Assembly: GCA_018831195.1 (NCBI GenBank)
Contig: JAHJDP010000019.1
Location: forward strand, 1 to 64,000
Source: Candidatus Eisenbacteria bacterium
GTDB taxonomy: Bacteria; Eisenbacteria; RBG-16-71-46; CAIMUX01; JAHJDP01
Direction of reading: 5' to 3'
Length of the DNA: 64,000 bases
Made by a program: the position numbers and the translations under genes. Under the pieces are notes generated by a model. It saw only the letters and a program-made list of their open reading frames with translations, was not told the DNA's origin and ran no database searches. Positions 1-64,000 of this stretch are shown in pieces; the first letter of the stretch is position 1, and each line of letters opens with the position of its first letter.

Positions 1-300
1 AATCACAAGCGGGAGACGATCGCTTTCAGCAAGCGCCGGCAGAGCGCCGCCGAGCGGCTGGCGATCCTTCAGGTCTGGAGGAATTTCATCAAGCCCTTTT
101 CGGAGCGTTATAATAGCGAAACACCGGCGCAAAGGCTGGGACTATTCGATCGAAAGCTGCGGGTTGATGAGATCCTGGCCAAGAGGCTCTTTGCCACACG
201 GACGCGCTTACCGCGCAGGCTCAAACAATATTACAACCGCACGATTGAGACGCGCTGCATCCCGAAAAACCGCCGTCATGAGCTGAAATACGCCTATTAG
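1..300 (+). CDS. Transposase-like protein, C-terminal fragment (5' end outside window)
   Basis: Frame 1 is open from the first base to a TAG at 298-300, giving 99 residues with no start in view. The sequence is very basic and holds AFSKRRQSAAERLAILQVWR, then SERYNSETPAQRLGLFDRKL, and ends NRRHELKYAY. I recognise this as the C-terminal style of a bacterial transposase family in which an AxRLxxxxVWRN(F/Y)xKxxSER stretch follows the catalytic core. The catalytic residues lie outside the window, so activity cannot be judged. The downstream hairpin at 319-353 lies between this gene and the convergent beta-barrel gene. The family assignment is from memory and moderately sure; the frame itself is clear. 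Confidence 0.55.
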   Translation, partial: NHKRETIAFSKRRQSAAERLAILQVWRNFIKPFSERYNSETPAQRLGLFDRKLRVDEILAKRLFATRTRLPRRLKQYYNRTIETRCIPKNRRHELKYAY

Positions 301-318
301 ACCCACGGCAAGCCTGAA

Positions 319-353
319 AAGCGCCCGGCGGCCGCATGGACCGCCGGGCGCTT
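319..353 (-). terminator. Rho-independent-type terminator hairpin
   Basis: A perfect 13-bp inverted repeat (319-331 with 341-353, arm AAGCGCCCGGCGG) has a 9-nt loop. On the minus strand it is followed by TTTTCAG, so it best serves the minus-strand beta-barrel gene whose stop is at 386. It may also stop the plus-strand transposase-like gene, although there is no T-run on that side. Confidence 0.7.
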
Positions 354-385
354 GATCCCCACAGATGCAATTTCAGAAGCACAAC

Positions 386-1012
386 CTACCAATACCAGTT
401 GAGTGCGGCCGTGATATTGGCAAAGTTAACAGTGACATCCCCCACATCATCCCTACCAAAGACGACATCTGATATTTTAATGTAGCCGAGGTCCAATTGT
501 GCTCCGAGCGCAAATTTTTGAGTGAGGCGCCACTCATACCCCAAGGCGGCTAGTCCTCCGAAACCGGATTCCTGCGCGGTTGTTGTCAGATTGGACTCGC
601 TGAGCTCAAGGTCCACCTGCCCGCTCCCAACGGCGGCGCGGAGAAAGAAGCCGCTATTGCCGGGGAACCAAGTCACTGAAGGGCCGGCGATGCCATACGA
701 TACTGTGAGATCGGCCAGGCTTCCTTCAACATCGTAAGTTTTTGTCCAGACACTCACTTCGAGGCCGATAAGGAAGTTTTGCTCAATTGCGTATCCCAAA
801 CGGAAATTTCCAGCCCCACCCGTCTCACGATCACCGGTGAGATCCAGGCCTCCCAGGCTCAATTCCATTTCCGAGTTCCCGGCGCCGAGATTGAATCCTA
901 TAGAAAATCCAGTTCGCTCGTGTGGATGACGGCCGGCTTCCGCCGTCAGGGGTAGAGTCACCATCAATCCTATGATCAACAAAGCGATGAGGGTTGGACG
1001 ATACGATCTCAT
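386..1012 (-). CDS. Outer-membrane beta-barrel protein (OmpA/OmpX-like fold)
   Basis: This 208-residue protein starts with a signal peptide (MRSYRPTLIALLIIGLMV...AEA). The rest is alternating Gly/aromatic strands typical of a small eight-stranded barrel, such as GFSIGFNLGAGNSEMELSLG near the N-terminus, and it ends in an aromatic terminal strand (NITAALNWYW), the BAM recognition style. The start at 1012 is preferred over the frame's first ATG at 1024 because GGAGG lies 5 nt upstream. It is the last gene of the minus-strand run that begins with the response regulator at 9017, 98 bp after the CBM9-like lipoprotein, and a strong hairpin follows it. No specific ligand can be inferred. Confidence 0.75.
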   Translation of the reverse strand: MRSYRPTLIALLIIGLMVTLPLTAEAGRHPHERTGFSIGFNLGAGNSEMELSLGGLDLTGDRETGGAGNFRLGYAIEQNFLIGLEVSVWTKTYDVEGSLADLTVSYGIAGPSVTWFPGNSGFFLRAAVGSGQVDLELSESNLTTTAQESGFGGLAALGYEWRLTQKFALGAQLDLGYIKISDVVFGRDDVGDVTVNFANITAALNWYW

Positions 1013-1110
1013 TGATGCCTCCAAGTTTGGGTCCGATGAATCTCTACAAATCGGAGATTCGATAGGCTTGGGGAATCATATGAGAAATAGACCGGGGGTC
1101 AAGATTCCTG

Positions 1111-1956
1111 TTAGAACACCTCAGTGGAGAAGGGGTTGGCGAGTCGAACCGCCGCCGAGATTTTGAGGTGTTCAGATGTGCCGCGCATCCCGCCGCGCCC
1201 ACCGCCATTTCCTCCCCGGCCGCCACCGCCCATGCCGTCACCGGGCCTGCCGCCGCCTTCAGGGCCGCCTCGTTCCTGCATCTGCCGGCGCATGGTGTCT
1301 TGATCAATTTCGGGCGTCTCAATTTTCAGACCGATCAAAGCTCCGGCATGGGTCTGAAGCGCAAAGGGGAAAATCTCATTTGGGTGCAAGGGGATTTTCA
1401 TTTCATAGGTCAGTTGTCTACCATCGCCGCCCAGAACGGCATCGATCCCAGCCGCCTCAAGAAGAGCCATTCGAAGGGGCGGATTATCCCCGGCGAGGAT
1501 TTCCAGTTCCGCCTCTGATTTGGAATAGAACCTTTGCAGAGCTGTGATGTCAGGCCTTTGACGGTTCTCATCGGGTATGAAACCCATATCCATCGCGCCG
1601 AGGGGAAAACGGATACCGAGCGGTTCACTGTCCTTTGCTTTAGGATCGATCCGAAGGGTCATCCCCTGCATCAGAACCTGCAAGTTTCTCATCGGATTTG
1701 TTGAGGAGAGGCCGATATAGAGGAAATCTTGATCATTGAGAATGCCGAGATAGACTTTCTCGGATTCAATATATGTTGTTTTTCCCTGCCATTCGGAGAG
1801 ATCGCCGTCAATAACCAGATCTTCATTGCGCCATCGGCTTTCAATCACGTTGTCATGACACCCGCAGAGGACGGCAGCGGCCAGGAGAATCCCGAAGGCC
1901 CGCAGGGGCCAAAATCCTTTTGACGTCAATCCGCTGAATATCTGCAAGGAGTTCAT
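1111..1956 (-). CDS. CBM9/DOMON-like lipoprotein with Gly/Arg-rich tail
   Basis: A lipoprotein of 281 residues. The hydrophobic segment FGILLAAAVLCGC supplies a lipobox with the lipidated Cys at about residue 33. Residues 40-150 contain VIDGDLSEW and VYLGILNDQDFLYIGLSS, the signature of a CBM9-like beta-sandwich found in many envelope proteins. The last 60 residues hold a low-complexity Gly/Arg/Met stretch (GMGGGGRGGNGGGRGGMRG), then a short SEHLKISAAVRLANPFSTEVF end. The open frame extends to 2154, but that would overlap the upstream gene. The start at 1956 has AGGGAAGG just upstream. It lies 134 bp after the Spy-like gene, probably in the same transcript. Ligand unknown. Confidence 0.7.
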   Translation of the reverse strand: MNSLQIFSGLTSKGFWPLRAFGILLAAAVLCGCHDNVIESRWRNEDLVIDGDLSEWQGKTTYIESEKVYLGILNDQDFLYIGLSSTNPMRNLQVLMQGMTLRIDPKAKDSEPLGIRFPLGAMDMGFIPDENRQRPDITALQRFYSKSEAELEILAGDNPPLRMALLEAAGIDAVLGGDGRQLTYEMKIPLHPNEIFPFALQTHAGALIGLKIETPEIDQDTMRRQMQERGGPEGGGRPGDGMGGGGRGGNGGGRGGMRGTSEHLKISAAVRLANPFSTEVF

Positions 1957-2090
1957 CTTAACCTTCCCTGCCTTTTCAGGCCTCGAAATGTACATAGCTT
2001 TGCGCCGGATCGGCAACGACTTTGATTTGTTCTCCACTTGCAACGGTGAGGGATTGGGAACAGCCGCGCCGATCCGGCAACTTCTTGTTG

Positions 2091-3155
2091 TCAAAAAATC
2101 ATGCTGGGACCTCTTCCCATTTGAAGGTGTCGCCCCGGGATTAACATTGGCCACAGCTGCTCAAAAATGTCTATTTGCCCGGGCGCTAATACCGGGATGA
2201 TTTCCGTTTCCACCTGTTCGGAAATCTGAAACATCATAAATCCCGCCGTCAGTCGGGCGATTTCATCATTGAGTACCCCCTGAAGAATTTCAGATCTCTC
2301 CTGATTGCATGTTTCAAAAATCCCCGCAATTTCTTCTCTTTGCTGATCACTGAGATTCAAAGTAATGCCGAGAAATTCGACATGCCGCGAGGTATGGGCG
2401 TTGATATTCTCGAGATGCCTTCCTATCATGGACGCCGTTCTCTCCATATCTAGTGATTTCATCTGGGAATATTGATCTGTCGTGAGGATCGATTGCATTT
2501 CGGATTCGATTTCGTTGACGAGGGATTCAGATTCTATGATGGCCTGCCCCGGAGTCATGCATCCATCCCGTATAGTTTCATGAAGGCGCTTAACCTCTTC
2601 CCCTGTTCGGTACAGCATTTCCTTGAAATGCGTTTCCTGCTCTTCTGACAGCCTCAAGACGCTGGTGAGACGATCCATCATATGATCCTGGAATCTGGAA
2701 AGGTCCCTCGGCTGTTCGAGTCCATTCGATTCCATCCTTTTCGAGAGATTTTCCGCCAAGCATAGCAATTGGCCCGGCTCAAGAAATGTGGAGCATTCTT
2801 CAAGGAAGTGAGCGATCGGAGGTAGGTCTTCGGCAATGGGTCCATCCGGCGGTGATCCGTCGAATCGATCCGTACCCGGGAAACGGATATAATGGCCGTG
2901 TCTTTCATCCCTGCTATTGGAGAGATGTGCCAGAGCCGATTCCATCTTTGCGATTTGTTCGTAGCTCAGATTCAGCTCTCCCGGGAGATCGCCCAATGTC
3001 AATTCCTGGGATGCCGTACTTCCCTGAGAAGCTGGAGCAGAAATGGTCTCGCTTGAGGCAGCAGAGTTGGAATCGCCGCATCCGCTGGTGAAGACAGAAA
3101 GAAGAATGAACATTCCGGTTATCAGGACCATGAGTCGTATCTTTGTCGACCTCAC
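2091..3155 (-). CDS. Lipoprotein with three Spy/CpxP-like LxLSxxQ repeats
   Basis: A lipoprotein of 354 residues (lipobox FTSGC, Cys 26). Three motifs of the LTxxQ kind are spaced through the mature part: LNLSYEQIAKM, LRLSEEQETHF and LNLSDQQREEI. Each is followed by a second helix motif of the type (I/L)xPGQ or LTTDQ (LEPGQLLCL, LTTDQYSQM, LAPGQIDIF). In CpxP and Spy this helical hairpin makes a periplasmic chaperone or stress sensor, normally with two motifs and about 140 residues, so this looks like a triplicated version. The GTG at 3155 is chosen because AGGAGG lies 7 nt upstream; a GTG at 3176 has no such site. Context: downstream of MacAB-like genes and a two-component system. Confidence 0.68.
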   Translation of the reverse strand: MRSTKIRLMVLITGMFILLSVFTSGCGDSNSAASSETISAPASQGSTASQELTLGDLPGELNLSYEQIAKMESALAHLSNSRDERHGHYIRFPGTDRFDGSPPDGPIAEDLPPIAHFLEECSTFLEPGQLLCLAENLSKRMESNGLEQPRDLSRFQDHMMDRLTSVLRLSEEQETHFKEMLYRTGEEVKRLHETIRDGCMTPGQAIIESESLVNEIESEMQSILTTDQYSQMKSLDMERTASMIGRHLENINAHTSRHVEFLGITLNLSDQQREEIAGIFETCNQERSEILQGVLNDEIARLTAGFMMFQISEQVETEIIPVLAPGQIDIFEQLWPMLIPGRHLQMGRGPSMIF

Positions 3156-3162
3156 ATCGGAT

Positions 3163-3168
3163 CCTCCT
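3163..3168 (-). promoter_or_regulatory. Shine-Dalgarno site fixing a GTG start
   Basis: AGGAGG on the minus strand, 7 nt before GTG at 3155. It decides the start of the triple-repeat lipoprotein against an upstream in-frame GTG. Confidence 0.7.
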
Positions 3169-3396
3169 CTTCTCACAAGCTTGGTGGATATGTTTCTGAG
3201 CCGCTATTTCCATCGCACCCAAGGATCGCCCGTTGAACCCGTGGGTCGGGTCAGGCGGGGGACCTGACCCGCACCCAGATATCCAACCCCGACTCCGTAT
3301 CTATTCATACCCCTGAGATATGGCAGAAATGTGATCCTCGTGTGATAAGATTTGGAATCTCTGTTTCGGCTATCACCCCGTAATATGTAGTCTCGC

Positions 3397-4614
3397 TTAG
3401 GCATAGCGAAGGGCCTCGATGGGGTCGAGCGCCGCCGCCTTGCGGGCGGGGTAAAATCCGAAGAAGATCCCGACGGCGCCGGAAAACGAGAAGGCCATGA
3501 AGACAACGGCGGGATCCACCCATGTTGTGATATTGGTGAATTGATTCATAAACAAAGAAGCGGCGAGTCCCGAGAGAACGCCGAGAAATCCACCGGTAAG
3601 ACTGAGCACGACGGCTTCAATCAGAAATTGTATAAGGACATCCCTTCCCCGTGCGCCGATCGCAAGTCGAATGCCGATTTCACGTGTCCGCTCTGTTACC
3701 GTGACAAGCATGATGTTCATGATACCGATGCCTCCCACGATCAAAGAGACACAGGCAATGGAACCGAGAAGGATCGTCAGTATCCGGCTTGTTTCCGACG
3801 CCGTTTCGGTGATCTCGGTCTGGTTTCGCAATGTGAAATCATTTCCTTGGTCGGGATTGAGCCTGTGTTCGCGGCGCAGAAGTGTCGTAATCTCCATTTG
3901 TGCTTCATCCATGAAATCGGGGGAGACGGCACTGGCAAGAATCATCCGAATCCGCTGCTCGCCGCTCAACCGGTAGGCGACGGTCGTCGAAGGGGCGAGG
4001 ACGATATCATCCTGATCCATACCCATGGCGTTTTGCCCCTTTTCCTCGAGAATGCCGATTATTGTGAATGGAATGTTGCGGATCTGAATTCGCTCACCCA
4101 CCGGATTTTGACCGGGGAACAGCTCTTCTGCGACCGTATGGCCGAGAACCGCGACTTTATTTTTGATCGTCACATCCCTCTCGGTAAAGAAGGTACCGTG
4201 GGATAATGACCAATCCCGGATATCAAGATATTCCACGGAAACGCCTTGAATAGATGTATTCCAATTCTTTCCGCCTCCGATGACCTGATCCCCGACCATG
4301 ACGAGAGGGGAGACGCCTCCAAGAAACTTGGCTTCTTGGATCAAAATGTCGGCATCATCAAGTGTCAGACGGTTCAAGCTTCCGGCTCCCTGACTGATGC
4401 CGCCCTGCATGCTTGCTCCCGGAAAGATAATGATGAGGTTTGTGCCCAGCGCGGAAATCTGTTTTTCAATATCCATTTGAACACCGCGACCGATCGCCAC
4501 CATGACAATGACCGCCGCCACACCGATGATGATCCCCAGCATCGTCAAGAGGCTCCGCATTCTATTCTTTAGAATGCTTTTCACCCCCACTTTGAGAAGG
4601 CCTAGGATTCGCAT
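3397..4614 (-). CDS. MacB/FtsX-family ABC transporter permease
   Basis: An inner-membrane permease of the MacB_PCD plus FtsX architecture, about 405 residues. One N-terminal membrane helix (residues 18-42, MRSLLTMLGIIIGVAAVIVM) leads into a periplasmic domain (about 45-270). Three C-terminal helices follow, with the family motif TERTREIGIRLAIGARGRDV and the end FGFYPARKAAALDPIEALRY. Unlike E. coli MacB, the ATPase is a separate gene, overlapping this one by about 13 bp. The ATG at 4614 has GAGGGGG 6 nt upstream; the ATG at 4620 is too close to that site. With the adaptor and ATPase it should form a mechanotransmission-type transporter acting on periplasmic substrates or lipoproteins. The substrate is not visible. 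Confidence 0.92.
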   Translation of the reverse strand: MRILGLLKVGVKSILKNRMRSLLTMLGIIIGVAAVIVMVAIGRGVQMDIEKQISALGTNLIIIFPGASMQGGISQGAGSLNRLTLDDADILIQEAKFLGGVSPLVMVGDQVIGGGKNWNTSIQGVSVEYLDIRDWSLSHGTFFTERDVTIKNKVAVLGHTVAEELFPGQNPVGERIQIRNIPFTIIGILEEKGQNAMGMDQDDIVLAPSTTVAYRLSGEQRIRMILASAVSPDFMDEAQMEITTLLRREHRLNPDQGNDFTLRNQTEITETASETSRILTILLGSIACVSLIVGGIGIMNIMLVTVTERTREIGIRLAIGARGRDVLIQFLIEAVVLSLTGGFLGVLSGLAASLFMNQFTNITTWVDPAVVFMAFSFSGAVGIFFGFYPARKAAALDPIEALRYA

Positions 4615-5366
4615 ATCCATCCCCCTCTATCCGGTTCTTTGATTGACAAACAAAGATGCGATGGAAGGGCCTTCTCATGGCTGCGGCTCTTATCGCTGAC
4701 AATTCTCCCATCGCACATTTCTATGATCCGCCGCGCCCGCTGAGCGACATCCCATTCATGCGTGACCATAAGGATTGTCATGCCTTGATTGTTGAGTTCT
4801 TTGAATAGATCCAAGATTTCTACGGTTGTTTTGCTGTCGAGATTCCCGGTCGGCTCATCGGCCATAAGGATGGCGGGTCTGCTGACAATGGCGCGGGCGA
4901 CGGCAACGCGTTGCTGCTCTCCTCCTGAGAGCTGGTTGGGGTCATGGTGTTTTCGATCACCAAGACCTACCTGGGCCAGAGCGTCCGCCGCCGCTTCTCT
5001 TGGATTCTTCATCCGATGTGTCCGGTCATAGAGGAGTGGAAGTTCAACATTTTCCTGGGCCGATGTTCGCGAAAGCAGGTTAAATCCCTGAAAAACAAAG
5101 CCAATTTTCTCGTTTCGGACAGCCGCCATCTCATCCGGTTTCATTTTGTGCACAGGAATACCATCCAACCTGTACTCTCCCTTGGTAGGGCGGTCCAGAC
5201 AGCCCAAAATATTCATCAACGTTGATTTCCCGGAACCTGATGTTCCCATGATGGCAATGAACTCGCCGTCGCCAACACAGAGATCCACGCCCTGCAGCGC
5301 CGCCACCGATGTCGAACCGGCTCTATAGATTTTTATTATTGCTGATGCTTCGATGATCGGTTCCAT
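4602..5366 (-). CDS. MacB/LolD-type ABC transporter ATP-binding protein
   Basis: A cytoplasmic ATPase of 254 residues. Walker A is GTSGSGKST, the Q-loop lies near [10 protein letters not shown], the signature is [14 protein letters not shown], Walker B is [12 protein letters not shown] and the switch His is in MVTHEWD. The GNLDSKTT stretch is characteristic of the MacB/LolD/FtsE subfamily. The second of two adjacent ATGs (5366) is favoured, with AGGAG 6 nt upstream. The gene sits 10 bp after the adaptor stop and overlaps the permease start, so the three products are probably made together. Confidence 0.94.
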
Positions 5367-5375
5367 CATATGCTC

Positions 5376-6641
5376 CTAGGGCAAACGACCTTTGGGCGCC
5401 ATAAACGATTTTCCGGATGAGTTCTTTTGTTCCTGTAGCTGCCCGGTGATGACCGCTCGGCCGATCAGGGTATTATCGATGGCCGCTATTTCCGTTCGAA
5501 CCCCGTCCGTGATGCCTGTCTCCACAAACGCTCGTTTAAGCCTGTTAGTTTCGTCGAGATACCAGAATCCTGCTGATTCAGAAGATCTGGAGACCGCGGG
5601 CTCCCCAGGATGGGACCCATCGATCGGGTTTGCTGATTGCCCCGTCGCGTAGGGTTGCCGATTTGATGAATTCACTTGGGGTCCGCGGTCTCCATTAGAA
5701 AATTCGGAAAGATACCGGGATTGAATTTCCCTTGATGGCTGGAATTTTAAAGCGGAATTCGCAATCGTAAGTATGTCCTGGACTTCTTCTACAATAAAAT
5801 CCACTGTTGCTGTCATACCGGGGAGGAGGAGATGGACTGGGTTTTCCGTTTCAATGACGACGATATAGTTTACGACATTCTGAACTATTTCCGGCTGCAG
5901 ACGGATCTGCGTCACACGGCCTGTAAAGAGTTCACTGGGATAGGCTGCGACTGAGAATTCCACCGATTGGCCATCACGAATTGAACCGATATCATTTTCA
6001 TCGACCTGGGCGAGGATCTGCATGCAACGAAGGTCTTTTGCAATTGTAAACAATGTCGGTGTCGACAGACTTGCCGCGACTGTTTGTCCCTCTTCAATAT
6101 TCCGCTGAATGACAACTCCGGCAATGGGTGAACGGATGCAGGCATCATCCAGGTTGATCCGTGCCCGATCCAGGGCTGCCTGTGCCGATTTTAGGGAGGC
6201 CTGCAGAATGGCGGAGTTTGTCTGATAAGCGATATACCCTTCGTCGGAAATCAAACCCTGCTCATGCAGCGGAGTGTAACGATTCATGTTTTGCGCCGCC
6301 TGATCGCATTGAGCATGAATCTTCGCCAACTCAGCCTCGGCATCCCGGACGGAGATCTCCAATAATGACGTATCCAGCTTCGCTAAAATCTGACCCGATT
6401 GCACTTGGTCATTAAAATCGACATAAATTTCCGCAATGGTTCCGGAGATTTGAGTCCCGATATCCACTGTTTCCGTGGGATTCAGAGTCCCTGTGCCGGA
6501 GATGAGTGTGCGGATATTCCCTTTTGAGATGGTATCCAGTGAGAATCTATTCTCGGGGGAATTCCCCGAGCCAAAGGCGAACCGCCAGACTCCCATGGCG
6601 AGAAGGCAGACAATGCCGACAGCGAACCATATCCGTTTCAT
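5376..6641 (-). CDS. MacA-like periplasmic adaptor (HlyD/RND membrane-fusion family)
   Basis: An adaptor of 421 residues anchored by an N-terminal helix (MKRIWFAVGIVCLLAMGVW). A lipoyl-like half motif (GTGTLNPTETVDIGTQISG) is followed by an alpha-hairpin (about 95-170), the second lipoyl half (ACIRSPIAGVVIQRNIEEGQ) and beta-barrel and membrane-proximal domains. A polar, low-complexity linker (about residues 310-350) interrupts the region before the final domain. It would bridge the MacB-like transporter to an outer-membrane channel; no TolC-like gene is in the window. The ATG at 6641 has GAGGAG 8 nt upstream. The frame extends to 6698 without such a site. Confidence 0.9.
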   Translation of the reverse strand: MKRIWFAVGIVCLLAMGVWRFAFGSGNSPENRFSLDTISKGNIRTLISGTGTLNPTETVDIGTQISGTIAEIYVDFNDQVQSGQILAKLDTSLLEISVRDAEAELAKIHAQCDQAAQNMNRYTPLHEQGLISDEGYIAYQTNSAILQASLKSAQAALDRARINLDDACIRSPIAGVVIQRNIEEGQTVAASLSTPTLFTIAKDLRCMQILAQVDENDIGSIRDGQSVEFSVAAYPSELFTGRVTQIRLQPEIVQNVVNYIVVIETENPVHLLLPGMTATVDFIVEEVQDILTIANSALKFQPSREIQSRYLSEFSNGDRGPQVNSSNRQPYATGQSANPIDGSHPGEPAVSRSSESAGFWYLDETNRLKRAFVETGITDGVRTEIAAIDNTLIGRAVITGQLQEQKNSSGKSFMAPKGRLP

Positions 6642-6846
6642 GATCAACACTCCTCGTAATCCAAGCTTTCCGGCGACGCTCAGTTTTTCATTGCTCAATC
6701 ACTACCCTCTAAAACGTTTGAAACATTGCAGAGATGTGGCTACGAGGAGGCAGATTGTGGCAATTGGCGATAGCTGGAATCAGAGTGCCGGGTTGTGAGG
6801 GTCTGTGGGCGGCGTCATTCGGCCGTTGATTGGGGAAATCCCACGG

Positions 6847-8331
6847 TCAAACGAGTTTATTTATCGATGCCGTCACGGGGAGGTCGACAATGATCACGGC
6901 CCCGGAGTTTTTACTGTTTTCGGCCCTGATTGAGCCGCCGTGCCGCAGTGTGATTTCTTTAACAATAGCCAGGCCGAGACCGCTCCCGCCGGAGGCACGA
7001 GCAGGATCGCCCTGGTAAAATCGGTCGAAGACGTGGTTGAGATCTTCCGGCGGAAAGCCCGGGCCGTTATCCTCGACCACCAGCCGGTAATGGGATGAAT
7101 GATTCTCGGGTGGTTGTTGGATTGAAATATTCACCAAACCGCCGGAGGGGACATAACGGAGCGTGTTGATGAGCAGGTTTTCAAGCAGCTGTTCCAGCCT
7201 TCGTCCATCCGCCGTAATCCATGCCTCATCCAATGATCCCGTCCAATGGAGGTTCAGCCCCTCGGCTTTAAACCTTGGAAGAAAACGCTCGATGGTATTC
7301 CTGCAGAGGGAGATCCAGTCAAGTCGTTCCATCGTTAGGGGGATGGCGCCCGCTTCGAGTCGGGTTAGTTCCAGGAGATCCTGAATCAAGAAATCCATCC
7401 GCCGGGCTTCCTCCAGCACATCTTCCAAATAGTCCACCCTCTCTGCAGGTGATAGTGAGACGGATGTGTTGAGAAGGGTCTCCGCATAACCGCGGATCGA
7501 CGTTAACGGCGTCGCCAGCTCGTGGGAAATATCGGCCAACAACCGGCGCCGCTGCCGGTCACTTTCTTCAACATTTCTTCGGGCCTCGGCTAGACTTTCC
7601 GTCATTTTGTTGAAGCGCGAACCCAGCCTGCCGATCTCATCTGCGCCCGGATCGGGTATTCGGGCTTCCAAGTCGCCCTCGGTGATTTTTGCGGCGAGGG
7701 TCTCCAATTCGTGTAGACGGCGGACGAAGATCCTGAACATTAATAATCCGGCCAAACCTGCAATAAGAATGGCAAGAGGAAGATAGAGGATCAAGCGGCT
7801 CGGGGTGGCTAGGCCCATGGGGCCGGGCGGTCTGAGGGAAGGCAAGGCGACGATGTCACCCAACCTTCCGGACGCCGTGTCCACGGGATACCGGGCCAGG
7901 ATCCTGGATCTGCGGTGATCCTTGGCGAAATCGGGTGGTGGAAACGGTCTCATTGAGGAGGAATCGCCGTCATCCCGGATCCTTCCTTCAAGAATCCCGG
8001 GGAACCGATCCCTCAATTGAGGAGGGTCGTCGTGGGAAGTGATGATGCGTCCATCGATGCCTTGAAACAGAAGAATGACGAAGGGAGACGCCGCGCTTCG
8101 TTTTCTCAGAATTTCTTTTATATCCGCGTCGGGCCTCGCCTCAAGCACCCGGCCGACCTCTAGAGCCGTTTCACGTGTCAGTGTTACGGTGCGCTCTTCC
8201 ATCCATCCCAAGGCGATCGGCTCGACAACCGCGAAAATAATGACTGCCTGGATGATGGTGGCGATGATGAGAACGGCCAAGAATGAGCCGGCAAATGTAA
8301 CGAACAGACTAGGGGATCGAAGAAGTTTCAT
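6847..8331 (-). CDS. HAMP-domain sensor histidine kinase (BaeS/CpxA-like)
   Basis: A membrane histidine kinase of 494 residues. Helix 1 is about residues 10-36, a periplasmic sensor loop runs about 45-175, helix 2 is about 178-203, HAMP about 198-250, and the H-box is DISHELATPLTSIRGY with His 270. The ATPase domain has an N-box (LLENLLINTLRYV), G1 (VEDNGPGFP) and G2 (GGSGLGLAIVK). Its ATG overlaps the TGA of the upstream response regulator (ATGA at 8328-8331), so translation is coupled. Being just upstream of the MacAB-like operon and a Spy-like gene, it most likely senses envelope conditions, as BaeSR and CpxAR do. Confidence 0.95.
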   Translation of the reverse strand: MKLLRSPSLFVTFAGSFLAVLIIATIIQAVIIFAVVEPIALGWMEERTVTLTRETALEVGRVLEARPDADIKEILRKRSAASPFVILLFQGIDGRIITSHDDPPQLRDRFPGILEGRIRDDGDSSSMRPFPPPDFAKDHRRSRILARYPVDTASGRLGDIVALPSLRPPGPMGLATPSRLILYLPLAILIAGLAGLLMFRIFVRRLHELETLAAKITEGDLEARIPDPGADEIGRLGSRFNKMTESLAEARRNVEESDRQRRRLLADISHELATPLTSIRGYAETLLNTSVSLSPAERVDYLEDVLEEARRMDFLIQDLLELTRLEAGAIPLTMERLDWISLCRNTIERFLPRFKAEGLNLHWTGSLDEAWITADGRRLEQLLENLLINTLRYVPSGGLVNISIQQPPENHSSHYRLVVEDNGPGFPPEDLNHVFDRFYQGDPARASGGSGLGLAIVKEITLRHGGSIRAENSKNSGAVIIVDLPVTASINKLV

Positions 8332-9017
8332 TGTGTGTGGTACTCGGGGAAGCGGTATCCGGCTCCCCATACGGTCTGTAAATATTCGGGCTTCGCGGGA
8401 TCGGTTTCGAGTTTCCGGCGAAGCCGGCTGACGAGGCTGTCGATAGAACGGGGATCGACAACCCGATCCTCACCCCAAACCTGTTCCATCAGGGCTTCGC
8501 GTGTGTAAACACGGCCGGCGCGTGAGGCGAGAAAGTATAGGAGATCGAATTCGAGGGAAGTCAGCTCGACAGGGTTCGATCTATGTTCAACAATCCGACG
8601 GCCGGGGTCGATCATTAGCTCACCGCGAATGAGGATCTCGCCGTCGGTATTTTTTGTTGCCCGGCGCAGAAGGGCCCTTACGCGCGCGACCAGCTCCAGT
8701 GTGCTGAAGGGTTTTGTGAGATAGTCATCGGCCCCGATTTCAAGGCCAAGAACCTTGTCGGCTTCGCTACTCCTCGCCGTCAACATTAGGATTGATACGT
8801 TGCTGGAACTTCGAATGCGTCGGGTCAACTCCAATCCGTCAATACCGGGGAGCATGATGTCCATGACGACCAAAGCGGGTTGGAATCGCTGGAACTCCTG
8901 AAACACGGATGTCCCTTCATGAATGGTGTGACATGTAAATCCCGCCGCTTCGAGGTTTTTTCTCACAAGCGTCGCGATCCGGCGATCATCCTCTATGATA
9001 AGGATTTTCTGGGACAT
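8328..9017 (-). CDS. OmpR/PhoB-family response regulator
   Basis: A response regulator of 229 residues. The receiver domain has the acidic pair ED(D) at residues 9-11, phospho-acceptor Asp 53 in VMDIMLPGIDG, and a conserved Lys in LTKPFS. The C-terminal winged helix has SLEFDLLYFLASRAGRVYT and the recognition part DPRSIDSLVSRLRRKLE, ending GAGYRF. It is the first gene of the minus-strand run and partners the overlapping kinase. Probable targets, by position only, are the downstream adaptor/ATPase/permease and lipoprotein genes. Confidence 0.96.
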   Translation of the reverse strand: MSQKILIIEDDRRIATLVRKNLEAAGFTCHTIHEGTSVFQEFQRFQPALVVMDIMLPGIDGLELTRRIRSSSNVSILMLTARSSEADKVLGLEIGADDYLTKPFSTLELVARVRALLRRATKNTDGEILIRGELMIDPGRRIVEHRSNPVELTSLEFDLLYFLASRAGRVYTREALMEQVWGEDRVVDPRSIDSLVSRLRRKLETDPAKPEYLQTVWGAGYRFPEYHTQ

Positions 9018-9322
9018 ATCAGAAAGACCTCTGATCCAAAAGATAGTATACGGTAAACCCCATACCCAAATCTACGCGATCAGCCGGATGAGTTGAAAGG
9101 GTTCTCTTCAAGAGCTCTCTGCAAGAGAAGGACCTGCCCTGAGAGGGGCTCAAGATGCGTCGATTCTTCCGCCAAAAAGGGGGGGGCTGATGGCCGGGAA
9201 GGCGATTGACACGCCTGGATATTACCGTTTAGCCTATGACAAGTTGAATTCCAAGAGGATTCAGGTCGGCTCACGCGGTGCCGGCGGGCGGAATTCATGG
9301 TCATAAAATAGGGGGGAATGAA
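9018..9322. other. Intergenic region between divergent genes
   Basis: About 300 bp separate the response regulator (leftward) from the DUF6588-like gene (rightward). It should hold both promoters. I see only the TATACT element and small imperfect inverted repeats, and no convincing gene. Confidence 0.5.
9045..9050 (-). promoter_or_regulatory. Possible -10 element upstream of the response regulator
   Basis: TATACT on the minus strand, 27 bp before the regulator ATG. No convincing -35 hexamer is seen at 16-18 bp, so the promoter could depend on an activator or be chance. Confidence 0.3.
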
Positions 9323-10210
9323 ATGAAGCAGCGGTTTGCCTTGTTTCTTGTTCTACTGTTGGTTCTCTCCGTCGCGATCCTCCCGGGTTATGCACAACTT
9401 GAAGAGAACCTTGGTGGGCTGACGAAAGAGAACCTGGATGGTTATCTTGGGCCGCTGAATACGGCACTTTCCGGAACAATGAACTCCGCCATCTTTAGGA
9501 CGGGGTTTGTTCCGCAAAGCGGTCTGACATTCAGTATCGGATTGGCTGCTATGGCCGTCGGTTTTGGTGATGATGACGTGACTTACATGCCGAGCGACCC
9601 TCCCGGCTTCACCAGTCTCGAAGAAACCCAGGTGCCGACGGTTGTTGGGGATCCTGAGGGACAGGTTGTGGAGGGGCAGAACGGCCTTGCTCAGATTTAT
9701 CCCGGCGGATTCGACATGAGTGGATTCGAGATCGCCGTTCCCCAGCTCTCGATCGGATCGGCATACGGAACCCGGGCCATTATCAGATATATCGCCCTTG
9801 ATTTAGGTGATGCCGATATCGGCAGTTTCACCTACTTCGGCTTTGGCGGGCAGCATTCGATTTCTCAATGGTTTGAAACATTGCCGGTCGATCTCGCAGC
9901 TGGATTGTTTTTCCAGAGCTTTGAAATAGGCGACATCATGAAAGTCAAAGCGACTCAGTTTAATGTTACCGCAAGCAAAACTTTTGGTGTCGTTCAACCT
10001 TATGTGGGACTCGGTTACGACGCCATCAGCACAAATGTTAAATATAAAAACGAGGATCTGGATTCTTCTTTTGATGTCGATCTGGACACCGAAAGCAATG
10101 CACATCTAACTCTTGGGGCCATGGCAAAGATCCCCGGTATCGCCGTTTTTATGGAGTTTAATGCGGCGGCGGCCAGTGGATTCGCCTTGGGCTTGGAATT
10201 TGGAATATAG
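9323..10210 (+). CDS. DUF6588-like outer-membrane protein
   Basis: An exported protein of 295 residues. The signal peptide is MKQRFALFLVLLLVLSVAIL...GYAQ. The mature part begins LEENLGGLTKENLDGYLGPL, followed by a region on an NSAIFRTGFVPQSGLTFSIG pattern, then alternating beta-strands ending in FALGLEFGI. This N-terminal layout matches my memory of the DUF6588 family of outer-membrane proteins. The ATG at 9323 follows AGGGGGGAATGAA. It lies 12 bp before a lipoprotein gene on the same strand. Function unknown; a porin or channel role is inference. Confidence 0.65.
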   Translation: MKQRFALFLVLLLVLSVAILPGYAQLEENLGGLTKENLDGYLGPLNTALSGTMNSAIFRTGFVPQSGLTFSIGLAAMAVGFGDDDVTYMPSDPPGFTSLEETQVPTVVGDPEGQVVEGQNGLAQIYPGGFDMSGFEIAVPQLSIGSAYGTRAIIRYIALDLGDADIGSFTYFGFGGQHSISQWFETLPVDLAAGLFFQSFEIGDIMKVKATQFNVTASKTFGVVQPYVGLGYDAISTNVKYKNEDLDSSFDVDLDTESNAHLTLGAMAKIPGIAVFMEFNAAAASGFALGLEFGI

Positions 10211-10222
10211 GAGGGTGGGATC

Positions 10223-10855
10223 ATGCGAAAAACGATACTCTTAAATCTCGGTCTCCTTATCTTCCTGTCCTTTATGCTTCAGGGAGCTAAATGCCCAGGG
10301 ATTCCGGAAACAGAGAAGATCGAAATCACCGTGGTGACAGAGCAGTTTGTGGAGCTCAAGTTCCTGGCCCGGGGGGACATCAACGTACACAGCGATATTC
10401 AATATATCGATGTTGATCAACTCCGGCAGGATATTGATGACCTTGGTATTGAAATCGATAAAGTCGATACGTTGCGCGTATCGGCGGTGGAATACGGGAC
10501 GGTGGCTTATTATGAACCGGCTCAGGATCGGGCTATCACCAACGGAAATGTCACGGTTATCCGAACCGACACACAGGCCCAGGCTCTTCTCGTTTCCAAT
10601 TTCAACATGTCTGTGTACCCGCTTTTAGGTCAATTAGCGCCGGCGCCGATTGTGGCGGGCGGTATTGACTTCATCAATGATCTTCTGGCCGACCTGTTGA
10701 CGGCGCTTCAGAACGGTACGAATCCGACACTCGGTGTTGAGGGCATTGTCACTGGAAGCTCAGAGCCCTCCGGACGGGAGTCGAACTTTGATTGGCGGAT
10801 GCGGATCTATTTCCAGATTCCGGGCGGATTCCCTGTGGATGTTGTTGACATATAA
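10223..10855 (+). CDS. Hypothetical lipoprotein
   Basis: A protein of 210 residues with a hydrophobic signal (LNLGLLIFLSFMLQGAKC) whose Cys 24 may be lipidated, although LQGAKC is not an ideal lipobox. The mature part has acidic, beta-rich sequence (ITVVTEQFVELKFLARGDIN) and no domain I recognise. A clear GGAGG site lies 8 nt before the ATG. It follows the DUF6588-like gene by 12 bp, so the two are probably co-transcribed and may act together at the outer membrane. A hairpin follows the stop. Confidence 0.55.
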   Translation: MRKTILLNLGLLIFLSFMLQGAKCPGIPETEKIEITVVTEQFVELKFLARGDINVHSDIQYIDVDQLRQDIDDLGIEIDKVDTLRVSAVEYGTVAYYEPAQDRAITNGNVTVIRTDTQAQALLVSNFNMSVYPLLGQLAPAPIVAGGIDFINDLLADLLTALQNGTNPTLGVEGIVTGSSEPSGRESNFDWRMRIYFQIPGGFPVDVVDI

Positions 10856-10882
10856 TTTCTTCGGGTAAATTTGGCAATACGA

Positions 10883-10908
10883 CGCCGGCGGGGTTTCTCC
10901 CGCCGGCG
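10883..10908. terminator. Terminator-like hairpin between convergent genes
   Basis: A perfect 10-bp stem (CGCCGGCGGG with CCCGCCGGCG) and a 6-nt loop, 27 bp after the lipoprotein stop and 42 bp from the hybrid-kinase stop. The T-tract is weak on both sides; it could serve either gene. Confidence 0.55.
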
Positions 10909-10950
10909 CTATCACAACTTCAGATTGTTTATGAAATGAAATCCGCTCGA

Positions 10951-12672
10951 TCAGGCGGCCTCTTTAATATCCGGCATTTCATGAACCAGCGATTTTGTAA
11001 TAGCGGCATAAAGATGAGACAGATTGGCCGGCTTCTGCACGGATATTGGGGTATCAATACCCAAAGCTTCGGCTCTTTGTCTCCATGGCATCGCGGGCGT
11101 CAGAAAAATAATAGGCAGGCGGCGCCAAGAGGGTGTTTCCTTGATTCTGCGGGCCAGCTCAAATCCATCCATTTCCGGCATATTTGCGTCGATGATAGCG
11201 AGATCGATTTTGCAGCCTTCTTCTTTTGCCTTTTCGAGCCGGTTCATTGCTCCTTCACCGCTCCACTGGGAGCAAACATTCATTCCCCATGCTTCCAAAT
11301 CCTGTGCAATGGAGAACCGGGTCGATGGATGGTCATCGACCAGAAGAACATTGAGATTTCGCCAATCCTCGGCGGCAGCGAAGTCATTCCGCGGTACTGC
11401 GGCGCACTTCCCCACTTTGCTTGTAAAATGGAAGCAGCTTCCTTCGCCGAGAATGCTATCAAAACCAATGGACCCACCCATCAGTTCCACCAGCGTTCGT
11501 GAAATGACGAGTCCGAGACCGGTGCCGCCATATCTCCGCGTGGTCGAGCTGTCAATCTGGGTGAAAGGCTGAAACAGGGTCGAGTGCATTTCCTTGGGAA
11601 TCCCGATGCCGGTATCATTGACTTCAAAGCGAATCAGCATCGAATCGGAATTCTCCTCTTCAACGTTGACCTGCACCAAGACCTCTCCCTGTTGGGTGAA
11701 TTTGATGGCGTTTCCTAGAAGGTTGAGAAGGATCTGCCGGATCCGGTTGGGATCTCCAATGACAACCTTGGGAACATGAGGAGGTATGAGATAAATCAAT
11801 TCAAGTTTTTTGCGACAGGCGCGTTCCGCCACAATGTTCGATGCTTCCTCAACAATTGTACGGATCGGAAATTCAATCGATTCAATGTCGAGTTTTCCGG
11901 CCTCAATCTTCGAAAAATCGAGGATATCATTTATAAGGGTCAGAAGAGCATCCGCCGATTTTTTCAGCGTCTTTGCAAACTCCCGTTGTTCTTCATCCAG
12001 ATCGGTGTCAAGGAGGAGGCTGATCATCCCGATGACGCCATTCATAGGGGTTCGGATCTCATGGCTCATTGTTGCGAGAAACTCGCTCTTTGCCAGTGCC
12101 GTCTTCTCGGCCGCCGATTTGGCCAGATGGATCTCTTCCTCCGCTCTCTTGCGCTCGGTGATGTTCCTCACGAAGAGAATCATTTGATCTTCGGTCAGCG
12201 GAACGATCCGGGCCTCGTAATGATACAAGTTTCCCTTGATGGTGAGCTCATACTCAAAACTTCTAAGCTTTCCATCCCGGTGTGTTTCCTGGATCATCTG
12301 GTGAAAGCGCCCACCGATTTCGGGTTCCGGAATATCCTGAATCCTCTTGCCAATCTGCTGACCCGCTGGAATGAGAAGATCGGGAGAATGCGACGCCTTG
12401 CAGTCAATAATCACGCCGTTGCTATCCACGCGATAAAAGAGGTCCGGAAGGGCTTGAACCACAGCGCGGATCTCAGAGTTAGCTTCCAGTAATTCTTTTG
12501 AGCTCAGATCAAGCGATCGCTCGATCATTTTCCGGTCTTCATCCGACTGAATATAAGCGGCATTCACGGCCTCAATGAAGTTCTTCAGCTCGGCCGTGCA
12601 GGTATCAACATTTCCCAGGTGGCGCCTAAGTTGCCGCTGGAGAAGGCTGTGCAAACTAGGCTGCTTTTTCAT
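10951..12672 (-). CDS. Hybrid sensor histidine kinase (PAS-HisKA-HATPase-REC)
   Basis: A cytoplasmic hybrid kinase of 573 residues with no membrane helix. A coiled N-terminus is followed by a PAS domain (about 65-175, ending FVRNITERKRAEEE), HisKA with His 204 (ATMSHEIRTPMNGVIGM), and HATPase with N-box LLNLLGNAIKFT, G1 NDTGIGIP and G2 YGGTGLGLVIS. A C-terminal receiver has the acidic pair in LLVDDHP, Asp 495 in IIDANMPEMDG, and Lys in VQKPAN. Its start overlaps the end of the FIST-domain gene by 17 bp, so the FIST protein is the probable sensory partner. No DNA-binding output is encoded nearby; phosphotransfer to another protein is likely. Confidence 0.93.
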   Translation of the reverse strand: MKKQPSLHSLLQRQLRRHLGNVDTCTAELKNFIEAVNAAYIQSDEDRKMIERSLDLSSKELLEANSEIRAVVQALPDLFYRVDSNGVIIDCKASHSPDLLIPAGQQIGKRIQDIPEPEIGGRFHQMIQETHRDGKLRSFEYELTIKGNLYHYEARIVPLTEDQMILFVRNITERKRAEEEIHLAKSAAEKTALAKSEFLATMSHEIRTPMNGVIGMISLLLDTDLDEEQREFAKTLKKSADALLTLINDILDFSKIEAGKLDIESIEFPIRTIVEEASNIVAERACRKKLELIYLIPPHVPKVVIGDPNRIRQILLNLLGNAIKFTQQGEVLVQVNVEEENSDSMLIRFEVNDTGIGIPKEMHSTLFQPFTQIDSSTTRRYGGTGLGLVISRTLVELMGGSIGFDSILGEGSCFHFTSKVGKCAAVPRNDFAAAEDWRNLNVLLVDDHPSTRFSIAQDLEAWGMNVCSQWSGEGAMNRLEKAKEEGCKIDLAIIDANMPEMDGFELARRIKETPSWRRLPIIFLTPAMPWRQRAEALGIDTPISVQKPANLSHLYAAITKSLVHEMPDIKEAA

Positions 12673-13807
12673 CTTCCCACATGGTCGTAATGGTCATCGT
12701 CTGATTATGCAGCTCACATTTGGCGTTCGGCGAAAAAGGGGAGATCTCGCCATAGGAATAAAAGCCCGTCAAAACAGTATGCTGTCCCAAGACATCCCTG
12801 ACGCATTCGATTTCCTCTTCGACACGTTGATTCAGAACCAGTTTCCGGCCGACACAACTGATGAGGATTGCGAGATCCGGGGTTCTCGAGCCGCCGGCTT
12901 CATAACTTGCCGTCGCAGCGCCCGCCGCACCATCGATCAGGCGATCAAAATTCGCTCTCATAAGCTGCGCGTAACTGCCTTCCGGAATATCGCCTGCAAA
13001 TGTCATACTCTGCTTTTCTTCATCAATAGCTAATATGGTCCGTACCACCGCGCGCTCGTTTCCTGGAACTTTAACATTTAGTGGAAAGAGAAGAGCCGTT
13101 GATGGGAGCCCCCCGGCATGTTCACCGAGATATTCCTTGTAGAGGACCAGGGCCGATTTGCCATCCAGTTGATAAAGAATGTTGCCCTCGGATTTTGTCA
13201 CAAGCCGTTCCGGGCCGAATGTATCCCAGCCCCCAAGCGATGCATAACCTATGTGCAAGTCGCCCCCATAGAATCCGATCGCCGCCACGAGATTCCGCTT
13301 TGCCTTGCCCTCTTTGATGACAAAAGTCCGGCCGAAACGGGTTCCATCACCAGAGAGTCCTCCTGTTGCCGTGACCTCTTTAGGAAGATTTTTTAACAAA
13401 CCCTTGACCAGCTCACTGCCATTGATATTGAGCCCATCGGAAAGGAGAAAGATATGGACCAATCCCTTGGGATCGAACGCACGGGCCAGCCGCCTTCCTA
13501 CGCTGCGGCTTTGATCACTGTTGGGGATTTCTTCGGTGACAATCTGAAACCGGGTGCTCTTGAACTCAATCGCCGTCGCCACGAGCGTATCGTCACTCAC
13601 CTCAGTGCTGCAAATCTCACCCGCGGTCGAACACCCAAAGATATGTGCGTTGGGATAAGCTCGGTACAGGTCCGATAAAAGGTCTTCCCGCTCAATGATC
13701 GAGGTGCCGGCAAAAACAAAGACAAGCTGGGCTTTCTCTCCAAGACCATCCCCTCGCATCTCACTCCAACCTTCCGATTCGGACCAGTGTCTCTGTTCGA
13801 CTTTCAT
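12656..13807 (-). CDS. FIST-domain signal transduction protein
   Basis: A protein of 383 residues with FIST_N followed by FIST_C. Recognisable parts are AQLVFVFAGTSI, NAHIFGCSTAGEI, the VTATGGLSGDG stretch, and the C-terminal end VLTGFYSYGEISPF...CELHNQTMTITTM, which is diagnostic. FIST domains are proposed small-ligand sensors, perhaps of amino acids, and often pair with kinases and chemotaxis proteins. Here the gene overlaps the hybrid kinase by 17 bp. The ATG at 13807 has GGAGG 7 nt upstream; the frame continues to 13867 without one. Confidence 0.92.
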   Translation of the reverse strand: MKVEQRHWSESEGWSEMRGDGLGEKAQLVFVFAGTSIIEREDLLSDLYRAYPNAHIFGCSTAGEICSTEVSDDTLVATAIEFKSTRFQIVTEEIPNSDQSRSVGRRLARAFDPKGLVHIFLLSDGLNINGSELVKGLLKNLPKEVTATGGLSGDGTRFGRTFVIKEGKAKRNLVAAIGFYGGDLHIGYASLGGWDTFGPERLVTKSEGNILYQLDGKSALVLYKEYLGEHAGGLPSTALLFPLNVKVPGNERAVVRTILAIDEEKQSMTFAGDIPEGSYAQLMRANFDRLIDGAAGAATASYEAGGSRTPDLAILISCVGRKLVLNQRVEEEIECVRDVLGQHTVLTGFYSYGEISPFSPNAKCELHNQTMTITTMWEDEKAA

Positions 13808-14165
13808 GACGATGCCTCCGTCTGATTCCCCAAAATTCGCGTGATCACAAGAATGTTTGAATCGCATATTCCTACTGAGATTGTCGGCTTAGATGGCAGG
13901 GTTCATTATTCATGGTTTCTTGGCGCCAGATCTTTCTCTCATGATTATTTTTCCCGCTGACTCTTGCCATGGGAATGAACAAAAATCGTACAAGTCATGA
14001 GGCGATATCTATTGATATTAAAAGAGTTAGCTCGTTAAGGATCAGAATCCAATAGGCGGGGTTTATATTATTAGATATTCTGTTGCAAAAATTAAGCTAA
14101 ACTTAAGTATCGTCCAGCTCTGGATGCTCCAGATAGACCCATTCATGTGATGATCATTTTGTCAG
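13808..14165. other. AT-rich intergenic region
   Basis: About 360 bp, clearly more AT-rich than its surroundings, upstream of the leftward FIST gene and downstream of the tRNA. It contains several A/T runs that could serve as promoter elements, but I cannot fix a convincing -35/-10 pair. I see no gene. Confidence 0.5.
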
Positions 14166-14248
14166 CGGAGGGCGAGGGACTCGAACCCCCAAGCGGTCGC
14201 CCGCGGCGGATTTCAAATCCGCTGCCTTACCAATTAGACTAGCCCTCC
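14166..14248 (-). tRNA. tRNA-Ser (anticodon UGA)
   Basis: An 83-nt class II tRNA. The acceptor stem GGAGGGC pairs with GCCCTCC with discriminator G. The anticodon stem GCGGA/TCCGC encloses loop TTTGAAA, giving anticodon TGA. A long variable arm (around GCGGGCGACCGC) is followed by the T-arm with GGTTCGAGTCC. A long variable arm plus this anticodon identifies serine, reading UCA. CCA is not encoded. Confidence 0.95.
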
Positions 14249-14321
14249 GACCTCCGGATCTTACGATTTTCCCGGTCTGAGGAAAAGAGGAACTCCGACA
14301 AGAGCTTTACAGTAATATCCT

Positions 14322-14403
14322 TGGGAGGGGAGATTTCCCCGCGGCGCCGATCATGGGAGGGGAGAACACCCCCGCGGCGCCGATCATGGGAGGGGAGTCC
14401 CCC
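14322..14403 (+). repeat. Tandem repeat, about 32-33 bp x 2.5
   Basis: Two units (14322-14353 and 14354-14386) start TGGGAGGGGAG and end CGCGGCGCCGATCA, differing only in the centre. A third partial unit covers 14387-14403. Each unit pairs GGGAGGGGA with a C-rich run, so hairpins could form. The array ends about 45 bp before the GTG of the DNRLRE-like gene. Confidence 0.85.
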
Positions 14404-14448
14404 ACATCTCGTTGACAGGCCCTAAACCCCTCCCTAGACTGAAAATCT

Positions 14449-15696
14449 GTGAATCAAAGAAATGCGAACATCATCCGGCTGCTGACGCTGGCCGTCCTGC
14501 TTGCCGTCACCTTCCTCGCCTGCTCAGAGGAAGATAATCCCTATTGGTATTTGGATGGGAATCGTGCCCCCGGCAATGTCATCCCGGATACGGTCTGGGT
14601 AATGGCGGATCGGGATACAACGGTAGAAATCGAGATCAACACCGGTTCCTCACCCTATTTGTTTGTTGGTGAGCATGGCGGTCTCGAGATGGTCGCCTAC
14701 CTTAAATTCACCAGCCTTCCCGATACCGCCTCCGTGGCCTATGCCCTGCTTGATCTCAACATTGATGGTGGGACCGGCGAGCCGTTCCAGATCCAGATCC
14801 AGGCGGTAACCTCGAATTTCGATTGGGAGGAGTCGGAAATCCGTTGGGAGAACCGGCCTGAGGTAGATCCGGCGCCTCTTTGGGCTTCGGCCGAACCGAT
14901 CTCCTGGGGAGAGGATACCACTCTCTACGCAGCCGTTCTGAAGATCCCAGGCCGCATCATTAATGATTGGATCGAGAACAGCGAGGGGAACGGCGGCATT
15001 CGGATCTCGAAATCGCGGGCGGACGCCTCTCTGGGTATCATCAAGATCCTCTCTTCGGAGGCGGTGCTTGATACCGGCGGGGTCACCATCGTCAATCCAC
15101 CCCTCACGATCACCATGGCCGATTCCAGCCGAAGCGTCCGCGGGCCCGCCCAAGACGCCTATGTCCAAACGCGGATCGAAGGCGACCCCTGGGGCTCCGA
15201 TCCGACGTGGCTCGGCGTGGGAGGAGGCCGGCCCCGCCGAACCTTCATCGGGTTTAATCTCTCCGCGCTCCATGATTCGCTCAGCAGCGGAACGGTTTTC
15301 TCAGTCGCACAGGCGGCGCTCATCCTGAATCCGCTGGAAGGCGCCGTAGATGACTTGCCCATCACCGATTCGCTCCGTGTCTCCATCATTCCGATCGAGA
15401 CCGATCCCGCCTGGTCCGAGAACGATTCGATTCCCGACTCGCTCCAGGTCGAATCGGGGGCTGTGACGAGAGGGAATATCGAGCTCAGCGAAGAGGTGGC
15501 TGAATTCAATGTGACCCGTCTTGTCTCCGACTGGATCACCCACACACCTATAAATGGCGGACTCGCCGTTATCGCCGATATAGAAACCCGCACCCTGAAC
15601 GGCATCCGCCTTGCCAGCCGCTTGGATCCGGAACGTGGTCCCCGGTTGCGCATCATCGTGACCTATTCGACAACTCCCAGACCGGGGGGCAAATGA
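14449..15696 (+). CDS. Lipoprotein with two DNRLRE-like domains
   Basis: A protein of 415 residues with a signal and lipobox (LAVTFLAC, Cys 25). Two related beta-sandwich units follow. The first (about 65-200) has MVAYLKFTSLPDTASVAYAL then FDWEESEIRWENRP. The second (about 225-405) has RRTFIGFNLSALHDSL, VAQAALIL, FNVTRLVSDWIT and a closing GPRLRIIVTY. These strands match DNRLRE domains of secreted surface proteins. The start is a GTG with no good ribosome site, so the exact N-terminus is uncertain, though the signal peptide supports it. The stop overlaps the ATG of the next gene (ATGA). Confidence 0.7.
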   Translation: MNQRNANIIRLLTLAVLLAVTFLACSEEDNPYWYLDGNRAPGNVIPDTVWVMADRDTTVEIEINTGSSPYLFVGEHGGLEMVAYLKFTSLPDTASVAYALLDLNIDGGTGEPFQIQIQAVTSNFDWEESEIRWENRPEVDPAPLWASAEPISWGEDTTLYAAVLKIPGRIINDWIENSEGNGGIRISKSRADASLGIIKILSSEAVLDTGGVTIVNPPLTITMADSSRSVRGPAQDAYVQTRIEGDPWGSDPTWLGVGGGRPRRTFIGFNLSALHDSLSSGTVFSVAQAALILNPLEGAVDDLPITDSLRVSIIPIETDPAWSENDSIPDSLQVESGAVTRGNIELSEEVAEFNVTRLVSDWITHTPINGGLAVIADIETRTLNGIRLASRLDPERGPRLRIIVTYSTTPRPGGK

Positions 15697-16952
15697 TGAT
15701 GCGTCGATGGATGCTGCTGACCCTGCTATTGAGCACTTTGCCGGCACCCTTGCTGACCACTGGTGCTTGGGGTGAATCGATATTTTCACGGGAAGCTTTG
15801 GGTGAATGGCGGGAACCTTACGACCTCCGAGCGCAGGGGATGGGTGGCGTCTCCATCGCGATCCGTGATTCCTTCCCGCATGCGCAGCAGAATCCCGCCG
15901 GTATCATATTCAGCCGGCTCAGTATCGCCTATGTCTCAATCTATCCGGAGAAACGTTGGCTCAGGGTCCCCGCTGACGGCTCCGCCTGCCCTAATGGCTT
16001 GGAATGTCCTTCTTCCGGCGGCACGAAATCACAGGTTTCAGGTGGTTTGGCGAATATTCACAGTGTTATCAAATTGGGGCCGCGCTGGAGCCTGGGTCTT
16101 GGCGTCCGGCAGATCAATGATCCCGCCTATCAAATCGTTAATATGATTGATAGTGGGGGGATTGGCGAGGCTGAGCGCCAGGAAGAAGGAACCGGTGGCT
16201 TTTTATCTTATACATTAGGTCTTGCCTATAGAGTATCGCCGGATTTTTCCATTGGATTCGAAGGATCCCGTATCAGCGGCGCCATCACCGACATTGTTGA
16301 ATACAATTTCACCAACGGCAATTACATGGATACACGGGATGAACTGACCACCCGGATGAAGAAAGGGTGGCAGGGCCGTCTTGGATTCCTTTGGGCTCCC
16401 GGCCGCCTTGCCATGGGCGGTTTCTATGCCACCGCGGTAGCGGCTGACGGCACCTGGAATTGGCGCAATCAGGATGGCGTGCAGACGAGGCTGTCCTTTG
16501 ATATCGACCTGCCTCCCTCCGCCGGATATGGCATGGCGCTTGATCTTGGGGATCGTTGGCGCGCCGGCTACGATATTGTATGGCGGGGCTGGTCGAAGGC
16601 GAAATTCCCCGCGCTGGATGGATCGGAACCAGACTACACTGATACCTGGCGGATCGGGTTGGGTGTGGAAAAGATCGGTGAGGTCAGCACGCGGGCGCGA
16701 TTTGGGGAGGGTGTTTCTCTCCGCGCGGGATTGAGTTACACGCCTTGGTATTTTGAAAACGCCGAAGGGCGCCGCGTGACGGAATCGGCTGTTTCGATGG
16801 GGCTCGGTCTCCCGCTCTCCAAGGACCGGGGCCGTATTGATTTTCTCCTGGAACTTGGCAAGCGATCCGTCGAAGAAATGAAACGCCCCGACGAAATTTT
16901 CCTCCGTCTCGGTCTTGGCGCCACTTATGGCAGCATGCCGCGAGAATACTAA
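15693..16952 (+). CDS. Outer-membrane beta-barrel protein (FadL/PorV-like style)
   Basis: A protein of 419 residues with a signal peptide (LLTLLLSTLPAPLLTTGAWG). Then comes LRAQGMGGVSIAIRDSFPHA followed by QQNPAGI, the N-terminal pattern of FadL/OMPP1 and PorV-like barrels in which a GMGGA...NPA motif starts the hatch. The remainder alternates strands and turns to a C-terminal FLRLGLGATY. ATGA overlap with the DNRLRE-like lipoprotein implies coupled translation, so the two probably work as a pair on the cell surface. The transported ligand is unknown. Confidence 0.72.
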   Translation: MMMRRWMLLTLLLSTLPAPLLTTGAWGESIFSREALGEWREPYDLRAQGMGGVSIAIRDSFPHAQQNPAGIIFSRLSIAYVSIYPEKRWLRVPADGSACPNGLECPSSGGTKSQVSGGLANIHSVIKLGPRWSLGLGVRQINDPAYQIVNMIDSGGIGEAERQEEGTGGFLSYTLGLAYRVSPDFSIGFEGSRISGAITDIVEYNFTNGNYMDTRDELTTRMKKGWQGRLGFLWAPGRLAMGGFYATAVAADGTWNWRNQDGVQTRLSFDIDLPPSAGYGMALDLGDRWRAGYDIVWRGWSKAKFPALDGSEPDYTDTWRIGLGVEKIGEVSTRARFGEGVSLRAGLSYTPWYFENAEGRRVTESAVSMGLGLPLSKDRGRIDFLLELGKRSVEEMKRPDEIFLRLGLGATYGSMPREY

Positions 16953-17054
16953 GCCAGTTCTTTTCTTTCCATCACCGCGATCCGGCGAAACGTACCGGAA
17001 AACGAGCCGTAAAGTGTACCGGGAAATGAGCGGCGAAGCGAGCGCGCAATTGCA

Positions 17055-18146
17055 ATGAATCGTATTGTCTACTTGGATCGAGTTAAAGCCCTTGGGATGC
17101 TCCTGGTTTTTTTTGGTCATTTTATTGAGAAACTCTATTTTGCACAGGCCCCCGGCGCTTTGCTTCAATGGAAGGCCGTCTATGCGATGCATATGCCTCT
17201 CTTCTTTTTCCTGGCGGGGGTTTTTTGGAAGCCGGGAAGAAGATGGTTTCTGGGAACGGCGCTGAACAAAATAAAAACGCGCCTGATTCCCGTCATTCTC
17301 TTTTCATTGATCGCTCTGCCCTTCTGGTTCTTGATTTCGACGCCCGTTATCGATATGTCGCGCAGAGCCGCCTTATACATATCGGGATCACCAAAACTGA
17401 ATTGGCTTTGCTGGTTTCTGGTTTGCCTCTTCACGCTGGAAATCCTACTTTTGGTTTACTCGAGGTTTTTTAGGGGATTCGGCCGCGGCAGGATCATCGG
17501 TCTCGCTCTTTTTTGTTATGTCATCGGCTGGGGGTTCGCCGATTACGGGGATAAGTTGAGTTTTTGGACGGGCATTCGCAAGAATTTCTGGTTCTTGAAT
17601 GAATCGCTGACCGCGGCGGGAATCTACCTAACCGGCTTTCTCTTCAGGGATCTGCTTTTTGAAGCTGTTCGACCGGTGAGGGATTTTGTTATTCTTCTGG
17701 GTGCCGGAATTATCTTTTTCGCGACATTCAATCTGAACCAGGGGCCATTTGAGCATCTTTATCCGGTCGCCATCATGGCGGCATCAAGACACGGCCAGCC
17801 GGTGCTCTTTGTTCTGACCGCGCTGGCAGGGATAATCTTTGTTATCTGGTTGCTGAAAATGATTCCTTTAAAAGCCCCCCTGGCTGATTTTATCGGGCGG
17901 AACACGATTATCTATCTCGGTTTGAATGGGCTCTGCTTCCACTTTTTTGATACTTGGATCTATGAATGGGTCGGGTACACGCCTGGGAGCCCTTGGATGA
18001 CATTCGGCTATACAATGGTCTATTCAATTGTAATGATGATGTTCTTCATTCCAATGGCCTGGATGTTGAGGCGCTTCGTGCCTGAGTTGGTCGGCCTGCC
18101 CTGGTCGGGGTCGTCGCTTCTCCCAAAGATGAAGTGGGGGCAATAG
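17055..18146 (+). CDS. Acyltransferase family 3 membrane protein
   Basis: A polytopic membrane protein of 363 residues with about ten hydrophobic helices. The N-terminus IVYLDRVKALGMLLVFFGHF carries the D-R/K...H pattern of Acyltransferase_3, whose conserved His lies in the first helix. HMPLFFFLAGVFWK is the second family motif. Relatives O-acetylate sugars or surface polymers. The ATG at 17055 has no strong ribosome site. The 102 bp before it contain two imperfect copies of a GTACCGGRAAAYGAGC-type element. It converges on the isochorismatase-like gene with a 34-bp gap. Confidence 0.85.
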   Translation: MNRIVYLDRVKALGMLLVFFGHFIEKLYFAQAPGALLQWKAVYAMHMPLFFFLAGVFWKPGRRWFLGTALNKIKTRLIPVILFSLIALPFWFLISTPVIDMSRRAALYISGSPKLNWLCWFLVCLFTLEILLLVYSRFFRGFGRGRIIGLALFCYVIGWGFADYGDKLSFWTGIRKNFWFLNESLTAAGIYLTGFLFRDLLFEAVRPVRDFVILLGAGIIFFATFNLNQGPFEHLYPVAIMAASRHGQPVLFVLTALAGIIFVIWLLKMIPLKAPLADFIGRNTIIYLGLNGLCFHFFDTWIYEWVGYTPGSPWMTFGYTMVYSIVMMMFFIPMAWMLRRFVPELVGLPWSGSSLLPKMKWGQ

Positions 18147-18180
18147 ATCCGGGCCATCTCAATCAGTGTGTGCTTGAGCT

Positions 18181-18768
18181 TCACTTTACGAATCCATCCA
18201 GCAACAGTTCGAGTGCTTGCCAGCCGACGGAGCTGCAGATATCCTTGATCGTTTCGGTTTGCTCCGCATCGCGGCTCAACAACGCCCCTTCGATCATGAA
18301 GACTTTGTACTCACGCTCCATGGCGCCGTGGTATGTTGCCAGCACACACCCGGTGGCGCTGAGTCCGCAGAGAAAGAGCGTGTTGATGCCTCGCTGTTTT
18401 AAAAGCTCGTCCAATTCTGTTTTGACAAAGGCGCTGGGATAATTCTTGACGATTTTTGGGTCGTCATCCTGAATGAATACAGATTCCGGGAATTGAAACT
18501 CCTCACTCTCGGGATCCGGACCCCATTCGGGATCAGTATGATAGACGCGAATGACCGGCAATTCATGCCGGCGAAAGAGCCAGATGGCACCGTTGATCAT
18601 TCGCAGGGAGCTTTCTTGCTCATCCTCGTCCATCATCGGGATAAACTTATTCTGTACATCAATCACAAGAAGCGCCGGCCTTATCGGCCGAGGTTCTTCA
18701 TCCTGGGCCGGTGTGATCACCGGTGTAGCCAAGATGACGAGCATGGCGATAACGATTAGTCTTTTCAT
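18181..18768 (-). CDS. Exported isochorismatase-like cysteine hydrolase
   Basis: A protein of 195 residues: a signal peptide (MKRLIVIAMLVILATPVITPAQ) then a complete isochorismatase fold. The triad is visible: Asp in LLVIDVQNKF, Lys in KNYPSAFVKTEL and Cys in CGLSATGCVLAT. Most members (nicotinamidases, isochorismatases) are cytoplasmic, so the signal peptide is unusual. The ATG at 18768 has GCAGGAG 5 nt upstream. The frame runs to 18903, but that extension would bury the signal. The substrate is unknown; it is probably an amide hydrolase in the periplasm. Confidence 0.85.
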   Translation of the reverse strand: MKRLIVIAMLVILATPVITPAQDEEPRPIRPALLVIDVQNKFIPMMDEDEQESSLRMINGAIWLFRRHELPVIRVYHTDPEWGPDPESEEFQFPESVFIQDDDPKIVKNYPSAFVKTELDELLKQRGINTLFLCGLSATGCVLATYHGAMEREYKVFMIEGALLSRDAEQTETIKDICSSVGWQALELLLDGFVK

Positions 18769-18928
18769 AATCACTCCTGCAGTTTGTGAGCAGTGAAAAG
18801 CAGAAGAAAATATCCGATAAACAAACCAAAAACAAACGGAACCACAGGGAATGAACCAAACCGGGTCATAAACCCCTGCGGTTCCGCATATAGAGTACAC
18901 CATTTCGCCGGCCTTTATAGGAAAAAGA

Positions 18929-21900
18929 TCAGCGAATTAAGACGATCCGTTTGGTCTGTTTCTCCCCCATGAAAGGAAGCTGGTAGAAATAAATCCCTGA
19001 TGCGACAGGGGCGCCATTGTCGTTGCGGCCGTCCCATTTCACATGATGGATACCGGCGGAACGATCCTCGTTAACAAGGGTTCGGACCAAACGCCCCGCA
19101 GGATCGAAAACGTTCAGATGCACCGGCACCCCTCCGGATCCGCCGGGGATCGTATAGGTGATCGTTGTCGACTGGCGGAATGGGTTTGGAGCCGCCTGTC
19201 CGAGATGGACGGACCAGGGAAGCGGTTCGCTATCGACTGCGCTGGGATCGCAGGTATCGGTGCCCCATGCCCCGATAAGATCGCACTCCACATTGGGAGG
19301 GGAGAAGGGGGCGCAGGGTGAATCGATTGCAATGGCGTAATCCCCGATCTGAGGATTGCAGAACAACGGATCCTCGCAGATATTTCCGTCAACGCCCTCT
19401 TGCCCCGCGATGCTTCCGACCCAATCACCGCCGCTATTCCCGTAGATGTCGCAGCAGCTCAAGATGACGCTCTGCGAGAGGCAATGAACAGCTTCCATTT
19501 GGTCGTTATAAGCGAACAAGGAGTTTTGCACATTGAAGGTGTTTGAATTGGTGCAAAGCGCGGATCCGTGAACCTCGGCCGCATTGTCCGCGAAAGTGCA
19601 GTTCGAAATCACCGGCAGGGAGTTGCTGACATAGATGGCGCCGCCGTTATCCGCACTGTTATCATAGAATGTACAATTGATGAACGATGCGTCGGATTGC
19701 CCCGAGCAATAAATCGCTCCTCCGCTGATCCCGGTATGGTTGTTGCTGAAAACGCAATTGATGAAGGTTGGATTCGAGGCGTCCCGGCACCATGCCGCGC
19801 CGCCGCTGTCATACCGGCGGTATCCGTTTCTAACCTTGATGCCCTCGACAACCGCGTCGGGCCCCTCGGCCGAACGGAAATAGAAACCCCGTTGTGTCGA
19901 GGATTCGGAGCCTTGGCAGTCAATGACACAGGCATAGGGATTCCCGCTTTGCGAGCGGAGCGTAATCGCCCGGCCGCCAAAATCCAGGTTCCGGTTGCCG
20001 TCACCAACGTAGATTCCATTGGTCAATTCGATAATGTAGCCGTCCAGGGAGGCATCGATCGCCTCCTGAATTGTGGGGAAATCTCCAGAGCCGTCGGCTG
20101 AGACGATGACCACATCGCAACCCAAGGGGAGCGCCCCGATCTGCCCGCAGGTGGGATTATAGTCGGCCCGGCAAGGGGACTCCGATTGCAGATGGAAGTT
20201 CTCGTTCTCTTGATCGCAGAAGAGCGGGTCTTCCGATATATTACCGTCGACTCCATATTGATCGGCGATGCACCCGACCCAGTCGCCACCGGTGTTGTTG
20301 AAGATATCGCAGCAGACGAGCGGATCGGAAATCACGCCGCCTTCACATTGAACCGCGCCGCCGCCGGTCCCCGAGACAATAATGCCGTTTTCAAACTCGG
20401 CGGCTGAGTCATCCGAGATCCATAAGGCGCCGCCGGCGAGAGCCCCGTTCGCAAAGAAAGTACAATGTGTAATACTCGGCTGCGCACCATCTTGAACGAT
20501 GATGGCTCCGCCGTTGCCGGCGGCTAGATTCGACGAGAAGATCGATTCAGTGATGAGAGGCGAGGAGCCGGAGCATAAGATCCCTCCGCCGTTGTTCAAC
20601 GATTCGCTGTCGCGGATCAGGCAATTCCTAATAGTGGGGGACGAGTTGTTCGCGCACACGATCGCCGCGCCACTGCTATCGGCGCCCATGTAACCATTGC
20701 GGATGGTGATCCCTTCCAGCACCGAGGAGGCTCCTTCCCCGGAGACAAAATTGAATCCCCGATGTTCCTCGGGATTCCCTTCGCAGTCGATGATGCAGTA
20801 TTCCGGATCTCCGCCGGCCGATCGAACCGTGATGGGATGCCCATTGAAATTGAGATCACGGTTGCCCTCACCGGTAAAGACCCCGTCGCCGAGTTCAATG
20901 ATATCGGCATCCAAAACATCATCAATCGCCGCTTGGATGGTGGGGTAGTCACCCGATCCATCCGGCAAAACCGTAAAGACATAGCCGATTTTCGGCATGA
21001 TCCGCCGGTAGAGTTTTTCCTGGCCTATGTCATAGGTGTGGTAAATGGCATCGATGCTGAACCATGCATTATACGAACCGCCCCATCCATAGTTCATGTG
21101 ATACTGATTGAAGCCCTGCGTGTCACGCCATCCGTCACATACGATGGCGTGTCCTTCAGTGGCGCTGTAGCGGAATGAATAGGCCATCGGCCGTCCCGCA
21201 TCGATTTCATCCTGAATGATATGAAACCAGCTGTCAGGATCATGCGAACTCCGGCTCACTTCATTGATCGTATTGTCATAGCGGAAATAATTCGGGAGCA
21301 CATCGATAATATCGCTGGTATAGGCCCCGGAACCACAGGCGCCGTACACCATCTCAAAGGCGATGCCGACCTCATAATTGAGTTCGGCCAGGGCGTCCTC
21401 TTGCTCCGGCGTGCACCCGCCGGTGCAGCTATTGGGCATATTGTCCCAATCGTATGGATCGGAGAATTCGGCATAGAGCCAATCGCCGGGCGAGCTGCCT
21501 CCGCATGAGGTGTCGCCGCCCCAGTAGTAGGACCAGCCACTGACACCGCGCGGCGGCCAATTCCAATATCTCATGATCTGGGCGGTGGCCGTGGCGACAC
21601 ATCCGACCACACAGCGACCCCCGTCACCCATTGGGGCGTAATTGTTATAGGGATCTCCCTGGTGCCAAGCCGTCGTGAGCAGCGGCCCGACCTCGCCTCG
21701 CGAGAAGAGCGGATCCTCGCCGAGAGAGCGGGCAAAATCAGCCGGATGGGCCAGGTAGCGGTCCCATGTCTCGCGGTGGGCGCGATCAAAAAGAACCTCG
21801 CCGGTCGCGGGCTGGGCGGCCGCGAGGCTGCCGTATCTTTCCATGAAGAGTTGAGCGCGATGCTTAAGGATTTCCCGCAGAAGTTGGGGGAATCCCTGAG

Positions 21901-22261
21901 CTTGTTGGACATCGAGTCCGCAGGTCTCGGAGGAGACCTTAACCGGGGACATCTCCATCAGGACGGGAACGACAATATGACCCTGCGGGAAGATTGAATA
22001 GCAGCGTGCCAGAAGGGTTTCACCCACACGGATCTCCTGGACACTCTCGATCCGCGGATGGATCTCTCCGGCCCAATCGCCGTGCTGATGGACCATGGTG
22101 GCCAGCCAGTTCGTGGCGACCGTTTCCATCTCATCCGCCGTCGCTGTCTCAGCCCGGGCTTCCAAGGGAAGCAGACTCAACACCCCGAGGAGGATGAGGA
22201 TAAGAAGACCGGGGATGGAATTTTGAAGATACCAATGCTTGTTCTGATTGCGACACAACAT
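18929..22261 (-). CDS. Secreted C10 (streptopain-like) protease with duplicated beta-helix and FlgD-like C-terminus
   Basis: A protein of 1110 residues. A signal (to about 37) and pro-region (about 40-190) precede a C10 cysteine peptidase domain (about 190-425) with catalytic Cys 221 in GCVATATAQIM, His 371 in EGHAIVCDGW, and NYGWGG at 391-395. Two right-handed beta-helix units follow (about 428-710 and 715-1000). Both start DGSGDxPTIQxAID and share IIEL, RxGF and NGY landmarks, so they arose by duplication. The end (about 1030-1110) is a FlgD-like module (WDGRNDNGAPVASGIYFYQL). GGAGG lies 11 nt before the ATG. It is probably secreted, matured by removal of the pro-region, and surface-attached; the last two points are inference. 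Confidence 0.9.
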   Translation of the reverse strand: MLCRNQNKHWYLQNSIPGLLILILLGVLSLLPLEARAETATADEMETVATNWLATMVHQHGDWAGEIHPRIESVQEIRVGETLLARCYSIFPQGHIVVPVLMEMSPVKVSSETCGLDVQQAQGFPQLLREILKHRAQLFMERYGSLAAAQPATGEVLFDRAHRETWDRYLAHPADFARSLGEDPLFSRGEVGPLLTTAWHQGDPYNNYAPMGDGGRCVVGCVATATAQIMRYWNWPPRGVSGWSYYWGGDTSCGGSSPGDWLYAEFSDPYDWDNMPNSCTGGCTPEQEDALAELNYEVGIAFEMVYGACGSGAYTSDIIDVLPNYFRYDNTINEVSRSSHDPDSWFHIIQDEIDAGRPMAYSFRYSATEGHAIVCDGWRDTQGFNQYHMNYGWGGSYNAWFSIDAIYHTYDIGQEKLYRRIMPKIGYVFTVLPDGSGDYPTIQAAIDDVLDADIIELGDGVFTGEGNRDLNFNGHPITVRSAGGDPEYCIIDCEGNPEEHRGFNFVSGEGASSVLEGITIRNGYMGADSSGAAIVCANNSSPTIRNCLIRDSESLNNGGGILCSGSSPLITESIFSSNLAAGNGGAIIVQDGAQPSITHCTFFANGALAGGALWISDDSAAEFENGIIVSGTGGGAVQCEGGVISDPLVCCDIFNNTGGDWVGCIADQYGVDGNISEDPLFCDQENENFHLQSESPCRADYNPTCGQIGALPLGCDVVIVSADGSGDFPTIQEAIDASLDGYIIELTNGIYVGDGNRNLDFGGRAITLRSQSGNPYACVIDCQGSESSTQRGFYFRSAEGPDAVVEGIKVRNGYRRYDSGGAAWCRDASNPTFINCVFSNNHTGISGGAIYCSGQSDASFINCTFYDNSADNGGAIYVSNSLPVISNCTFADNAAEVHGSALCTNSNTFNVQNSLFAYNDQMEAVHCLSQSVILSCCDIYGNSGGDWVGSIAGQEGVDGNICEDPLFCNPQIGDYAIAIDSPCAPFSPPNVECDLIGAWGTDTCDPSAVDSEPLPWSVHLGQAAPNPFRQSTTITYTIPGGSGGVPVHLNVFDPAGRLVRTLVNEDRSAGIHHVKWDGRNDNGAPVASGIYFYQLPFMGEKQTKRIVLIR

Positions 22262-22579
22262 GCTATGGGCTCCCTCCTGTTGCGGTTGAAGAGAAGGTTT
22301 AAAGAGAAAACGCGGCCTTCAAACCTCGCCTATCCTAATTATACGTGAAAACCACCTCAAAATCACCCCAAATTCCAAGCGATCTTCGTCTGATGCAGCG
22401 CCTTAGAACGATCTTAAACAATCAGTTGCCGGGCATGGGCCGGATGTGAGACCACTTCGGCCTCATTTCATATCCATTGGGAACAGACCCCCGTCTATCT
22501 GGTACAAAGAGCGAGTGCGGCAGCCGGAGATTCAATGTGTTTCGGCTGAGAAGAACTCCCGCACCGAGGAGGGGATAAG
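22262..22579. other. Divergent intergenic region
   Basis: 318 bp between the leftward protease gene and the rightward NTF2-like gene. It should contain both promoters; no clear hexamer pair, RNA or gene is evident. Confidence 0.5.
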
Positions 22580-23107
22580 ATGAGCGTTGATAATAGGGGT
22601 TTTTTAAAGCTCCTCACTCTTGGCTGTTGGGTCCTGCTCCTATCGGGAGGACCGATCCGGCCGGCGGGCGCGCTGTGCCTGGGGGATGAACCCCAGATCA
22701 TTCTGGATTGCCTGAGCCGGGCCCATGGGGAGCTGGATATTGAATTTTATAAGCAGCTGCTGGCGGAGGATTTCCATTATCTGCACGCCACCGGAGGCGC
22801 GGATTGGGACTATGCGAGGGAATTGGCCGCGGTTGAAGGGACTTTTGAAGCGTACAGCAAGGGCTCGATCACGATGACCATTCAGGATGGTTTCGACATT
22901 GTGGAGGGGTCGAAAAGCGGCGACTATTGGATTGAGAATCTGACCGTCAGACTCGAATTTGATATTGATGGCCCCGGCGGTGAGGAGCCTTTCTTCGCCA
23001 CCAAGCGAGGCCTGCAGATGGGCGTCCGGCTCATCCAGAGCCCGGAACCGCATCTTGTGATCTTTGAATGCCGTGAGCCGGAGGGCGCCACGAGTTTCAG
23101 CCGCTGA
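22580..23107 (+). CDS. Exported NTF2/SnoaL-like hypothetical protein
   Basis: A protein of 175 residues with a signal segment (LLTLGCWVLLLSGGPIRPAGA). The rest has the alpha+beta layout of an NTF2-like cone: ILDCLSRAHGELDIEFYKQL then LAEDFHYLHATGG, followed by GSITMTIQDGFDIVEGS and YWIENLTVRLEFDI strands. This fold serves many small-ligand or scaffold roles. The ribosome site GAGGAGGGGATAAG precedes the ATG. Function unknown. Confidence 0.55.
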   Translation: MSVDNRGFLKLLTLGCWVLLLSGGPIRPAGALCLGDEPQIILDCLSRAHGELDIEFYKQLLAEDFHYLHATGGADWDYARELAAVEGTFEAYSKGSITMTIQDGFDIVEGSKSGDYWIENLTVRLEFDIDGPGGEEPFFATKRGLQMGVRLIQSPEPHLVIFECREPEGATSFSR

Positions 23108-23189
23108 TCGGCACGGCGCAGAGTATAGCTTGCCGGAGGGCGCCCGCAGCAGGTTTTATGGAATGGAGACCGCGCCCATGAGATAGAGA

Positions 23190-23801
23190 TTGGGATTCCT
23201 TGCATTCGCGCTTCTTGTCCTTTTTTCTTGTTCAAGAGAAGTCGAACAAAGTGATTCAATCGTCGGAGTGGCCCCAATGGGAGCCACTCCGACGATTGAT
23301 GGGATATTTCAGGATGGCGAGTGGGCCGACGCCAACACCATCGTCCTGGATAGCACAAAAACAATCCATCTGAAGCATGACAAAGAAAATCTCTACATCG
23401 CTCTCGATGGGGATGGCGGCAACATCTATGTCCTGAAGGATGATCTTATTACAATCCTCCATGCTTCATTTTCCCTGGGTTGGGCCGAATACTCGAAACG
23501 GAATGGCACTTCATGGGATTGTCAAAGGGAGTACAACTGGGAGTTGTATAAACTTCAGGAGAAGACAGAGGCTGAGATCAGCGGAGGGATGAACCGATAT
23601 CTCACGAATAAGGGATGGGTTGCCAGCTTGATCCCGATGGGAAACCCGGCTCAGACCGAATACGCGATCTCGTTTGAGTGGCTGGGTCTCTCCAGCCGGA
23701 TAGAATCAGTAAAAAAGATGAAGACACCCAGAATCCTCATTTCTTCAATACAAAATATCCCTCCTGCAGAACGCCGGGGCCGGGATATTGTCCGGAGGTG
23801 A
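23190..23801 (+). CDS. CBM9-like lipoprotein gene, apparently disrupted
   Basis: As read from TTG at 23190 the product is 203 residues: a hydrophobic segment with lipobox-like VLFSC, then TPTIDGIFQDGEWADA and LKHDKENLYIALDG, the CBM9-like pattern also seen in the lipoprotein at 1111-1956. Two defects appear. An ATG at 23178 with GGAG upstream is in the same frame, but its third codon is TAG (23184-23186). At the 3' end the protein-like sequence continues in the -1 frame past a run of six A (23711-23716) to a TGA at 23852-23854, while frame 0 ends in a basic, unrelated tail. Both suggest decay or sequence errors. Expression is doubtful. Confidence 0.5.
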   Translation: MGFLAFALLVLFSCSREVEQSDSIVGVAPMGATPTIDGIFQDGEWADANTIVLDSTKTIHLKHDKENLYIALDGDGGNIYVLKDDLITILHASFSLGWAEYSKRNGTSWDCQREYNWELYKLQEKTEAEISGGMNRYLTNKGWVASLIPMGNPAQTEYAISFEWLGLSSRIESVKKMKTPRILISSIQNIPPAERRGRDIVRR

Positions 23802-23854
23802 TCGAACTGGATCCCGCCGATTGGGGGGAAATCCTGATCAAGGCCGGTGACTGA
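23711..23854 (+). other. A AAA AAG heptamer and -1 frame continuation
   Basis: The in-frame heptamer A AAA AAG (23711-23717) is the slippery type used by dnaX. Reading on in the -1 frame gives about 46 further protein-like codons (NPHFFNTKYPSCR..., ending ADWGEILIKAGD). I see no upstream Shine-Dalgarno-like stimulator and no obvious downstream stem, so a simple one-base indel is more likely than programmed slippage. Confidence 0.45.
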
Positions 23855-24800
23855 GAGAACAAAAATAGGGACGCTGCGCATCCTCGAAGAGGAGAGATCC
23901 CTCTTAGCGACCGGGTGGCGGCGAGGCATACGGACAGCAGCGACTCTCTTCATCGGAATCCCGCTCCCATCCGGCGGAGAACGCCATTTCTTCACTCGGC
24001 CAGCGCGAACTTGCCGAGTTCCATCCTTCTCTGTGGACGCTACACCCCCACTATGCCTATTGGCCCACGATGGAGCGCTGCTTGTTTACCGGGTGAACCG
24101 GCTTAAGGGTTCCTAATTCACCCATAAAAATGGAAGGCCGAATACTCTCACCCAGGAACAGAATTACCGGCGGCGATGTCTGAAGGGAAGGAACAGAAAA
24201 GCGGCAACTCAAAACAACGCCCACGAATTGCACAAACCCTCGCCCTTGATTGGCGTTGACGGATGCGGAAGGCGCAATTGATTGCGAGCAATCCGGAACC
24301 CGAACGGTTCGGCGATGCCATTCAATCGCGCACGGAGTACAAAACTGAACGATTGCTGGATGTGCATCTCGTGACCGACGAGGATATTGCGAATCAAACG
24401 TGCTATGCCGGGAAGATCGGCGCAGCATCGTTTCAGCGCTCGTGTTACCTCTTGGCAGAAATCGGGCCGTTAACTTCATTTCTTGAGATTCATCCGGTTT
24501 CTTTCTGCATTTAAATGAGATGAGCGGTTTATATCCCGCTAAAATGCGGAGATAATCGAATTCCTGATTGCGGTACTCAGCCTTGACTACTCTATTTTAA
24601 GCCTCTATTATAGAAAAGTTGTGCACAATTAAATGTGCGCCTATTGCGAGGGTATGCACATCCAGGAGCAGAAGGTTGGTAGCGGAAGAAGTCCACTCAC
24701 CAACAGCTTGCATGCCATCCCCAGCCTGGTATGCCCTCGATTCATCAAGATTTATTAAATGGCATGTTGGCGAACGCAATCTCACCGGAATGGAGGAATT
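23855..24800. other. Region without an intact gene
   Basis: Nearly 950 bp lacking a convincing open frame. Around 23980-24100 one frame reads LAEFHPSLWTLHPHYAYW...CLFTG then stops, which looks like the end of a real protein, but it cannot be extended upstream without changing frame. This suggests remains of a decayed gene. The rest is unremarkable, and the last 100 bp should carry the promoter of the GNAT operon. Confidence 0.4.
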
Positions 24801-25292
24801 ATGCCTTCCGAAAACAGGCGTACAGCTGTCGAAAGCGCTCTCCGCCTTTATGATATCAAAACCACTGATGACTTTCCTCCCTGGCTGACTTTCGAGTCAC
24901 TTGTGCAGTTTCTTCACGAGAACATGAGACCATACGAAGATAAACCCCGCGATATCGCAAAGGCCCTGGAATACGCCCTTTCGGCGGCGGAGGGGAAAGG
25001 CGGCTTCATTCTCGTTGCTGCGAGGGATTCAGAGATGGTGGGCGCTATTGTGATTTTGAAGACGGGCATGTCGGGCTATATCCCGGAAAATCTGCTTGTT
25101 TTTGTTGGTGTCCAACCTTCAGAGCGGGGTCATGGAATCGGTGGAAGGCTCGTAAACGAAGCGCTTGATCGTTGCGAGGGAAGTATGAAGCTTCATGTCG
25201 AGTATGACAATCCGGCGAAACGGCTTTATGAACGAATCGGCTTCACAACCAAATATGCGGAGATGCGCTGCTCCAGAGAGGAGCGAATATGA
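24801..25292 (+). CDS. GNAT-family N-acetyltransferase
   Basis: A protein of 163 residues with GNAT core features: GGFILVAARDSEMVGAIVIL (strands 2-4), LLVFVGVQPSERGHGIGGRL (motif A with the acetyl-CoA loop QxxRGxGxG/A variant ERGHGIGG), and DNPAKRLYERIGFTT (motif B, the RimI-like NxxAxxLYxxxGF). The ATG at 24801 has GGAGG 4 nt upstream; the frame opens earlier at 24759 without one. Its TGA overlaps the next ATG (ATGA), so it is coupled to a racemase gene. The substrate is probably an amino group on an amino acid or small amine, inferred from the neighbours. Confidence 0.88.
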   Translation: MPSENRRTAVESALRLYDIKTTDDFPPWLTFESLVQFLHENMRPYEDKPRDIAKALEYALSAAEGKGGFILVAARDSEMVGAIVILKTGMSGYIPENLLVFVGVQPSERGHGIGGRLVNEALDRCEGSMKLHVEYDNPAKRLYERIGFTTKYAEMRCSREERI

Positions 25293-26461
25293 CCCGTGTG
25301 GTAATCAATCTTAGGGCCCTGCGACATAACCTCAACACGGTAGACAAGTGGATGCAGGGCAGCGGCGCTCAGTGGACCCTGGTGACCAAAGTCCTCTGCG
25401 GACATGAGGCCACGTTGCGAGCCCTGCATAATACTGGTGTACAATCAATGGGCGAGTCACGCCTCGAAAACCTGCGCGCTATTCGCTCTATTGCGCCCGA
25501 GGTGGAGACATGGTATCTACGCGTACCGGCCCTGGCGTCGATTTCCGATGTGATCGATTTGGCGACGGTGACACTGAACACGGAAGATGAAACGATTCAT
25601 GCCCTCAATGAGGAGGCGAAGCGGCGAGGCAGGATTCATCGAATCATTATCATGATCGAGCTTGGTGACCTAAGAGAGGGAATTCTACCGGGGTCGCTTA
25701 TAAATTTCTACAACCATATTTTTCAACTGGACCATATAGATGTTCTTGGCATAGGAGCCAATCTGGGGTGCCTGGCCGGCGCCGTACCGAATGTCGACCA
25801 GTATATGCAGCTTATCATGTACCGCGAATTATTAGAGTTGAAGTTCGGACAGAAACTGCCCTTCATTTCAGCGGGGACAAGCGCGACATTGCCGCTTGTG
25901 CTCGACGGCCAGCTGCCGGAGGCCGTCAATCATTTCCGGATTGGCGAGGCGGTTTTCCTCGGTACAGACCTGGTTAATGGAGGATTGCTGCCCGAGCTGC
26001 GTAACGATGTCTTTACGCTGGAAGCGGAAATAACCGAAATCAAGAGGAAAAGTCTATTTTCGGATGTCGAAACAGCCGAAATCGGACCCTTTAAGAAAGA
26101 ATATGCCGAGGAGTTCAGGCCGGGGCAGCGCGGATATCGCGCCTTGGTTAACGTGGGCGAGCTGGACACAGAAGTCAGCGGGCTCATACCTGAGAATCCG
26201 AATTTTCACATTGCCGGCGCCAGCAGTGATGTTTCGGTTGTCAACGTCGGTGACAGCCCCGGAGGGCTTTCGGTGGGTGATGTTATGTGCTTCCGAATGA
26301 CCTACTCGGCCCTGGTGCGCATTATGGCCAATAAATATGTTGATGTTGATGTCGAGCCGTCGCTCAAGGAGTACATCGCTCTGCAGGACGATGAGCCGGA
26401 GATACCGATACTCCCGGTTCTCGATTGCTCTGAAACTATCAATGAACCGGGCCCCAAATGA
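25289..26461 (+). CDS. Ornithine/alanine-racemase-family PLP enzyme (Orr-like)
   Basis: A fold-type III PLP enzyme of 390 residues. PLP-binding Lys 34 lies in TLVTKVLCGH. Family landmarks are ESRLENLRAIR, TLNTEDETIHALNEEAKRRG, IELGDLREGI, GIGANLGCLAGAVP, FRIGEAVFLG and GASSDVSVVNVGD, which I associate with the ornithine racemase branch rather than classic Alr. It would interconvert L- and D-forms of a basic or other amino acid. Translation is coupled to the GNAT gene. The 76 bp to the next gene contain no terminator. Confidence 0.88.
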   Translation: MTRVVINLRALRHNLNTVDKWMQGSGAQWTLVTKVLCGHEATLRALHNTGVQSMGESRLENLRAIRSIAPEVETWYLRVPALASISDVIDLATVTLNTEDETIHALNEEAKRRGRIHRIIIMIELGDLREGILPGSLINFYNHIFQLDHIDVLGIGANLGCLAGAVPNVDQYMQLIMYRELLELKFGQKLPFISAGTSATLPLVLDGQLPEAVNHFRIGEAVFLGTDLVNGGLLPELRNDVFTLEAEITEIKRKSLFSDVETAEIGPFKKEYAEEFRPGQRGYRALVNVGELDTEVSGLIPENPNFHIAGASSDVSVVNVGDSPGGLSVGDVMCFRMTYSALVRIMANKYVDVDVEPSLKEYIALQDDEPEIPILPVLDCSETINEPGPK

Positions 26462-26537
26462 GAGGAGACTTCATCGAGTGAATCCGTCAATGAGTAAAAT
26501 CCTCATTAAGCGAAGCTGATGATGAGTGAATGCCATC

Positions 26538-27671
26538 ATGAGTGATAACGACCTGATTAAGCTGCGCCAAGAGCTCCACCGGCGCGCCGAAACCGCACAC
26601 GAAGAACACAGGACGGCGTCATTCATAACAGAAACTCTTTTGCGGACAAAGCCTGCAATCTTGCACGGGAAAGTGGGCGGCCGCGGCATTGCGGCCGAGT
26701 ACCACAGTGCCTCTCGCGGTCCCACAGTGCTTCTGCGCTGTGAACTGGATGCACTTCCCATTCCTGAACAGGCAAGTATTCCCTATTCATCGCAAAACCC
26801 GGGAGTCTCACATAAATGCGGGCACGACGGCCATATGGCCGCTATGGTGGGGCTGGCCAATCGGCTCGGAGCGGCGTCCCCGGCCTGCGGCCGGGTCATC
26901 CTTCTTTTCCAACCGGCGGAAGAGACAGGCGAAGGAGCGCATTTAGTATTGGATGATCCAGTTTTAAAAAAACTGCAGCCGGATTGGGTTTTCGCCTTTC
27001 ACAATCTGCCTGGATATGATCTGGGAAAAGTGATTATCCGCCCGGGGACTTTTGCCTATGGTTCGCGGGGTCTTGCCATAACATTGACCGGAGCCACAGC
27101 GCATGCCGCCGAGCCGGAGGCCGGGCGGAGTCCGGCTCTGGCTATGGCACAGATTATCGAGGGGCTCAGCGCCCTTTCCGGCGCACAGACAGGTCCCGGC
27201 GAGCCGGCACTTGCAACGGTTATACATGCCCGGCTCGGTGTAGAGGCTTTCGGCACCACTCCTGGTGAAGGGGTCGTGATGGTGACTCTACGCGGAGCTT
27301 TAGAAGAGGATATTGACCGGCTTGAAAGGACATGCCGAGACCTTGCACTAAGAATCGCGAAGGCGGAAGGATTGGATATCGATATTGAGAAGCGCGAGCC
27401 CTTCCCGGCTACGGTCAATGATTCGGAAGCGGTTCAGATTGTGCGGAATGCCGCCTTGGCCGCCGGGCTGGAGGTCATTGAGTTGCCGCATCCCTTCAGG
27501 TGGTCCGAGGACTTTGGGCATTTCACGAAATTACACCGCGGTGCTCTGTTTGGTTTGGGTGCGGGGCCGGATCATCCGTCCCTGCATCACCCGGACTATG
27601 ACTTTCCGGATAAGATTTTAGGCCCTGCCGTCGCAGTGCTGGGTGGGATTGTCGATCGAATTTGCGGCTAA
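26538..27671 (+). CDS. M20-family amidohydrolase (N-acyl-amino-acid deacylase type)
   Basis: A metal-dependent deacylase of 377 residues, M20D-like. It has HRRAETAHEEHRT at the N-terminus, a CGHDGHMAAM metal site, PAEETGEGA with the catalytic Glu pair, ATAHAAEPEAGRSP in the lid domain and HHPDYDFPD with the last His. Relatives remove acyl groups from amino acids (hippurate, N-acetyl-amino acids) or auxin conjugates. Lying between two racemase genes and after a GNAT, it is a good candidate to deacylate an N-acylated D- or L-amino acid. The ATG at 26538 is chosen by homology; a GTG at 26526 is also possible, and neither has a strong ribosome site. Confidence 0.88.
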   Translation: MSDNDLIKLRQELHRRAETAHEEHRTASFITETLLRTKPAILHGKVGGRGIAAEYHSASRGPTVLLRCELDALPIPEQASIPYSSQNPGVSHKCGHDGHMAAMVGLANRLGAASPACGRVILLFQPAEETGEGAHLVLDDPVLKKLQPDWVFAFHNLPGYDLGKVIIRPGTFAYGSRGLAITLTGATAHAAEPEAGRSPALAMAQIIEGLSALSGAQTGPGEPALATVIHARLGVEAFGTTPGEGVVMVTLRGALEEDIDRLERTCRDLALRIAKAEGLDIDIEKREPFPATVNDSEAVQIVRNAALAAGLEVIELPHPFRWSEDFGHFTKLHRGALFGLGAGPDHPSLHHPDYDFPDKILGPAVAVLGGIVDRICG

Positions 27672-27705
27672 AGGCTTTGGATTTAAGACAGGAAGATGAG
27701 GTACG

Positions 27706-28872
27706 ATGCATTACTCCTCATATGTGGAAATCAGCCGATCAAGTTACAACCGCAATGTAAAATTTCTGCGGAAACTTTTGGGCCCCGGCGTGCGCTTCAG
27801 CTCCGTCATCAAGGGAAATGCGTATGGCCATGATATTGCCACCTTCCTGCCTTTGGCGGAGACATGCGGCGTCGATCACTTCTCGGTTTTCAGCGCGGAG
27901 GAAGCACTGGTGGCCGATCAATGCCGTGGGGAGAAGACCGAACTGCTCATCCTTGGATACATTGACAATGCCGAGCTGGAATGGGCGATTGACCGTCGGA
28001 TAGCTTTCTATGTGCCGGATTTCAACCGCTTGAAGGCTGCCGAAGCAGCGGCGCGCAAAGTCAACAAACCCGCGCGTATTCACCTGGAGCTGGAAACCGG
28101 GATGAACCGCACCGGGATGGAGGGCGAAGAACTCGAGCGCGCCGCCGGCTTCTGCTTGTCGAATCCTGGATGTCTTCTTGTTGAGGGAATCTGCACACAT
28201 TTGGCAGGCGCCGAGAGTGTTGCCAATTATCTGCGAATCCAGACGCAATTCGAAGTCTTTAATGAACTCTGCCGGGATCTTGCGGCGCGCGGCCTGAAGG
28301 GGGTCATACGGCATGTCGCCTGCTCGGCCGCCGCTCTGAATTACCCGGAAACCCGGCTCGATTTGGCGCGCATCGGTATCGCGCAGTACGGCTACTGGCC
28401 CAATCAGGAAACCCACATGAAGTATAGGATACTAGCCGAAGGGGAGGGGCGGATTTCGAAGCGCGGTCCTTTATGGGGTATCCTTCGCTGGTGTACCCGC
28501 ATCATGAGCCTCAAAGATGTCAAGCGCGGCGACTTCGTTGGTTACGGAAATGCCTACCAGGCCATGCGCGATCTCCGGATCGCGGCGATTCCGGTCGGCT
28601 ATTACCATGGATTTGCCCGCAATCTCAGCAATCTGGGGAATGTGCTGGTCCGCGGCCGCATTGCGCCGGTCATCGGCTATGTCAACATGAACATGATGAT
28701 GATCGATGTTACCGATTGTCCCGGCGTCGAGAAGGACGACGAGGTGGTCCTTATCGGCCGGCAAAACCGGCATCATATCACCGTGCGCTCCTTCAGCGAT
28801 CTCTCTAATTACGTTAACTATGAAATCCTTGTGAGAATTCCAGCCACGATTCCACGCGTTGTAGTGGATTAA
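27706..28872 (+). CDS. Alanine racemase family protein
   Basis: A PLP enzyme of 388 residues. Lys 36 lies in SVIKGNAYGHD, HLELETGMNRTGM is the second motif, CTHLAGAES the third, and catalytic Tyr 280 is in DFVGYGNAYQA. The RGRIAPVIGYVNMNMMMIDV stretch corresponds to the RICMDQ region of Alr. Overall it fits the alanine racemase fold with a divergent substrate pocket, so the substrate could be an amino acid other than alanine. It follows the deacylase gene by 34 bp and ends the plus-strand operon; the converging symporter gene begins 83 bp further on. Confidence 0.88.
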   Translation: MHYSSYVEISRSSYNRNVKFLRKLLGPGVRFSSVIKGNAYGHDIATFLPLAETCGVDHFSVFSAEEALVADQCRGEKTELLILGYIDNAELEWAIDRRIAFYVPDFNRLKAAEAAARKVNKPARIHLELETGMNRTGMEGEELERAAGFCLSNPGCLLVEGICTHLAGAESVANYLRIQTQFEVFNELCRDLAARGLKGVIRHVACSAAALNYPETRLDLARIGIAQYGYWPNQETHMKYRILAEGEGRISKRGPLWGILRWCTRIMSLKDVKRGDFVGYGNAYQAMRDLRIAAIPVGYYHGFARNLSNLGNVLVRGRIAPVIGYVNMNMMMIDVTDCPGVEKDDEVVLIGRQNRHHITVRSFSDLSNYVNYEILVRIPATIPRVVVD

Positions 28873-28955
28873 GCGCCGATTCGATTGGCGGATGGGCGCT
28901 GTGGCGGAACGGTCCTGGACACGCCTCCTTCACGCTATGCGGCCATGGGGCGGAG

Positions 28956-30812
28956 TCAGATATCTTCCCGGCGAATCCGCGAAACGGCCAATAGAATCAA
29001 GTAGGCGATACAGGAAACGGCGACGCCGAAAACGGCGGGATCGAAATTCTCCATGAAATTCATGGCATTGTCTGAAATAGGAAACCATCCGAATTTATTT
29101 TGAAGAAAAAGCACCGCGCGATATAGCAGGGTCAAGCCGGTCGCCGCAAGCATGGTGATCATGATATTGCGCGTCAGATGGCGGGAGCGCTTCTTATAAA
29201 CCACTCCGACGACGACCGGCAGAATGATCGCCGGCGCCCAGACATGGTAGGTGAACAGCAGCAGTCCAATGATATCCGACCAGAGAATCGCGACCAGAAT
29301 CGCGGTCAGACCTAAAACCGCCGTGCAGATCCTCGCCAGCCGCAGCATCCGCCCATCACCCTGGTCCTTCCAGCCGAGTTGATGTTCGAAGAGATCTTTT
29401 ACAAAAATCGCCGTGGCTGAATTAAGCGCCGAATCGGCCGAGGACATGACAGCCATCAGAAGGGCGCCGATCATCAATCCGCCAATGACCGGGTTGTGCA
29501 GTTGTTCGACAACCATGGGGAGCGCCTGCTGCGGGTCGATATCGGGGAAATGAATCCGCGCATACAGGGCGATGAAAAACAGGATCACAGGAAAAGTTAT
29601 GGCCAGAAAAAACCCTACCCCAGCGATGCCCAAACGCGTTTCCTTGATATTCCGCCCCACGCAATAGCGGGTCGCATATCCCGGCGCGAAGGTTTCACCG
29701 AGAAGGAATGCAAGGAAGGTCGTGAGTAGAAAAAGCCAGCCCTTGCCCCCTTCAACTTTGAAAAAAACGCCGGGAATCATCCGGTTGCGCGTGATCTCGG
29801 TGGGAAAAGCATCCTGTAGCAGGGAGAGGTTGCGCCGGCGCAAGGTGCGCCCGGACGCTCCCTCGCTGAGCAACTCGCGGGTCTGCGGTGTCAGTCGGAC
29901 ACCGGCGAAGGCCTCGGGTGAATAGAGCAACGGGTCATCGAGCAGGCCGTTGAGGCCGGCGACAAGTTCCCCGGCCGGGGCCGCCTCGCCGGTTGCGGCA
30001 CTGTCCGCTGTCTCTGCTGCGCGGACTTCATCCGCTGTTGAACTGGATGCTGCCAGCTTATCCTGCAAATAAACAGCCAGGGAATCGCCGTCATCCTGAA
30101 GTTTCGCGGACAACGATACGGGGTTCACGATGTCGACGGCGCTGAAGCGCGACGGAACGAATTTGCCGGTCTCCGCATTATACGAGTCGGCGATGTCGGG
30201 AATGCAGAACCCGAGCGTAATTACAAATCCCAAAAAGAGCACGATGAATTGATAAACATCGGTGTGAATGACGGCCAGCAGCCCGCCCGCCGTGCTGTAG
30301 GTTACGACCATGATCCCGGAAATGAAGATCGCCCAGCGCAGGGCATAGGCCATGTCGGCGACGCCCGGCATGATCGCTGCAAGCACCGAACCGAAAGCGG
30401 CCATTTGGGCGGCGACGATGAAGACCGAGAAGAGCAGCGACAGGATTAGAACGAGGAAGCGCGGCCCCTCGCCGTATCGATGTCCGAAATAACCGGCGAC
30501 GGTGTAGAGCTCCGCCCGTCTGAATTGCGGCGCGACGACGAGTCCGGAGAAGATGAAGTGCAGGTACCCGCCCATGGAGACGAGAAGCATCAGGATGCCC
30601 CATTCGTAGGTCTTGCCGATGGCGCCGATCGAGTAGCCTCCGCCGATGACGGTGGCGCCCATCGTGGCGAACAGCAGGAACCACGGCACGTTGCGCCCGG
30701 CGACCAGGAAATCGTCGGTCGTGCCGACCTTGCGGACTTTGAGGACGCCTTTGATGAAGACGAACAGCATGTAAGAAATGACGATGCCCCAAAGGATCAG
30801 ACGGTCTGTCAT
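28956..30812 (-). CDS. Sodium:solute symporter family (SSS) transporter with large insertion
   Basis: A membrane transporter of 618 residues, normally about 480-550. Helices with family patterns are seen: YMLFVFIKGVLKVRK, TTDDFLVAGRNVPWFLLFAT, TVIGGGYSIGAIGKTYEWG, TYSTAGGLLAVIHTDVYQ and LLMAVMSSADSALNSATAIF (the sodium-site helix). Between about residues 215 and 350 lies a hydrophilic, Ala/Asp/Glu-rich insertion unusual for the family. It converges on the racemase operon, suggesting uptake of the amino acid or amine that those enzymes handle. Its promoter may be the duplicated one at 31081-31109. Confidence 0.9.
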   Translation of the reverse strand: MTDRLILWGIVISYMLFVFIKGVLKVRKVGTTDDFLVAGRNVPWFLLFATMGATVIGGGYSIGAIGKTYEWGILMLLVSMGGYLHFIFSGLVVAPQFRRAELYTVAGYFGHRYGEGPRFLVLILSLLFSVFIVAAQMAAFGSVLAAIMPGVADMAYALRWAIFISGIMVVTYSTAGGLLAVIHTDVYQFIVLFLGFVITLGFCIPDIADSYNAETGKFVPSRFSAVDIVNPVSLSAKLQDDGDSLAVYLQDKLAASSSTADEVRAAETADSAATGEAAPAGELVAGLNGLLDDPLLYSPEAFAGVRLTPQTRELLSEGASGRTLRRRNLSLLQDAFPTEITRNRMIPGVFFKVEGGKGWLFLLTTFLAFLLGETFAPGYATRYCVGRNIKETRLGIAGVGFFLAITFPVILFFIALYARIHFPDIDPQQALPMVVEQLHNPVIGGLMIGALLMAVMSSADSALNSATAIFVKDLFEHQLGWKDQGDGRMLRLARICTAVLGLTAILVAILWSDIIGLLLFTYHVWAPAIILPVVVGVVYKKRSRHLTRNIMITMLAATGLTLLYRAVLFLQNKFGWFPISDNAMNFMENFDPAVFGVAVSCIAYLILLAVSRIRREDI

Positions 30813-31056
30813 GCAGCCCTCCTCTCAAGCCGGATGCGGATGGTGCGGAATCTGACCGATAAATTGCAGGACAAAGGCCAGAAAAGCCGGAGTGCGGTCA
30901 ACAGATCTCGACTTTTCCATACTGAGGGATATCGGTGGATGGCTCAAGACGCAAGGAGGGCGCAGGTCCGGTTCTCAATGCCTTACATATTGTCGCGATG
31001 ATATCTAATAGCAGTGAGCTCGAGGTTTTCAATGGATGTATTCTATTAATTCGCTA

Positions 31057-31194
31057 AAATCCACCGAGATTTTCGCAGGGAAGCTAACACATTGGGGGAC
31101 AAAAAACAAGAAGTCCTTTCTCGCTCATGCGCATATACACGTGGTATTGCCTTGTTGGCGCGTTTACCGTAATGGGATTCAGTAGACCGAACGC
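31057..31194. repeat. 138-bp direct repeat, copy 1
   Basis: Aligns without gaps to 34456-34593 (offset 3399). The first half is nearly identical, including the stretch TTCGCAGGGAAGCTAACACA (31072-31091); the second half is more diverged. This copy lies beyond the 3' end of the PKD/beta-helix gene and upstream of the symporter gene. Confidence 0.9.
31081..31109 (-). promoter_or_regulatory. Predicted promoter in repeat copy 1
   Basis: Minus strand: -35 TTGTTT (31104-31109), 17-bp spacer, extended -10 TGT-TAGCTT (31081-31086). It points toward the symporter gene, giving a leader of about 260 nt. It is the same element as in copy 2. Confidence 0.5.
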
Positions 31195-31246
31195 GCTGAC
31201 AGCCACTCGGTTGCCGGTGGACGCTCCGCCAATCTCCGACGCCGGA

Positions 31247-34200
31247 TCAACGCAGCAAGCTCAATTTCCGCGCCTGGCTGAAGCCGTCACTCTCGAGCTT
31301 GTAAAAGTAGATACCCGAGGCAACCTTCCGGTTCTGGTTATCCCGCCCGTCCCAGATGACCGTATGACGTCCCGCGGCGATCGGCCCATCCACAAGATGC
31401 CGCACGATCCGCCCCTGCTCATCATAGATTCGGAGGGTGACAACAATATTGGATCGCGGGACATCGTAGATGATCATCGTGCGTGAATTGAGCGGGTTCG
31501 GCCGGCAGGGGTGCAGGGCGAATCGATTGATGGAGAGTTCACCGGCCGCGCCGCTGGCGTCACTCGCCAGGGCCGGACCGCTCTCATTGCCGGCGTTATC
31601 GACGGCCGTCAATTTGTAAAAGAGGGTGTGGCCGGGACTCTCGTCGGCCCAGTGCGTGGCGATCGTTTGATGCGCCAGATTTTCCGGCGAGGGCTCGAAA
31701 TCGGCATCGGGGCCTCTGTAAATGTTGAAGTACTGGAAATCGTCATCGGGACAGGGATTCCAGGAGAGGATGCTGGCACCGGGGGAGAAAGTTATCTGAA
31801 ATCCCTCGGGGACGGAAGGGGCGATATTGTCGACGGAGTATCCCGTCATGGGATCGCTGATAAAAATACCCTCGTCCATATGGGCGATCACCCGGAACTG
31901 GGTCAGGCAAGGGTCGGCCGCGGTTGAATCGCAGAAGGTGGGGACAAGATAGATGTAGCCTTCCTGCCCGTATGCCCCGCCGGAGAGAAGAGTTACCCAT
32001 TGGCTATTGTAAAAGGCCTCCACCGCATAGATCTCGGATCGTGGTGAGTTGGTATCGTGGCCGCTGCGATTGAAGGAAACGAGAACCTGACCCCCCTGGT
32101 CATCCGGGACATCGTCGACAGCGGTGATGATCGCTTCGGCCGGCAACATCCTGATCCCAACGCTTGCAGTGTCGCTATTGGCCGGCCCCGCGGCGATCAA
32201 TGTCACGGTGAAATCGCCCACGGCAGTATAGGTGTGGACAGGATTCGCGACACTCGAGGAATCGCCGTCGCCGAAGTCCCAGTGATAGGTGTCGATCGTT
32301 CCGCTCGAGGTGTTGGTGAAGGCGATCGGAGCGGGAACAACACCGAACGTGTCGGAAGGCGTGAAGCCCGCGACGACCGTCTCCGGATCGACGATAATTA
32401 TATAGTCGATCTTGCACTCCTCATCGGTGCCGCCGGCGCCGCCGACCTCCAGACAGACGGTGTAGGTGTCGGGCATCGCGTAATGATGCAGCGGGCTCCA
32501 CTCGTCCGAAGATTCTTCATCGCCGAAGGTCCAAAGGAGAGTCGAGATAGCACCCAGCGATTGATTATTGAACTGCACATCGCCGTGGCCGATGAGGGGA
32601 TCGGCGTTGAAGTGGGCGACGGGCGGCGCATTCCCAGGCAACACGGCGATGTAATCGATCTTGACCGCTGAATCGGTGCCGCCACCCGGTCCCATAACGA
32701 GAAGAGAAACGGTAAACTGGGTCGGCTCGGTCACGATGTAATTATGGGCCGGATTGGCCCGGCTGCTCGATGTGCCGTCCCCGAAATCCCAGAGCCAGCT
32801 TATGATCGGCCCGCCGGTGTTGCTGGTGGTGAAGGCCACCGCCAGAGGTGAAGCGCCCGTTGTCGGGTCACCGGTGAAATCTATTACGGGCGGATCGGGG
32901 TTTGATTGAAGGAAAGGGAAGGCGCCGATATCGGCGATCGTGCCGTCGGCGTCGTAAGTGGCCGGATCGGGAAGACCGGCGTCGATACAGGGCGATCCCT
33001 CGAGAAGATGGTATTCATTCTCGGGATCGAAAAGCGGATCCATGGAGATGTTGTAATAGGTGTCGCAGGGGTCGTTGTTATAATTCGTGCAGCAGATATC
33101 CCCGATGTTTGAAGGCAGCCCGTCACCAGTGTAGTTGGTGCCGTTGTTCCAGACATTATTGTACATGATGGAATCTGGAGAACAGGAATATGCGTTGATC
33201 CCATGGTTGTTTTCTGATATGACATTGTCGGCGATAAGGGGTGTGGCTGATTCTATTAGTATCCCTGTGGAATTCGACCTTACTATATTGCCGACGATCC
33301 TGGGTGAGGATGCTGAGCATATAATTCCAGTAGCACTTGAATACATGAGTGATTCAATAATGTTATTCATGATGAGCGGCGCCGAAAGGGCTCCAGTGCA
33401 ATAAATTCCCATTTGGATAAAACTGCCGATATAATTTCCGGTGATAACCGCGGAGCTGCCATGGCAGGATATCCCGTAGACGACGTTTTCAATCGTATTG
33501 CCGGTGATAAGTGAAGGGGAATCGCTGAGTTCAATTGCTGTGTGGACTCGACCAAGGGTATTATTCGAGATTACAGATGAGGAATAAAAACAATATATAC
33601 CTACCTCACATTCGTAGATATGGTTCCCAATAATCTGAGCGGTTGCCCTTCCGCAGAATATGCCATTATTTTCGGAATAACGTATTGTACAATTTTCAAT
33701 GAGTATAGGCGTGCTCCCCGTAGATTCCAATTTCAGCGCCCAGCCGTCGCCGGCTCCTCCGCCGGACCCCGCATTTTCAATCACACAGTACTCCAGAGAT
33801 CCCGAACAGGTCGTCGAATCGGTGAAGACAATCCCTTTCCAATCACCCGGGGCAGGCCCGAGTTGGCCTGAAACAAACCGAATACTGTCCGTCTCCGTTC
33901 CCGCCGCGATGAGGGCGCCGTTCACGGTCATCTGGTAATTATCCATAAAGGAGATCAATGTGCCCGGGTGAATAACAAGAGAGGAATCCGGTGGAACCCT
34001 GATATCACCGATGACCTTGAACCAATGATCCGGCGTCCACTCGCCGAAAACGTCGCCGGATACCTCGATAATCGTTCCCGGCTGCAGCGTGACATCCGCA
34101 AGGGTCGTGTTGGCGGCAATGTAAACCGGCTCGCTGGTGTCGTGCGGCAGGTACCCATCATGGGTATAGTGAATAACGTACAACCCCTCCGATAATCCCA

Positions 34201-34411
34201 AGCTGATGTATCCGGTGTCCGCCGTGAAGGCGCTGTCGGTCACCGCCGAAGGCGACACGGCCTCGAAGAGCACTCTCGTGCCGCTGTGATCCGATGCTTC
34301 ATCTTCAAGAAAGCAATAACCATCCACCGTGACCATCCGGTCTTCAGCGAGACAGATAGAAGCGGATAAGATGCAGGACAGTGTGATCGCAAAGAGGATG
34401 ATGCGCCGCAT
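31247..34411 (-). CDS. Secreted beta-helix/PKD protein with FlgD-like C-terminus
   Basis: A protein of 1054 residues. A signal peptide (MRRIILFAITLSCILSASICLA) is followed by a CarboxypepD_reg-like sandwich (about 28-120) and a NosD-like right-handed beta-helix (about 120-500, repeats such as NGIFCGRATAQIIGNHIYEC). Three PKD domains follow (WDFGDGTSSSRANPAHNY, LWTFGDEESSDEWSP and WDFGDGDSSSVANPVHTY), then an Fn3-like unit (EGFQITFSPGASILSWNP), and the C-terminal module WDGRDNQNRKVASGIYFYKL. It is probably an extracellular carbohydrate-binding or adhesive protein. The ATG at 34411 has GGAGG 8 nt upstream; the frame opens at 34501 inside the repeat. It is flanked by 138-bp direct repeats. Confidence 0.9.
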   Translation of the reverse strand: MRRIILFAITLSCILSASICLAEDRMVTVDGYCFLEDEASDHSGTRVLFEAVSPSAVTDSAFTADTGYISLGLSEGLYVIHYTHDGYLPHDTSEPVYIAANTTLADVTLQPGTIIEVSGDVFGEWTPDHWFKVIGDIRVPPDSSLVIHPGTLISFMDNYQMTVNGALIAAGTETDSIRFVSGQLGPAPGDWKGIVFTDSTTCSGSLEYCVIENAGSGGGAGDGWALKLESTGSTPILIENCTIRYSENNGIFCGRATAQIIGNHIYECEVGIYCFYSSSVISNNTLGRVHTAIELSDSPSLITGNTIENVVYGISCHGSSAVITGNYIGSFIQMGIYCTGALSAPLIMNNIIESLMYSSATGIICSASSPRIVGNIVRSNSTGILIESATPLIADNVISENNHGINAYSCSPDSIMYNNVWNNGTNYTGDGLPSNIGDICCTNYNNDPCDTYYNISMDPLFDPENEYHLLEGSPCIDAGLPDPATYDADGTIADIGAFPFLQSNPDPPVIDFTGDPTTGASPLAVAFTTSNTGGPIISWLWDFGDGTSSSRANPAHNYIVTEPTQFTVSLLVMGPGGGTDSAVKIDYIAVLPGNAPPVAHFNADPLIGHGDVQFNNQSLGAISTLLWTFGDEESSDEWSPLHHYAMPDTYTVCLEVGGAGGTDEECKIDYIIIVDPETVVAGFTPSDTFGVVPAPIAFTNTSSGTIDTYHWDFGDGDSSSVANPVHTYTAVGDFTVTLIAAGPANSDTASVGIRMLPAEAIITAVDDVPDDQGGQVLVSFNRSGHDTNSPRSEIYAVEAFYNSQWVTLLSGGAYGQEGYIYLVPTFCDSTAADPCLTQFRVIAHMDEGIFISDPMTGYSVDNIAPSVPEGFQITFSPGASILSWNPCPDDDFQYFNIYRGPDADFEPSPENLAHQTIATHWADESPGHTLFYKLTAVDNAGNESGPALASDASGAAGELSINRFALHPCRPNPLNSRTMIIYDVPRSNIVVTLRIYDEQGRIVRHLVDGPIAAGRHTVIWDGRDNQNRKVASGIYFYKLESDGFSQARKLSLLR

Positions 34412-34455
34412 GGAAGAACCCTCCCCAAGTCGATGTGAAACGGCATGTATCGTTG

Positions 34456-34593
34456 AAATCCGCCGGGACTTTCGCAGGGAAGCTAACACATTGGGGGACA
34501 AAAAACAAGGAGTCCTTTCTCATCCATGCCCACAGACAAGTGGCATCGCCGGGGTGGCGGGATTACCCTGATGGGGTTTAGCAGATGGAACGC
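34456..34593. repeat. 138-bp direct repeat, copy 2
   Basis: Gapless partner of 31057-31194. This copy carries the promoter region of the PKD/beta-helix gene and ends 151 bp before the MgtE-like gene. Confidence 0.9.
34480..34508 (-). promoter_or_regulatory. Predicted promoter of the PKD/beta-helix gene
   Basis: Minus strand: -35 TTGTTT (34503-34508), 17-bp spacer, extended -10 TGT-TAGCTT (34480-34485). The leader to the ATG at 34411 would be about 60 nt. Confidence 0.55.
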
Positions 34594-34744
34594 AATGAGG
34601 CAACAGGGAGCAAGGATGCGCACCTGCCGGATCTGACCCTCGCCACGCTGGCGCGCCATATGGGACGGATGGTTGCCGAGCGCATCTTCCGGGCGGCCAC
34701 GATATCGTGCTGCGGCAAAAATCCCGCTGAGAGTGAGGTTGACG

Positions 34745-35920
34745 ATGACCAAACATCCTTCATCGCACGCCCGCAAGGCCATCATCCAGAAGCTCCTGGA
34801 CGAGGCGATCCAGAACCGGCACTTCGATGAGTTGAAGGACGTCTTCGCCGGACTGCATCCGGCCGATACCGCCGAGATCCTGCGGGATATTTCACCGGGT
34901 GATGCGGCGGTGGTTTTTCGGCTCTTGGCGCGCCCGGAAGCGGCCTGCGTCTTCGCTTACGTGACGCCTCGCATTCAGGAGCGGTTGCTGCACGAACTCG
35001 GTGAAGCGGAATCCTCGGTGCTGGTCACCGGCCTCAAACCCGACGAGCGGACCCGCCTGCTCGACGTTCTGCCGACGGAGGTCACGCGGCGATTGCTGGC
35101 GAATCTGCCGCCGGGCACACCGGTGGGCCGTGTTGTCGACAGGCCTCTTGTGACGATTGCGGCGACGGCGTCGCGCAGCGAGCTCGTCGCGAGTTTTCGC
35201 AAATATCGCCGCATTGTCTTGCCGGTTGTCGACGATGACGGGGTGTTGCTGGGGATCGTCACCCTCGACGATACGCTCAAGATCGCCGACGCCGAGACGA
35301 CCCGCGACGCCCATCGCAGCGGCGGCATGGAGAGTCTCGATGCGCCTTACCTATCCGCCTCGTTATCCCATCTCATTAAAAAGCGCGCCGGATGGCTGTC
35401 CGCCCTTTTCCTCGGTGAGATGCTCACGGCGACCGCCATGGGGCATTTTCAGGCGGAGATCGCCCACGTCGTCGTGCTGGCCCTCTTCGTCCCGCTGATT
35501 ATCAGCAGCGGCGGCAACTCAGGCTCCCAGGCCGCAACCCTGATGGTGCGGTCCCTCGCCCTGCATGAAGTGCAGCTCCGCGACTGGCTGCGGGTCTTCA
35601 GCCGCGAGCTGCTCGGGGGGCTCTTTCTCGGCGTTTGGCTGGGGATGATCGGCTTTGCGCGCATTCTGCTGTGGCAGAAGTTGCACTTTTTCGATTACGG
35701 GCCGCATCACCTGCGTCTCGCCATGGCGGTGTGGGCGAGCCTCATCGGCGTGGTCACCTTCGGCAGCCTGGCCGGCAGCATGTTGCCCTTCGCGCTCAAG
35801 CGGTTGCGCCTCGATCCGGCCACAAGCTCGGCGCCGTTCGTCGCGACCCTCGTCGACGTGACCGGGCTCATCATCTATTTCACCGTGGCGAACTTGATCT
35901 TCCGCGGGCTGGCATTGTAG
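34745..35920 (+). CDS. MgtE-like magnesium transporter with shortened CBS region
   Basis: A membrane protein of 391 residues. MgtE_N occupies about 10-120 (FAGLHPADTAEILRDISPGD). A single CBS-like unit is visible at about 125-185 (VDRPLVTIAATASRSELVAS, then LPVVDDDGVLLGIVTLDD). Five membrane helices follow with the selectivity motif GGNSGSQAATLMVRSLAL and the last-helix APFVATLVDVTGLIIYF. Typical MgtE is about 450 residues with two CBS domains that close the pore in high magnesium. Here one appears to be missing. The ATG at 34745 has GTGAGG upstream; the frame opens at 34673. Confidence 0.9.
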   Translation: MTKHPSSHARKAIIQKLLDEAIQNRHFDELKDVFAGLHPADTAEILRDISPGDAAVVFRLLARPEAACVFAYVTPRIQERLLHELGEAESSVLVTGLKPDERTRLLDVLPTEVTRRLLANLPPGTPVGRVVDRPLVTIAATASRSELVASFRKYRRIVLPVVDDDGVLLGIVTLDDTLKIADAETTRDAHRSGGMESLDAPYLSASLSHLIKKRAGWLSALFLGEMLTATAMGHFQAEIAHVVVLALFVPLIISSGGNSGSQAATLMVRSLALHEVQLRDWLRVFSRELLGGLFLGVWLGMIGFARILLWQKLHFFDYGPHHLRLAMAVWASLIGVVTFGSLAGSMLPFALKRLRLDPATSSAPFVATLVDVTGLIIYFTVANLIFRGLAL

Positions 35921-36040
35921 AATATCGCCACACCTTGATGGATAATGATGACCGAGTCTTTGACCATCCCGAGCCCCGTCTCGAATCCGATGCCGACACC
36001 CGGCTGGGATCAAGCGGGCGACGCGTCTTGTGGAGGTCAG

Positions 36041-36694
36041 ATGAAAGAGAATCTTAAATCCGATGGCTGGATCGACGTATCCATCCCAATCACCACCGGG
36101 ATGGCGCACTGGCCGGACAGGCCGCCGGTGTACGTTGAGCACGTGCTCGATCGGCGGCGCGGCGATGACGCTGATGTTTCCAGGCTCTCTTTGGGCGTCC
36201 ATACGGGTACGCATGTGGACGCGCCCCGCAACTTCTTCAGGGGTGCGGCCGGCATCGACCGGATGCCGCTCGATGCGACGATCGGCCGTGCGCGCGTGAT
36301 CCCGATCTCCGACCGCCAAGCCGTCCACGTCGATGAGTTGGAGATGAATGAAATTCAGTCCGGTGAGCGGATCCTCCTCAAAACACGAAACTCGCCGCAG
36401 GCATGGCAATCCAAAAACTTCTTTGAAGATTTCGTCTACATTTCGACCGCCGCCGCAAAGTGGCTTGCGGATCGCGGTGTTCGCACCGTCGGGATTGACT
36501 ATCTGTCGGTGGGCGCTTACCTGGTGCGCAACGGCGAGGCCGTTCATCGCGCCCTGCTGGGCGCGGGCGTTTGGATCATCGAGGGTCTTGATCTCACCCG
36601 AGTGCCGCCGGGGCCTTGCGAACTCATCTGTCTTCCCCTCAAGATTCTTGGCGGGGACGGAGCGCCGGCGCGTGTCGTCCTTCGTCCTATTTAA
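36041..36694 (+). CDS. Cyclase-family hydrolase (kynurenine formamidase-like)
   Basis: A protein of 217 residues with the Cyclase fold: WIDVSIPITTGMAHWPDRPP at the N-terminus, metal motif HTGTHVDAPRNFF, and VGIDYLSVGAYLV and GVWIIEGLDLTRVPPG downstream. The family motif is HxGTHxDxPxHF; here the last His is Asn. Members hydrolyse amides or lactones, for example N-formylkynurenine. The ATG at 36041 has GGAGG 4 nt upstream; the frame opens at 35945. No tryptophan-degradation genes are adjacent, so the substrate is unknown. Confidence 0.85.
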   Translation: MKENLKSDGWIDVSIPITTGMAHWPDRPPVYVEHVLDRRRGDDADVSRLSLGVHTGTHVDAPRNFFRGAAGIDRMPLDATIGRARVIPISDRQAVHVDELEMNEIQSGERILLKTRNSPQAWQSKNFFEDFVYISTAAAKWLADRGVRTVGIDYLSVGAYLVRNGEAVHRALLGAGVWIIEGLDLTRVPPGPCELICLPLKILGGDGAPARVVLRPI

Positions 36695-36818
36695 CAAAAA
36701 GCATAGCCGCATGGTGGAAGATGCCGGGGGGGCTTTACTGAGAGGCAATGTTTCATTCGAGTTCCAACGCGGGCTTCAAGGTCGTCATCCCATGGGAACA
36801 ACCGGGTTCCTTAAATGC

Positions 36819-36851
36819 ATCGGGCCTGCCTTCTTCATAGGCAGGCCCGAT
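36819..36851 (-). terminator. Terminator-like hairpin after the SWIB gene
   Basis: A 12-bp perfect stem (ATCGGGCCTGCC with GGCAGGCCCGAT) and a 9-nt loop, 8 bp beyond the SWIB stop on the minus strand. It also lies 124 bp after the cyclase-family stop on the plus strand. T-tract weak. Confidence 0.6.
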
Positions 36852-36859
36852 ACTTAAGA

Positions 36860-37186
36860 TTATTCAATGTTTGCGCCGATAACAGCCGCCATCTGCATCA
36901 TGTCGATCGTCTGGCCTTCCTTCAGCTTTGTAAGGTCAGTTACCTTGCCTGATTTGCTTTTGGATATTGTGTTTCTAAAAATCGGAAGCAATTTAGCATC
37001 AGCCACAATATACTTTCCTGCGTTTGCGGGTTTCCCATTTTCAGTCTTTGTCTGCAGTTTATTGGCTTTAATATAGTCCCACAATTTCTTGGTGATTTCT
37101 GTCCTGGGAAGCTCTTTCGCTTTCAGTAACCCGGCCAGATCACTCTTCAGCCTGACTGGTTTGCTCAATCCTTTTGCTTCTGCCAT
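36860..37186 (-). CDS. Stand-alone SWIB/MDM2-domain protein
   Basis: A small basic protein of 108 residues that is mostly one SWIB domain: PVRLKSDLAGLLKAKELPRT, EITKKLWDYIKANKLQ, and the YIVADAKLLPIF segment equivalent to the SWIB core. The family is best known from eukaryotic chromatin remodellers and chlamydial proteins, where it may bind DNA or condense the chromosome. The ribosome site AAGGAG lies 6 nt before the ATG. It has its own terminator and no operon partner. The high Lys content (about 17%) fits a nucleic-acid-binding role, which is inference. Confidence 0.9.
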   Translation of the reverse strand: MAEAKGLSKPVRLKSDLAGLLKAKELPRTEITKKLWDYIKANKLQTKTENGKPANAGKYIVADAKLLPIFRNTISKSKSGKVTDLTKLKEGQTIDMMQMAAVIGANIE

Positions 37187-37461
37187 TTACAGCTCCTTCA
37201 TGTTTAGGTTTAACTTATATCCGATGACCGGATACATACCCCGGGCGACGCCGAGTTCTACATCCCCAGCGGAATGCAATTGATTACAGCATAATGAACC
37301 GGGGGAACAAATACCAGAGATGAGTGAATGCCAGATCATTGAATTCCGTGACGCCCAGAATATTGAAGCTATGGAGATATACACCCAAGTGTGAGAAACA
37401 GTTAGCGACTATTTCAGAAATCTATAATCCACGCCAGAGCTTGAAAATAGGAGGAGAAACC

Positions 37462-38271
37462 CTATAACCGGTACAAATCCGACCTTCGCTGATTCAGGAT
37501 ATGGTTATAATCGGTGACGTTTTTGTTCAAGGCGCGGGCGGGATCGAATTCGGCGGAGATCAGCCCTTCCACATCGGGCAGGCAGCGGCCCAACACCTTG
37601 CCGTCGGGGCTGGTGATTTGGCTGCCGCCGGTGAAGGTGAGATCGAGGCCGGCGCGGCTCTCGGTGCCGATCCGGTTGCAGGTCATGGTGAAGACCTGAT
37701 TCTCGATGCTGCGGGTCACCATCGCGTCCTGGCAGAAATGCAACACCAGGTTTGACGGATGGCAGACAACCTGCGCGCCGAGGAGCGCCAGCGAACGCGC
37801 CATCTCGGGGAAGATCCAGTCAAAACAGATCATCATGCCGATGGAGATTCGCTCTGCGCCACACGCGATCTCAACAACATGCGGCGGCTCCTCGCCGGGA
37901 TCGAACCATTCATTTTCTTTGTAAAAGAGATGGATCTTGCGATAGGTGGAGATGTGACCCGCGGGTCCTACAAGAACGGACGCATTGTAAACCTTATCGC
38001 CGGCCCGTTCGGCCATCCCCATCACATAGAACGATCCGGTCTCCCGTGCCCATTGTTCGAGGCGTCGAACCGAGGGGCCGCCGGGGATCGTTTCGGCGAG
38101 ATCATATGCCTCCGCGCGCGAGGTCATTGTATAACCGGTGGGATAGAGCTCCGGCAGCACGATGAGTTGCACACCCTGTTGCGCCGCGTCGCGGAGATAG
38201 GGTTCCGCCCGATCCATATTGCCTGAAGGGTCGCCGAATACCGGATGCAACTGCAGGCAGGCCGCTTTCAT
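37462..38271 (-). CDS. Carbon-nitrogen hydrolase (nitrilase superfamily)
   Basis: A protein of 269 residues with the Glu-Lys-Cys triad: Glu in IVLPELYPTGY, Lys in TYRKIHLFYKEN and Cys in MMICFDWIFPEMAR. Length and the GLDLTFTGGSQITSPDGKVL end fit amidases of the omega-amidase/N-carbamoyl/beta-ureidopropionase type. The ribosome site GAGGGA lies 6 nt upstream of the ATG. It starts 20 bp after the glutamine synthetase stop on the same strand, so it likely works in nitrogen release (for example ammonia from an amide) linked to glutamine synthesis. Confidence 0.9.
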   Translation of the reverse strand: MKAACLQLHPVFGDPSGNMDRAEPYLRDAAQQGVQLIVLPELYPTGYTMTSRAEAYDLAETIPGGPSVRRLEQWARETGSFYVMGMAERAGDKVYNASVLVGPAGHISTYRKIHLFYKENEWFDPGEEPPHVVEIACGAERISIGMMICFDWIFPEMARSLALLGAQVVCHPSNLVLHFCQDAMVTRSIENQVFTMTCNRIGTESRAGLDLTFTGGSQITSPDGKVLGRCLPDVEGLISAEFDPARALNKNVTDYNHILNQRRSDLYRL

Positions 38272-38291
38272 GATCCATCCCTCACTACAAA

Positions 38292-39731
38292 CTACAGATC
38301 AAGATAGAGGAAAAACTCATACGGATGCGGCCGGCGCGCGACCTCGTTGATCTCGCGCGTCGTCTTGAGCTCGATCCAATCCTCAATAAACTCACGGCTG
38401 AAGACATCCCCCTGCAGCAGGAAATCATGATCGTCATGCAGGGCCTGCAGCGCATCTTTCAGCGTGGGGGGCAGGCCGTTGGCCGACGAGGTGCCGTTGC
38501 CGCCGTTGGCGGCGGGGGCCAAGCCGGCCTTGAGAGGATCGATTTCACGGCGGATCCCGTCCAGCCCCGCCATCAGCATCGCCGAGAGGGCGAAGTAGAT
38601 ATTGCAGGTGGCGTCGGGCGGGCGGTACTCAATGCGCATGCTCTTCTCGGGATTGGATGTGGCGGGAATGCGGACCGCGGCGGTGCGGTCGCCGGGGCCG
38701 AAGGTCAGATGCACCGGGGATTCATAGCCCGGGACAAGGCGCTTATACGAATTGGTGCTGGGATTGACGAAAGCGGAGAGGGCGGGTCCGTGCTCGAGCA
38801 GGCCGCCGATATAATGCAGGGCCGTCTTGGAAAGCTTGGCCCATCCCTCGGGATCGTAGAAGAGGGATTTCCCATCCTTCACGAGGTGCTGGTGCACATG
38901 CATCCCGTTGCCGGATTCCTCATGAATCGGTTTCGGCATGAAGGTGGCGACACGGCCGTGCCCGTGCGCCGTCATGTGAACAAAATATTTGGTCAGCATC
39001 ACCGCGTCGGCCGCCTTTAACAAAGGAGTCGCAAGGATCTCGATTTCACATTGGCCGGGGCCGCCGCCCTCATGATGATGATAGCGGATGCCTAATCCGG
39101 CTTCCTTGAGACGAACGCAGACCTCGGTGCGCAGGCCGTCCATCGTGTCCTTCGGGGGAAGGGCGTGATACCCACCCTTGCGGGGATTGATATTGGTCGG
39201 CTGGTATCCTTCCGCCGGCTCGCGGTAGGTGTTCCATTCCGCTTCGGCCGATTCGACAACATAACTGGCGGCGTAGGGCAGATTGCGATAGCGGACATAT
39301 TCAAAAACGTAAAACTCGAACTCGGGGCTCATGAGGATCGCATCCGCCAGGCTGAGGGAGCTCAAATAATCGGCGGCGCGGTGCGCCACGGTGCGGGGAT
39401 CGCGCGCGAAGGGTTCGTGCGTTTCGGCGCTGCAGATATCCGCAATGAGACTCAGCGTCGGAACCTGCGCGAAGGGATCCATAAAGGATGTGTGGGCGTC
39501 GGGTATCAGCAGAAGATCGCTCGATTCCACCCGCGTCAGCCCCGGGATGCTCGATCCGTCAAAGGGGATGCCGTTTTGAAAGATCCCATCGGTAAATTGA
39601 TCCGACGGCACCGTGATATGACGCCAGCGGCCCAAGACGCCGCAGAACTTGATATCGACCATCTGCGCGCCGGAAGCCCTGATCAAACCGAAGACCCGGT
39701 CGCGGGCCACTTGGTCCACAGAAGCTGACAT
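38292..39731 (-). CDS. glnA: Type I glutamine synthetase
   Basis: Glutamine synthetase of 479 residues that joins ammonia to glutamate with ATP. Seen are the beta-grasp (DIKFCGVLGRWRHITVPSDQ), GIPFDGSSIPGL, metal ligand MSPEFEFYVFEY, GGYHALPPKDTMDGLR, the ATP loop NGMHVHQHL, NPSTNSYKRLVPGYESP and RIEYRPPDATCNIYFALSAM. The adenylylation loop (Tyr in NLYDLPPEE of enterobacterial enzymes) is absent; its place holds a Gly/Asn/Ala stretch (about residues 405-420, PAANGGNGTSSANGLPP). The ATG at 39731 has GGAGGG 4 nt upstream. A nitrilase-family gene follows after 20 bp. Confidence 0.95.
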   Translation of the reverse strand: MSASVDQVARDRVFGLIRASGAQMVDIKFCGVLGRWRHITVPSDQFTDGIFQNGIPFDGSSIPGLTRVESSDLLLIPDAHTSFMDPFAQVPTLSLIADICSAETHEPFARDPRTVAHRAADYLSSLSLADAILMSPEFEFYVFEYVRYRNLPYAASYVVESAEAEWNTYREPAEGYQPTNINPRKGGYHALPPKDTMDGLRTEVCVRLKEAGLGIRYHHHEGGGPGQCEIEILATPLLKAADAVMLTKYFVHMTAHGHGRVATFMPKPIHEESGNGMHVHQHLVKDGKSLFYDPEGWAKLSKTALHYIGGLLEHGPALSAFVNPSTNSYKRLVPGYESPVHLTFGPGDRTAAVRIPATSNPEKSMRIEYRPPDATCNIYFALSAMLMAGLDGIRREIDPLKAGLAPAANGGNGTSSANGLPPTLKDALQALHDDHDFLLQGDVFSREFIEDWIELKTTREINEVARRPHPYEFFLYLDL

Positions 39732-39764
39732 AAATCCCTCCCCCAAATTTTCCGCACTTCTCTA

Positions 39765-39794
39765 ATGGTAGCGGTTTACAGGCCTCGGTCGCAA
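39765..39794 (-). promoter_or_regulatory. Possible sigma-70 promoter of glnA
   Basis: Minus strand: -35 TTGCGA (39789-39794), 18-bp spacer, -10 TACCAT (39765-39770), 34 bp upstream of the ATG. Only four of six bases match in each hexamer. Confidence 0.3.
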
Positions 39795-39850
39795 GGTGCT
39801 GACGCTCGATGCGCGGGATCAATGTTTTGAAATACCGGGAGTTGAGTCTC

Positions 39851-41887
39851 CTATTCGAGCAGGAGGAGCTGGCGGGTCGCGGCCGAGGGGCCCGTCTGCA
39901 GGCTGTAGAAATAGGCGCCGGCCTGCTGGAGGCGCCCTCGATCATCCCGCCCGTCCCAAATGATCTGATAAATTCCCGGCGGCAGGGTGTGATCCAGAAG
40001 ATGCCGGACCATCTCGCCCTTGAGGTTCAGAATGGCCAAGACCACCCGGCCGTCGGCGGTCAGGGTGAAGGCAATCGTGGTGAGGGGATTAGGAGTCGCC
40101 TTGGCATCGAACGGTTTTCTCGGTTGAAGCTCCTTTGGTTTGCGGGATGTAGGTTCAAGGGGCATCCCGGTCCGCCCGGCGTCTCCCTGCATCATCGGCC
40201 ACGGCGCGTTTCCCGGATTATCCGCCGTTGGAAGCTCCCAAAGATAGATCCGCCCCTTTTCCGATGTCCCGAAGGCGAGTTCGAGGATCCCATCCCGATC
40301 CAGGTCCACAACCAGGGGACTGGAGTCGACGATTTCCTCGGAATCGAGGATGATCGGCCAGCCGGAAACCATCCGCCCTTCTCTGTCGACGGCCGGGATC
40401 AGGACCCGGGTGTCGAATCCCGCTTCCAGGCCCGCGGCCAGGATTTCCGGCTCCCCGTCACCCGTCACATCGACAACGATGGGACTGGAGTTGAAGGAGA
40501 CCCCGTCGATCATGGCGGGCCAACCGGGGAGGGCCATTCCGGTCAGGCCGTCAAGCGCCAGGAGATACCCGTTGCCCCCGATGGTGGCGACAATCACCTC
40601 CGGATGTCCATCACCCGTCAGGTCGGCGAGGGCGGGAGCGGCATAGATTCTCTCGGGGCTATCCACCGGCCAGCCATCCAGGAAGCGCCCCGTGCCTGAG
40701 AGGGCGAGGATTCGGGGACGGCTGTCATAGCCGAGATCCGTCCCCAGGTAGATCGTCGGCCGCCCCGTATCCGATCTCAGTCCGATGACAGGGGAGCTGT
40801 AGCCGGCCCGGGAGGGACCCGGGATGGAGACGGGCCACCCATTCAGGAGACGGCCATCATCGTGCCAAGCCCATACCTGGCAAGTATTTGAGGGGATGAT
40901 GATCTCGAGGCGGCCATCGCCATCGAGATCCCCCGTGGCCGCGGAAGCGAAGAGATAGGGCGCATTCGGCGGCGAGGCCTTTGGAGGAATCTGTTGAGGC
41001 CAAAGCGGGGAGTAGAGCTGCCCATGACAGGTCCAGACAGCGAGGGTTCCACCCCGGGTTGCTGAAATGACCTCGGGCAGCCCGTCGCCGTCCAGATCTG
41101 CAACGGTGAGGATGGCGGCCAGGGCAGGATCGGGCGCTTCATTCGGAAGGCGCACCGGCCAGCCGGTTAATTCCCGTCCGGAAAGGGTTAGGGCGTGGAT
41201 CGAGCCATCGCGGCAACCCACGACAATTTCGTTGTCCCCGTCGCCATCCAGATCACCGACGGCTGGTCCGGTGGGCGCACCTCCCTCCAGATAAACCGGC
41301 CACCCCGGCTGGGATCGTCCGGCGGCGTCGAAAAGATGGACCCATCCGCCTGGTGTGGAGGCCGCCAGGCCGCCGTAGGAGCCCAGATCAACGGGGGCGA
41401 CCGGACCGCGGCAGCCTTCATCCAGCTGAATCGGCCATCCCTCCTTGGGTGCGATCGGCGAGGGGAAATCCCGAATGAGCGGGGGGCCCGCCGGATCACT
41501 GAGAAAGGGGTCGATCTCTTGGATAGACTGCCCCGGTTGGGGGAGACCACCTGAGAGGATGGCGACGACCTGATAGCGGGATTGGTGGATGAGGTAGAGG
41601 CGGTCCCAAACCTCATCTCCGACCGGAATGATAATCAATCCGTCCCATTCCCCTTCCGGCGCGTAGCGGACGCCGGATTCCAATTGCAGGGTGACGAGAG
41701 GGGGTATTTCAGTGGGCATCTCGAGGGGCGCCTGCGCGCCGGCGGGGTGCGGCGCGCAAAAGATCAGGAACGCCGGGATCAGGAGATGCGGCGTTCGGCG
41801 GATTAAATGTACAACCTGAATCTTGAGAAACCGGCTGAGGAGATGCGGGAGAACGGATCCCGGAATCTGCGGGATAGACCGTTTCAT
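39851..41887 (-). CDS. Secreted VCBS/FG-GAP-like repeat protein with FlgD-like C-terminus
   Basis: A protein of 678 residues with a long signal (helix around RRTPHLLIPAFLIFCAPHPA). It carries repeats with calcium-loop motifs: DLDGDGDNEIVVG, DLDGDGLPEVISA, DLDGDGRLEIIIPS, DLTGDGHPEVIVA, DVTGDGEPEILAA and DLDRDGILELAFG. GWPV motifs recur between them, as in integrin-like beta-propellers. The C-terminus carries the shared module IIWDGRDDRGRLQQAGAYFY. Related FG-GAP proteins act in adhesion or surface display. GAGGAG lies 7 nt before the ATG. It follows the small membrane-protein gene by 28 bp on the same strand, so the two may form an operon. Confidence 0.88.
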   Translation of the reverse strand: MKRSIPQIPGSVLPHLLSRFLKIQVVHLIRRTPHLLIPAFLIFCAPHPAGAQAPLEMPTEIPPLVTLQLESGVRYAPEGEWDGLIIIPVGDEVWDRLYLIHQSRYQVVAILSGGLPQPGQSIQEIDPFLSDPAGPPLIRDFPSPIAPKEGWPIQLDEGCRGPVAPVDLGSYGGLAASTPGGWVHLFDAAGRSQPGWPVYLEGGAPTGPAVGDLDGDGDNEIVVGCRDGSIHALTLSGRELTGWPVRLPNEAPDPALAAILTVADLDGDGLPEVISATRGGTLAVWTCHGQLYSPLWPQQIPPKASPPNAPYLFASAATGDLDGDGRLEIIIPSNTCQVWAWHDDGRLLNGWPVSIPGPSRAGYSSPVIGLRSDTGRPTIYLGTDLGYDSRPRILALSGTGRFLDGWPVDSPERIYAAPALADLTGDGHPEVIVATIGGNGYLLALDGLTGMALPGWPAMIDGVSFNSSPIVVDVTGDGEPEILAAGLEAGFDTRVLIPAVDREGRMVSGWPIILDSEEIVDSSPLVVDLDRDGILELAFGTSEKGRIYLWELPTADNPGNAPWPMMQGDAGRTGMPLEPTSRKPKELQPRKPFDAKATPNPLTTIAFTLTADGRVVLAILNLKGEMVRHLLDHTLPPGIYQIIWDGRDDRGRLQQAGAYFYSLQTGPSAATRQLLLLE

Positions 41888-41915
41888 CTCGATTCTCCTC
41901 AGCCCGGAGCCGGCC

Positions 41916-42509
41916 TTATTGATTTCCTATGGTGACTTCGCCGGGATGCCGCTTCCGCGTTAATTGGAATGGATATATCAAATTTTCCCCGTTGGAACCT
42001 TTAACAATAAGCTTGTGCTCCCCGCGGGGCAGAAAGTTTCCAGGAATGGCGATCGATTGGCGCGATTGCGGACTCATAGATGGAAGGGGGCCCGCACCCC
42101 AGAGAACGCGATCCCCTGGACCGATGATGAGAATCTCCGGGTTGTTCAAATCCTCATCGGCCGGAATTTGGTAAATCAACACGAACCACTGCACCGTGGT
42201 TTTTAATTCGATGATGAGGGGGTCGGTCAATCCGGATGGAGCGAGCTCAAAAATAGGAACGTTCGCCATCGGAGCGGCCGTGTTCTCTGTTTCCCAAGCC
42301 GACTGGGTTCGCACCATCTGAGCGATGGGGATATCGTCGGGCTTCGCGGCGTCCATCTCCTTTGCTTCGGACTCGGCCATGCCGGCTTCCGTGGTGGCGG
42401 GCGATACCGCCTGGCCCTTGTAACGCATTGCCAAGTATGCGAATAGAATCGTGGTGATTAAAAAGATGACTGTCGTAATGATCCAAATGCCCCGGCCGTT
42501 GCCAGCCAT
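41916..42509 (-). CDS. Hypothetical single-span membrane protein
   Basis: A protein of 197 residues: an N-terminal helix (IWIITTVIFLITTILFAYLA), an acidic linker (about 35-70), and a C-terminal beta-rich domain with LIIELKTTVQWFVLIYQIP, EILIIGPGDRVLWGAGPLP and GNFLPRGEHKLIVKG. The latter looks like an Ig-like sandwich as in anti-sigma or zinc-ribbon-associated envelope proteins, but I cannot name a family. The ribosome site GGAGGG lies close to the ATG, and a promoter with an extended -10 lies 100 bp upstream. It is probably co-transcribed with the VCBS-like protein. Confidence 0.6.
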   Translation of the reverse strand: MAGNGRGIWIITTVIFLITTILFAYLAMRYKGQAVSPATTEAGMAESEAKEMDAAKPDDIPIAQMVRTQSAWETENTAAPMANVPIFELAPSGLTDPLIIELKTTVQWFVLIYQIPADEDLNNPEILIIGPGDRVLWGAGPLPSMSPQSRQSIAIPGNFLPRGEHKLIVKGSNGENLIYPFQLTRKRHPGEVTIGNQ

Positions 42510-42609
42510 TGAGGTTCCCTCCTCGCATTTTCACTTGCATGAATGAGTCTTTAAACCGTCCCGCGAACCGGATCCTGGGCCGCGCCTGTCTTCGCCCCGG
42601 TTCTGGGAG

Positions 42610-42637
42610 AATCTAACACAACTGGGGCGTGCATCAA
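42610..42637 (-). promoter_or_regulatory. Predicted promoter of the 42509 gene
   Basis: Minus strand: -35 TTGATG (42632-42637), 16-bp spacer, extended -10 TGT-TAGATT (42610-42615). The shared TGTGTTAG(A/C)TT core matches the promoter in the 138-bp repeats. A near-palindrome GTTGATCAAC (42639-42648) sits just upstream of the -35. Confidence 0.5.
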
Positions 42638-42659
42638 TGTTGATCAACGTCCATCAATT

Positions 42660-44942
42660 CTACTTTACAACGACCTTCAAAATCCGGTCCCCGGGCGCCA
42701 GGCGCATGAGGACATCCCAGCCTTCGCGCATCTGGCCGAAGACGGTATAACCGCCGTCGAGGTGGGGCTGGGGAGAATGGGTGATGAAGTACTGGCTTCC
42801 ACCGGTATCCTTGCCGGATAAGGCCATCCCGAGCGCGCCGGCCCCGTAGCGACAGGTGTTGATTTCACATCGGATGGTATAACCTGGGCCGCCCCATCCG
42901 TCTCCCCGCGGACAGCCGTCCTGCGCGACAAAGTCGGGCTCGATGCGATGCCAGACGGTATTGTTATAGTACCCCTCTTCGGCCAACCGTGCGAAATTGG
43001 CCACGGTGAGCGGGGCCTGATCTGAGAAGAGGTCCAGCTTTAATAGGCCCTTGGATGTGGTGATCTCGGCGATGTGCCATCGGCGTGTCTTGTACAAAAC
43101 AGCCTCGAGCTGTTTTCGGGACATCCCCGCCGCGCGGCCGGGAACGCCGTAGGGCACACGAACGCCGTGTTCCGACAGGATGGCCGCCGCTTGGACACGG
43201 ACAGTATACTCCTCATCCCTCAAGGCCTTGGAGAGGAGGTTCCATTCCGCCGGCCCTATCGGCACCAGCGATGAGATGCCGTCGACGACGATGCCCCGCA
43301 CGTCAGCGGAGGGATCTTCCAATCCGGCGTTTAGTATCGACTGGAAATGTTGTTCCCAAGGGGCTGGATCGGGCACGTCCACATGATTTATTCGATGTTC
43401 GCTTCGCATCTCCCCGGCGATGTTGATCAGCGCGTCGTACCCCATGGCGCGCACCATCTCATCCTCGTGGTTCAACCAGCGCTCCAACTCGATACGGAAG
43501 GGACGGCCCGGCGCCAAGGCATGATCTCTCTCCCAAGATTGCCGCAACCAGACTCCGGCCGCGAATTTGAGGACGCGGGGATCTTCGGTGGCGAACCAGC
43601 GCTCCGCCTCCGGTCCCAGAAGGCGACGCATGAAGGCTCCCCGTTCATCTTCCCGCTCGGCCAAACGTATAACCTCGGCTCTGACATTCCATGCGGGATC
43701 CTTCAGCATCGCGCGGCACATCTCTTCGAGACGATCCGCTTGCTCCACCGACCAGAAGAGATCGGCCCGCGCCGCCACCGCGGCTTCCCGGGCCCAGGAT
43801 TCATCCGCCTTCAAAAAAGGCTCTGAAAACCTGAGGGCTTCTTCAGGATCGGCGGCCGTGGCGAGCGATCTCAAGGCCTCCAAGCGGACCGGGGGCACAG
43901 GATCGCGAAGGAAGGGGGCCATCTGCGCCGCGGGGGCTTCCAGCCGGCCCAGCGCCCGGACAACCTCAATGCGCACCCTTGAGTCGGGATGGGCCGCCTG
44001 GGTGATGACGGTTTCCAAGACACCTTCTTCCGGCATCCCGCCCAGGCCCCGGATCGCCTGCATCCGGACGATGGCGGCCGGATCATCGACCATCTCCAAA
44101 AAGCGGAGAAGAATCTCATCATGCATCGCCTTCGAAAGCTCGCCACCTTCGGGGATCGGCGTTCGTCCCGACGCCGGAGTTCCCGCGAGACGCATCAGCG
44201 CATAGCCGGCCTTCCAGCGCATGGCGGGATCGTGATCATGGCAGAGCTCCAAAGCCCGCTCGGCCATTCCTTGAGGCGCCAGCCGCCAGAGTGACAGCAG
44301 GGCGGCCTGCACGACAAGGCGATCCGGATCCTGAAGGGTTTGCAGCAGCTGATCCGGCTCATCGCCGAGACCAAGCTTGGCGAGGGCTTCAACGCAGAGC
44401 GCCCGCGTCGCGGGATCGAATTCGTCGCTGACGGAAAGATGACGGCGGAGATGAAGGGCGATCTCCTCGCTTCCGTTGGCCTCACCGAGACCGAAGGCGG
44501 CCGCCCTTCGGACGCGGGCGATCGGGTCTTCCAGCAGAAGTTTGAGAAGTTCCCGCGCACCATCACCACCGATCCTTCCCAAAGCATAGGCCGCCCGGAT
44601 CCGGACCTCGGGATGGGTGTGCCCGATGAATGGTTTCAGGGCGGAGGGGTCCTCCCGGCCGTCCTCGATCGCAACGATGTCCGCTTCCAGCGATGGCTCC
44701 AGAACGGGAAACCGCAAAGTCCAGCCGGTCATCGATTCGCCGGGGGAAGGGACGAAAGCGGCCCCGGGGTCGGGATGGGGGACTTGAGCCATGGCGGGGC
44801 CTGAGGGTGTGCCGGGTAAGATCGGCATCAGGAAACTCAGCATCAGAAAGCCCGGGATCAGGAAGAGGGGAAGCGCCGGGATCGGCGCCTGGGAACGCCT
44901 GTCGGCCGCTCGCGCGGTCTTTCTCACATCAAAATGTCTCAT
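42660..44942 (-). CDS. HEAT-repeat protein fused to a cyclophilin-type peptidyl-prolyl isomerase
   Basis: A protein of 760 residues with a signal helix ([20 protein letters not shown]). Many HEAT repeats run to about residue 590 ([59 protein letters not shown] and others). The last 150 residues are a cyclophilin: [55 protein letters not shown] and [13 protein letters not shown]. The cyclophilin part should catalyse proline isomerisation in the periplasm or outside, with HEAT repeats as a client-binding scaffold. The start at 44942 puts the ATG before MRHFDV; the frame opens at 44969. Confidence 0.92.
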
Positions 44943-45053
44943 TTTGCTACCATCCTTCCCTTGCGTCACCGATTCTCAGGCTATCTTGCAGCGGGTCACG
45001 CTGCCCGCGGCGGGATACGATATCCGCGCCGGGCCCCGGTTTATGGAGGAACG

Positions 45054-47711
45054 ATGAATCCCACCTCTGAACATATATTAGACAATGGATTGAAAGTCAT
45101 CATCTCTGAATCGCACGCCACGGCCACGGCCTGTTGCTCCATTTGGTATCGAGCGGGGAGCAAGCATGAAACATCGGGGGCGACCGGGCTGGCCCACCTC
45201 CTCGAACATATGATGTTCAAAGGGACCCGGCGATTTCCCAAGGGAGAGCTTGATGCGACTTTCCATCGGAACGGCGCTATCAGCAATGCATCGACCTGGC
45301 TCGACCGGACAAATTACTACGAACTGATCAGCACCGACCGGCTTGAATTGATTCTCGATCTTGAGGCGGATCGCATGCGCGGCGCTCTCTTCACCCAATC
45401 GGATCTGGATGATGAGATGACGGTTGTGAGGAACGAGTTGGAACGCAATGAGGATGACCCTTTCACGAATTTATTTGAACGGATTCAATCGACGGCGTTT
45501 CTGGAGCACCCATACCACTGGCCGACCATCGGCTGGAGAAGCGATGTGGAGGCCATCCGGGCCGATCAGATACATGACTTTTACAATAAATTCTATCAGC
45601 CGAACAACGCCTTTGTCGTGATTGTCGGGGCGGTTGAAACCCGCGCAGCCCTGCGAATGGTTGAAAAGTATATGGGAGCGATTCCGCCGGGCCCCGCCCG
45701 TCCGCCGGTGGTTACGGTGGAGCCGCCGCAGAAGGGCGAACGGAGAGTGATCATCCGCAAACCGGGAGAGAACGACCTGCTCGGCTTGGCGTACCGCATT
45801 CCGCAGCGGCTGCATCCCGATAATTACGCCCTCGATCTGCTGGGCCAGATCCTCGGCCAGGGGCGGACATCCAGATTATACAAATCTCTTGTAGAACAAA
45901 AACTCGCCGTGGCGGCGTCGGCTATGAATTTTTCCACGCTGGAGGATCCCTATCTTTTTTTCCTTGATGCCGAAGTTTCTCCCGGCGTGAAGCCCGATGA
46001 CGTGGAGGCGGCCATTGATGGAACGATTCGCGAACTCCAGGAGAGCCCCGCGCTCGCGGCGGAGTTGGAAAGGGCCCAAAAGCGCAATCGCGTCGCCTAT
46101 ATCTATCGCAAAGACCGCGTCAGCGGCCAGGCCTTTTTCCTGGGTGAGCTGGAAGCCTCCTGTGGATGGCGTTTCGGGCTCACTTATCTCGATGAGATGG
46201 AGCAGGTCACCATCGGCGATATTCAACGCGTGGCCCGGCAGTATCTCATTCCCAATCACCGCACGGTCGGACGGTATCTCGCAGTTCGCGAAGGGGAGGA
46301 AACAATAACCTCCGTCCCCGAGTTGCCGTCGCAGAAAGTCGAGGGGCCGGGTGAGGAGACCATTGAGTGGGATCAAGCGCTTGGCACCGCCGGGCGCCCC
46401 GTAAAATCCCCCTCGGTAAAGACAGGGAGCGGCGCCCTGCCCAAAACCCACCGGGAGGTTCTCGATAATGGAGCGACGCTGCTGGTGCGGTCCAACCGAT
46501 CGAACCAAACGATTGAGATCGCCGGCCGGTTCGAGGGCGGGATGTTGTTGGAAGGCGCTGGCCGGGGGATGACCCACGCCCTCGCGCAGATGTGGGATCG
46601 TGGGACGCAGCGGCGCAAACGGGCTGAAATTGCTGAGATTCTTGAAGGGTTGGGCGCGGGGATCTCCTTTCAGGGTTCGATTGAGGTCTTTGGTTTTAAT
46701 ATGAAGTGCCTGAGTGAGGACTTGGAGACCGTGACCGGGCTTCTGGCCGAAATGCTGAAAGAACCGGCTTTTCCCGATGAGGAATGGGAAATCGTCCGCG
46801 CTCAAATGTTAAACACGATCCGCGAATCCCGCCAGGATACTTTTGACCGGGCCTACTATCGCTGTATGGAAATGTTATGCGGCGCAGAGAATCTCTATGC
46901 CCGGTTTCCCATGGGATCGGAAGAGGATCTCGCCGGGATCAGCGTTGCTGATCTGTCGCGCCTGCATTCGAAAGCGCTCGCAGCATCGAGTCTCACGGTC
47001 GCCGCCGTGGGCGATGTGGAAGCCGGCGATGCTATCGATCTGCTGCGGCGGACGCTCGGGGACTTGGTGCCGGGGCGGCCCTTCCCCACGCGGGAGGAAG
47101 CCCGGCGCTGGACCGGTTTTGCACCCCCCGCCGGTTCTCCGAGAGATCATGTCGAGTTGCCGGAAAAATTCCAGGTCGACATGGTATTCGCCAAGCCCGG
47201 CCTGGCGCGGGACGACGCGGGGTATGACCCAGCCTATGTGGCGAATTTTATACTGGGAGGTTATTTCTCCTCTCGGCTCAGCAAGCAGCTGCGCGATAAT
47301 GAAGGGCTGACCTATGGAGTCTATTCCAGGTTGAGACCCGGGTTGGGGATCGTCCCCTGGTACATTTCTATCGGTGTCCATCCCTCTAATATGGAGAAGG
47401 CCCGTGAGGGTGTGCTGCGGGAGATGAAGATCCTTTGTGAAACCGGTGTGAAGGATGATGAGTTCGAGGATGCCATTCAGCATCTGACAGGCTCCTTCCC
47501 GGTCCGGCTTGAAACAAATAGGGCGGTTGCCGACATGTTGCTCGATGGGGAGCGATACGGCCATGGACCCGATGTGATTGAAAAGTATGTAGACCGTCTC
47601 AGAAGAATCAAAAAGGCCGATGTTGAGACCCAAGCTGTCCGGCTTTTTGAGCCCGAGTCAATGGTTCTGGCGTCAGCGGGAACGTTAAAGGTCCCGGGCG
47701 CCACGGCTTGA
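45054..47711 (+). CDS. M16-family zinc metallopeptidase (two-domain, PqqL/Ptr-like)
   Basis: An insulinase-family protease of 885 residues. The zinc motif HxxEH is in LAHLLEHMMFKGT and the distal Glu in VRNELERNEDD. Four M16 units are visible; the second half (from about 465, HREVLDNGATLLVRSNRSNQ) lacks HxxEH and is the inactive partner containing YFSSRLSKQLRDNEGLTYGV. No signal peptide is seen, so it is probably cytoplasmic. GGAGGA lies 3-4 nt before the ATG; the frame extends back to 44934 but that would overlap the divergent gene. It likely degrades short peptides, as does the neighbouring peptidase T. Confidence 0.93.
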   Translation: MNPTSEHILDNGLKVIISESHATATACCSIWYRAGSKHETSGATGLAHLLEHMMFKGTRRFPKGELDATFHRNGAISNASTWLDRTNYYELISTDRLELILDLEADRMRGALFTQSDLDDEMTVVRNELERNEDDPFTNLFERIQSTAFLEHPYHWPTIGWRSDVEAIRADQIHDFYNKFYQPNNAFVVIVGAVETRAALRMVEKYMGAIPPGPARPPVVTVEPPQKGERRVIIRKPGENDLLGLAYRIPQRLHPDNYALDLLGQILGQGRTSRLYKSLVEQKLAVAASAMNFSTLEDPYLFFLDAEVSPGVKPDDVEAAIDGTIRELQESPALAAELERAQKRNRVAYIYRKDRVSGQAFFLGELEASCGWRFGLTYLDEMEQVTIGDIQRVARQYLIPNHRTVGRYLAVREGEETITSVPELPSQKVEGPGEETIEWDQALGTAGRPVKSPSVKTGSGALPKTHREVLDNGATLLVRSNRSNQTIEIAGRFEGGMLLEGAGRGMTHALAQMWDRGTQRRKRAEIAEILEGLGAGISFQGSIEVFGFNMKCLSEDLETVTGLLAEMLKEPAFPDEEWEIVRAQMLNTIRESRQDTFDRAYYRCMEMLCGAENLYARFPMGSEEDLAGISVADLSRLHSKALAASSLTVAAVGDVEAGDAIDLLRRTLGDLVPGRPFPTREEARRWTGFAPPAGSPRDHVELPEKFQVDMVFAKPGLARDDAGYDPAYVANFILGGYFSSRLSKQLRDNEGLTYGVYSRLRPGLGIVPWYISIGVHPSNMEKAREGVLREMKILCETGVKDDEFEDAIQHLTGSFPVRLETNRAVADMLLDGERYGHGPDVIEKYVDRLRRIKKADVETQAVRLFEPESMVLASAGTLKVPGATA

Positions 47712-47730
47712 ATCGGTTCTTTAGGACCGG

Positions 47731-48993
47731 TCAATCCCCTTTCCGGCTCCAGCAGGCGGCGAGATGGAGGATTGTTTCCACCGCCCGATTCAGATTTGAT
47801 TCGGCGATCCATTCCTTTCTGGAATGAAAGAGGAATCCGCCTGTAAAAATATTCGGCGTCGGATGGCCTTTTTGTGTCAATGCGCTTCCATCGGTGCCGC
47901 CGCGGATTGATTTGATATGGACCTTCAGCCCCGCGTTCTCCATTGCAAGAACGGCCGTTTCAACAACACCGGGGTGCTCTTTTATAATATCACGCATATT
48001 TCTATATTGATGACGGACCTTCAGGTCGATTTTCAGACCCGGATACCGCTTTTCGAATTGTTCAATTGTTTTTTTGAGATAATCGATTCTCTCAAGATTA
48101 ATGCTCTCTTCAAAATCCCGAATGATGATGCCGGCTTCAGCGTTTTCAAAATCACCGGAAATGGATGTTACATGATAGAATCCTTCATCTCCCTCGGTAT
48201 GTTCAGGGGTTTGCCACTCCGGCAAAGCCGCTAGAAAACGCGCTGCCACGGTTGAGGCGTTGATCATTTTATTCTTCGCATATCCGGGATGGACGCCGGC
48301 GCCCTTGAAGTTAAGGTCGGCCCGCCAGGCGTCGAAGCACTCCGCTTCCAATTCGCCGGGTGCACCGCCATCCATTGTGTAGCAATACCGGGGGAGTTTT
48401 TCCAGATTCAGCTTCACTGTTCCCCGGCCTATTTCCTCATCGGGTGTGAAACAGACACGGATCGCTCCATGCGGCAGCTCGGGGAATTTCTGCAAGGTTG
48501 CGAGAGCCGCCATTATTTCCGCAATACCGGCCTTGTCATCCGCGCCGAGAAGCGTTTTTCCCGAAGCTGTGATAATTGTCTCACCCGCATGCCGGCTCAA
48601 CTCCGGCGCATCCGTTTCCGTGAGTCGCAGACCGGGATCGTCGGGGAAGCGTATCGGGGATCCATCCCAAGCTTCATGCCGGACGGGGATGACGTTTTCA
48701 CCCGGTTGATCCGGGGAGGTGTCGAGATGAGCCAGCAGACCGAAAGGCGGCGCGGAGGCGCATCCCTTCATCGCGGGAAGAGTGCCATATGTATAACTGT
48801 GCGCGTCACAGAGAACATCCTGGAGCCCGATCTCTTTTAATTCACCCTCCAGCATGCGGGCGAGATCGAATTGACATGGGGTCGAGGGTGTTGTTTCGGA
48901 TGCCTCGTCGGAAGTTGTGTGAACGCGGACATAACGCAAAAAACGCTCGCGTACATCATCCGCATAGAAACGGCGCATCTCGTCGGTAATCAT
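47731..48993 (-). CDS. pepT: Peptidase T (tripeptide aminopeptidase, M20B)
   Basis: A di-zinc aminopeptidase of 420 residues that removes N-terminal residues from tripeptides. Seen are FGLLAHLDTSPD (first ligand), LLGADDKAGIAEI (bridging Asp), RVCFTPDEEIGRG (catalytic Glu and ligand), YTMDGGAPGELEAECFDAW, and the family end SIRGGTDGSALTQKGHPTPN then FTGGFLFHSRKEW. Length and order match E. coli PepT. The ATG at 48993 has AGGAGG 7 nt upstream; a GTG at 48999 is too close. It converges on the M16 gene with 19 bp between stops. Confidence 0.95.
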   Translation of the reverse strand: MITDEMRRFYADDVRERFLRYVRVHTTSDEASETTPSTPCQFDLARMLEGELKEIGLQDVLCDAHSYTYGTLPAMKGCASAPPFGLLAHLDTSPDQPGENVIPVRHEAWDGSPIRFPDDPGLRLTETDAPELSRHAGETIITASGKTLLGADDKAGIAEIMAALATLQKFPELPHGAIRVCFTPDEEIGRGTVKLNLEKLPRYCYTMDGGAPGELEAECFDAWRADLNFKGAGVHPGYAKNKMINASTVAARFLAALPEWQTPEHTEGDEGFYHVTSISGDFENAEAGIIIRDFEESINLERIDYLKKTIEQFEKRYPGLKIDLKVRHQYRNMRDIIKEHPGVVETAVLAMENAGLKVHIKSIRGGTDGSALTQKGHPTPNIFTGGFLFHSRKEWIAESNLNRAVETILHLAACWSRKGD

Positions 48994-49136
48994 TGCCACT
49001 CCTCCTGTTGAATGAATTCCTGAGCCTCCCCTGAGGATATGAAGAGGGAAGCAAGAGGTAAAGAGGATTGCGAGCCGGCCGTTAATGGAGCCAGGTTATG
49101 GACGATGAGGTGTATGATGGAGATGTCGAAAGCCGG

Positions 49137-52100
49137 TCAGGAGGCGAGACGGTCCTCACCCTCTTCCAGTATGGCCGGCGCTGATCGTCTTATAGGCAGG
49201 GTGAACCAAAAGGTCGAACCGAAATCGAGTTTGCTGTTGATGCCGATTGTGCCCCCCATCAGCTCAATCAGGCGTTTCGAGATGGCGAGGCCCAGCCCTG
49301 TCCCGCCGTAGTGCCTCGATGTCGATGGGTCGATTTGCGAGAAGGATCTGAAGAGCCTGTCGATCCGGTCGGCAGGGATACCGATCCCTGTGTCGATGAC
49401 CTCGAACAGAATCTCTTCGTCCTGGAGTTTTGTCCATGTTGACCTCGATATCTTGATCGCGACGGTTCCCGATTCGGTGAATTTGATGGCGTTGCCGGTC
49501 AGATTCAATAAAACCTGTCTGAGCCGCAGAGGGTCCCCGGAGATTTCCGAGGGGAGGTCATCCGCCATAAGAATGTGAAATTCCAAGCCTTTCTCGGCGG
49601 CATGGGTTTCCTGGATCTGCTTGATCTCATTGACACACTCGCGAATATCAAAATCAATTAATTCAAGATCCAGTTTTTTCGCCTCAATCTTTGAGAAATC
49701 GAGAACGTCATTGACGATGGTCAGCAGTGCTTTGGCTGAGGTCCGAGCCACCCCCGCGAAGTTTTTTTGCTCATCATTGAGCGAACATTCCATGAGCAGA
49801 TCCAGCATGCCGAGGATGCCGTTGAGGGGGGTTCGTATCTCATGGCTCATCACCGCCAGAAATTCAGACTTGGCAATATTGGCCGCTTCCGCCGCCTCCT
49901 TGGCTTTGAGCATTTCCTGCTCCGCCTGCAGGCGGTCGGATATATCCGAAATAAAACCTTCCAATGCCAGGAGCTCGCCCTCATCGGAGTAAACACCGCT
50001 GCCCTTCTCCAGAACCCAGCGTTCCTTTCTCCAGGCGTCGGTAATCCTGTAGATGACTTGGAAATGTTCCCGGTTGGCCACAGCCTGCTCGACCTTAACC
50101 CGAACCTCATCTTTGTCTTCGTCGTGAATCAGTTCGGCAAAAGCAATTGTCTTGTTGCCGATAAGGTCTTTTGCTTGGAATCCGGTAAGGGTATAGCAGC
50201 CGTCACTCACAAATTCCATGGTCCAATGCTCATCAAACTTGCACCGATAAGCCATGCCGGGGAGGTTGCTGATGAGTGTTGAAAGAGTCCGCCGGCTTTC
50301 AAAGGCTTCTTTCTGCGCCAGCCGTTCTTCATGGATATCTCTCAGAAAATTCAGGGTGGCGAGCCGGCCTTCCCACTCGATTCTGACGGCATTGATCTCG
50401 ATCCAGTGATAGCGGCCGTCCTTTGTTAAAATCCGGAAGGGATAAACGCTTTCGACATCTTCGCCGCGCATCCGTTTTTGATGACGGCTTCCAACGAGCA
50501 TCCGGTCCTCTGGATGAATTAGTTCAATAAATGGTTTTGTCGTTAATTCTTCGGAAGTGTATCCGGTGAGATCCTCCAGAACGGCATTGGCGAATTTTAA
50601 CATTCCGTCCTGTGCGATGCAGATTCCGTCATTTACATTTTGGACGACCAGGCGATGCTTCTCTTCCGATTGCCTTAAGGCTCTTTCGGCGAGTTTCTTC
50701 TCTGTTATCTCTTGAACCAATCCGTCATATGATTTGATCCTGCCCTCATGATCATAATGCCGGATGACGGTATTGCGAACCCACCGGACCTGCCCGTCCT
50801 TCCGGATAATGCGATGCTCCAGGGGCGGGATCTCGCCGTCTTGAAGAATGCGGCGGGCATGATTCAAGACCCTCTCGCGGTCTTCCTCGGGAACCATTTC
50901 TATCCAGAGGAATCGTCTTTGTGAAAGCTCTTCCGGAGAGTAGCCGGTGACCGCAACACAGGCAGGGCCGTGATTTGTTTCAACCGGCCTGCCATCTTGA
51001 AGACGGACCGTATAAAGATAATCGGTGACAGCCTCGGTAATATAATTATATCGGGCCTCTGTCGCCCGAAGCTCCATTTCGGATCGCCTTTGCTCGGTGA
51101 TATCTTCAATGGCGACGACAATCCTTTTTCCGGCGAGTCGGGATACGGAAAACCGGAAAATTCCGGAGACTCTTTCATCGTTGTATTCAATTTCGTTGAT
51201 TTTGCCGGGCTCTGAGGTTTTCAACACCCAATCGGGAAGCGGATCCTTTTCTTCGCCGAAGAGCCGGGGCCAGATTTTTTTAACATCCTGTCCCCGGCAT
51301 GATTCCGCGCGGATGCCGAGTATCTCTTCGGCTTTCGGATTGCAGTCGAGGAGGGTGAGACAATGGGGGGGCTCGAATCGGCCGATCATGATTCCGGTAT
51401 GAATACCATGAATGATATCGGCGGCCGTTTGCAGCGATTCCCGCAATCGCCGCCCGTTATTGATACGGGTGATCACCTCACCAATCTGGGCGGCAAATGA
51501 TTCAAGGCCCACTTGGGCATAATGGTGCATCCGGTGCTCGCTTCTCGAGCTCACCGCCAGACAGGCGATGATCCGCCCTTCGTGAACAATCGGAATGATA
51601 CCGAGACAACGGATTTTCCCGTCATTGAAGAGGAATCGGCGTTCGGTCGCTTCCTCGGAAGAAGTCGCGTAGGCTCCCGTTCCTGTTTGCAGGGCTTCCT
51701 TCAGCAGCGGGCACGGTGCCGCATCAGAGAGGGTTTCCGCTGCTTTGTAGGGAAGACCTCGTGTGGCGGCAAGAGTGTACCAGCCCGGTGAATCACTCCT
51801 CATGTAGACGGCTCCGAAATCCATGCGGGAAACATGGACAATTGTTTCAAGGCAAGATTCCAAAGCACGTTGCAAGTCGTTTTCACCGCTGATCTTCTGA
51901 GCCAGTTCCAGTTGAGCCCGGATGAGCGCCGAGGTCTGTTTGTGTTCTGTGATATCAATAACAGAGGCAGCGCTCTTTTTTGTCCCGGGGATGACAGTGA
52001 CATTAACAAGAACATCCCGGCGATCCCCTTCCCGGGTTTGAAAAATGGACTCGTACATTCCGGGTGTCTGGCTGTCGGGCCGCCTTCGTTCCCGATGCAT

Positions 52101-52430
52101 TTTTATCAATTCCGGCAATTTTTCAGGATGGACAAATTCGGTCCAGCTCATTTTCCCGTCGATTTCACTGCGGCTGCGCCCGACCATTTCCTGGAACTTG
52201 GCGTTTGACAAAGAGATGGTCGTGTCTTCTTCGATCAGGACCATCCCGGTGCCGGTTTGCTCAAAAGTCGCTTTGTATAGGTTTTTGAAACTTTCGAATC
52301 TGAAATCGGCGGTAGACGAAGTTTCTCTCTCAAGATTTTCATCAGGAAGGGAATCTTGGTGTGAAGAGGGCATTCCAGGGCGCGGCTGATCCTCGGATGG
52401 ATGCGCGGAATGTTTGGAATGATCCACCAT
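49137..52430 (-). CDS. Multi-PAS/GAF sensor histidine kinase
   Basis: A soluble kinase of 1097 residues without membrane helices. A PAS (about 45-165, ending VIDITEHKQ) is followed by GAF (about 170-330, ISGENDLQRALESCL). Further PAS units have their PAC ends at VAIEDITEQRRSEME, DGLVQEITEKKLAE, LNFLRDIHEERLAQ and EGFISDISDRLQAE. HisKA has His 863 in AVMSHEIRTPLNGILGM. HATPase shows LLNLTGNAIKFT, IDTGIGIPAD and YGGTGLGLAIS. There is no receiver, so it must pass phosphate to an unlinked regulator. The ATG at 52430 has GAAGAGG 7 nt upstream. Five PAS modules suggest integration of several signals. Confidence 0.93.
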   Translation of the reverse strand: MVDHSKHSAHPSEDQPRPGMPSSHQDSLPDENLERETSSTADFRFESFKNLYKATFEQTGTGMVLIEEDTTISLSNAKFQEMVGRSRSEIDGKMSWTEFVHPEKLPELIKMHRERRRPDSQTPGMYESIFQTREGDRRDVLVNVTVIPGTKKSAASVIDITEHKQTSALIRAQLELAQKISGENDLQRALESCLETIVHVSRMDFGAVYMRSDSPGWYTLAATRGLPYKAAETLSDAAPCPLLKEALQTGTGAYATSSEEATERRFLFNDGKIRCLGIIPIVHEGRIIACLAVSSRSEHRMHHYAQVGLESFAAQIGEVITRINNGRRLRESLQTAADIIHGIHTGIMIGRFEPPHCLTLLDCNPKAEEILGIRAESCRGQDVKKIWPRLFGEEKDPLPDWVLKTSEPGKINEIEYNDERVSGIFRFSVSRLAGKRIVVAIEDITEQRRSEMELRATEARYNYITEAVTDYLYTVRLQDGRPVETNHGPACVAVTGYSPEELSQRRFLWIEMVPEEDRERVLNHARRILQDGEIPPLEHRIIRKDGQVRWVRNTVIRHYDHEGRIKSYDGLVQEITEKKLAERALRQSEEKHRLVVQNVNDGICIAQDGMLKFANAVLEDLTGYTSEELTTKPFIELIHPEDRMLVGSRHQKRMRGEDVESVYPFRILTKDGRYHWIEINAVRIEWEGRLATLNFLRDIHEERLAQKEAFESRRTLSTLISNLPGMAYRCKFDEHWTMEFVSDGCYTLTGFQAKDLIGNKTIAFAELIHDEDKDEVRVKVEQAVANREHFQVIYRITDAWRKERWVLEKGSGVYSDEGELLALEGFISDISDRLQAEQEMLKAKEAAEAANIAKSEFLAVMSHEIRTPLNGILGMLDLLMECSLNDEQKNFAGVARTSAKALLTIVNDVLDFSKIEAKKLDLELIDFDIRECVNEIKQIQETHAAEKGLEFHILMADDLPSEISGDPLRLRQVLLNLTGNAIKFTESGTVAIKISRSTWTKLQDEEILFEVIDTGIGIPADRIDRLFRSFSQIDPSTSRHYGGTGLGLAISKRLIELMGGTIGINSKLDFGSTFWFTLPIRRSAPAILEEGEDRLAS

Positions 52431-52617
52431 AAACGGACCTCTTCGGCCGCAGCCGCAAATCGCCGGAATTGAAGACGGATGAGGGTCGCCCCGTGCCGTT
52501 CCTCTCTGAGGATCCGGTTCCCACACCTCCAAAATCTATCGGATGAGGAAGACGCTTTCCTAAATCCCATATCCAAGTGGAGATGGAGCGTTTTGACCGG
52601 TCGAGAAACCCGATCTC

Positions 52618-53949
52618 TCAGTCGAGAAAGAGATAACGGGCCAGGAAGATCGCGCCGAGCAGATAGCATAACCGATTGACTTCACGGCCTTTACCGCCGA
52701 GCAGCTTGATGACCGGGTAGCTGATGAATCCAAGGGCCAGACCCTCCGCAATGCTGTAGGTCAACGGAATCCCGACCACGATGAGGAGGGCTGGAATCGC
52801 TTCGCCAAAATCATCCCAGGGAATCCTGCGGAGGCTGGCCGCCATGAAGGTTCCGACCACGATGAGGGCGGGCGCCGTGACCGGGTAGAGAAGGACCCCT
52901 TCTTTCCAGGCGTATCCCCCCCCGATCATTTGGGCCACCGGACTGAAGAAAAGAGCCGCGAGGAAGAGCAAGGCCGTGACAAGATTTGCCAAGCCGGTTC
53001 TGGCGCCGGCCGCCGCGCCGGCCGAACTCTCGATAAAGGCTGTGACCGTTGAGGTGCCAAGACAGGCGCCGATGACCGTACCGGCGGCGTCTGTCGTCAA
53101 TGCCCGTGTCCCCCGTTCAAGACGGCCGTTTTTAAGGAGACCCATGCGTTCTCCGACACCAATGAAAGTACCGATCGAATCCAGAACATCCATATAGAGG
53201 AATATGAGAATGATGGGGATCATTCCCCAGGTCAAAAGGCCCGCAATGTCCATCTTGAGGAATGTCGGGGCGAGAGAGGGCGGGGGCGCGACAAGCCCTT
53301 GGTAGTGCGCCACGCGAAAGATAAGTCCCAACACCGCTGTTGACAAAATACCCCATAGGATGGCGCCCCGTACCTTGCGCACGAGAAGGGCGCCGGTGAG
53401 AACAAGCCCGAGCAATGAAACCCAAACGGCCGGATTGTTTAACTCACCCAAATGTACAGGCACGGCTTGCTCCATCGGATGCCGGACAACGATTCCGGCG
53501 TTCACCAATCCCATGAAGACGATAAAGAGCCCGATCCCGGCGGCGATGGCGTGTTTTAGGGATTCGGGAACGGCGTCGATGATCACCTGGCGGACATTGA
53601 AGAGATTAAGAATGAGAAAAACGATTCCGGCGACAAAAACAGCGCCCAATCCCTGTTGCCAGGTAATGCCCATCCCCAAAACAGCGGTTAAGAAGAAGAT
53701 GTTTTCGCCCATCCCCGGCGCCAGGGCGATGGGATAATTGGCGAGAAAGCCCATAAGGAGTGTCGCCGCCGCCGCGCTGAGGCAGGTGGCGGTCATGACG
53801 GCGCCGAAGTTCATCCCCGTTTGAGCGAGGATGGCGGGATTCAGAAAGACGATATAGGACATCGTCATAAAAGTCGTTATTCCGCCCAAAACTTCCAATC
53901 GAACCGTTGTTCCGGCTTCCCGCAAATGAAAGAATCTCTCCAGGAACAT
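52618..53949 (-). CDS. AzgA-type NCS2 purine permease
   Basis: A 12-14 helix membrane protein of 443 residues importing purine bases by proton symport. Family landmarks are GGITTFMTMSYIVFLNPAIL, ATLLMGFLANYPIALAPGMG, the FLYMDVLDSIGTFIGVGERM stretch, DAAGTVIGACLGTSTVTAFI then ESSAGAAAGARTGLA, and IPALLIVVGIPLTYSIAEGL. These match the AzgA branch (adenine/guanine/hypoxanthine) rather than UraA/XanQ. The ATG at 53949 (MFLERFFHLREAGTTVR) is preferred by family alignment; 53964 is an alternative. Confidence 0.93.
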   Translation of the reverse strand: MFLERFFHLREAGTTVRLEVLGGITTFMTMSYIVFLNPAILAQTGMNFGAVMTATCLSAAAATLLMGFLANYPIALAPGMGENIFFLTAVLGMGITWQQGLGAVFVAGIVFLILNLFNVRQVIIDAVPESLKHAIAAGIGLFIVFMGLVNAGIVVRHPMEQAVPVHLGELNNPAVWVSLLGLVLTGALLVRKVRGAILWGILSTAVLGLIFRVAHYQGLVAPPPSLAPTFLKMDIAGLLTWGMIPIILIFLYMDVLDSIGTFIGVGERMGLLKNGRLERGTRALTTDAAGTVIGACLGTSTVTAFIESSAGAAAGARTGLANLVTALLFLAALFFSPVAQMIGGGYAWKEGVLLYPVTAPALIVVGTFMAASLRRIPWDDFGEAIPALLIVVGIPLTYSIAEGLALGFISYPVIKLLGGKGREVNRLCYLLGAIFLARYLFLD

Positions 53950-54104
53950 GCCGCATCCCCCCATTTGATATCGATTCTTGTCCGCCGGAATCAGGAATCC
54001 CCGGCCGCAAAAAGCCTACCCGAACTTTACAGGGGCTGCACGCGGTATCTTCCGCATCAAAGTTCTAATTCAAAGATCTGCGATCCCCAGCCGTCTTGCG
54101 GCCC

Positions 54105-54737
54105 TCAGAACCCGAATTCAATCACCTGCGGCACCCAAACCGATACGGGCCGGTTTCCCGATAGGGCCGGGCGGAAGATCCACTTTAAAACAGCCGATCG
54201 AATCGCCTCCTCTATCATTTCGGGCGCTTCTCTGTAGGGAAAGCGCACGGCTTTAACTTTTCCCTCTTCGCCGACAAGGATTTCCACATGCACTCTTCCC
54301 GCCCATCCCATCTCCAGCGCGATCTCGGGATATGCGGGGGGAATGATGTGGAGCAGTTCCGGTCTATTCGAAATGACGATAAAAACGCCATCCGGGGAAT
54401 ACCCTCCTTCCGCGGGGGGCGCGGGGGGCACGGGAAGCGATTCAAGCGGGGGCATGGGATCGTCATCCAGGACAGGAACAAGTTCCCCCTGGTTGCCGGC
54501 GCCGGGAGGGACGGGACGGCTGATCGGTTTCGGTGGTGGGGGGATGATCACTTCAGATGGGATGATGAAGCCTGCGGGTGGTTCTTGGATCGGAATCACA
54601 GGGTGGACATAGGGAGGCGCAACGAAGCAGGCAATGGCGTGAAGACCCAAGCCGGTGAGAAAGCCGACCAGGATGCGCCGGGGATAGATATGATCATATC
54701 GAAAAGGCAGGCCATGACAGAAAGAGGCGGCATTCAT
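54105..54737 (-). CDS. TonB-family energy transducer
   Basis: A protein of 210 residues with an N-terminal helix (RRILVGFLTGLGLHAIACFV), a Pro-rich periplasmic linker (IIPPPPKPISRPVPPGAG and LPVPPAPPAEGG), and a C-terminal TonB fold: PPAYPEIALEMGWAGRVHVE then ILVGEEGKVKAVRFP, ending VLKWIFRPALSGNRPVSVW. TonB couples the ion gradient to outer-membrane receptors. No ExbB, ExbD or TonB-dependent receptor is in the window. AGGAGG lies 6 nt before the ATG. The gene is divergent from the M28 lipoprotein. Confidence 0.9.
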   Translation of the reverse strand: MNAASFCHGLPFRYDHIYPRRILVGFLTGLGLHAIACFVAPPYVHPVIPIQEPPAGFIIPSEVIIPPPPKPISRPVPPGAGNQGELVPVLDDDPMPPLESLPVPPAPPAEGGYSPDGVFIVISNRPELLHIIPPAYPEIALEMGWAGRVHVEILVGEEGKVKAVRFPYREAPEMIEEAIRSAVLKWIFRPALSGNRPVSVWVPQVIEFGF

Positions 54738-54905
54738 GGATGATCCTCCTCAGGCGGGCCACTCCGCGGGAATGGGAGTGGAACCCGTCGAATCGAGCCC
54801 CGGCAGAGGAGGTGCCATCTTCCCTCACCCCGATCATACCAGAATCAATGGATGGTGTCGCTCGTTCTTGTTATCCTGGCGGGTGGGTTTGAACCCGGAG
54901 GGATC

Positions 54906-56750
54906 ATGAAACGATGTTACAAATCACTCTGTGATCTGCGGATATGGGGTGTTCTGCTGCTCTGCGGCGCGGCGCTGAATGCCTGTTCTCAAAACCAGCA
55001 GGATTCATCAACCCGGGACCCGGGGGATCGGATGCTGAAGTGCGTGCAGGAACTCTCCTCACCGGCGTATGAAGGGCGGGGTGTTAATTCCCCCGGCCTG
55101 GACAAGGCCGCCGGCTTCATCCGCGGAGAGATGGAGCGGTTGCAGCTTCAACCGGCTGGGGACGATGGTTTTTATCAGGCTTTTGAAATCTCAATTAATG
55201 TTAAACCCCTGGAAGGAACCCGGCTCCGGATCCTTGAAAACGGCGACGGGATCTGGTATGAACCGGGCCACATCTGGGCGCCGGAAGGGATCTCCGCGGA
55301 CGCTCAGCTCGAGGATCTGGCGGTCCGGATCCATCCCGATGGCCTGGGCTCCTCCGATGGGAGCGGCCACCCCGGTGGTACGGGCCATCCTGGATCCAAG
55401 CTCCCGGAACCCTTTGCCATCTTGATCTTGGAGCGGGAAACTCCCGCCGCCCAATCTATGATGATGATCCCACCTTGGCAGCTCAACCCTTGGGGATATC
55501 TTGTGGAACAGGCGATTCATGCCGAGGCCGCCGGCGCGAAGGCATTGTTTGTATCATCCGATCCCTGGAATTCAATCAGGACCGAAGAAGTTTCCCTGCC
55601 TAATCCATCCGACGGATATGTCACCGCTCCGATTCCGGTTGTACGTTTCAGCCCTTCACGCGTCCGCGAGTTGCTGGAAATGATGGGCGCCGATGCGGCG
55701 ACGGCATCGAGACTGGCGGGATCCACGCTGGCGGGATCTGAACAGGGTCAAATCCGCGTCGATCTGAATATTGCGATGGACCGCACTCTGAAATCCCCCA
55801 GGAATGTCATCGGGTCCATTCCCGGGAATGGTGAGTGGGTCTTTGTGACGGCGCACTACGATCATCTGGGCCGCGGGGACAACGCGCCCTCGGGTGAATT
55901 CGTCTATTATCCCGGCGCCGATGATAATGCTTCCGGCATCGCGCTGCTGCTGGAGCTGGCCAGCCGATTTTCACAACAACACAATAAATCCAAGCGCGGC
56001 CTGGTCTTCGCGGCCTTTGCCGCCGAGGAGATCGGTTTGGCTGGATCACGGTATCTGGCGGATCACCCCATCGTTCCACTGGGGGATGTCGCCACTGTTG
56101 TTAATGTGGACATGGTCGGGCGTTTGAGGGATGGGGATCTTCTAGTAATGGGTACCGGCAGCGGAACGCTTCTCGCCGAGATCGTTGATAGTGTTCGTAC
56201 CGTTGCGACGCCCGGTCTTGCTCTTAGATCGGTTCAGGATCCCGGCAGCCCGTCGGATCAGGCGCCCTTCTATGCGAAGGGGGTTCCTGTGCTTCATATC
56301 ATGACGCCGCCGCATGTCGATTACCACCAGCCGACCGATACCTGGGATAAAATCGACACGGAGGGCCTCTGCCGCGTGACGGATTTTACATTTGCCCTCG
56401 TTGATTCCCTGCGTTCCTCAGCACGGCCGGCCTTTCGCACTTCGGCGTCCGGCATGGCCGCGCCGCGATCCGGCGGTTCCTATACGGTGTACCTGGGGAC
56501 GATCCCGGATTTCGCCTATGAAGGGGATGACGGTGTCCGCCTCTCAGGAGTGAAACCCGATTCGCCGGCGGCATCGGCCGGTCTTCTGGAAGGGGATCTC
56601 CTCATCGAGGTCGGCGGCCTGCCTCTGAAAAATCTCCGGGATTATGTTTCGATTTTGAAAGCCCACAAGCCGGGGGATGAGGTTGAGCTTGTCTTCAGGC
56701 GTTCCGGAACGGAGCAGAGGGTTAAAACCGTTTTCGAGGAGCGGAAATAA
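54906..56750 (+). CDS. M28-family aminopeptidase lipoprotein with C-terminal PDZ domain
   Basis: A protein of 614 residues: lipobox GAALNAC (Cys 27), a PA-domain-containing insert (about 110-300, EAAGAKALFVSSDP), and the M28 catalytic core with zinc ligands in VTAHYDHLGRG, GADDNASGIAL, FAAEEIGLAGSRY, VVNVDMVGRL and the last His in PPHVDYHQPTDTW. A PDZ domain (about 510-605) reads VRLSGVKPDSPAASAGLLEG then DLLIEVGGLPLKNLRDYVS. It should release N-terminal amino acids at the cell envelope, with PDZ guiding substrates. The ATG at 54906 has GGAGGG 3-4 nt upstream; the frame opens at 54852. Confidence 0.93.
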   Translation: MKRCYKSLCDLRIWGVLLLCGAALNACSQNQQDSSTRDPGDRMLKCVQELSSPAYEGRGVNSPGLDKAAGFIRGEMERLQLQPAGDDGFYQAFEISINVKPLEGTRLRILENGDGIWYEPGHIWAPEGISADAQLEDLAVRIHPDGLGSSDGSGHPGGTGHPGSKLPEPFAILILERETPAAQSMMMIPPWQLNPWGYLVEQAIHAEAAGAKALFVSSDPWNSIRTEEVSLPNPSDGYVTAPIPVVRFSPSRVRELLEMMGADAATASRLAGSTLAGSEQGQIRVDLNIAMDRTLKSPRNVIGSIPGNGEWVFVTAHYDHLGRGDNAPSGEFVYYPGADDNASGIALLLELASRFSQQHNKSKRGLVFAAFAAEEIGLAGSRYLADHPIVPLGDVATVVNVDMVGRLRDGDLLVMGTGSGTLLAEIVDSVRTVATPGLALRSVQDPGSPSDQAPFYAKGVPVLHIMTPPHVDYHQPTDTWDKIDTEGLCRVTDFTFALVDSLRSSARPAFRTSASGMAAPRSGGSYTVYLGTIPDFAYEGDDGVRLSGVKPDSPAASAGLLEGDLLIEVGGLPLKNLRDYVSILKAHKPGDEVELVFRRSGTEQRVKTVFEERK

Positions 56751-56758
56751 AGTGGTTC

Positions 56759-57715
56759 TCACTCCGTCTCGATTTTTGTAATGGTTCCGATAGGAGGCGG
56801 ATCTTGAAATGACGCGGCGCGGTACAATTCAACATGAAGGCGGATAGGATCGTTTTTTTTGTAAAACCAGAGGATTTTATTGATCGGATGATATCCAATA
56901 GCTTCCACGTGGATACTATGCTTTGCCGGTGTCGTAAGGTAGGAGGCCGTATCGGATAGTGCTTCTACAAAGAGACCGGCGGCGTCGGTCGTCAATTCAC
57001 GGATTTTGGGGCCTAGAAATTTGACTTTCGCCCAATCGAGCGCTTCACAGCAACGGAAGTGTTCGGAAAAACCCACCTCGCTGATGCGCTTGATGGTTAT
57101 CTTTGCAAATTCCACCGGCTGCGCCGTCTCCGCCTCGACGACATCGATCTCAAGCGGGCGGTTGTAGAGGGGTCTAATCTCTTTGTATAACCTGTTTGTG
57201 TCGACGAGGGTGAGAGAAACCTGCGTGTTCCTCTTCTCATCGGTTATCTCCGGAAACTCATGCGCCGTACCGCAGGCAAGGTAGAAATCTTCGGTTCGCA
57301 CATCGAGAAACTCCAGCGCCCGGCGGACAAACCCCAGATCCAGGGGATTCAAAGAAAGCCCTCCGAACCACAGACCGGCCCTTGTTTGGAGTAAGGCTTC
57401 GAAGGGACCCGGCTCAACCAAGCCGGGTTTTTTGGGGCGCCCAGAAGCGAGAAACGATACGGGATCATTCGTTCCGTCGCCGGTCTTTGCCGATCGGCAG
57501 AGACAGAGGACATCCTCCCATGCCGGTTGCGGCGGCGACTTCAAGCTGGATTGTTTCGCCGCAACCGCCTGAGCCGAGATTGTCATTCCTCCGGATTGAA
57601 GGCCAAGGAACTCCGGCCTTTCAAAATCAAGGCGGTGCGCGCAACCGGAAACGGCCAGAGCCATTCCATAAAGCAGAAGGACTCCGGCCGGAAACCGCCA
57701 CGCTGGGGCGCGCAT
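56759..57715 (-). CDS. Hypothetical lipoprotein with CarboxypepD_reg-like domain
   Basis: A lipoprotein of 318 residues (lipobox LAVSGC, Cys 25). The N-terminal half is unrecognised. From about 190 a sandwich reads RPLEIDVVEAETAQPVEFAK, TTDAAGLFVEAL, AKHSIHVEAIGYHPINKILW and NDPIRLHVELY, a CarboxypepD_reg-like (transthyretin fold) pattern common in envelope proteins of this lineage. It starts 3 nt after the transketolase-like stop, so it is the second gene of that transcript. It converges on the M28 gene with an 8-bp gap. Function unknown. Confidence 0.6.
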   Translation of the reverse strand: MRAPAWRFPAGVLLLYGMALAVSGCAHRLDFERPEFLGLQSGGMTISAQAVAAKQSSLKSPPQPAWEDVLCLCRSAKTGDGTNDPVSFLASGRPKKPGLVEPGPFEALLQTRAGLWFGGLSLNPLDLGFVRRALEFLDVRTEDFYLACGTAHEFPEITDEKRNTQVSLTLVDTNRLYKEIRPLYNRPLEIDVVEAETAQPVEFAKITIKRISEVGFSEHFRCCEALDWAKVKFLGPKIRELTTDAAGLFVEALSDTASYLTTPAKHSIHVEAIGYHPINKILWFYKKNDPIRLHVELYRAASFQDPPPIGTITKIETE

Positions 57716-57718
57716 CTC

Positions 57719-60079
57719 TTAGCGCTTTTCCGCCGCGTCCAAATAGCGGCGAAGAGTCGCCAGGCGCTCATCCCGGTCTTTAACGAACCGCTCGATTCCC
57801 TTCAATATCCAATCGCAGGATAAATGAGCTTCCTCGATCACCTCATCCAGCGTGCCGCCTGTCCGCCACCGATCATCCCAGTCGGAAGAGATTGTATATT
57901 CATCGGCGACAGGATTCGAGAGCCAGTCCTTCATGAGCCGGCGGGACCGGTTTGTAACCGCCATGCAATCGAACCGGTCTGCATCAGATAGGATTGTTTC
58001 ACGGACCGATTTCGGTTGGAGGTTGAAGAGCTGAGGGCTGATGGCTGCGACGACCTTCACGTTTAACCCGTTCTTCTCCAAATCAGGCAGGCATTTGATC
58101 AAATTACTCGTCGTCGCGGTCCCTTGTACAAATACGGTGCCCATCTTGGGCTGACCTTGCTTGAAGTCGCGCAGAATGTAGGCGCCCTTGGCCGCTTCGA
58201 AATGAGAGGGGATGCCGAGGGCGGCGCGATCGGGGATCTCAATGGGGGGGCGTGTCAGGTGCAGGGCGATAATCGGCGCTTTCGCAAGGAGTGATCTCGC
58301 GATGACGACAGGCACCTCATTGTATTCCCAAGGATGGACATCAATCACCTGTCCCTCGGGAAAGAGCTGGGTGATACCGGGCGCGAAAATTCCGAAGTGA
58401 GTCCGGGAATCATCCGCCGTTTCAGGGCCCGAGTGCCCCGCCACCCAAAGGACCTTGCCCGTTTTGAATTGCGTATCCTGGCACATTTGGCTGTAAAGCC
58501 TCATCAGGCCGTATTTGAGATAGACAAAAGATCCATAGGTTGAGCAGGCGCCATAAAGCCCATCGAATTCCTCAAAGGGCTTTTTTGAAAGATTGACGCT
58601 GGCCATCCCGCACACCAGTCCCGCATTCGCGAACTCGGTGATTTCCTGGGGCAGCAGAACGCCCTCGGGATTTGAATTCCGTTCATATTTTCCGAATCCG
58701 GGAAGTTCGTCAAAATCATAGGCGAATCCGCTGATATTCGTTGAATCGGCAAGATCGGCCGAGCAAATCACAAAGAGCGGGCGCCCATGGGTTTTCTTTG
58801 AATAGGCATTGACCCACGATCCCCATCGGGCGAGCGCCGCCCGGTTAGGTTTCTTCTCACCGGGTTTTGCCCACATGGATTCAGGGTAATTTTCGAAATC
58901 CGTTATAACCGCGTCGTTGCAGGGGGATGTGGGGCCGCCGAAACGATATCCGTCGATGGTCTCCGGGATCGAATCGCCGATCTGGAGGAGGGTGTCGGCC
59001 ATATAATCGATCAGGTCCCGATCCTTGCGCATCATCTCAAAAACTTTTGCGTAATTATTCCTGACCTGTTTGTTAAAGGCGGCAGTGTCGCCGGGCCGGG
59101 GTTCACCGAATCCCTCGAACTCGACGCCGTACTTTTCCATAAACGGCTTTTTTGTTTCCCAATATAGCTGGCAGTTGGATGGCGAGTGGGGCGCGCCGTG
59201 CGATGCGTTGTCGTATTTTAGATAACCCCGGCCTTTCCTGGTTCTGGCCCAGGCAGCGCCCGGTACCTTTGCGGGATTGGGCCCATGAACCAAATTCGTC
59301 AAGGCTTTGGCCACCTGGGTCCAATCAGTGCCGTCTTGTGCGCCGAAAGTCCGCCATCCATGGGATTCAAACCATTCCTGCGGCGAACCCGGAACGACAT
59401 CGCTGACGCGATGATCATCGATGCCGAAGTCATTCCAATCGACGAGGAAATAGAGGTTGTCCAATCCAAGTCCCCAGGCGCTGTTTTTCGTTTCATGAAC
59501 GCCGCCGGGGGTCAATCCGCCCTCACCCTCCATTGCAAAAACCTTGACGCCCTCGGCGCCCGCCCTCTTCAGGGCCATGGCCTCACCCATTGCGAAAGGG
59601 CTTCCGTGCCCCGAGGGGCCGGTGTTGGCTTTAACAAAAAGTGTTTTCCCTTCCATCTCGGCATGTCCGGCGAGCCCGCCGTGTCTCCGGAATCCCAGAA
59701 GATCTTCCCAAAAGACGATATGCTCCGGGTTCAGGCGGTAGCGGGAATCACCCGTTTCTTCGAATTTCGCCCTCAAGGACTCGGCCAAAACGGCCAATGT
59801 GGCGTAGAGCAGGGGCGCGGTGTGTCCTGCGGCGAGAATGAAGCGGTCGCCGAAACGGGCTTCCGGCCGGCGGATGTCCCAGCGCATGAGATCGCCCATC
59901 AGGAGCGTGACCATCATCTGAACCTTGGAGCGGCTTCCACCGGGATGCCCGCTTTGTCTGTGGTTCAGCATCATGTCGATGCAAGTATCGATGAGATCCT
60001 TGATCTTTTCCCAGTGCTCGAAATGAAGTGATTGCTTCTCGATAAGTGAACCGACCGATTTCTGAGATTGCATGGCCAC
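57719..60079 (-). CDS. Divergent transketolase-family enzyme
   Basis: A protein of 786 residues (classic transketolase about 660). The N-terminal thiamine-diphosphate domain is recognisable: MMLNHRQSGHPGGSRSKVQM, FILAAGHTAPLLYATLAVL, ANTGPSGHGSPFAMGEAMAL, GEGGLTPGGVHETKNSA (in place of GDGEL...WEA) and VDWNDFGIDDH. The pyrimidine-binding domain has VICSADLADSTNISGF and LLPQEITEFANAGLVCGMAS rather than the usual GVREHAM form. These changes place it outside standard TktA, so the exact donor and acceptor sugars are unclear. The GTG at 60079 with AGGGAGG 8 nt upstream is preferred; an ATG at 60073 is alternative. Confidence 0.85.
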   Translation of the reverse strand: MAMQSQKSVGSLIEKQSLHFEHWEKIKDLIDTCIDMMLNHRQSGHPGGSRSKVQMMVTLLMGDLMRWDIRRPEARFGDRFILAAGHTAPLLYATLAVLAESLRAKFEETGDSRYRLNPEHIVFWEDLLGFRRHGGLAGHAEMEGKTLFVKANTGPSGHGSPFAMGEAMALKRAGAEGVKVFAMEGEGGLTPGGVHETKNSAWGLGLDNLYFLVDWNDFGIDDHRVSDVVPGSPQEWFESHGWRTFGAQDGTDWTQVAKALTNLVHGPNPAKVPGAAWARTRKGRGYLKYDNASHGAPHSPSNCQLYWETKKPFMEKYGVEFEGFGEPRPGDTAAFNKQVRNNYAKVFEMMRKDRDLIDYMADTLLQIGDSIPETIDGYRFGGPTSPCNDAVITDFENYPESMWAKPGEKKPNRAALARWGSWVNAYSKKTHGRPLFVICSADLADSTNISGFAYDFDELPGFGKYERNSNPEGVLLPQEITEFANAGLVCGMASVNLSKKPFEEFDGLYGACSTYGSFVYLKYGLMRLYSQMCQDTQFKTGKVLWVAGHSGPETADDSRTHFGIFAPGITQLFPEGQVIDVHPWEYNEVPVVIARSLLAKAPIIALHLTRPPIEIPDRAALGIPSHFEAAKGAYILRDFKQGQPKMGTVFVQGTATTSNLIKCLPDLEKNGLNVKVVAAISPQLFNLQPKSVRETILSDADRFDCMAVTNRSRRLMKDWLSNPVADEYTISSDWDDRWRTGGTLDEVIEEAHLSCDWILKGIERFVKDRDERLATLRRYLDAAEKR

Positions 60080-60087
60080 AGCACCAT

Positions 60088-60094
60088 CCTCCCT
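60088..60094 (-). promoter_or_regulatory. Shine-Dalgarno site favouring a GTG start
   Basis: AGGGAGG on the minus strand, 8 nt before GTG at 60079 and 14 nt before ATG at 60073. It supports the GTG as start of the transketolase-like gene. Confidence 0.55.
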
Positions 60095-60216
60095 TAATTC
60101 CTCACCCAATAGATCGGGTCCCGGTGTCCTGGTTGAAGTGGATTCCACGTTTTGGAGACACCCTGCGATCGTGCCAGAGAGGGCCCGCGAGGGTCAAGGA
60201 GAGAAGGGCGCCGAAT

Positions 60217-60250
60217 CCGGGAAGAGGTTTTACGACCGGCCTCTTCCCGG
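60217..60250 (-). terminator. Terminator-like hairpin after the beta-barrel gene
   Basis: An 11-bp perfect stem (CCGGGAAGAGG with CCTCTTCCCGG), 12-nt loop, 16 bp beyond the stop at 60267 on the minus strand. No strong T-tract follows. Confidence 0.55.
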
Positions 60251-60266
60251 AATGGAGGATATGGGG

Positions 60267-60935
60267 TTAGAAACGGATCCCACCGAAGATAAAAATGCTG
60301 CGATTCTTGATAGTCGTGCTGTTCTCAACGTCGGTTTCAACAACGATATCGGTCATGCCGAGGGAATAGCGCCCCTCCACGAAGAATGCCGTGGAGCTAT
60401 TTGTGGGAATTTCCAGCCCGGCGCCGAAATTGATACCGAAATCGGTCTCCTTGAAATCATCTTTCGCATCCTGTGTCGACTTGCCCATGTCGTTGTCAAA
60501 GGACCACTCAGCCGTCATTAAGAAACCAAACTCCGGACCGGCCATGAGAAAGGGCCTGGCGCCATCGGTCTTCGGCGCGATACGGATCATTGGATTGACG
60601 ACGACATAATCCAGGGCGATCTCGCTCTTGAAGATGCGGTCTTCACCATCCATCTCATTCCCATTCCTGTACCTGTCCTCGTACTTACCCCCCTTGCGGA
60701 CATAGAGCAGGTCGGTATCGATCGAAAAGTACGGACCGAGATTGATACCCAATGTCGCGCCGCCCCCGAATCCCATGAGATTCCCGTCACGATTCTCGGG
60801 ATCCGGTTCAAATTCTTGAAACGCGGGATTGATTCCGCCCTTGACGGCAAAGGAAACCGGCTTTGTCTGCTCGGCCAGAACCGGGGCGGCGCAAAAAACT
60901 ACAATCAATATGACAGTGGCAAGGATCTTGGTCAT
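60267..60935 (-). CDS. Outer-membrane beta-barrel protein (porin-like)
   Basis: A protein of 222 residues: a signal peptide (MTKILATVILIVVFCAAPVLA) then barrel strands (FAVKGGINPAFQEF, FGGGATLGINLGPYFSID, DLLYVRKGGKYED, FLMAGPEFGFLM, GINFGAGLEI), ending IFIFGGIRF. The GGGATLGxxLxPYFSIxxxLxY and C-terminal G-x-R-F pattern match PorT/OmpW-like eight-stranded barrels of FCB bacteria. GGAGG lies 8 nt before the ATG at 60935; the frame opens at 61052. Ligand unknown. Confidence 0.78.
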   Translation of the reverse strand: MTKILATVILIVVFCAAPVLAEQTKPVSFAVKGGINPAFQEFEPDPENRDGNLMGFGGGATLGINLGPYFSIDTDLLYVRKGGKYEDRYRNGNEMDGEDRIFKSEIALDYVVVNPMIRIAPKTDGARPFLMAGPEFGFLMTAEWSFDNDMGKSTQDAKDDFKETDFGINFGAGLEIPTNSSTAFFVEGRYSLGMTDIVVETDVENSTTIKNRSIFIFGGIRF

Positions 60936-61589
60936 GAACAAACCTCCTGAATTTGTCCTTCTCGCCCGGACATCAAAGAACGCCGGGCAAATGTTAAACT
61001 TCTCGGACATGCTTCGAGCTGTGATGCCGTATTTGGAGCGGATCAGCCCCAAGCGCGGGGCTTTTCTTAGTTTTCGGCCCTGCTTGGAACCGAAATGAGT
61101 GAAAATCCGGGAGTTTTGCCAGAAGTCATAAAGGGGAGTGAGGGGTGCCGCAGGGCTTACGGGGCCGGACTGTTATTTCCCCACGGCACCCAAAAGAGTG
61201 GACGCTGGTCCACCCGGACGCTATGTCCCGGATCATGATAATTGCCACATCCATGCCAGAATGGGCTCAGGTTCACAACTCTTTGTTTTGTTGAGAGTTG
61301 CGGACTTTTCAAGGCGGGGTTCGGGATGATCCAGGTGGGATGCGTGATCGTTCTGGGGCAATCAATGTGTCCCGTGGCGAACAACTGTTACACACCGTTG
61401 CAACTCCGTCGATACTATTTAGGGGATGGCATTTTGGGGGACGGTGTTTTGGGACGCGTTGTTTTTGACGCGGTATTATTATGAAGATTATATGGAATCA
61501 ATGGATCGGCACTATGGCCTATGATATATTCATGGTGAGGTTGATCGACATCGCAGAAATTCGGGCGGAAGGTCAGAGGAGCGACGAAA
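60936..61589. other. Intergenic region between divergent genes
   Basis: About 650 bp between the leftward barrel and the rightward HNH gene. It includes a T/G-rich imperfect repeat near 61424-61452 (GGGGATGGCATTTTGGG then GGACGGTGTTTTGGGA). No gene, RNA or clear promoter is supported. Confidence 0.45.
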
Positions 61590-62177
61590 ATGCTCGACGA
61601 TAGAGCGTTGGTCCTCAATCGAAGCTGGGTTCCCATCGGAACAACCACCGTGCGGGAAGCCATCTCTATGGTCTTTCGGGAAACCGCGAGTATTATTCTT
61701 CCTGATGACTTCACGGTGCACGACTTTGATTCTTGGTCGAATCTGAGAGTCAATGAGGAAGAGCCCTGCATCCGGACCGTCTGTCTCCGCATAAAGATTC
61801 CCGAAGTCCTTCTCCTGACGCGGTACGATGAATTCCCTGTTCGCAAGATTCCTTTCTCAAGGCGCAATATCTATCGCCGGGATCAGTTCCGGTGCCAATA
61901 TTGCGGCCGGAGGAAAGATCCAACCGAGCTATCGGTGGATCACATCATCTCCCGGTCACATGGTGGCACTTCCACATGGCTGAACTGCGTGCTGGCCTGT
62001 CTTCCTTGCAACCGCCGCAAGGGCAATCGGACACTGGAGGAAGCCGGGATGCATTTGATGAGGCCGCCGAAAGAGCCGACATGGTCTCCGACCTTGACCG
62101 TTCCCATGGCCAGGCGCAAGGTCTCCTGGCAATCGTTTATCTCCGATCATTATTGGAATGTTGAACTGGATGCATAG
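61590..62177 (+). CDS. HNH endonuclease family protein
   Basis: A protein of 195 residues. The N-terminal part (ALVLNRSWVPIGTTTVREAI) is the domain preceding HNH in many bacterial genes. The HNH region has zinc ligands CQYCGRR and CLPCNRRKGN, with the catalytic segment LSVDHIISRSHGGTSTWLNC. GAGGAG lies 8 nt before the ATG. Such stand-alone HNH proteins are common in chromosomes and of uncertain job (nuclease in repair or defence). It is followed after 9 nt by lgt, with which it is probably co-transcribed. Confidence 0.92.
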   Translation: MLDDRALVLNRSWVPIGTTTVREAISMVFRETASIILPDDFTVHDFDSWSNLRVNEEEPCIRTVCLRIKIPEVLLLTRYDEFPVRKIPFSRRNIYRRDQFRCQYCGRRKDPTELSVDHIISRSHGGTSTWLNCVLACLPCNRRKGNRTLEEAGMHLMRPPKEPTWSPTLTVPMARRKVSWQSFISDHYWNVELDA

Positions 62178-62186
62178 AGGCCGGCC

Positions 62187-62939
62187 TTGATACCCATCCT
62201 CTTTCGGATCGGACCCTTAACGCTCTATTCATTCGGGCTCATGGCCGCTTTGGCTTTTCTGGCCGGGCGCTGGGTGCTCCTGCGTGGTCTGGATCGCCGA
62301 GGTATTCCCGCGCAAGAAGGTGAAATTTATACATGGGCGGCGCTTATCGGCGGTTTGGTTGGCGGGCATGTCTACTATCTCATCGAGCACTGGGATGAGG
62401 TCCTTCAAGACCCGTTCAGGACCATTGTATCGGGTGCGGGCCTGGTCTGGTATGGGGGCCTGGCCGGGGGTGTTTTGGCGGGCCTGCTTGTACTTAAAAT
62501 AAAAAAGCATCCCCTTGGTCCCGTCGCCGACGCTTTCGGTCCGGCTTTGATTCTTGCCTACGCTTTTGGCAGGATCGGGTGTTTCCTCGCGGGGGATGGC
62601 TGCTATGGGCGACCAAGCAACGTTCCCTGGGCGATGGCCTTTCCCAAGGGGGTTGTACCGACAACGGAATTGGTGCACCCCACGCCGATCTATGAATCCC
62701 TCATGGCTATCTGGATCTTCATCATTTTAAAACGGATGGAGAAACGGGAGCTGCCGTCCGGTCTTGTCTTTTGCGCCTATTTGGGATTGGCCTCCTTAGA
62801 GAGACTGATCGCCGGATTTACCCGGCAGAATCCGCACGTGGCGTTCGGGTTGTCCACCGTTCAATTGATTTCCATTGCCGGAATGATTCTTTCGCTGGTG
62901 CTGGCATATCTCGTTCGCCGGCGCGCCGAAATCCGCTGA
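62187..62939 (+). CDS. lgt: Prolipoprotein diacylglyceryl transferase
   Basis: A membrane enzyme of 250 residues that attaches diacylglycerol from phosphatidylglycerol to the lipobox Cys of prolipoproteins. Seven hydrophobic helices are visible. The Lgt signature is FGRIGCFLAGDGCYGRPSNV with the essential Arg; GAGLVWYGGLAGGVLAG and HPTPIYESL are the other conserved blocks. The start is a TTG at 62187 with AGAGG 6 nt upstream. It serves the many lipoproteins of this window. It lies 9 nt after the HNH gene. Confidence 0.95.
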   Translation: MIPILFRIGPLTLYSFGLMAALAFLAGRWVLLRGLDRRGIPAQEGEIYTWAALIGGLVGGHVYYLIEHWDEVLQDPFRTIVSGAGLVWYGGLAGGVLAGLLVLKIKKHPLGPVADAFGPALILAYAFGRIGCFLAGDGCYGRPSNVPWAMAFPKGVVPTTELVHPTPIYESLMAIWIFIILKRMEKRELPSGLVFCAYLGLASLERLIAGFTRQNPHVAFGLSTVQLISIAGMILSLVLAYLVRRRAEIR

Positions 62940-63011
62940 GGGAGCGGTTGTGCGGTTCCGGCTCATAGAAACAAACCGCCTCTTTGCCGGCTCATAAGGA
63001 ATATTTAATCG

Positions 63012-64000
63012 ATGAAGGGGAAATACCGGGATCCGTCACGACGCGGCATATATTCCGATTTGGCGATCCGTCAAATACCGCGTTTGTTGTCGGTGACCGA
63101 CAGAGAAGAGTTTTCGCCTACCTATGGGTGCATGGACCGCGAATATTGGTTATGCCGCTCGACTGATTTTCCATCGAGTATTGCTCAATTCGGAATTCAG
63201 TCCCTGGCCCTTGTTTATGCGCATCCCTTTTCAAACAACCCATACCACCGCCATCCCAAAATTCTGAAAATCGTGCTTGCCGCCATGGATTACTGGATAA
63301 AAATTCAGAAGAACGACGGGTCATTCGATGAATTTTATCCCAATGAAAGGGGTTGGGCCGGTCCGACCGGGTTCCTTGTCTATGCCATGGCTAGAGCTTA
63401 TCGCGAGGTTGCGCCGTTGATGCCGGGCGACCTGCGGGATCGTTTTTTGAAAAGCCTTTCTAAGGCCGGACGATTTTTGGCCCGTTATGATGAACCGGGA
63501 GTGCTCGCAAACCACCATGCCATGGCGATTCTGCCGATTTATGAAGCCTACGATATTCTTGGTGAGCGGCAGCTGCTTGAAGGGTTCCATGACCGTCTCA
63601 ATGATTTTCTCGGTTATACCAACGAGGAAGGGTGGTGCCTGGAGTATGATGGGCCGGATCTGGGCTATCTTTCCGCCACCGTTTCCTTCTTGGAAAAATT
63701 GGGACGCTTATACAAAGATGATCGGCTGGAGGATGTTATCCTCCGCGCGGTTGAATTCTGCTCCTACTTCGTTTATCCCAATGGATTCTTCGCCGGGACC
63801 GTCAGCAGCCGGCAGACGGTTCATTTTTATCCCCATGGTTTTGAAATGCGAGCCGGCAGCGATCCGCTGGCCGCCGCCGTCGCCGAAGCGATGCTGGCTT
63901 CCTTGGGCGAGGGCAAGTTGGTACCTCCGGAGATCCAGGAGGACCGTTATTTCAAATACCGTATACCGGAATTCCTTGAGGCCTATCTGGATTATGCTCC
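63012..64000 (+). CDS. Alpha/alpha-toroid-like protein of unknown function (3' end outside window)
   Basis: An open frame from ATG 63012 to the right edge, 329 residues so far without a stop. AAGGA lies about 11 nt upstream. The N-terminus has TDREEFSPTYGCMDREYWL then CRSTDFPSSIAQF. A toroid-like set of helices follows: YWIKIQKNDGSFDEFYPNER, GWAGPTGFLVYAMARAYR, KAGRFLARYDEPGVLANHHA, WCLEYDGPDLGYLSATVSFL, then GFFAGTVSSRQTVHFYPHGF. This resembles heparinase- or glycosyl-hydrolase-like helical barrels acting on polysaccharides, but the catalytic part cannot be confirmed. It may belong to a sugar-processing locus beyond the edge. Confidence 0.7.
   Translation, partial: MKGKYRDPSRRGIYSDLAIRQIPRLLSVTDREEFSPTYGCMDREYWLCRSTDFPSSIAQFGIQSLALVYAHPFSNNPYHRHPKILKIVLAAMDYWIKIQKNDGSFDEFYPNERGWAGPTGFLVYAMARAYREVAPLMPGDLRDRFLKSLSKAGRFLARYDEPGVLANHHAMAILPIYEAYDILGERQLLEGFHDRLNDFLGYTNEEGWCLEYDGPDLGYLSATVSFLEKLGRLYKDDRLEDVILRAVEFCSYFVYPNGFFAGTVSSRQTVHFYPHGFEMRAGSDPLAAAVAEAMLASLGEGKLVPPEIQEDRYFKYRIPEFLEAYLDYA

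What the first reader, a model, noticed from the sequence alone, without database searches (positions are those of the whole stretch)
24801..30812. GNAT, two different PLP racemases, an M20 deacylase and a symporter
An Orr-like racemase and an Alr-like racemase flank an N-acyl-amino-acid deacylase, with the first racemase translationally coupled to a GNAT acetyltransferase and an SSS transporter facing them. No described pathway I know uses this set. Possibilities: uptake and racemisation of an amino acid with acetyl protection, supply of an uncommon D-amino acid for cell wall or antibiotic, or D-amino-acid salvage.
Basis: partly seen in the sequence, partly recalled or inferred. Interest (0 to 1): 0.65.

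Follow-up and report, generated by a model that had tools for sequence, protein, structure and literature searches.

The report
Undescribed racemase-acetyltransferase-deacylase-symporter gene cluster
Five neighbouring genes for importing, mirror-flipping and acetylating or deacetylating an amino acid turn out to be kept together in bacteria of at least four phyla (their core pair in at least seven), which marks a real but still undescribed amino-acid pathway.

Summary
GNAT (24801-25292), an Orr-like racemase (25289-26461, 4-bp overlap), an M20D deacylase (26538-27671) and an Alr-like racemase (27706-28872) form one operon, with an SSS symporter (28956-30812) convergent to it. The GNAT-Orr pair is a single clade found in at least seven phyla: 54 of 54 collected pairs are on one strand, 47 of them less than 20 bp apart or overlapping. 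An SSS lies beside about 30 of the 54, and M20 plus Alr beside 17. The complete five-gene set recurs in three phyla, and four of the five genes in a fourth. The cluster Alr is a separate clade from the housekeeping Alr. In one large phylum it occurs in 27 of 40 genomes with GNAT-Orr and 0 of 40 without. Three lineages tie the cluster to ornithine metabolism (argJ, argBDCJ, rocD). A second acetyltransferase family, DUF1611 (DgcN-like), overlaps other Orr homologues in the same way. I infer that racemisation is coupled to N-acetylation of an amino acid, ornithine being the best candidate, with M20-Alr doing the reverse. Substrate and direction are not shown. No description found in the papers held.

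The parts
24801..25292 (+). GNAT N-acetyltransferase, 163 aa, first gene of the operon
   Evidence: Pfam Acetyltransf_7/1/10 above cut-off; RBS GGAGG before ATG 24801 and 4-bp overlap with the next gene; 47-61% identical orthologues in front of Orr in the same order
25289..26461 (+). Orr-like fold-type-III PLP racemase, 390 aa
   Evidence: PF01168; NF040742 Orr 273.5 bits, below its 480 cut-off; PLP Lys34 invariant; AlphaFold model pLDDT 85, best PDB matches VanT serine racemase, Alr and BsrV; one clade with all GNAT-linked homologues
26538..27671 (+). M20D amidohydrolase (N-acyl-amino-acid deacylase), 377 aa (alternative GTG start 26526)
   Evidence: TIGR01891 211.5 bits over cut-off 153.75; DoeB2 199.5 bits below its 550 cut-off; metal-ligand motifs conserved with cluster orthologues
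27706..28872 (+). Cluster-type Alr-like PLP racemase, 388 aa
   Evidence: PF01168 and PF00842; TIGR00492 251 bits over 168; separate clade from the genome's housekeeping Alr at G000:C4
28956..30812 (-). SSS/SSF sodium:solute symporter, 618 aa, convergent to the operon
   Evidence: PF00474 123 bits; orthologues (48-84% identical) stand directly beside GNAT-Orr in other phyla (L064, L024/L133, L067, L137, L140, L148)

Best explanation
The five genes are one pathway for taking up, racemising and N-acetylating or deacetylating an amino acid, most likely a diamino acid with ornithine the best candidate. Shown: the genes, the operon, the conservation and the co-occurrence. Inferred: the SSS symporter imports the amino acid with Na+. 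The Orr-like enzyme interconverts its L and D forms by PLP chemistry. The translationally coupled GNAT acetylates one enantiomer (or the side-chain amine) with acetyl-CoA and so pulls the otherwise freely reversible racemisation one way. The M20 deacylase removes the acyl group again, and the second racemase, a clade distinct from housekeeping Alr, converts the released amino acid. Module GNAT-Orr (racemise, then acetylate) and module M20-Alr (deacetylate, then racemise) are chemical opposites, so together they could make and recover an N-acetyl-D-amino acid.
For: GNAT-Orr: 54 of 54 collected pairs on one strand, 47 with gaps from -20 to 17 bp; every full-length Orr homologue above about 300 bits against the window clade has this GNAT in front, those below do not; GNAT-linked Orr form one clade, 100/100 support. 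The core spans at least seven phyla. SSS beside about 30 of 54 loci, M20 plus Alr in 17, against no SSS, GNAT or Orr in some 30 unlinked Alr loci used as control. Cluster-type Alr in 27 of 40 GNAT-Orr genomes and 0 of 40 without, Fisher p = 1.6e-11. Every genome checked with a cluster-linked Alr has a second Alr. Ornithine: SSS-GNAT-Orr-argB-argD-argC-argJ on one strand in L132; argJ directly upstream of GNAT-Orr in L019, the window's own order; rocD and lysine 6-aminotransferase beside the cluster in L116, L117, L134. A second N-acetyltransferase family (DUF1611; DgcN model 151 bits, cut-off 480) overlaps an Orr homologue in L021 and in a Vibrio plasmid. An HDAC-family gene joins the cluster in L072.
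Against: No substrate, direction or product is shown. The window's Orr-like enzyme fails the curated Orr model (273.5 against 480 bits) and has clade-specific positions (W29, Y76, F140, H215; E124 where most others have D), so its substrate may differ from ornithine. Only three lineages carry ornithine or arginine neighbours; 20 of 54 loci have none of SSS, M20 or Alr in reach, so GNAT-Orr can act without them. The window itself has no arg or rocD gene near the cluster. The M23 peptidase-like gene in eight loci fits a peptide or peptidoglycan role at least as well. The 27/40 test does not correct for relatedness of genomes.
Confidence: 0.45

Rival explanations
1. Salvage and detoxification of foreign D-amino acids or peptidoglycan pieces: SSS imports D-amino acids or small N-acyl compounds, M20 (and M23 where present) free them, both racemases turn D into L for catabolism, and GNAT acetylates surplus or toxic D-amino acid.
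For: Cytosolic M23 peptidase-like gene in eight loci; beta-hydroxyaspartate dehydratase-like gene next to an M23-M20-Alr module in L180; rocD and lysine aminotransferase (catabolic) in L116, L117, L134; two racemases of different specificity would suit mixed substrates.
Against: Biosynthetic arg genes, not catabolic ones, adjoin the pair in L132 and L019; a constant 1:1 coupling of GNAT to one racemase is more than detoxification needs; no D-amino-acid oxidase or dehydrogenase was recognised in the clusters.
Confidence: 0.27
2. Synthesis and recovery of an acetylated amino-acid solute (compatible solute or storage compound), for instance an acetylated D-diamino acid made by Orr and GNAT, re-imported by SSS and broken down by M20 and Alr.
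For: N-alpha-acetyl-lysine is a documented solute elsewhere (PMC4685198, abstract); SSS family includes solute re-uptake carriers; HDAC-type deacetylase in L072 would suit a side-chain acetyl group; the two modules are chemical opposites.
Confidence: 0.13
3. Supply of an unusual D-amino acid for the envelope or for a specialised metabolite.
For: Dedicated Alr clade in addition to the housekeeping one; related modules pair this Alr type with an ATP-grasp ligase and an unknown 660-aa protein (L019, L166, L171, L177, L204).
Against: No NRPS, Mur-ligase or vanHAX-type gene was recognised near any of the loci; phyletic spread over many phyla is wide for a specialised product.
Confidence: 0.1
4. The genes are only loosely linked, and in the window itself the symporter is a bystander.
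For: SSS is on the opposite strand in the window; 20 of 54 GNAT-Orr loci have no SSS, M20 or Alr nearby.
Against: Orthologues of this very SSS stand next to GNAT-Orr in at least two other phyla; adjacency and co-occurrence are far above the control loci.
Confidence: 0.05

Closest known systems
Ornithine racemase Orr (NCBIfam NF040742) with D-ornithine 4,5-aminomutase (OraS/OraE)
   Same: Same protein family and fold; PLP lysine and the R-E-G, N..C and S-D motifs shared with OraE-linked Orr
   Different: Window clade scores 273.5 bits against a 480 cut-off (OraE-linked L077 scores 399); it forms a separate clade and is coupled to a GNAT, not to OraSE
DgcN (DUF1611) D-amino-acid N-acetyltransferase pathway, described as an irreversible racemisation route for acidic D-amino acids (PMC12363236)
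   Same: Logic of coupling N-acetylation to a change of configuration; DUF1611 genes also overlap Orr-type racemases (L021, Vibrio plasmid NZ_CP013250)
   Different: Here the acetyltransferase is a GNAT and the racemase a PLP enzyme, which needs a free alpha-amine, so acetylation at that amine must follow racemisation; no DUF1611 gene was found in the cluster
Alanine racemase Alr (TIGR00492)
   Same: Passes the curated cut-off; both catalytic residues present
   Different: Separate clade with its own genomic context; C311 and D313 (Geobacillus numbering) both replaced by Asn; a housekeeping Alr is encoded elsewhere
DoeB2, N2-acetyl-2,4-diaminobutanoate deacetylase, and other M20D amidohydrolases
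   Same: Second-best NCBIfam match after the M20D subfamily model (199.5 bits); N-acetyl diamino-acid deacetylation is the proposed chemistry
   Different: Well below DoeB2's cut-off of 550; no ectoine genes nearby

Membership tests
Ornithine racemase Orr (NF040742) | Score over the curated cut-off of 480 bits | tested here: not met
   273.5 bits
Ornithine racemase Orr (NF040742) | Invariant PLP lysine and family motifs | tested here: met
   K34, R58, R129, E130, N158, C161, S313, D314, Y339 shared with all 10 non-GNAT homologues
Ornithine racemase Orr (NF040742) | Gene context with OraS/OraE aminomutase | tested here: not met
   Absent from the window cluster; OraE (by sequence reading) and a MutL-family gene (Pfam) beside Orr in L077
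Ornithine racemase Orr (NF040742) | Racemises ornithine | not testable with these tools
   Needs enzyme assay
Alanine racemase (TIGR00492) | Score over cut-off 168 bits with N and C domains | tested here: met
   251 bits; PF01168 and PF00842
Alanine racemase (TIGR00492) | Catalytic Lys39 and Tyr265 (Geobacillus numbering, from memory) | tested here: met
   K36 and Y280, invariant in A4
Alanine racemase (TIGR00492) | Housekeeping Alr of the genome | tested here: not met
   A better-scoring Alr lies at G000:C4 and groups with other housekeeping Alr
M20D amidohydrolase (TIGR01891) | Score over cut-off 153.75 and metal-ligand motifs | tested here: met
   211.5 bits; CGHDGH, AEE, HN, LHHP conserved
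DoeB2 (NF038260) | Score over cut-off 550 | tested here: not met
   199.5 bits
GNAT acetyltransferase | Pfam GNAT domain over cut-off and acetyl-CoA motif RxxGxG | tested here: met
   PF13508 47 bits over 27; RGHGIG in the sequence
SSS/SSF sodium:solute symporter | PF00474 over cut-off | tested here: met
   123 bits over 22.8; the stricter TIGR00813 (118 against 184) is not met, probably because a 120-residue insertion splits the match
DgcN-DgcA D-glutamate pathway | DUF1611 acetyltransferase gene | tested here: not met
   None of the five proteins matches DUF1611; found with Orr only in L021 and a Vibrio plasmid

The most novel reading that the evidence does not exclude
A phylum-spanning, undescribed metabolic cycle in which a PLP racemase and a translationally coupled acetyltransferase make an N-acetyl-D-amino acid (perhaps of ornithine), and a dedicated deacylase plus a second, non-housekeeping Alr-type racemase recover it, with its own Na+ symporter. 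N-acetyl-D-amino acids would then be a regular bacterial metabolite.
Probability: 0.3. Interest if true: 0.8.

Novelty: new variant of a known kind. Interest (0 to 1): 0.6.

Why it matters
The cluster is common (60 of 395 sampled genomes of one large phylum carry the core pair) yet, as far as the papers held show, undescribed, and its genes are annotated only as generic racemases, acetyltransferases, hydrolases and symporters. A dedicated second Alr clade means that some genes called alanine racemase in these phyla probably do not serve cell-wall D-alanine. Working out the substrate would show whether bacteria make and recover acetylated D-amino acids on purpose, and would reveal a second, chemically different way (beside DgcN) of coupling racemisation to acetylation. 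The question can be put directly with four small soluble enzymes.

Tried and rejected
Taking the Orr-like gene as a plain ornithine racemase: rejected as a filing because it is far below the curated cut-off and lies in its own clade. Taking the cluster Alr as the genome's only alanine racemase: rejected. Taking the symporter as a bystander: rejected, its orthologues adjoin GNAT-Orr in other phyla. Reading substrate from solved structures: nothing useful; no PDB chain matched the Orr clade profile at E 1e-5, and the fold search finds the whole Alr/VanT/BsrV group about equally. Public genome-contig scan with a single sequence found one relative only. Text searches for the pathway: nothing. The 660-aa protein of the linked ATP-grasp module has no Pfam match and no significant PDB fold match. 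A first M20 alignment used a wrong frame for L017; later comparisons used the right one.
Full report
WHAT IS THERE. The window carries a four-gene operon on the + strand and a convergent symporter gene. GNAT 24801-25292 overlaps the Orr-like racemase 25289-26461 by 4 bp; the M20D deacylase 26538-27671 and the Alr-like racemase 27706-28872 follow after 64-76 bp and 34 bp; the SSS gene 28956-30812 runs towards them on the - strand. Every family call passes Pfam's curated cut-off. In NCBIfam the M20 protein passes TIGR01891 and the Alr protein passes TIGR00492, but the Orr-like protein scores 273.5 bits against Orr's cut-off of 480. Catalytic residues are intact in both racemases, the deacylase and the GNAT.

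In the same order, G003 (L016) and G006 (L017) keep GNAT-Orr and M20-Alr side by side, with the two pairs now convergent. G002 (L019) keeps GNAT-Orr-SSS, then an ATP-grasp gene, a 660-aa gene, an Alr and the start of an M20 at the contig end. A profile search of 385 genomes found orthologues in other phyla. All full-length hits above about 300 bits, and two truncated ones, have the GNAT immediately in front; the weaker hits do not.

BREADTH. Phylum searches show that G079, G333, G226, G349 and G240 belong to five further phyla (3-10 held genomes each) besides the window's phylum and the large phylum of G379. So the core pair is in at least seven phyla. In G379's phylum 60 of 395 sampled genomes have it. 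Named examples: a Candidatus Coatesbacteria MAG (L024, Orr-methyltransferase-SSS; the contig starts inside Orr) and a Persicobacter plasmid (L195, GNAT-Orr).

STATISTICS. Among 54 loci with GNAT and Orr all pairs are on one strand. The gap is between -20 and 17 bp in 47 of them; three pairs have other genes between. An SSS is found in 31 (one of them weak and distant), M20 in 18, Alr in 17, a cytosolic M23 peptidase-like gene in 8. Seventeen loci hold GNAT, Orr, M20 and Alr: four in the window's order, L065 in G333's phylum, L072 in G079's phylum and eleven in G379's phylum. All but L016, L017 and L065 of these also hold an SSS. Typical orders are SSS-GNAT-Orr-M23-M20-Alr (L116, L117, L119, L120, L121, L134) and GNAT-Orr-SSS-M20-Alr (L130, L136, L143, L147). 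As a control, the roughly 30 loci around unlinked Alr genes hold no SSS, GNAT or Orr.

TREES AND CO-OCCURRENCE. The GNAT-linked Orr proteins form one clade with 100/100 support; the one unlinked row inside it is a contig cut before the GNAT. The cluster Alr proteins form a clade with SH-aLRT 100 that excludes the housekeeping Alr; all genomes checked with a cluster-linked Alr have a further Alr. In 80 genomes of G379's phylum, cluster-type Alr (395 bits or more, next best 252) occurs in 27 of 40 genomes with GNAT-Orr and 0 of 40 without (Fisher p = 1.6e-11). In about half of those 27 the Alr is not near GNAT-Orr, often with M20 at its side (L199, L201, L202, L207, L209). The association is therefore not just linkage. 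The test does not correct for relatedness; both sets include members of families f264, f268, f272 and f280.

CLUES TO THE SUBSTRATE. (a) In L132 (G349's phylum) the order on one strand is SSS-GNAT-Orr-argB-argD-argC-argJ, with 24 bp between Orr and argB. (b) In L019 the gene directly upstream of GNAT-Orr is argJ, ornithine acetyltransferase (230 bits over the half that is present). (c) In L116, L117 and L134 the cluster is next to rocD (684 bits, cut-off 378) and lysine 6-aminotransferase. (d) In L072 an HDAC-family deacetylase gene joins it. These are three independent lineages with ornithine links. A rough estimate from gene numbers (about ten arg genes in 3,500) makes two immediate adjacencies among some 25 lineages unlikely by chance, of the order of 1 in 100; this is inference, not a tool result. 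(e) A different acetyltransferase family, DUF1611, whose best NCBIfam model is the N-acetyltransferase DgcN (151 bits, cut-off 480), overlaps an Orr homologue in L021 and in a Vibrio parahaemolyticus plasmid. So acetyltransferase-Orr coupling arose with two unrelated acetyltransferase families, on the assumption that these DUF1611 proteins acetylate.

HOW IT PROBABLY WORKS. A PLP racemase needs a free alpha-amine, so if the GNAT acts on that amine it must act after the racemase and trap the product; acetylation of a side-chain amine is the alternative. M20 followed by Alr is the same chemistry in reverse. The simplest joint reading is import by SSS, racemisation by Orr, acetylation by GNAT, deacylation by M20 and a second racemisation by the Alr-like enzyme. 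The operon, conservation and co-occurrence are shown; every catalytic step, the substrate and the direction are inferred.

WHAT SPEAKS AGAINST OR IS OPEN. The Orr-like clade has its own conserved residues (W29, Y76, F140, H215, E124 where most others have D), so its substrate may not be ornithine. Twenty of 54 loci show only GNAT-Orr. The M23 gene in eight loci, and a beta-hydroxyaspartate dehydratase-like neighbour in L180, fit salvage of peptides or D-amino acids. The window has no arginine or ornithine gene near by.

NOVELTY. All families are known; the set and the coupling are not described in the papers held. The nearest described logic is the DgcN route for acidic D-amino acids (PMC12363236). 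I rate it a new variant of a known kind, with interest 0.6 because it is widespread and readily testable.

Noticed in passing
L019:1561-4858, L166, L171, L177, L204: A second conserved module, ATP-grasp ligase - 660-aa protein - Alr of the same special clade, in at least three phyla. The 660-aa protein has no Pfam match, no PDB fold match, and strictly conserved NPTCQ, HAVS and NPN motifs that look like a Cys-His enzyme.
   Followed up: partly
L021:6582-8892; Vibrio parahaemolyticus plasmid NZ_CP013250.1 (L196:3799-6113): DUF1611 (DgcN-like) gene overlapping an Orr-family racemase gene: a second acetyltransferase-racemase pairing.
   Followed up: partly
L116:6585-7175, L117, L119, L120, L121, L123, L134, L143, L180: A stand-alone M23 peptidase-like protein of about 200 aa without obvious signal peptide sits in the cluster; its best NCBIfam match is the middle part of the large multidomain family PRK06148.
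   Followed up: partly
window 29781-30140 (SSS gene): The window's symporter has an insertion of about 120 residues that its close relatives L064 and L067 lack.
   Followed up: no
window 18929-22261 and 31247-34501: Two large secreted-type proteins frame the region: C10 peptidase with beta-helix repeats, and PKD/NosD repeats; both end in FlgD-like Ig domains with weak type IX secretion signal matches.
   Followed up: no
L077:3872-9723: Classical D-ornithine aminomutase context: OraE - MutL-family - Orr - an Alr-family gene, a useful contrast to the GNAT-linked clade.
   Followed up: no
L197 (Salmonella plasmid NZ_CP148876.1): An Orr-family racemase between two amino-acid permeases, with an alanine racemase and argT/hisJ nearby: a further racemase-transporter arrangement annotated in a named record.
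   Followed up: no
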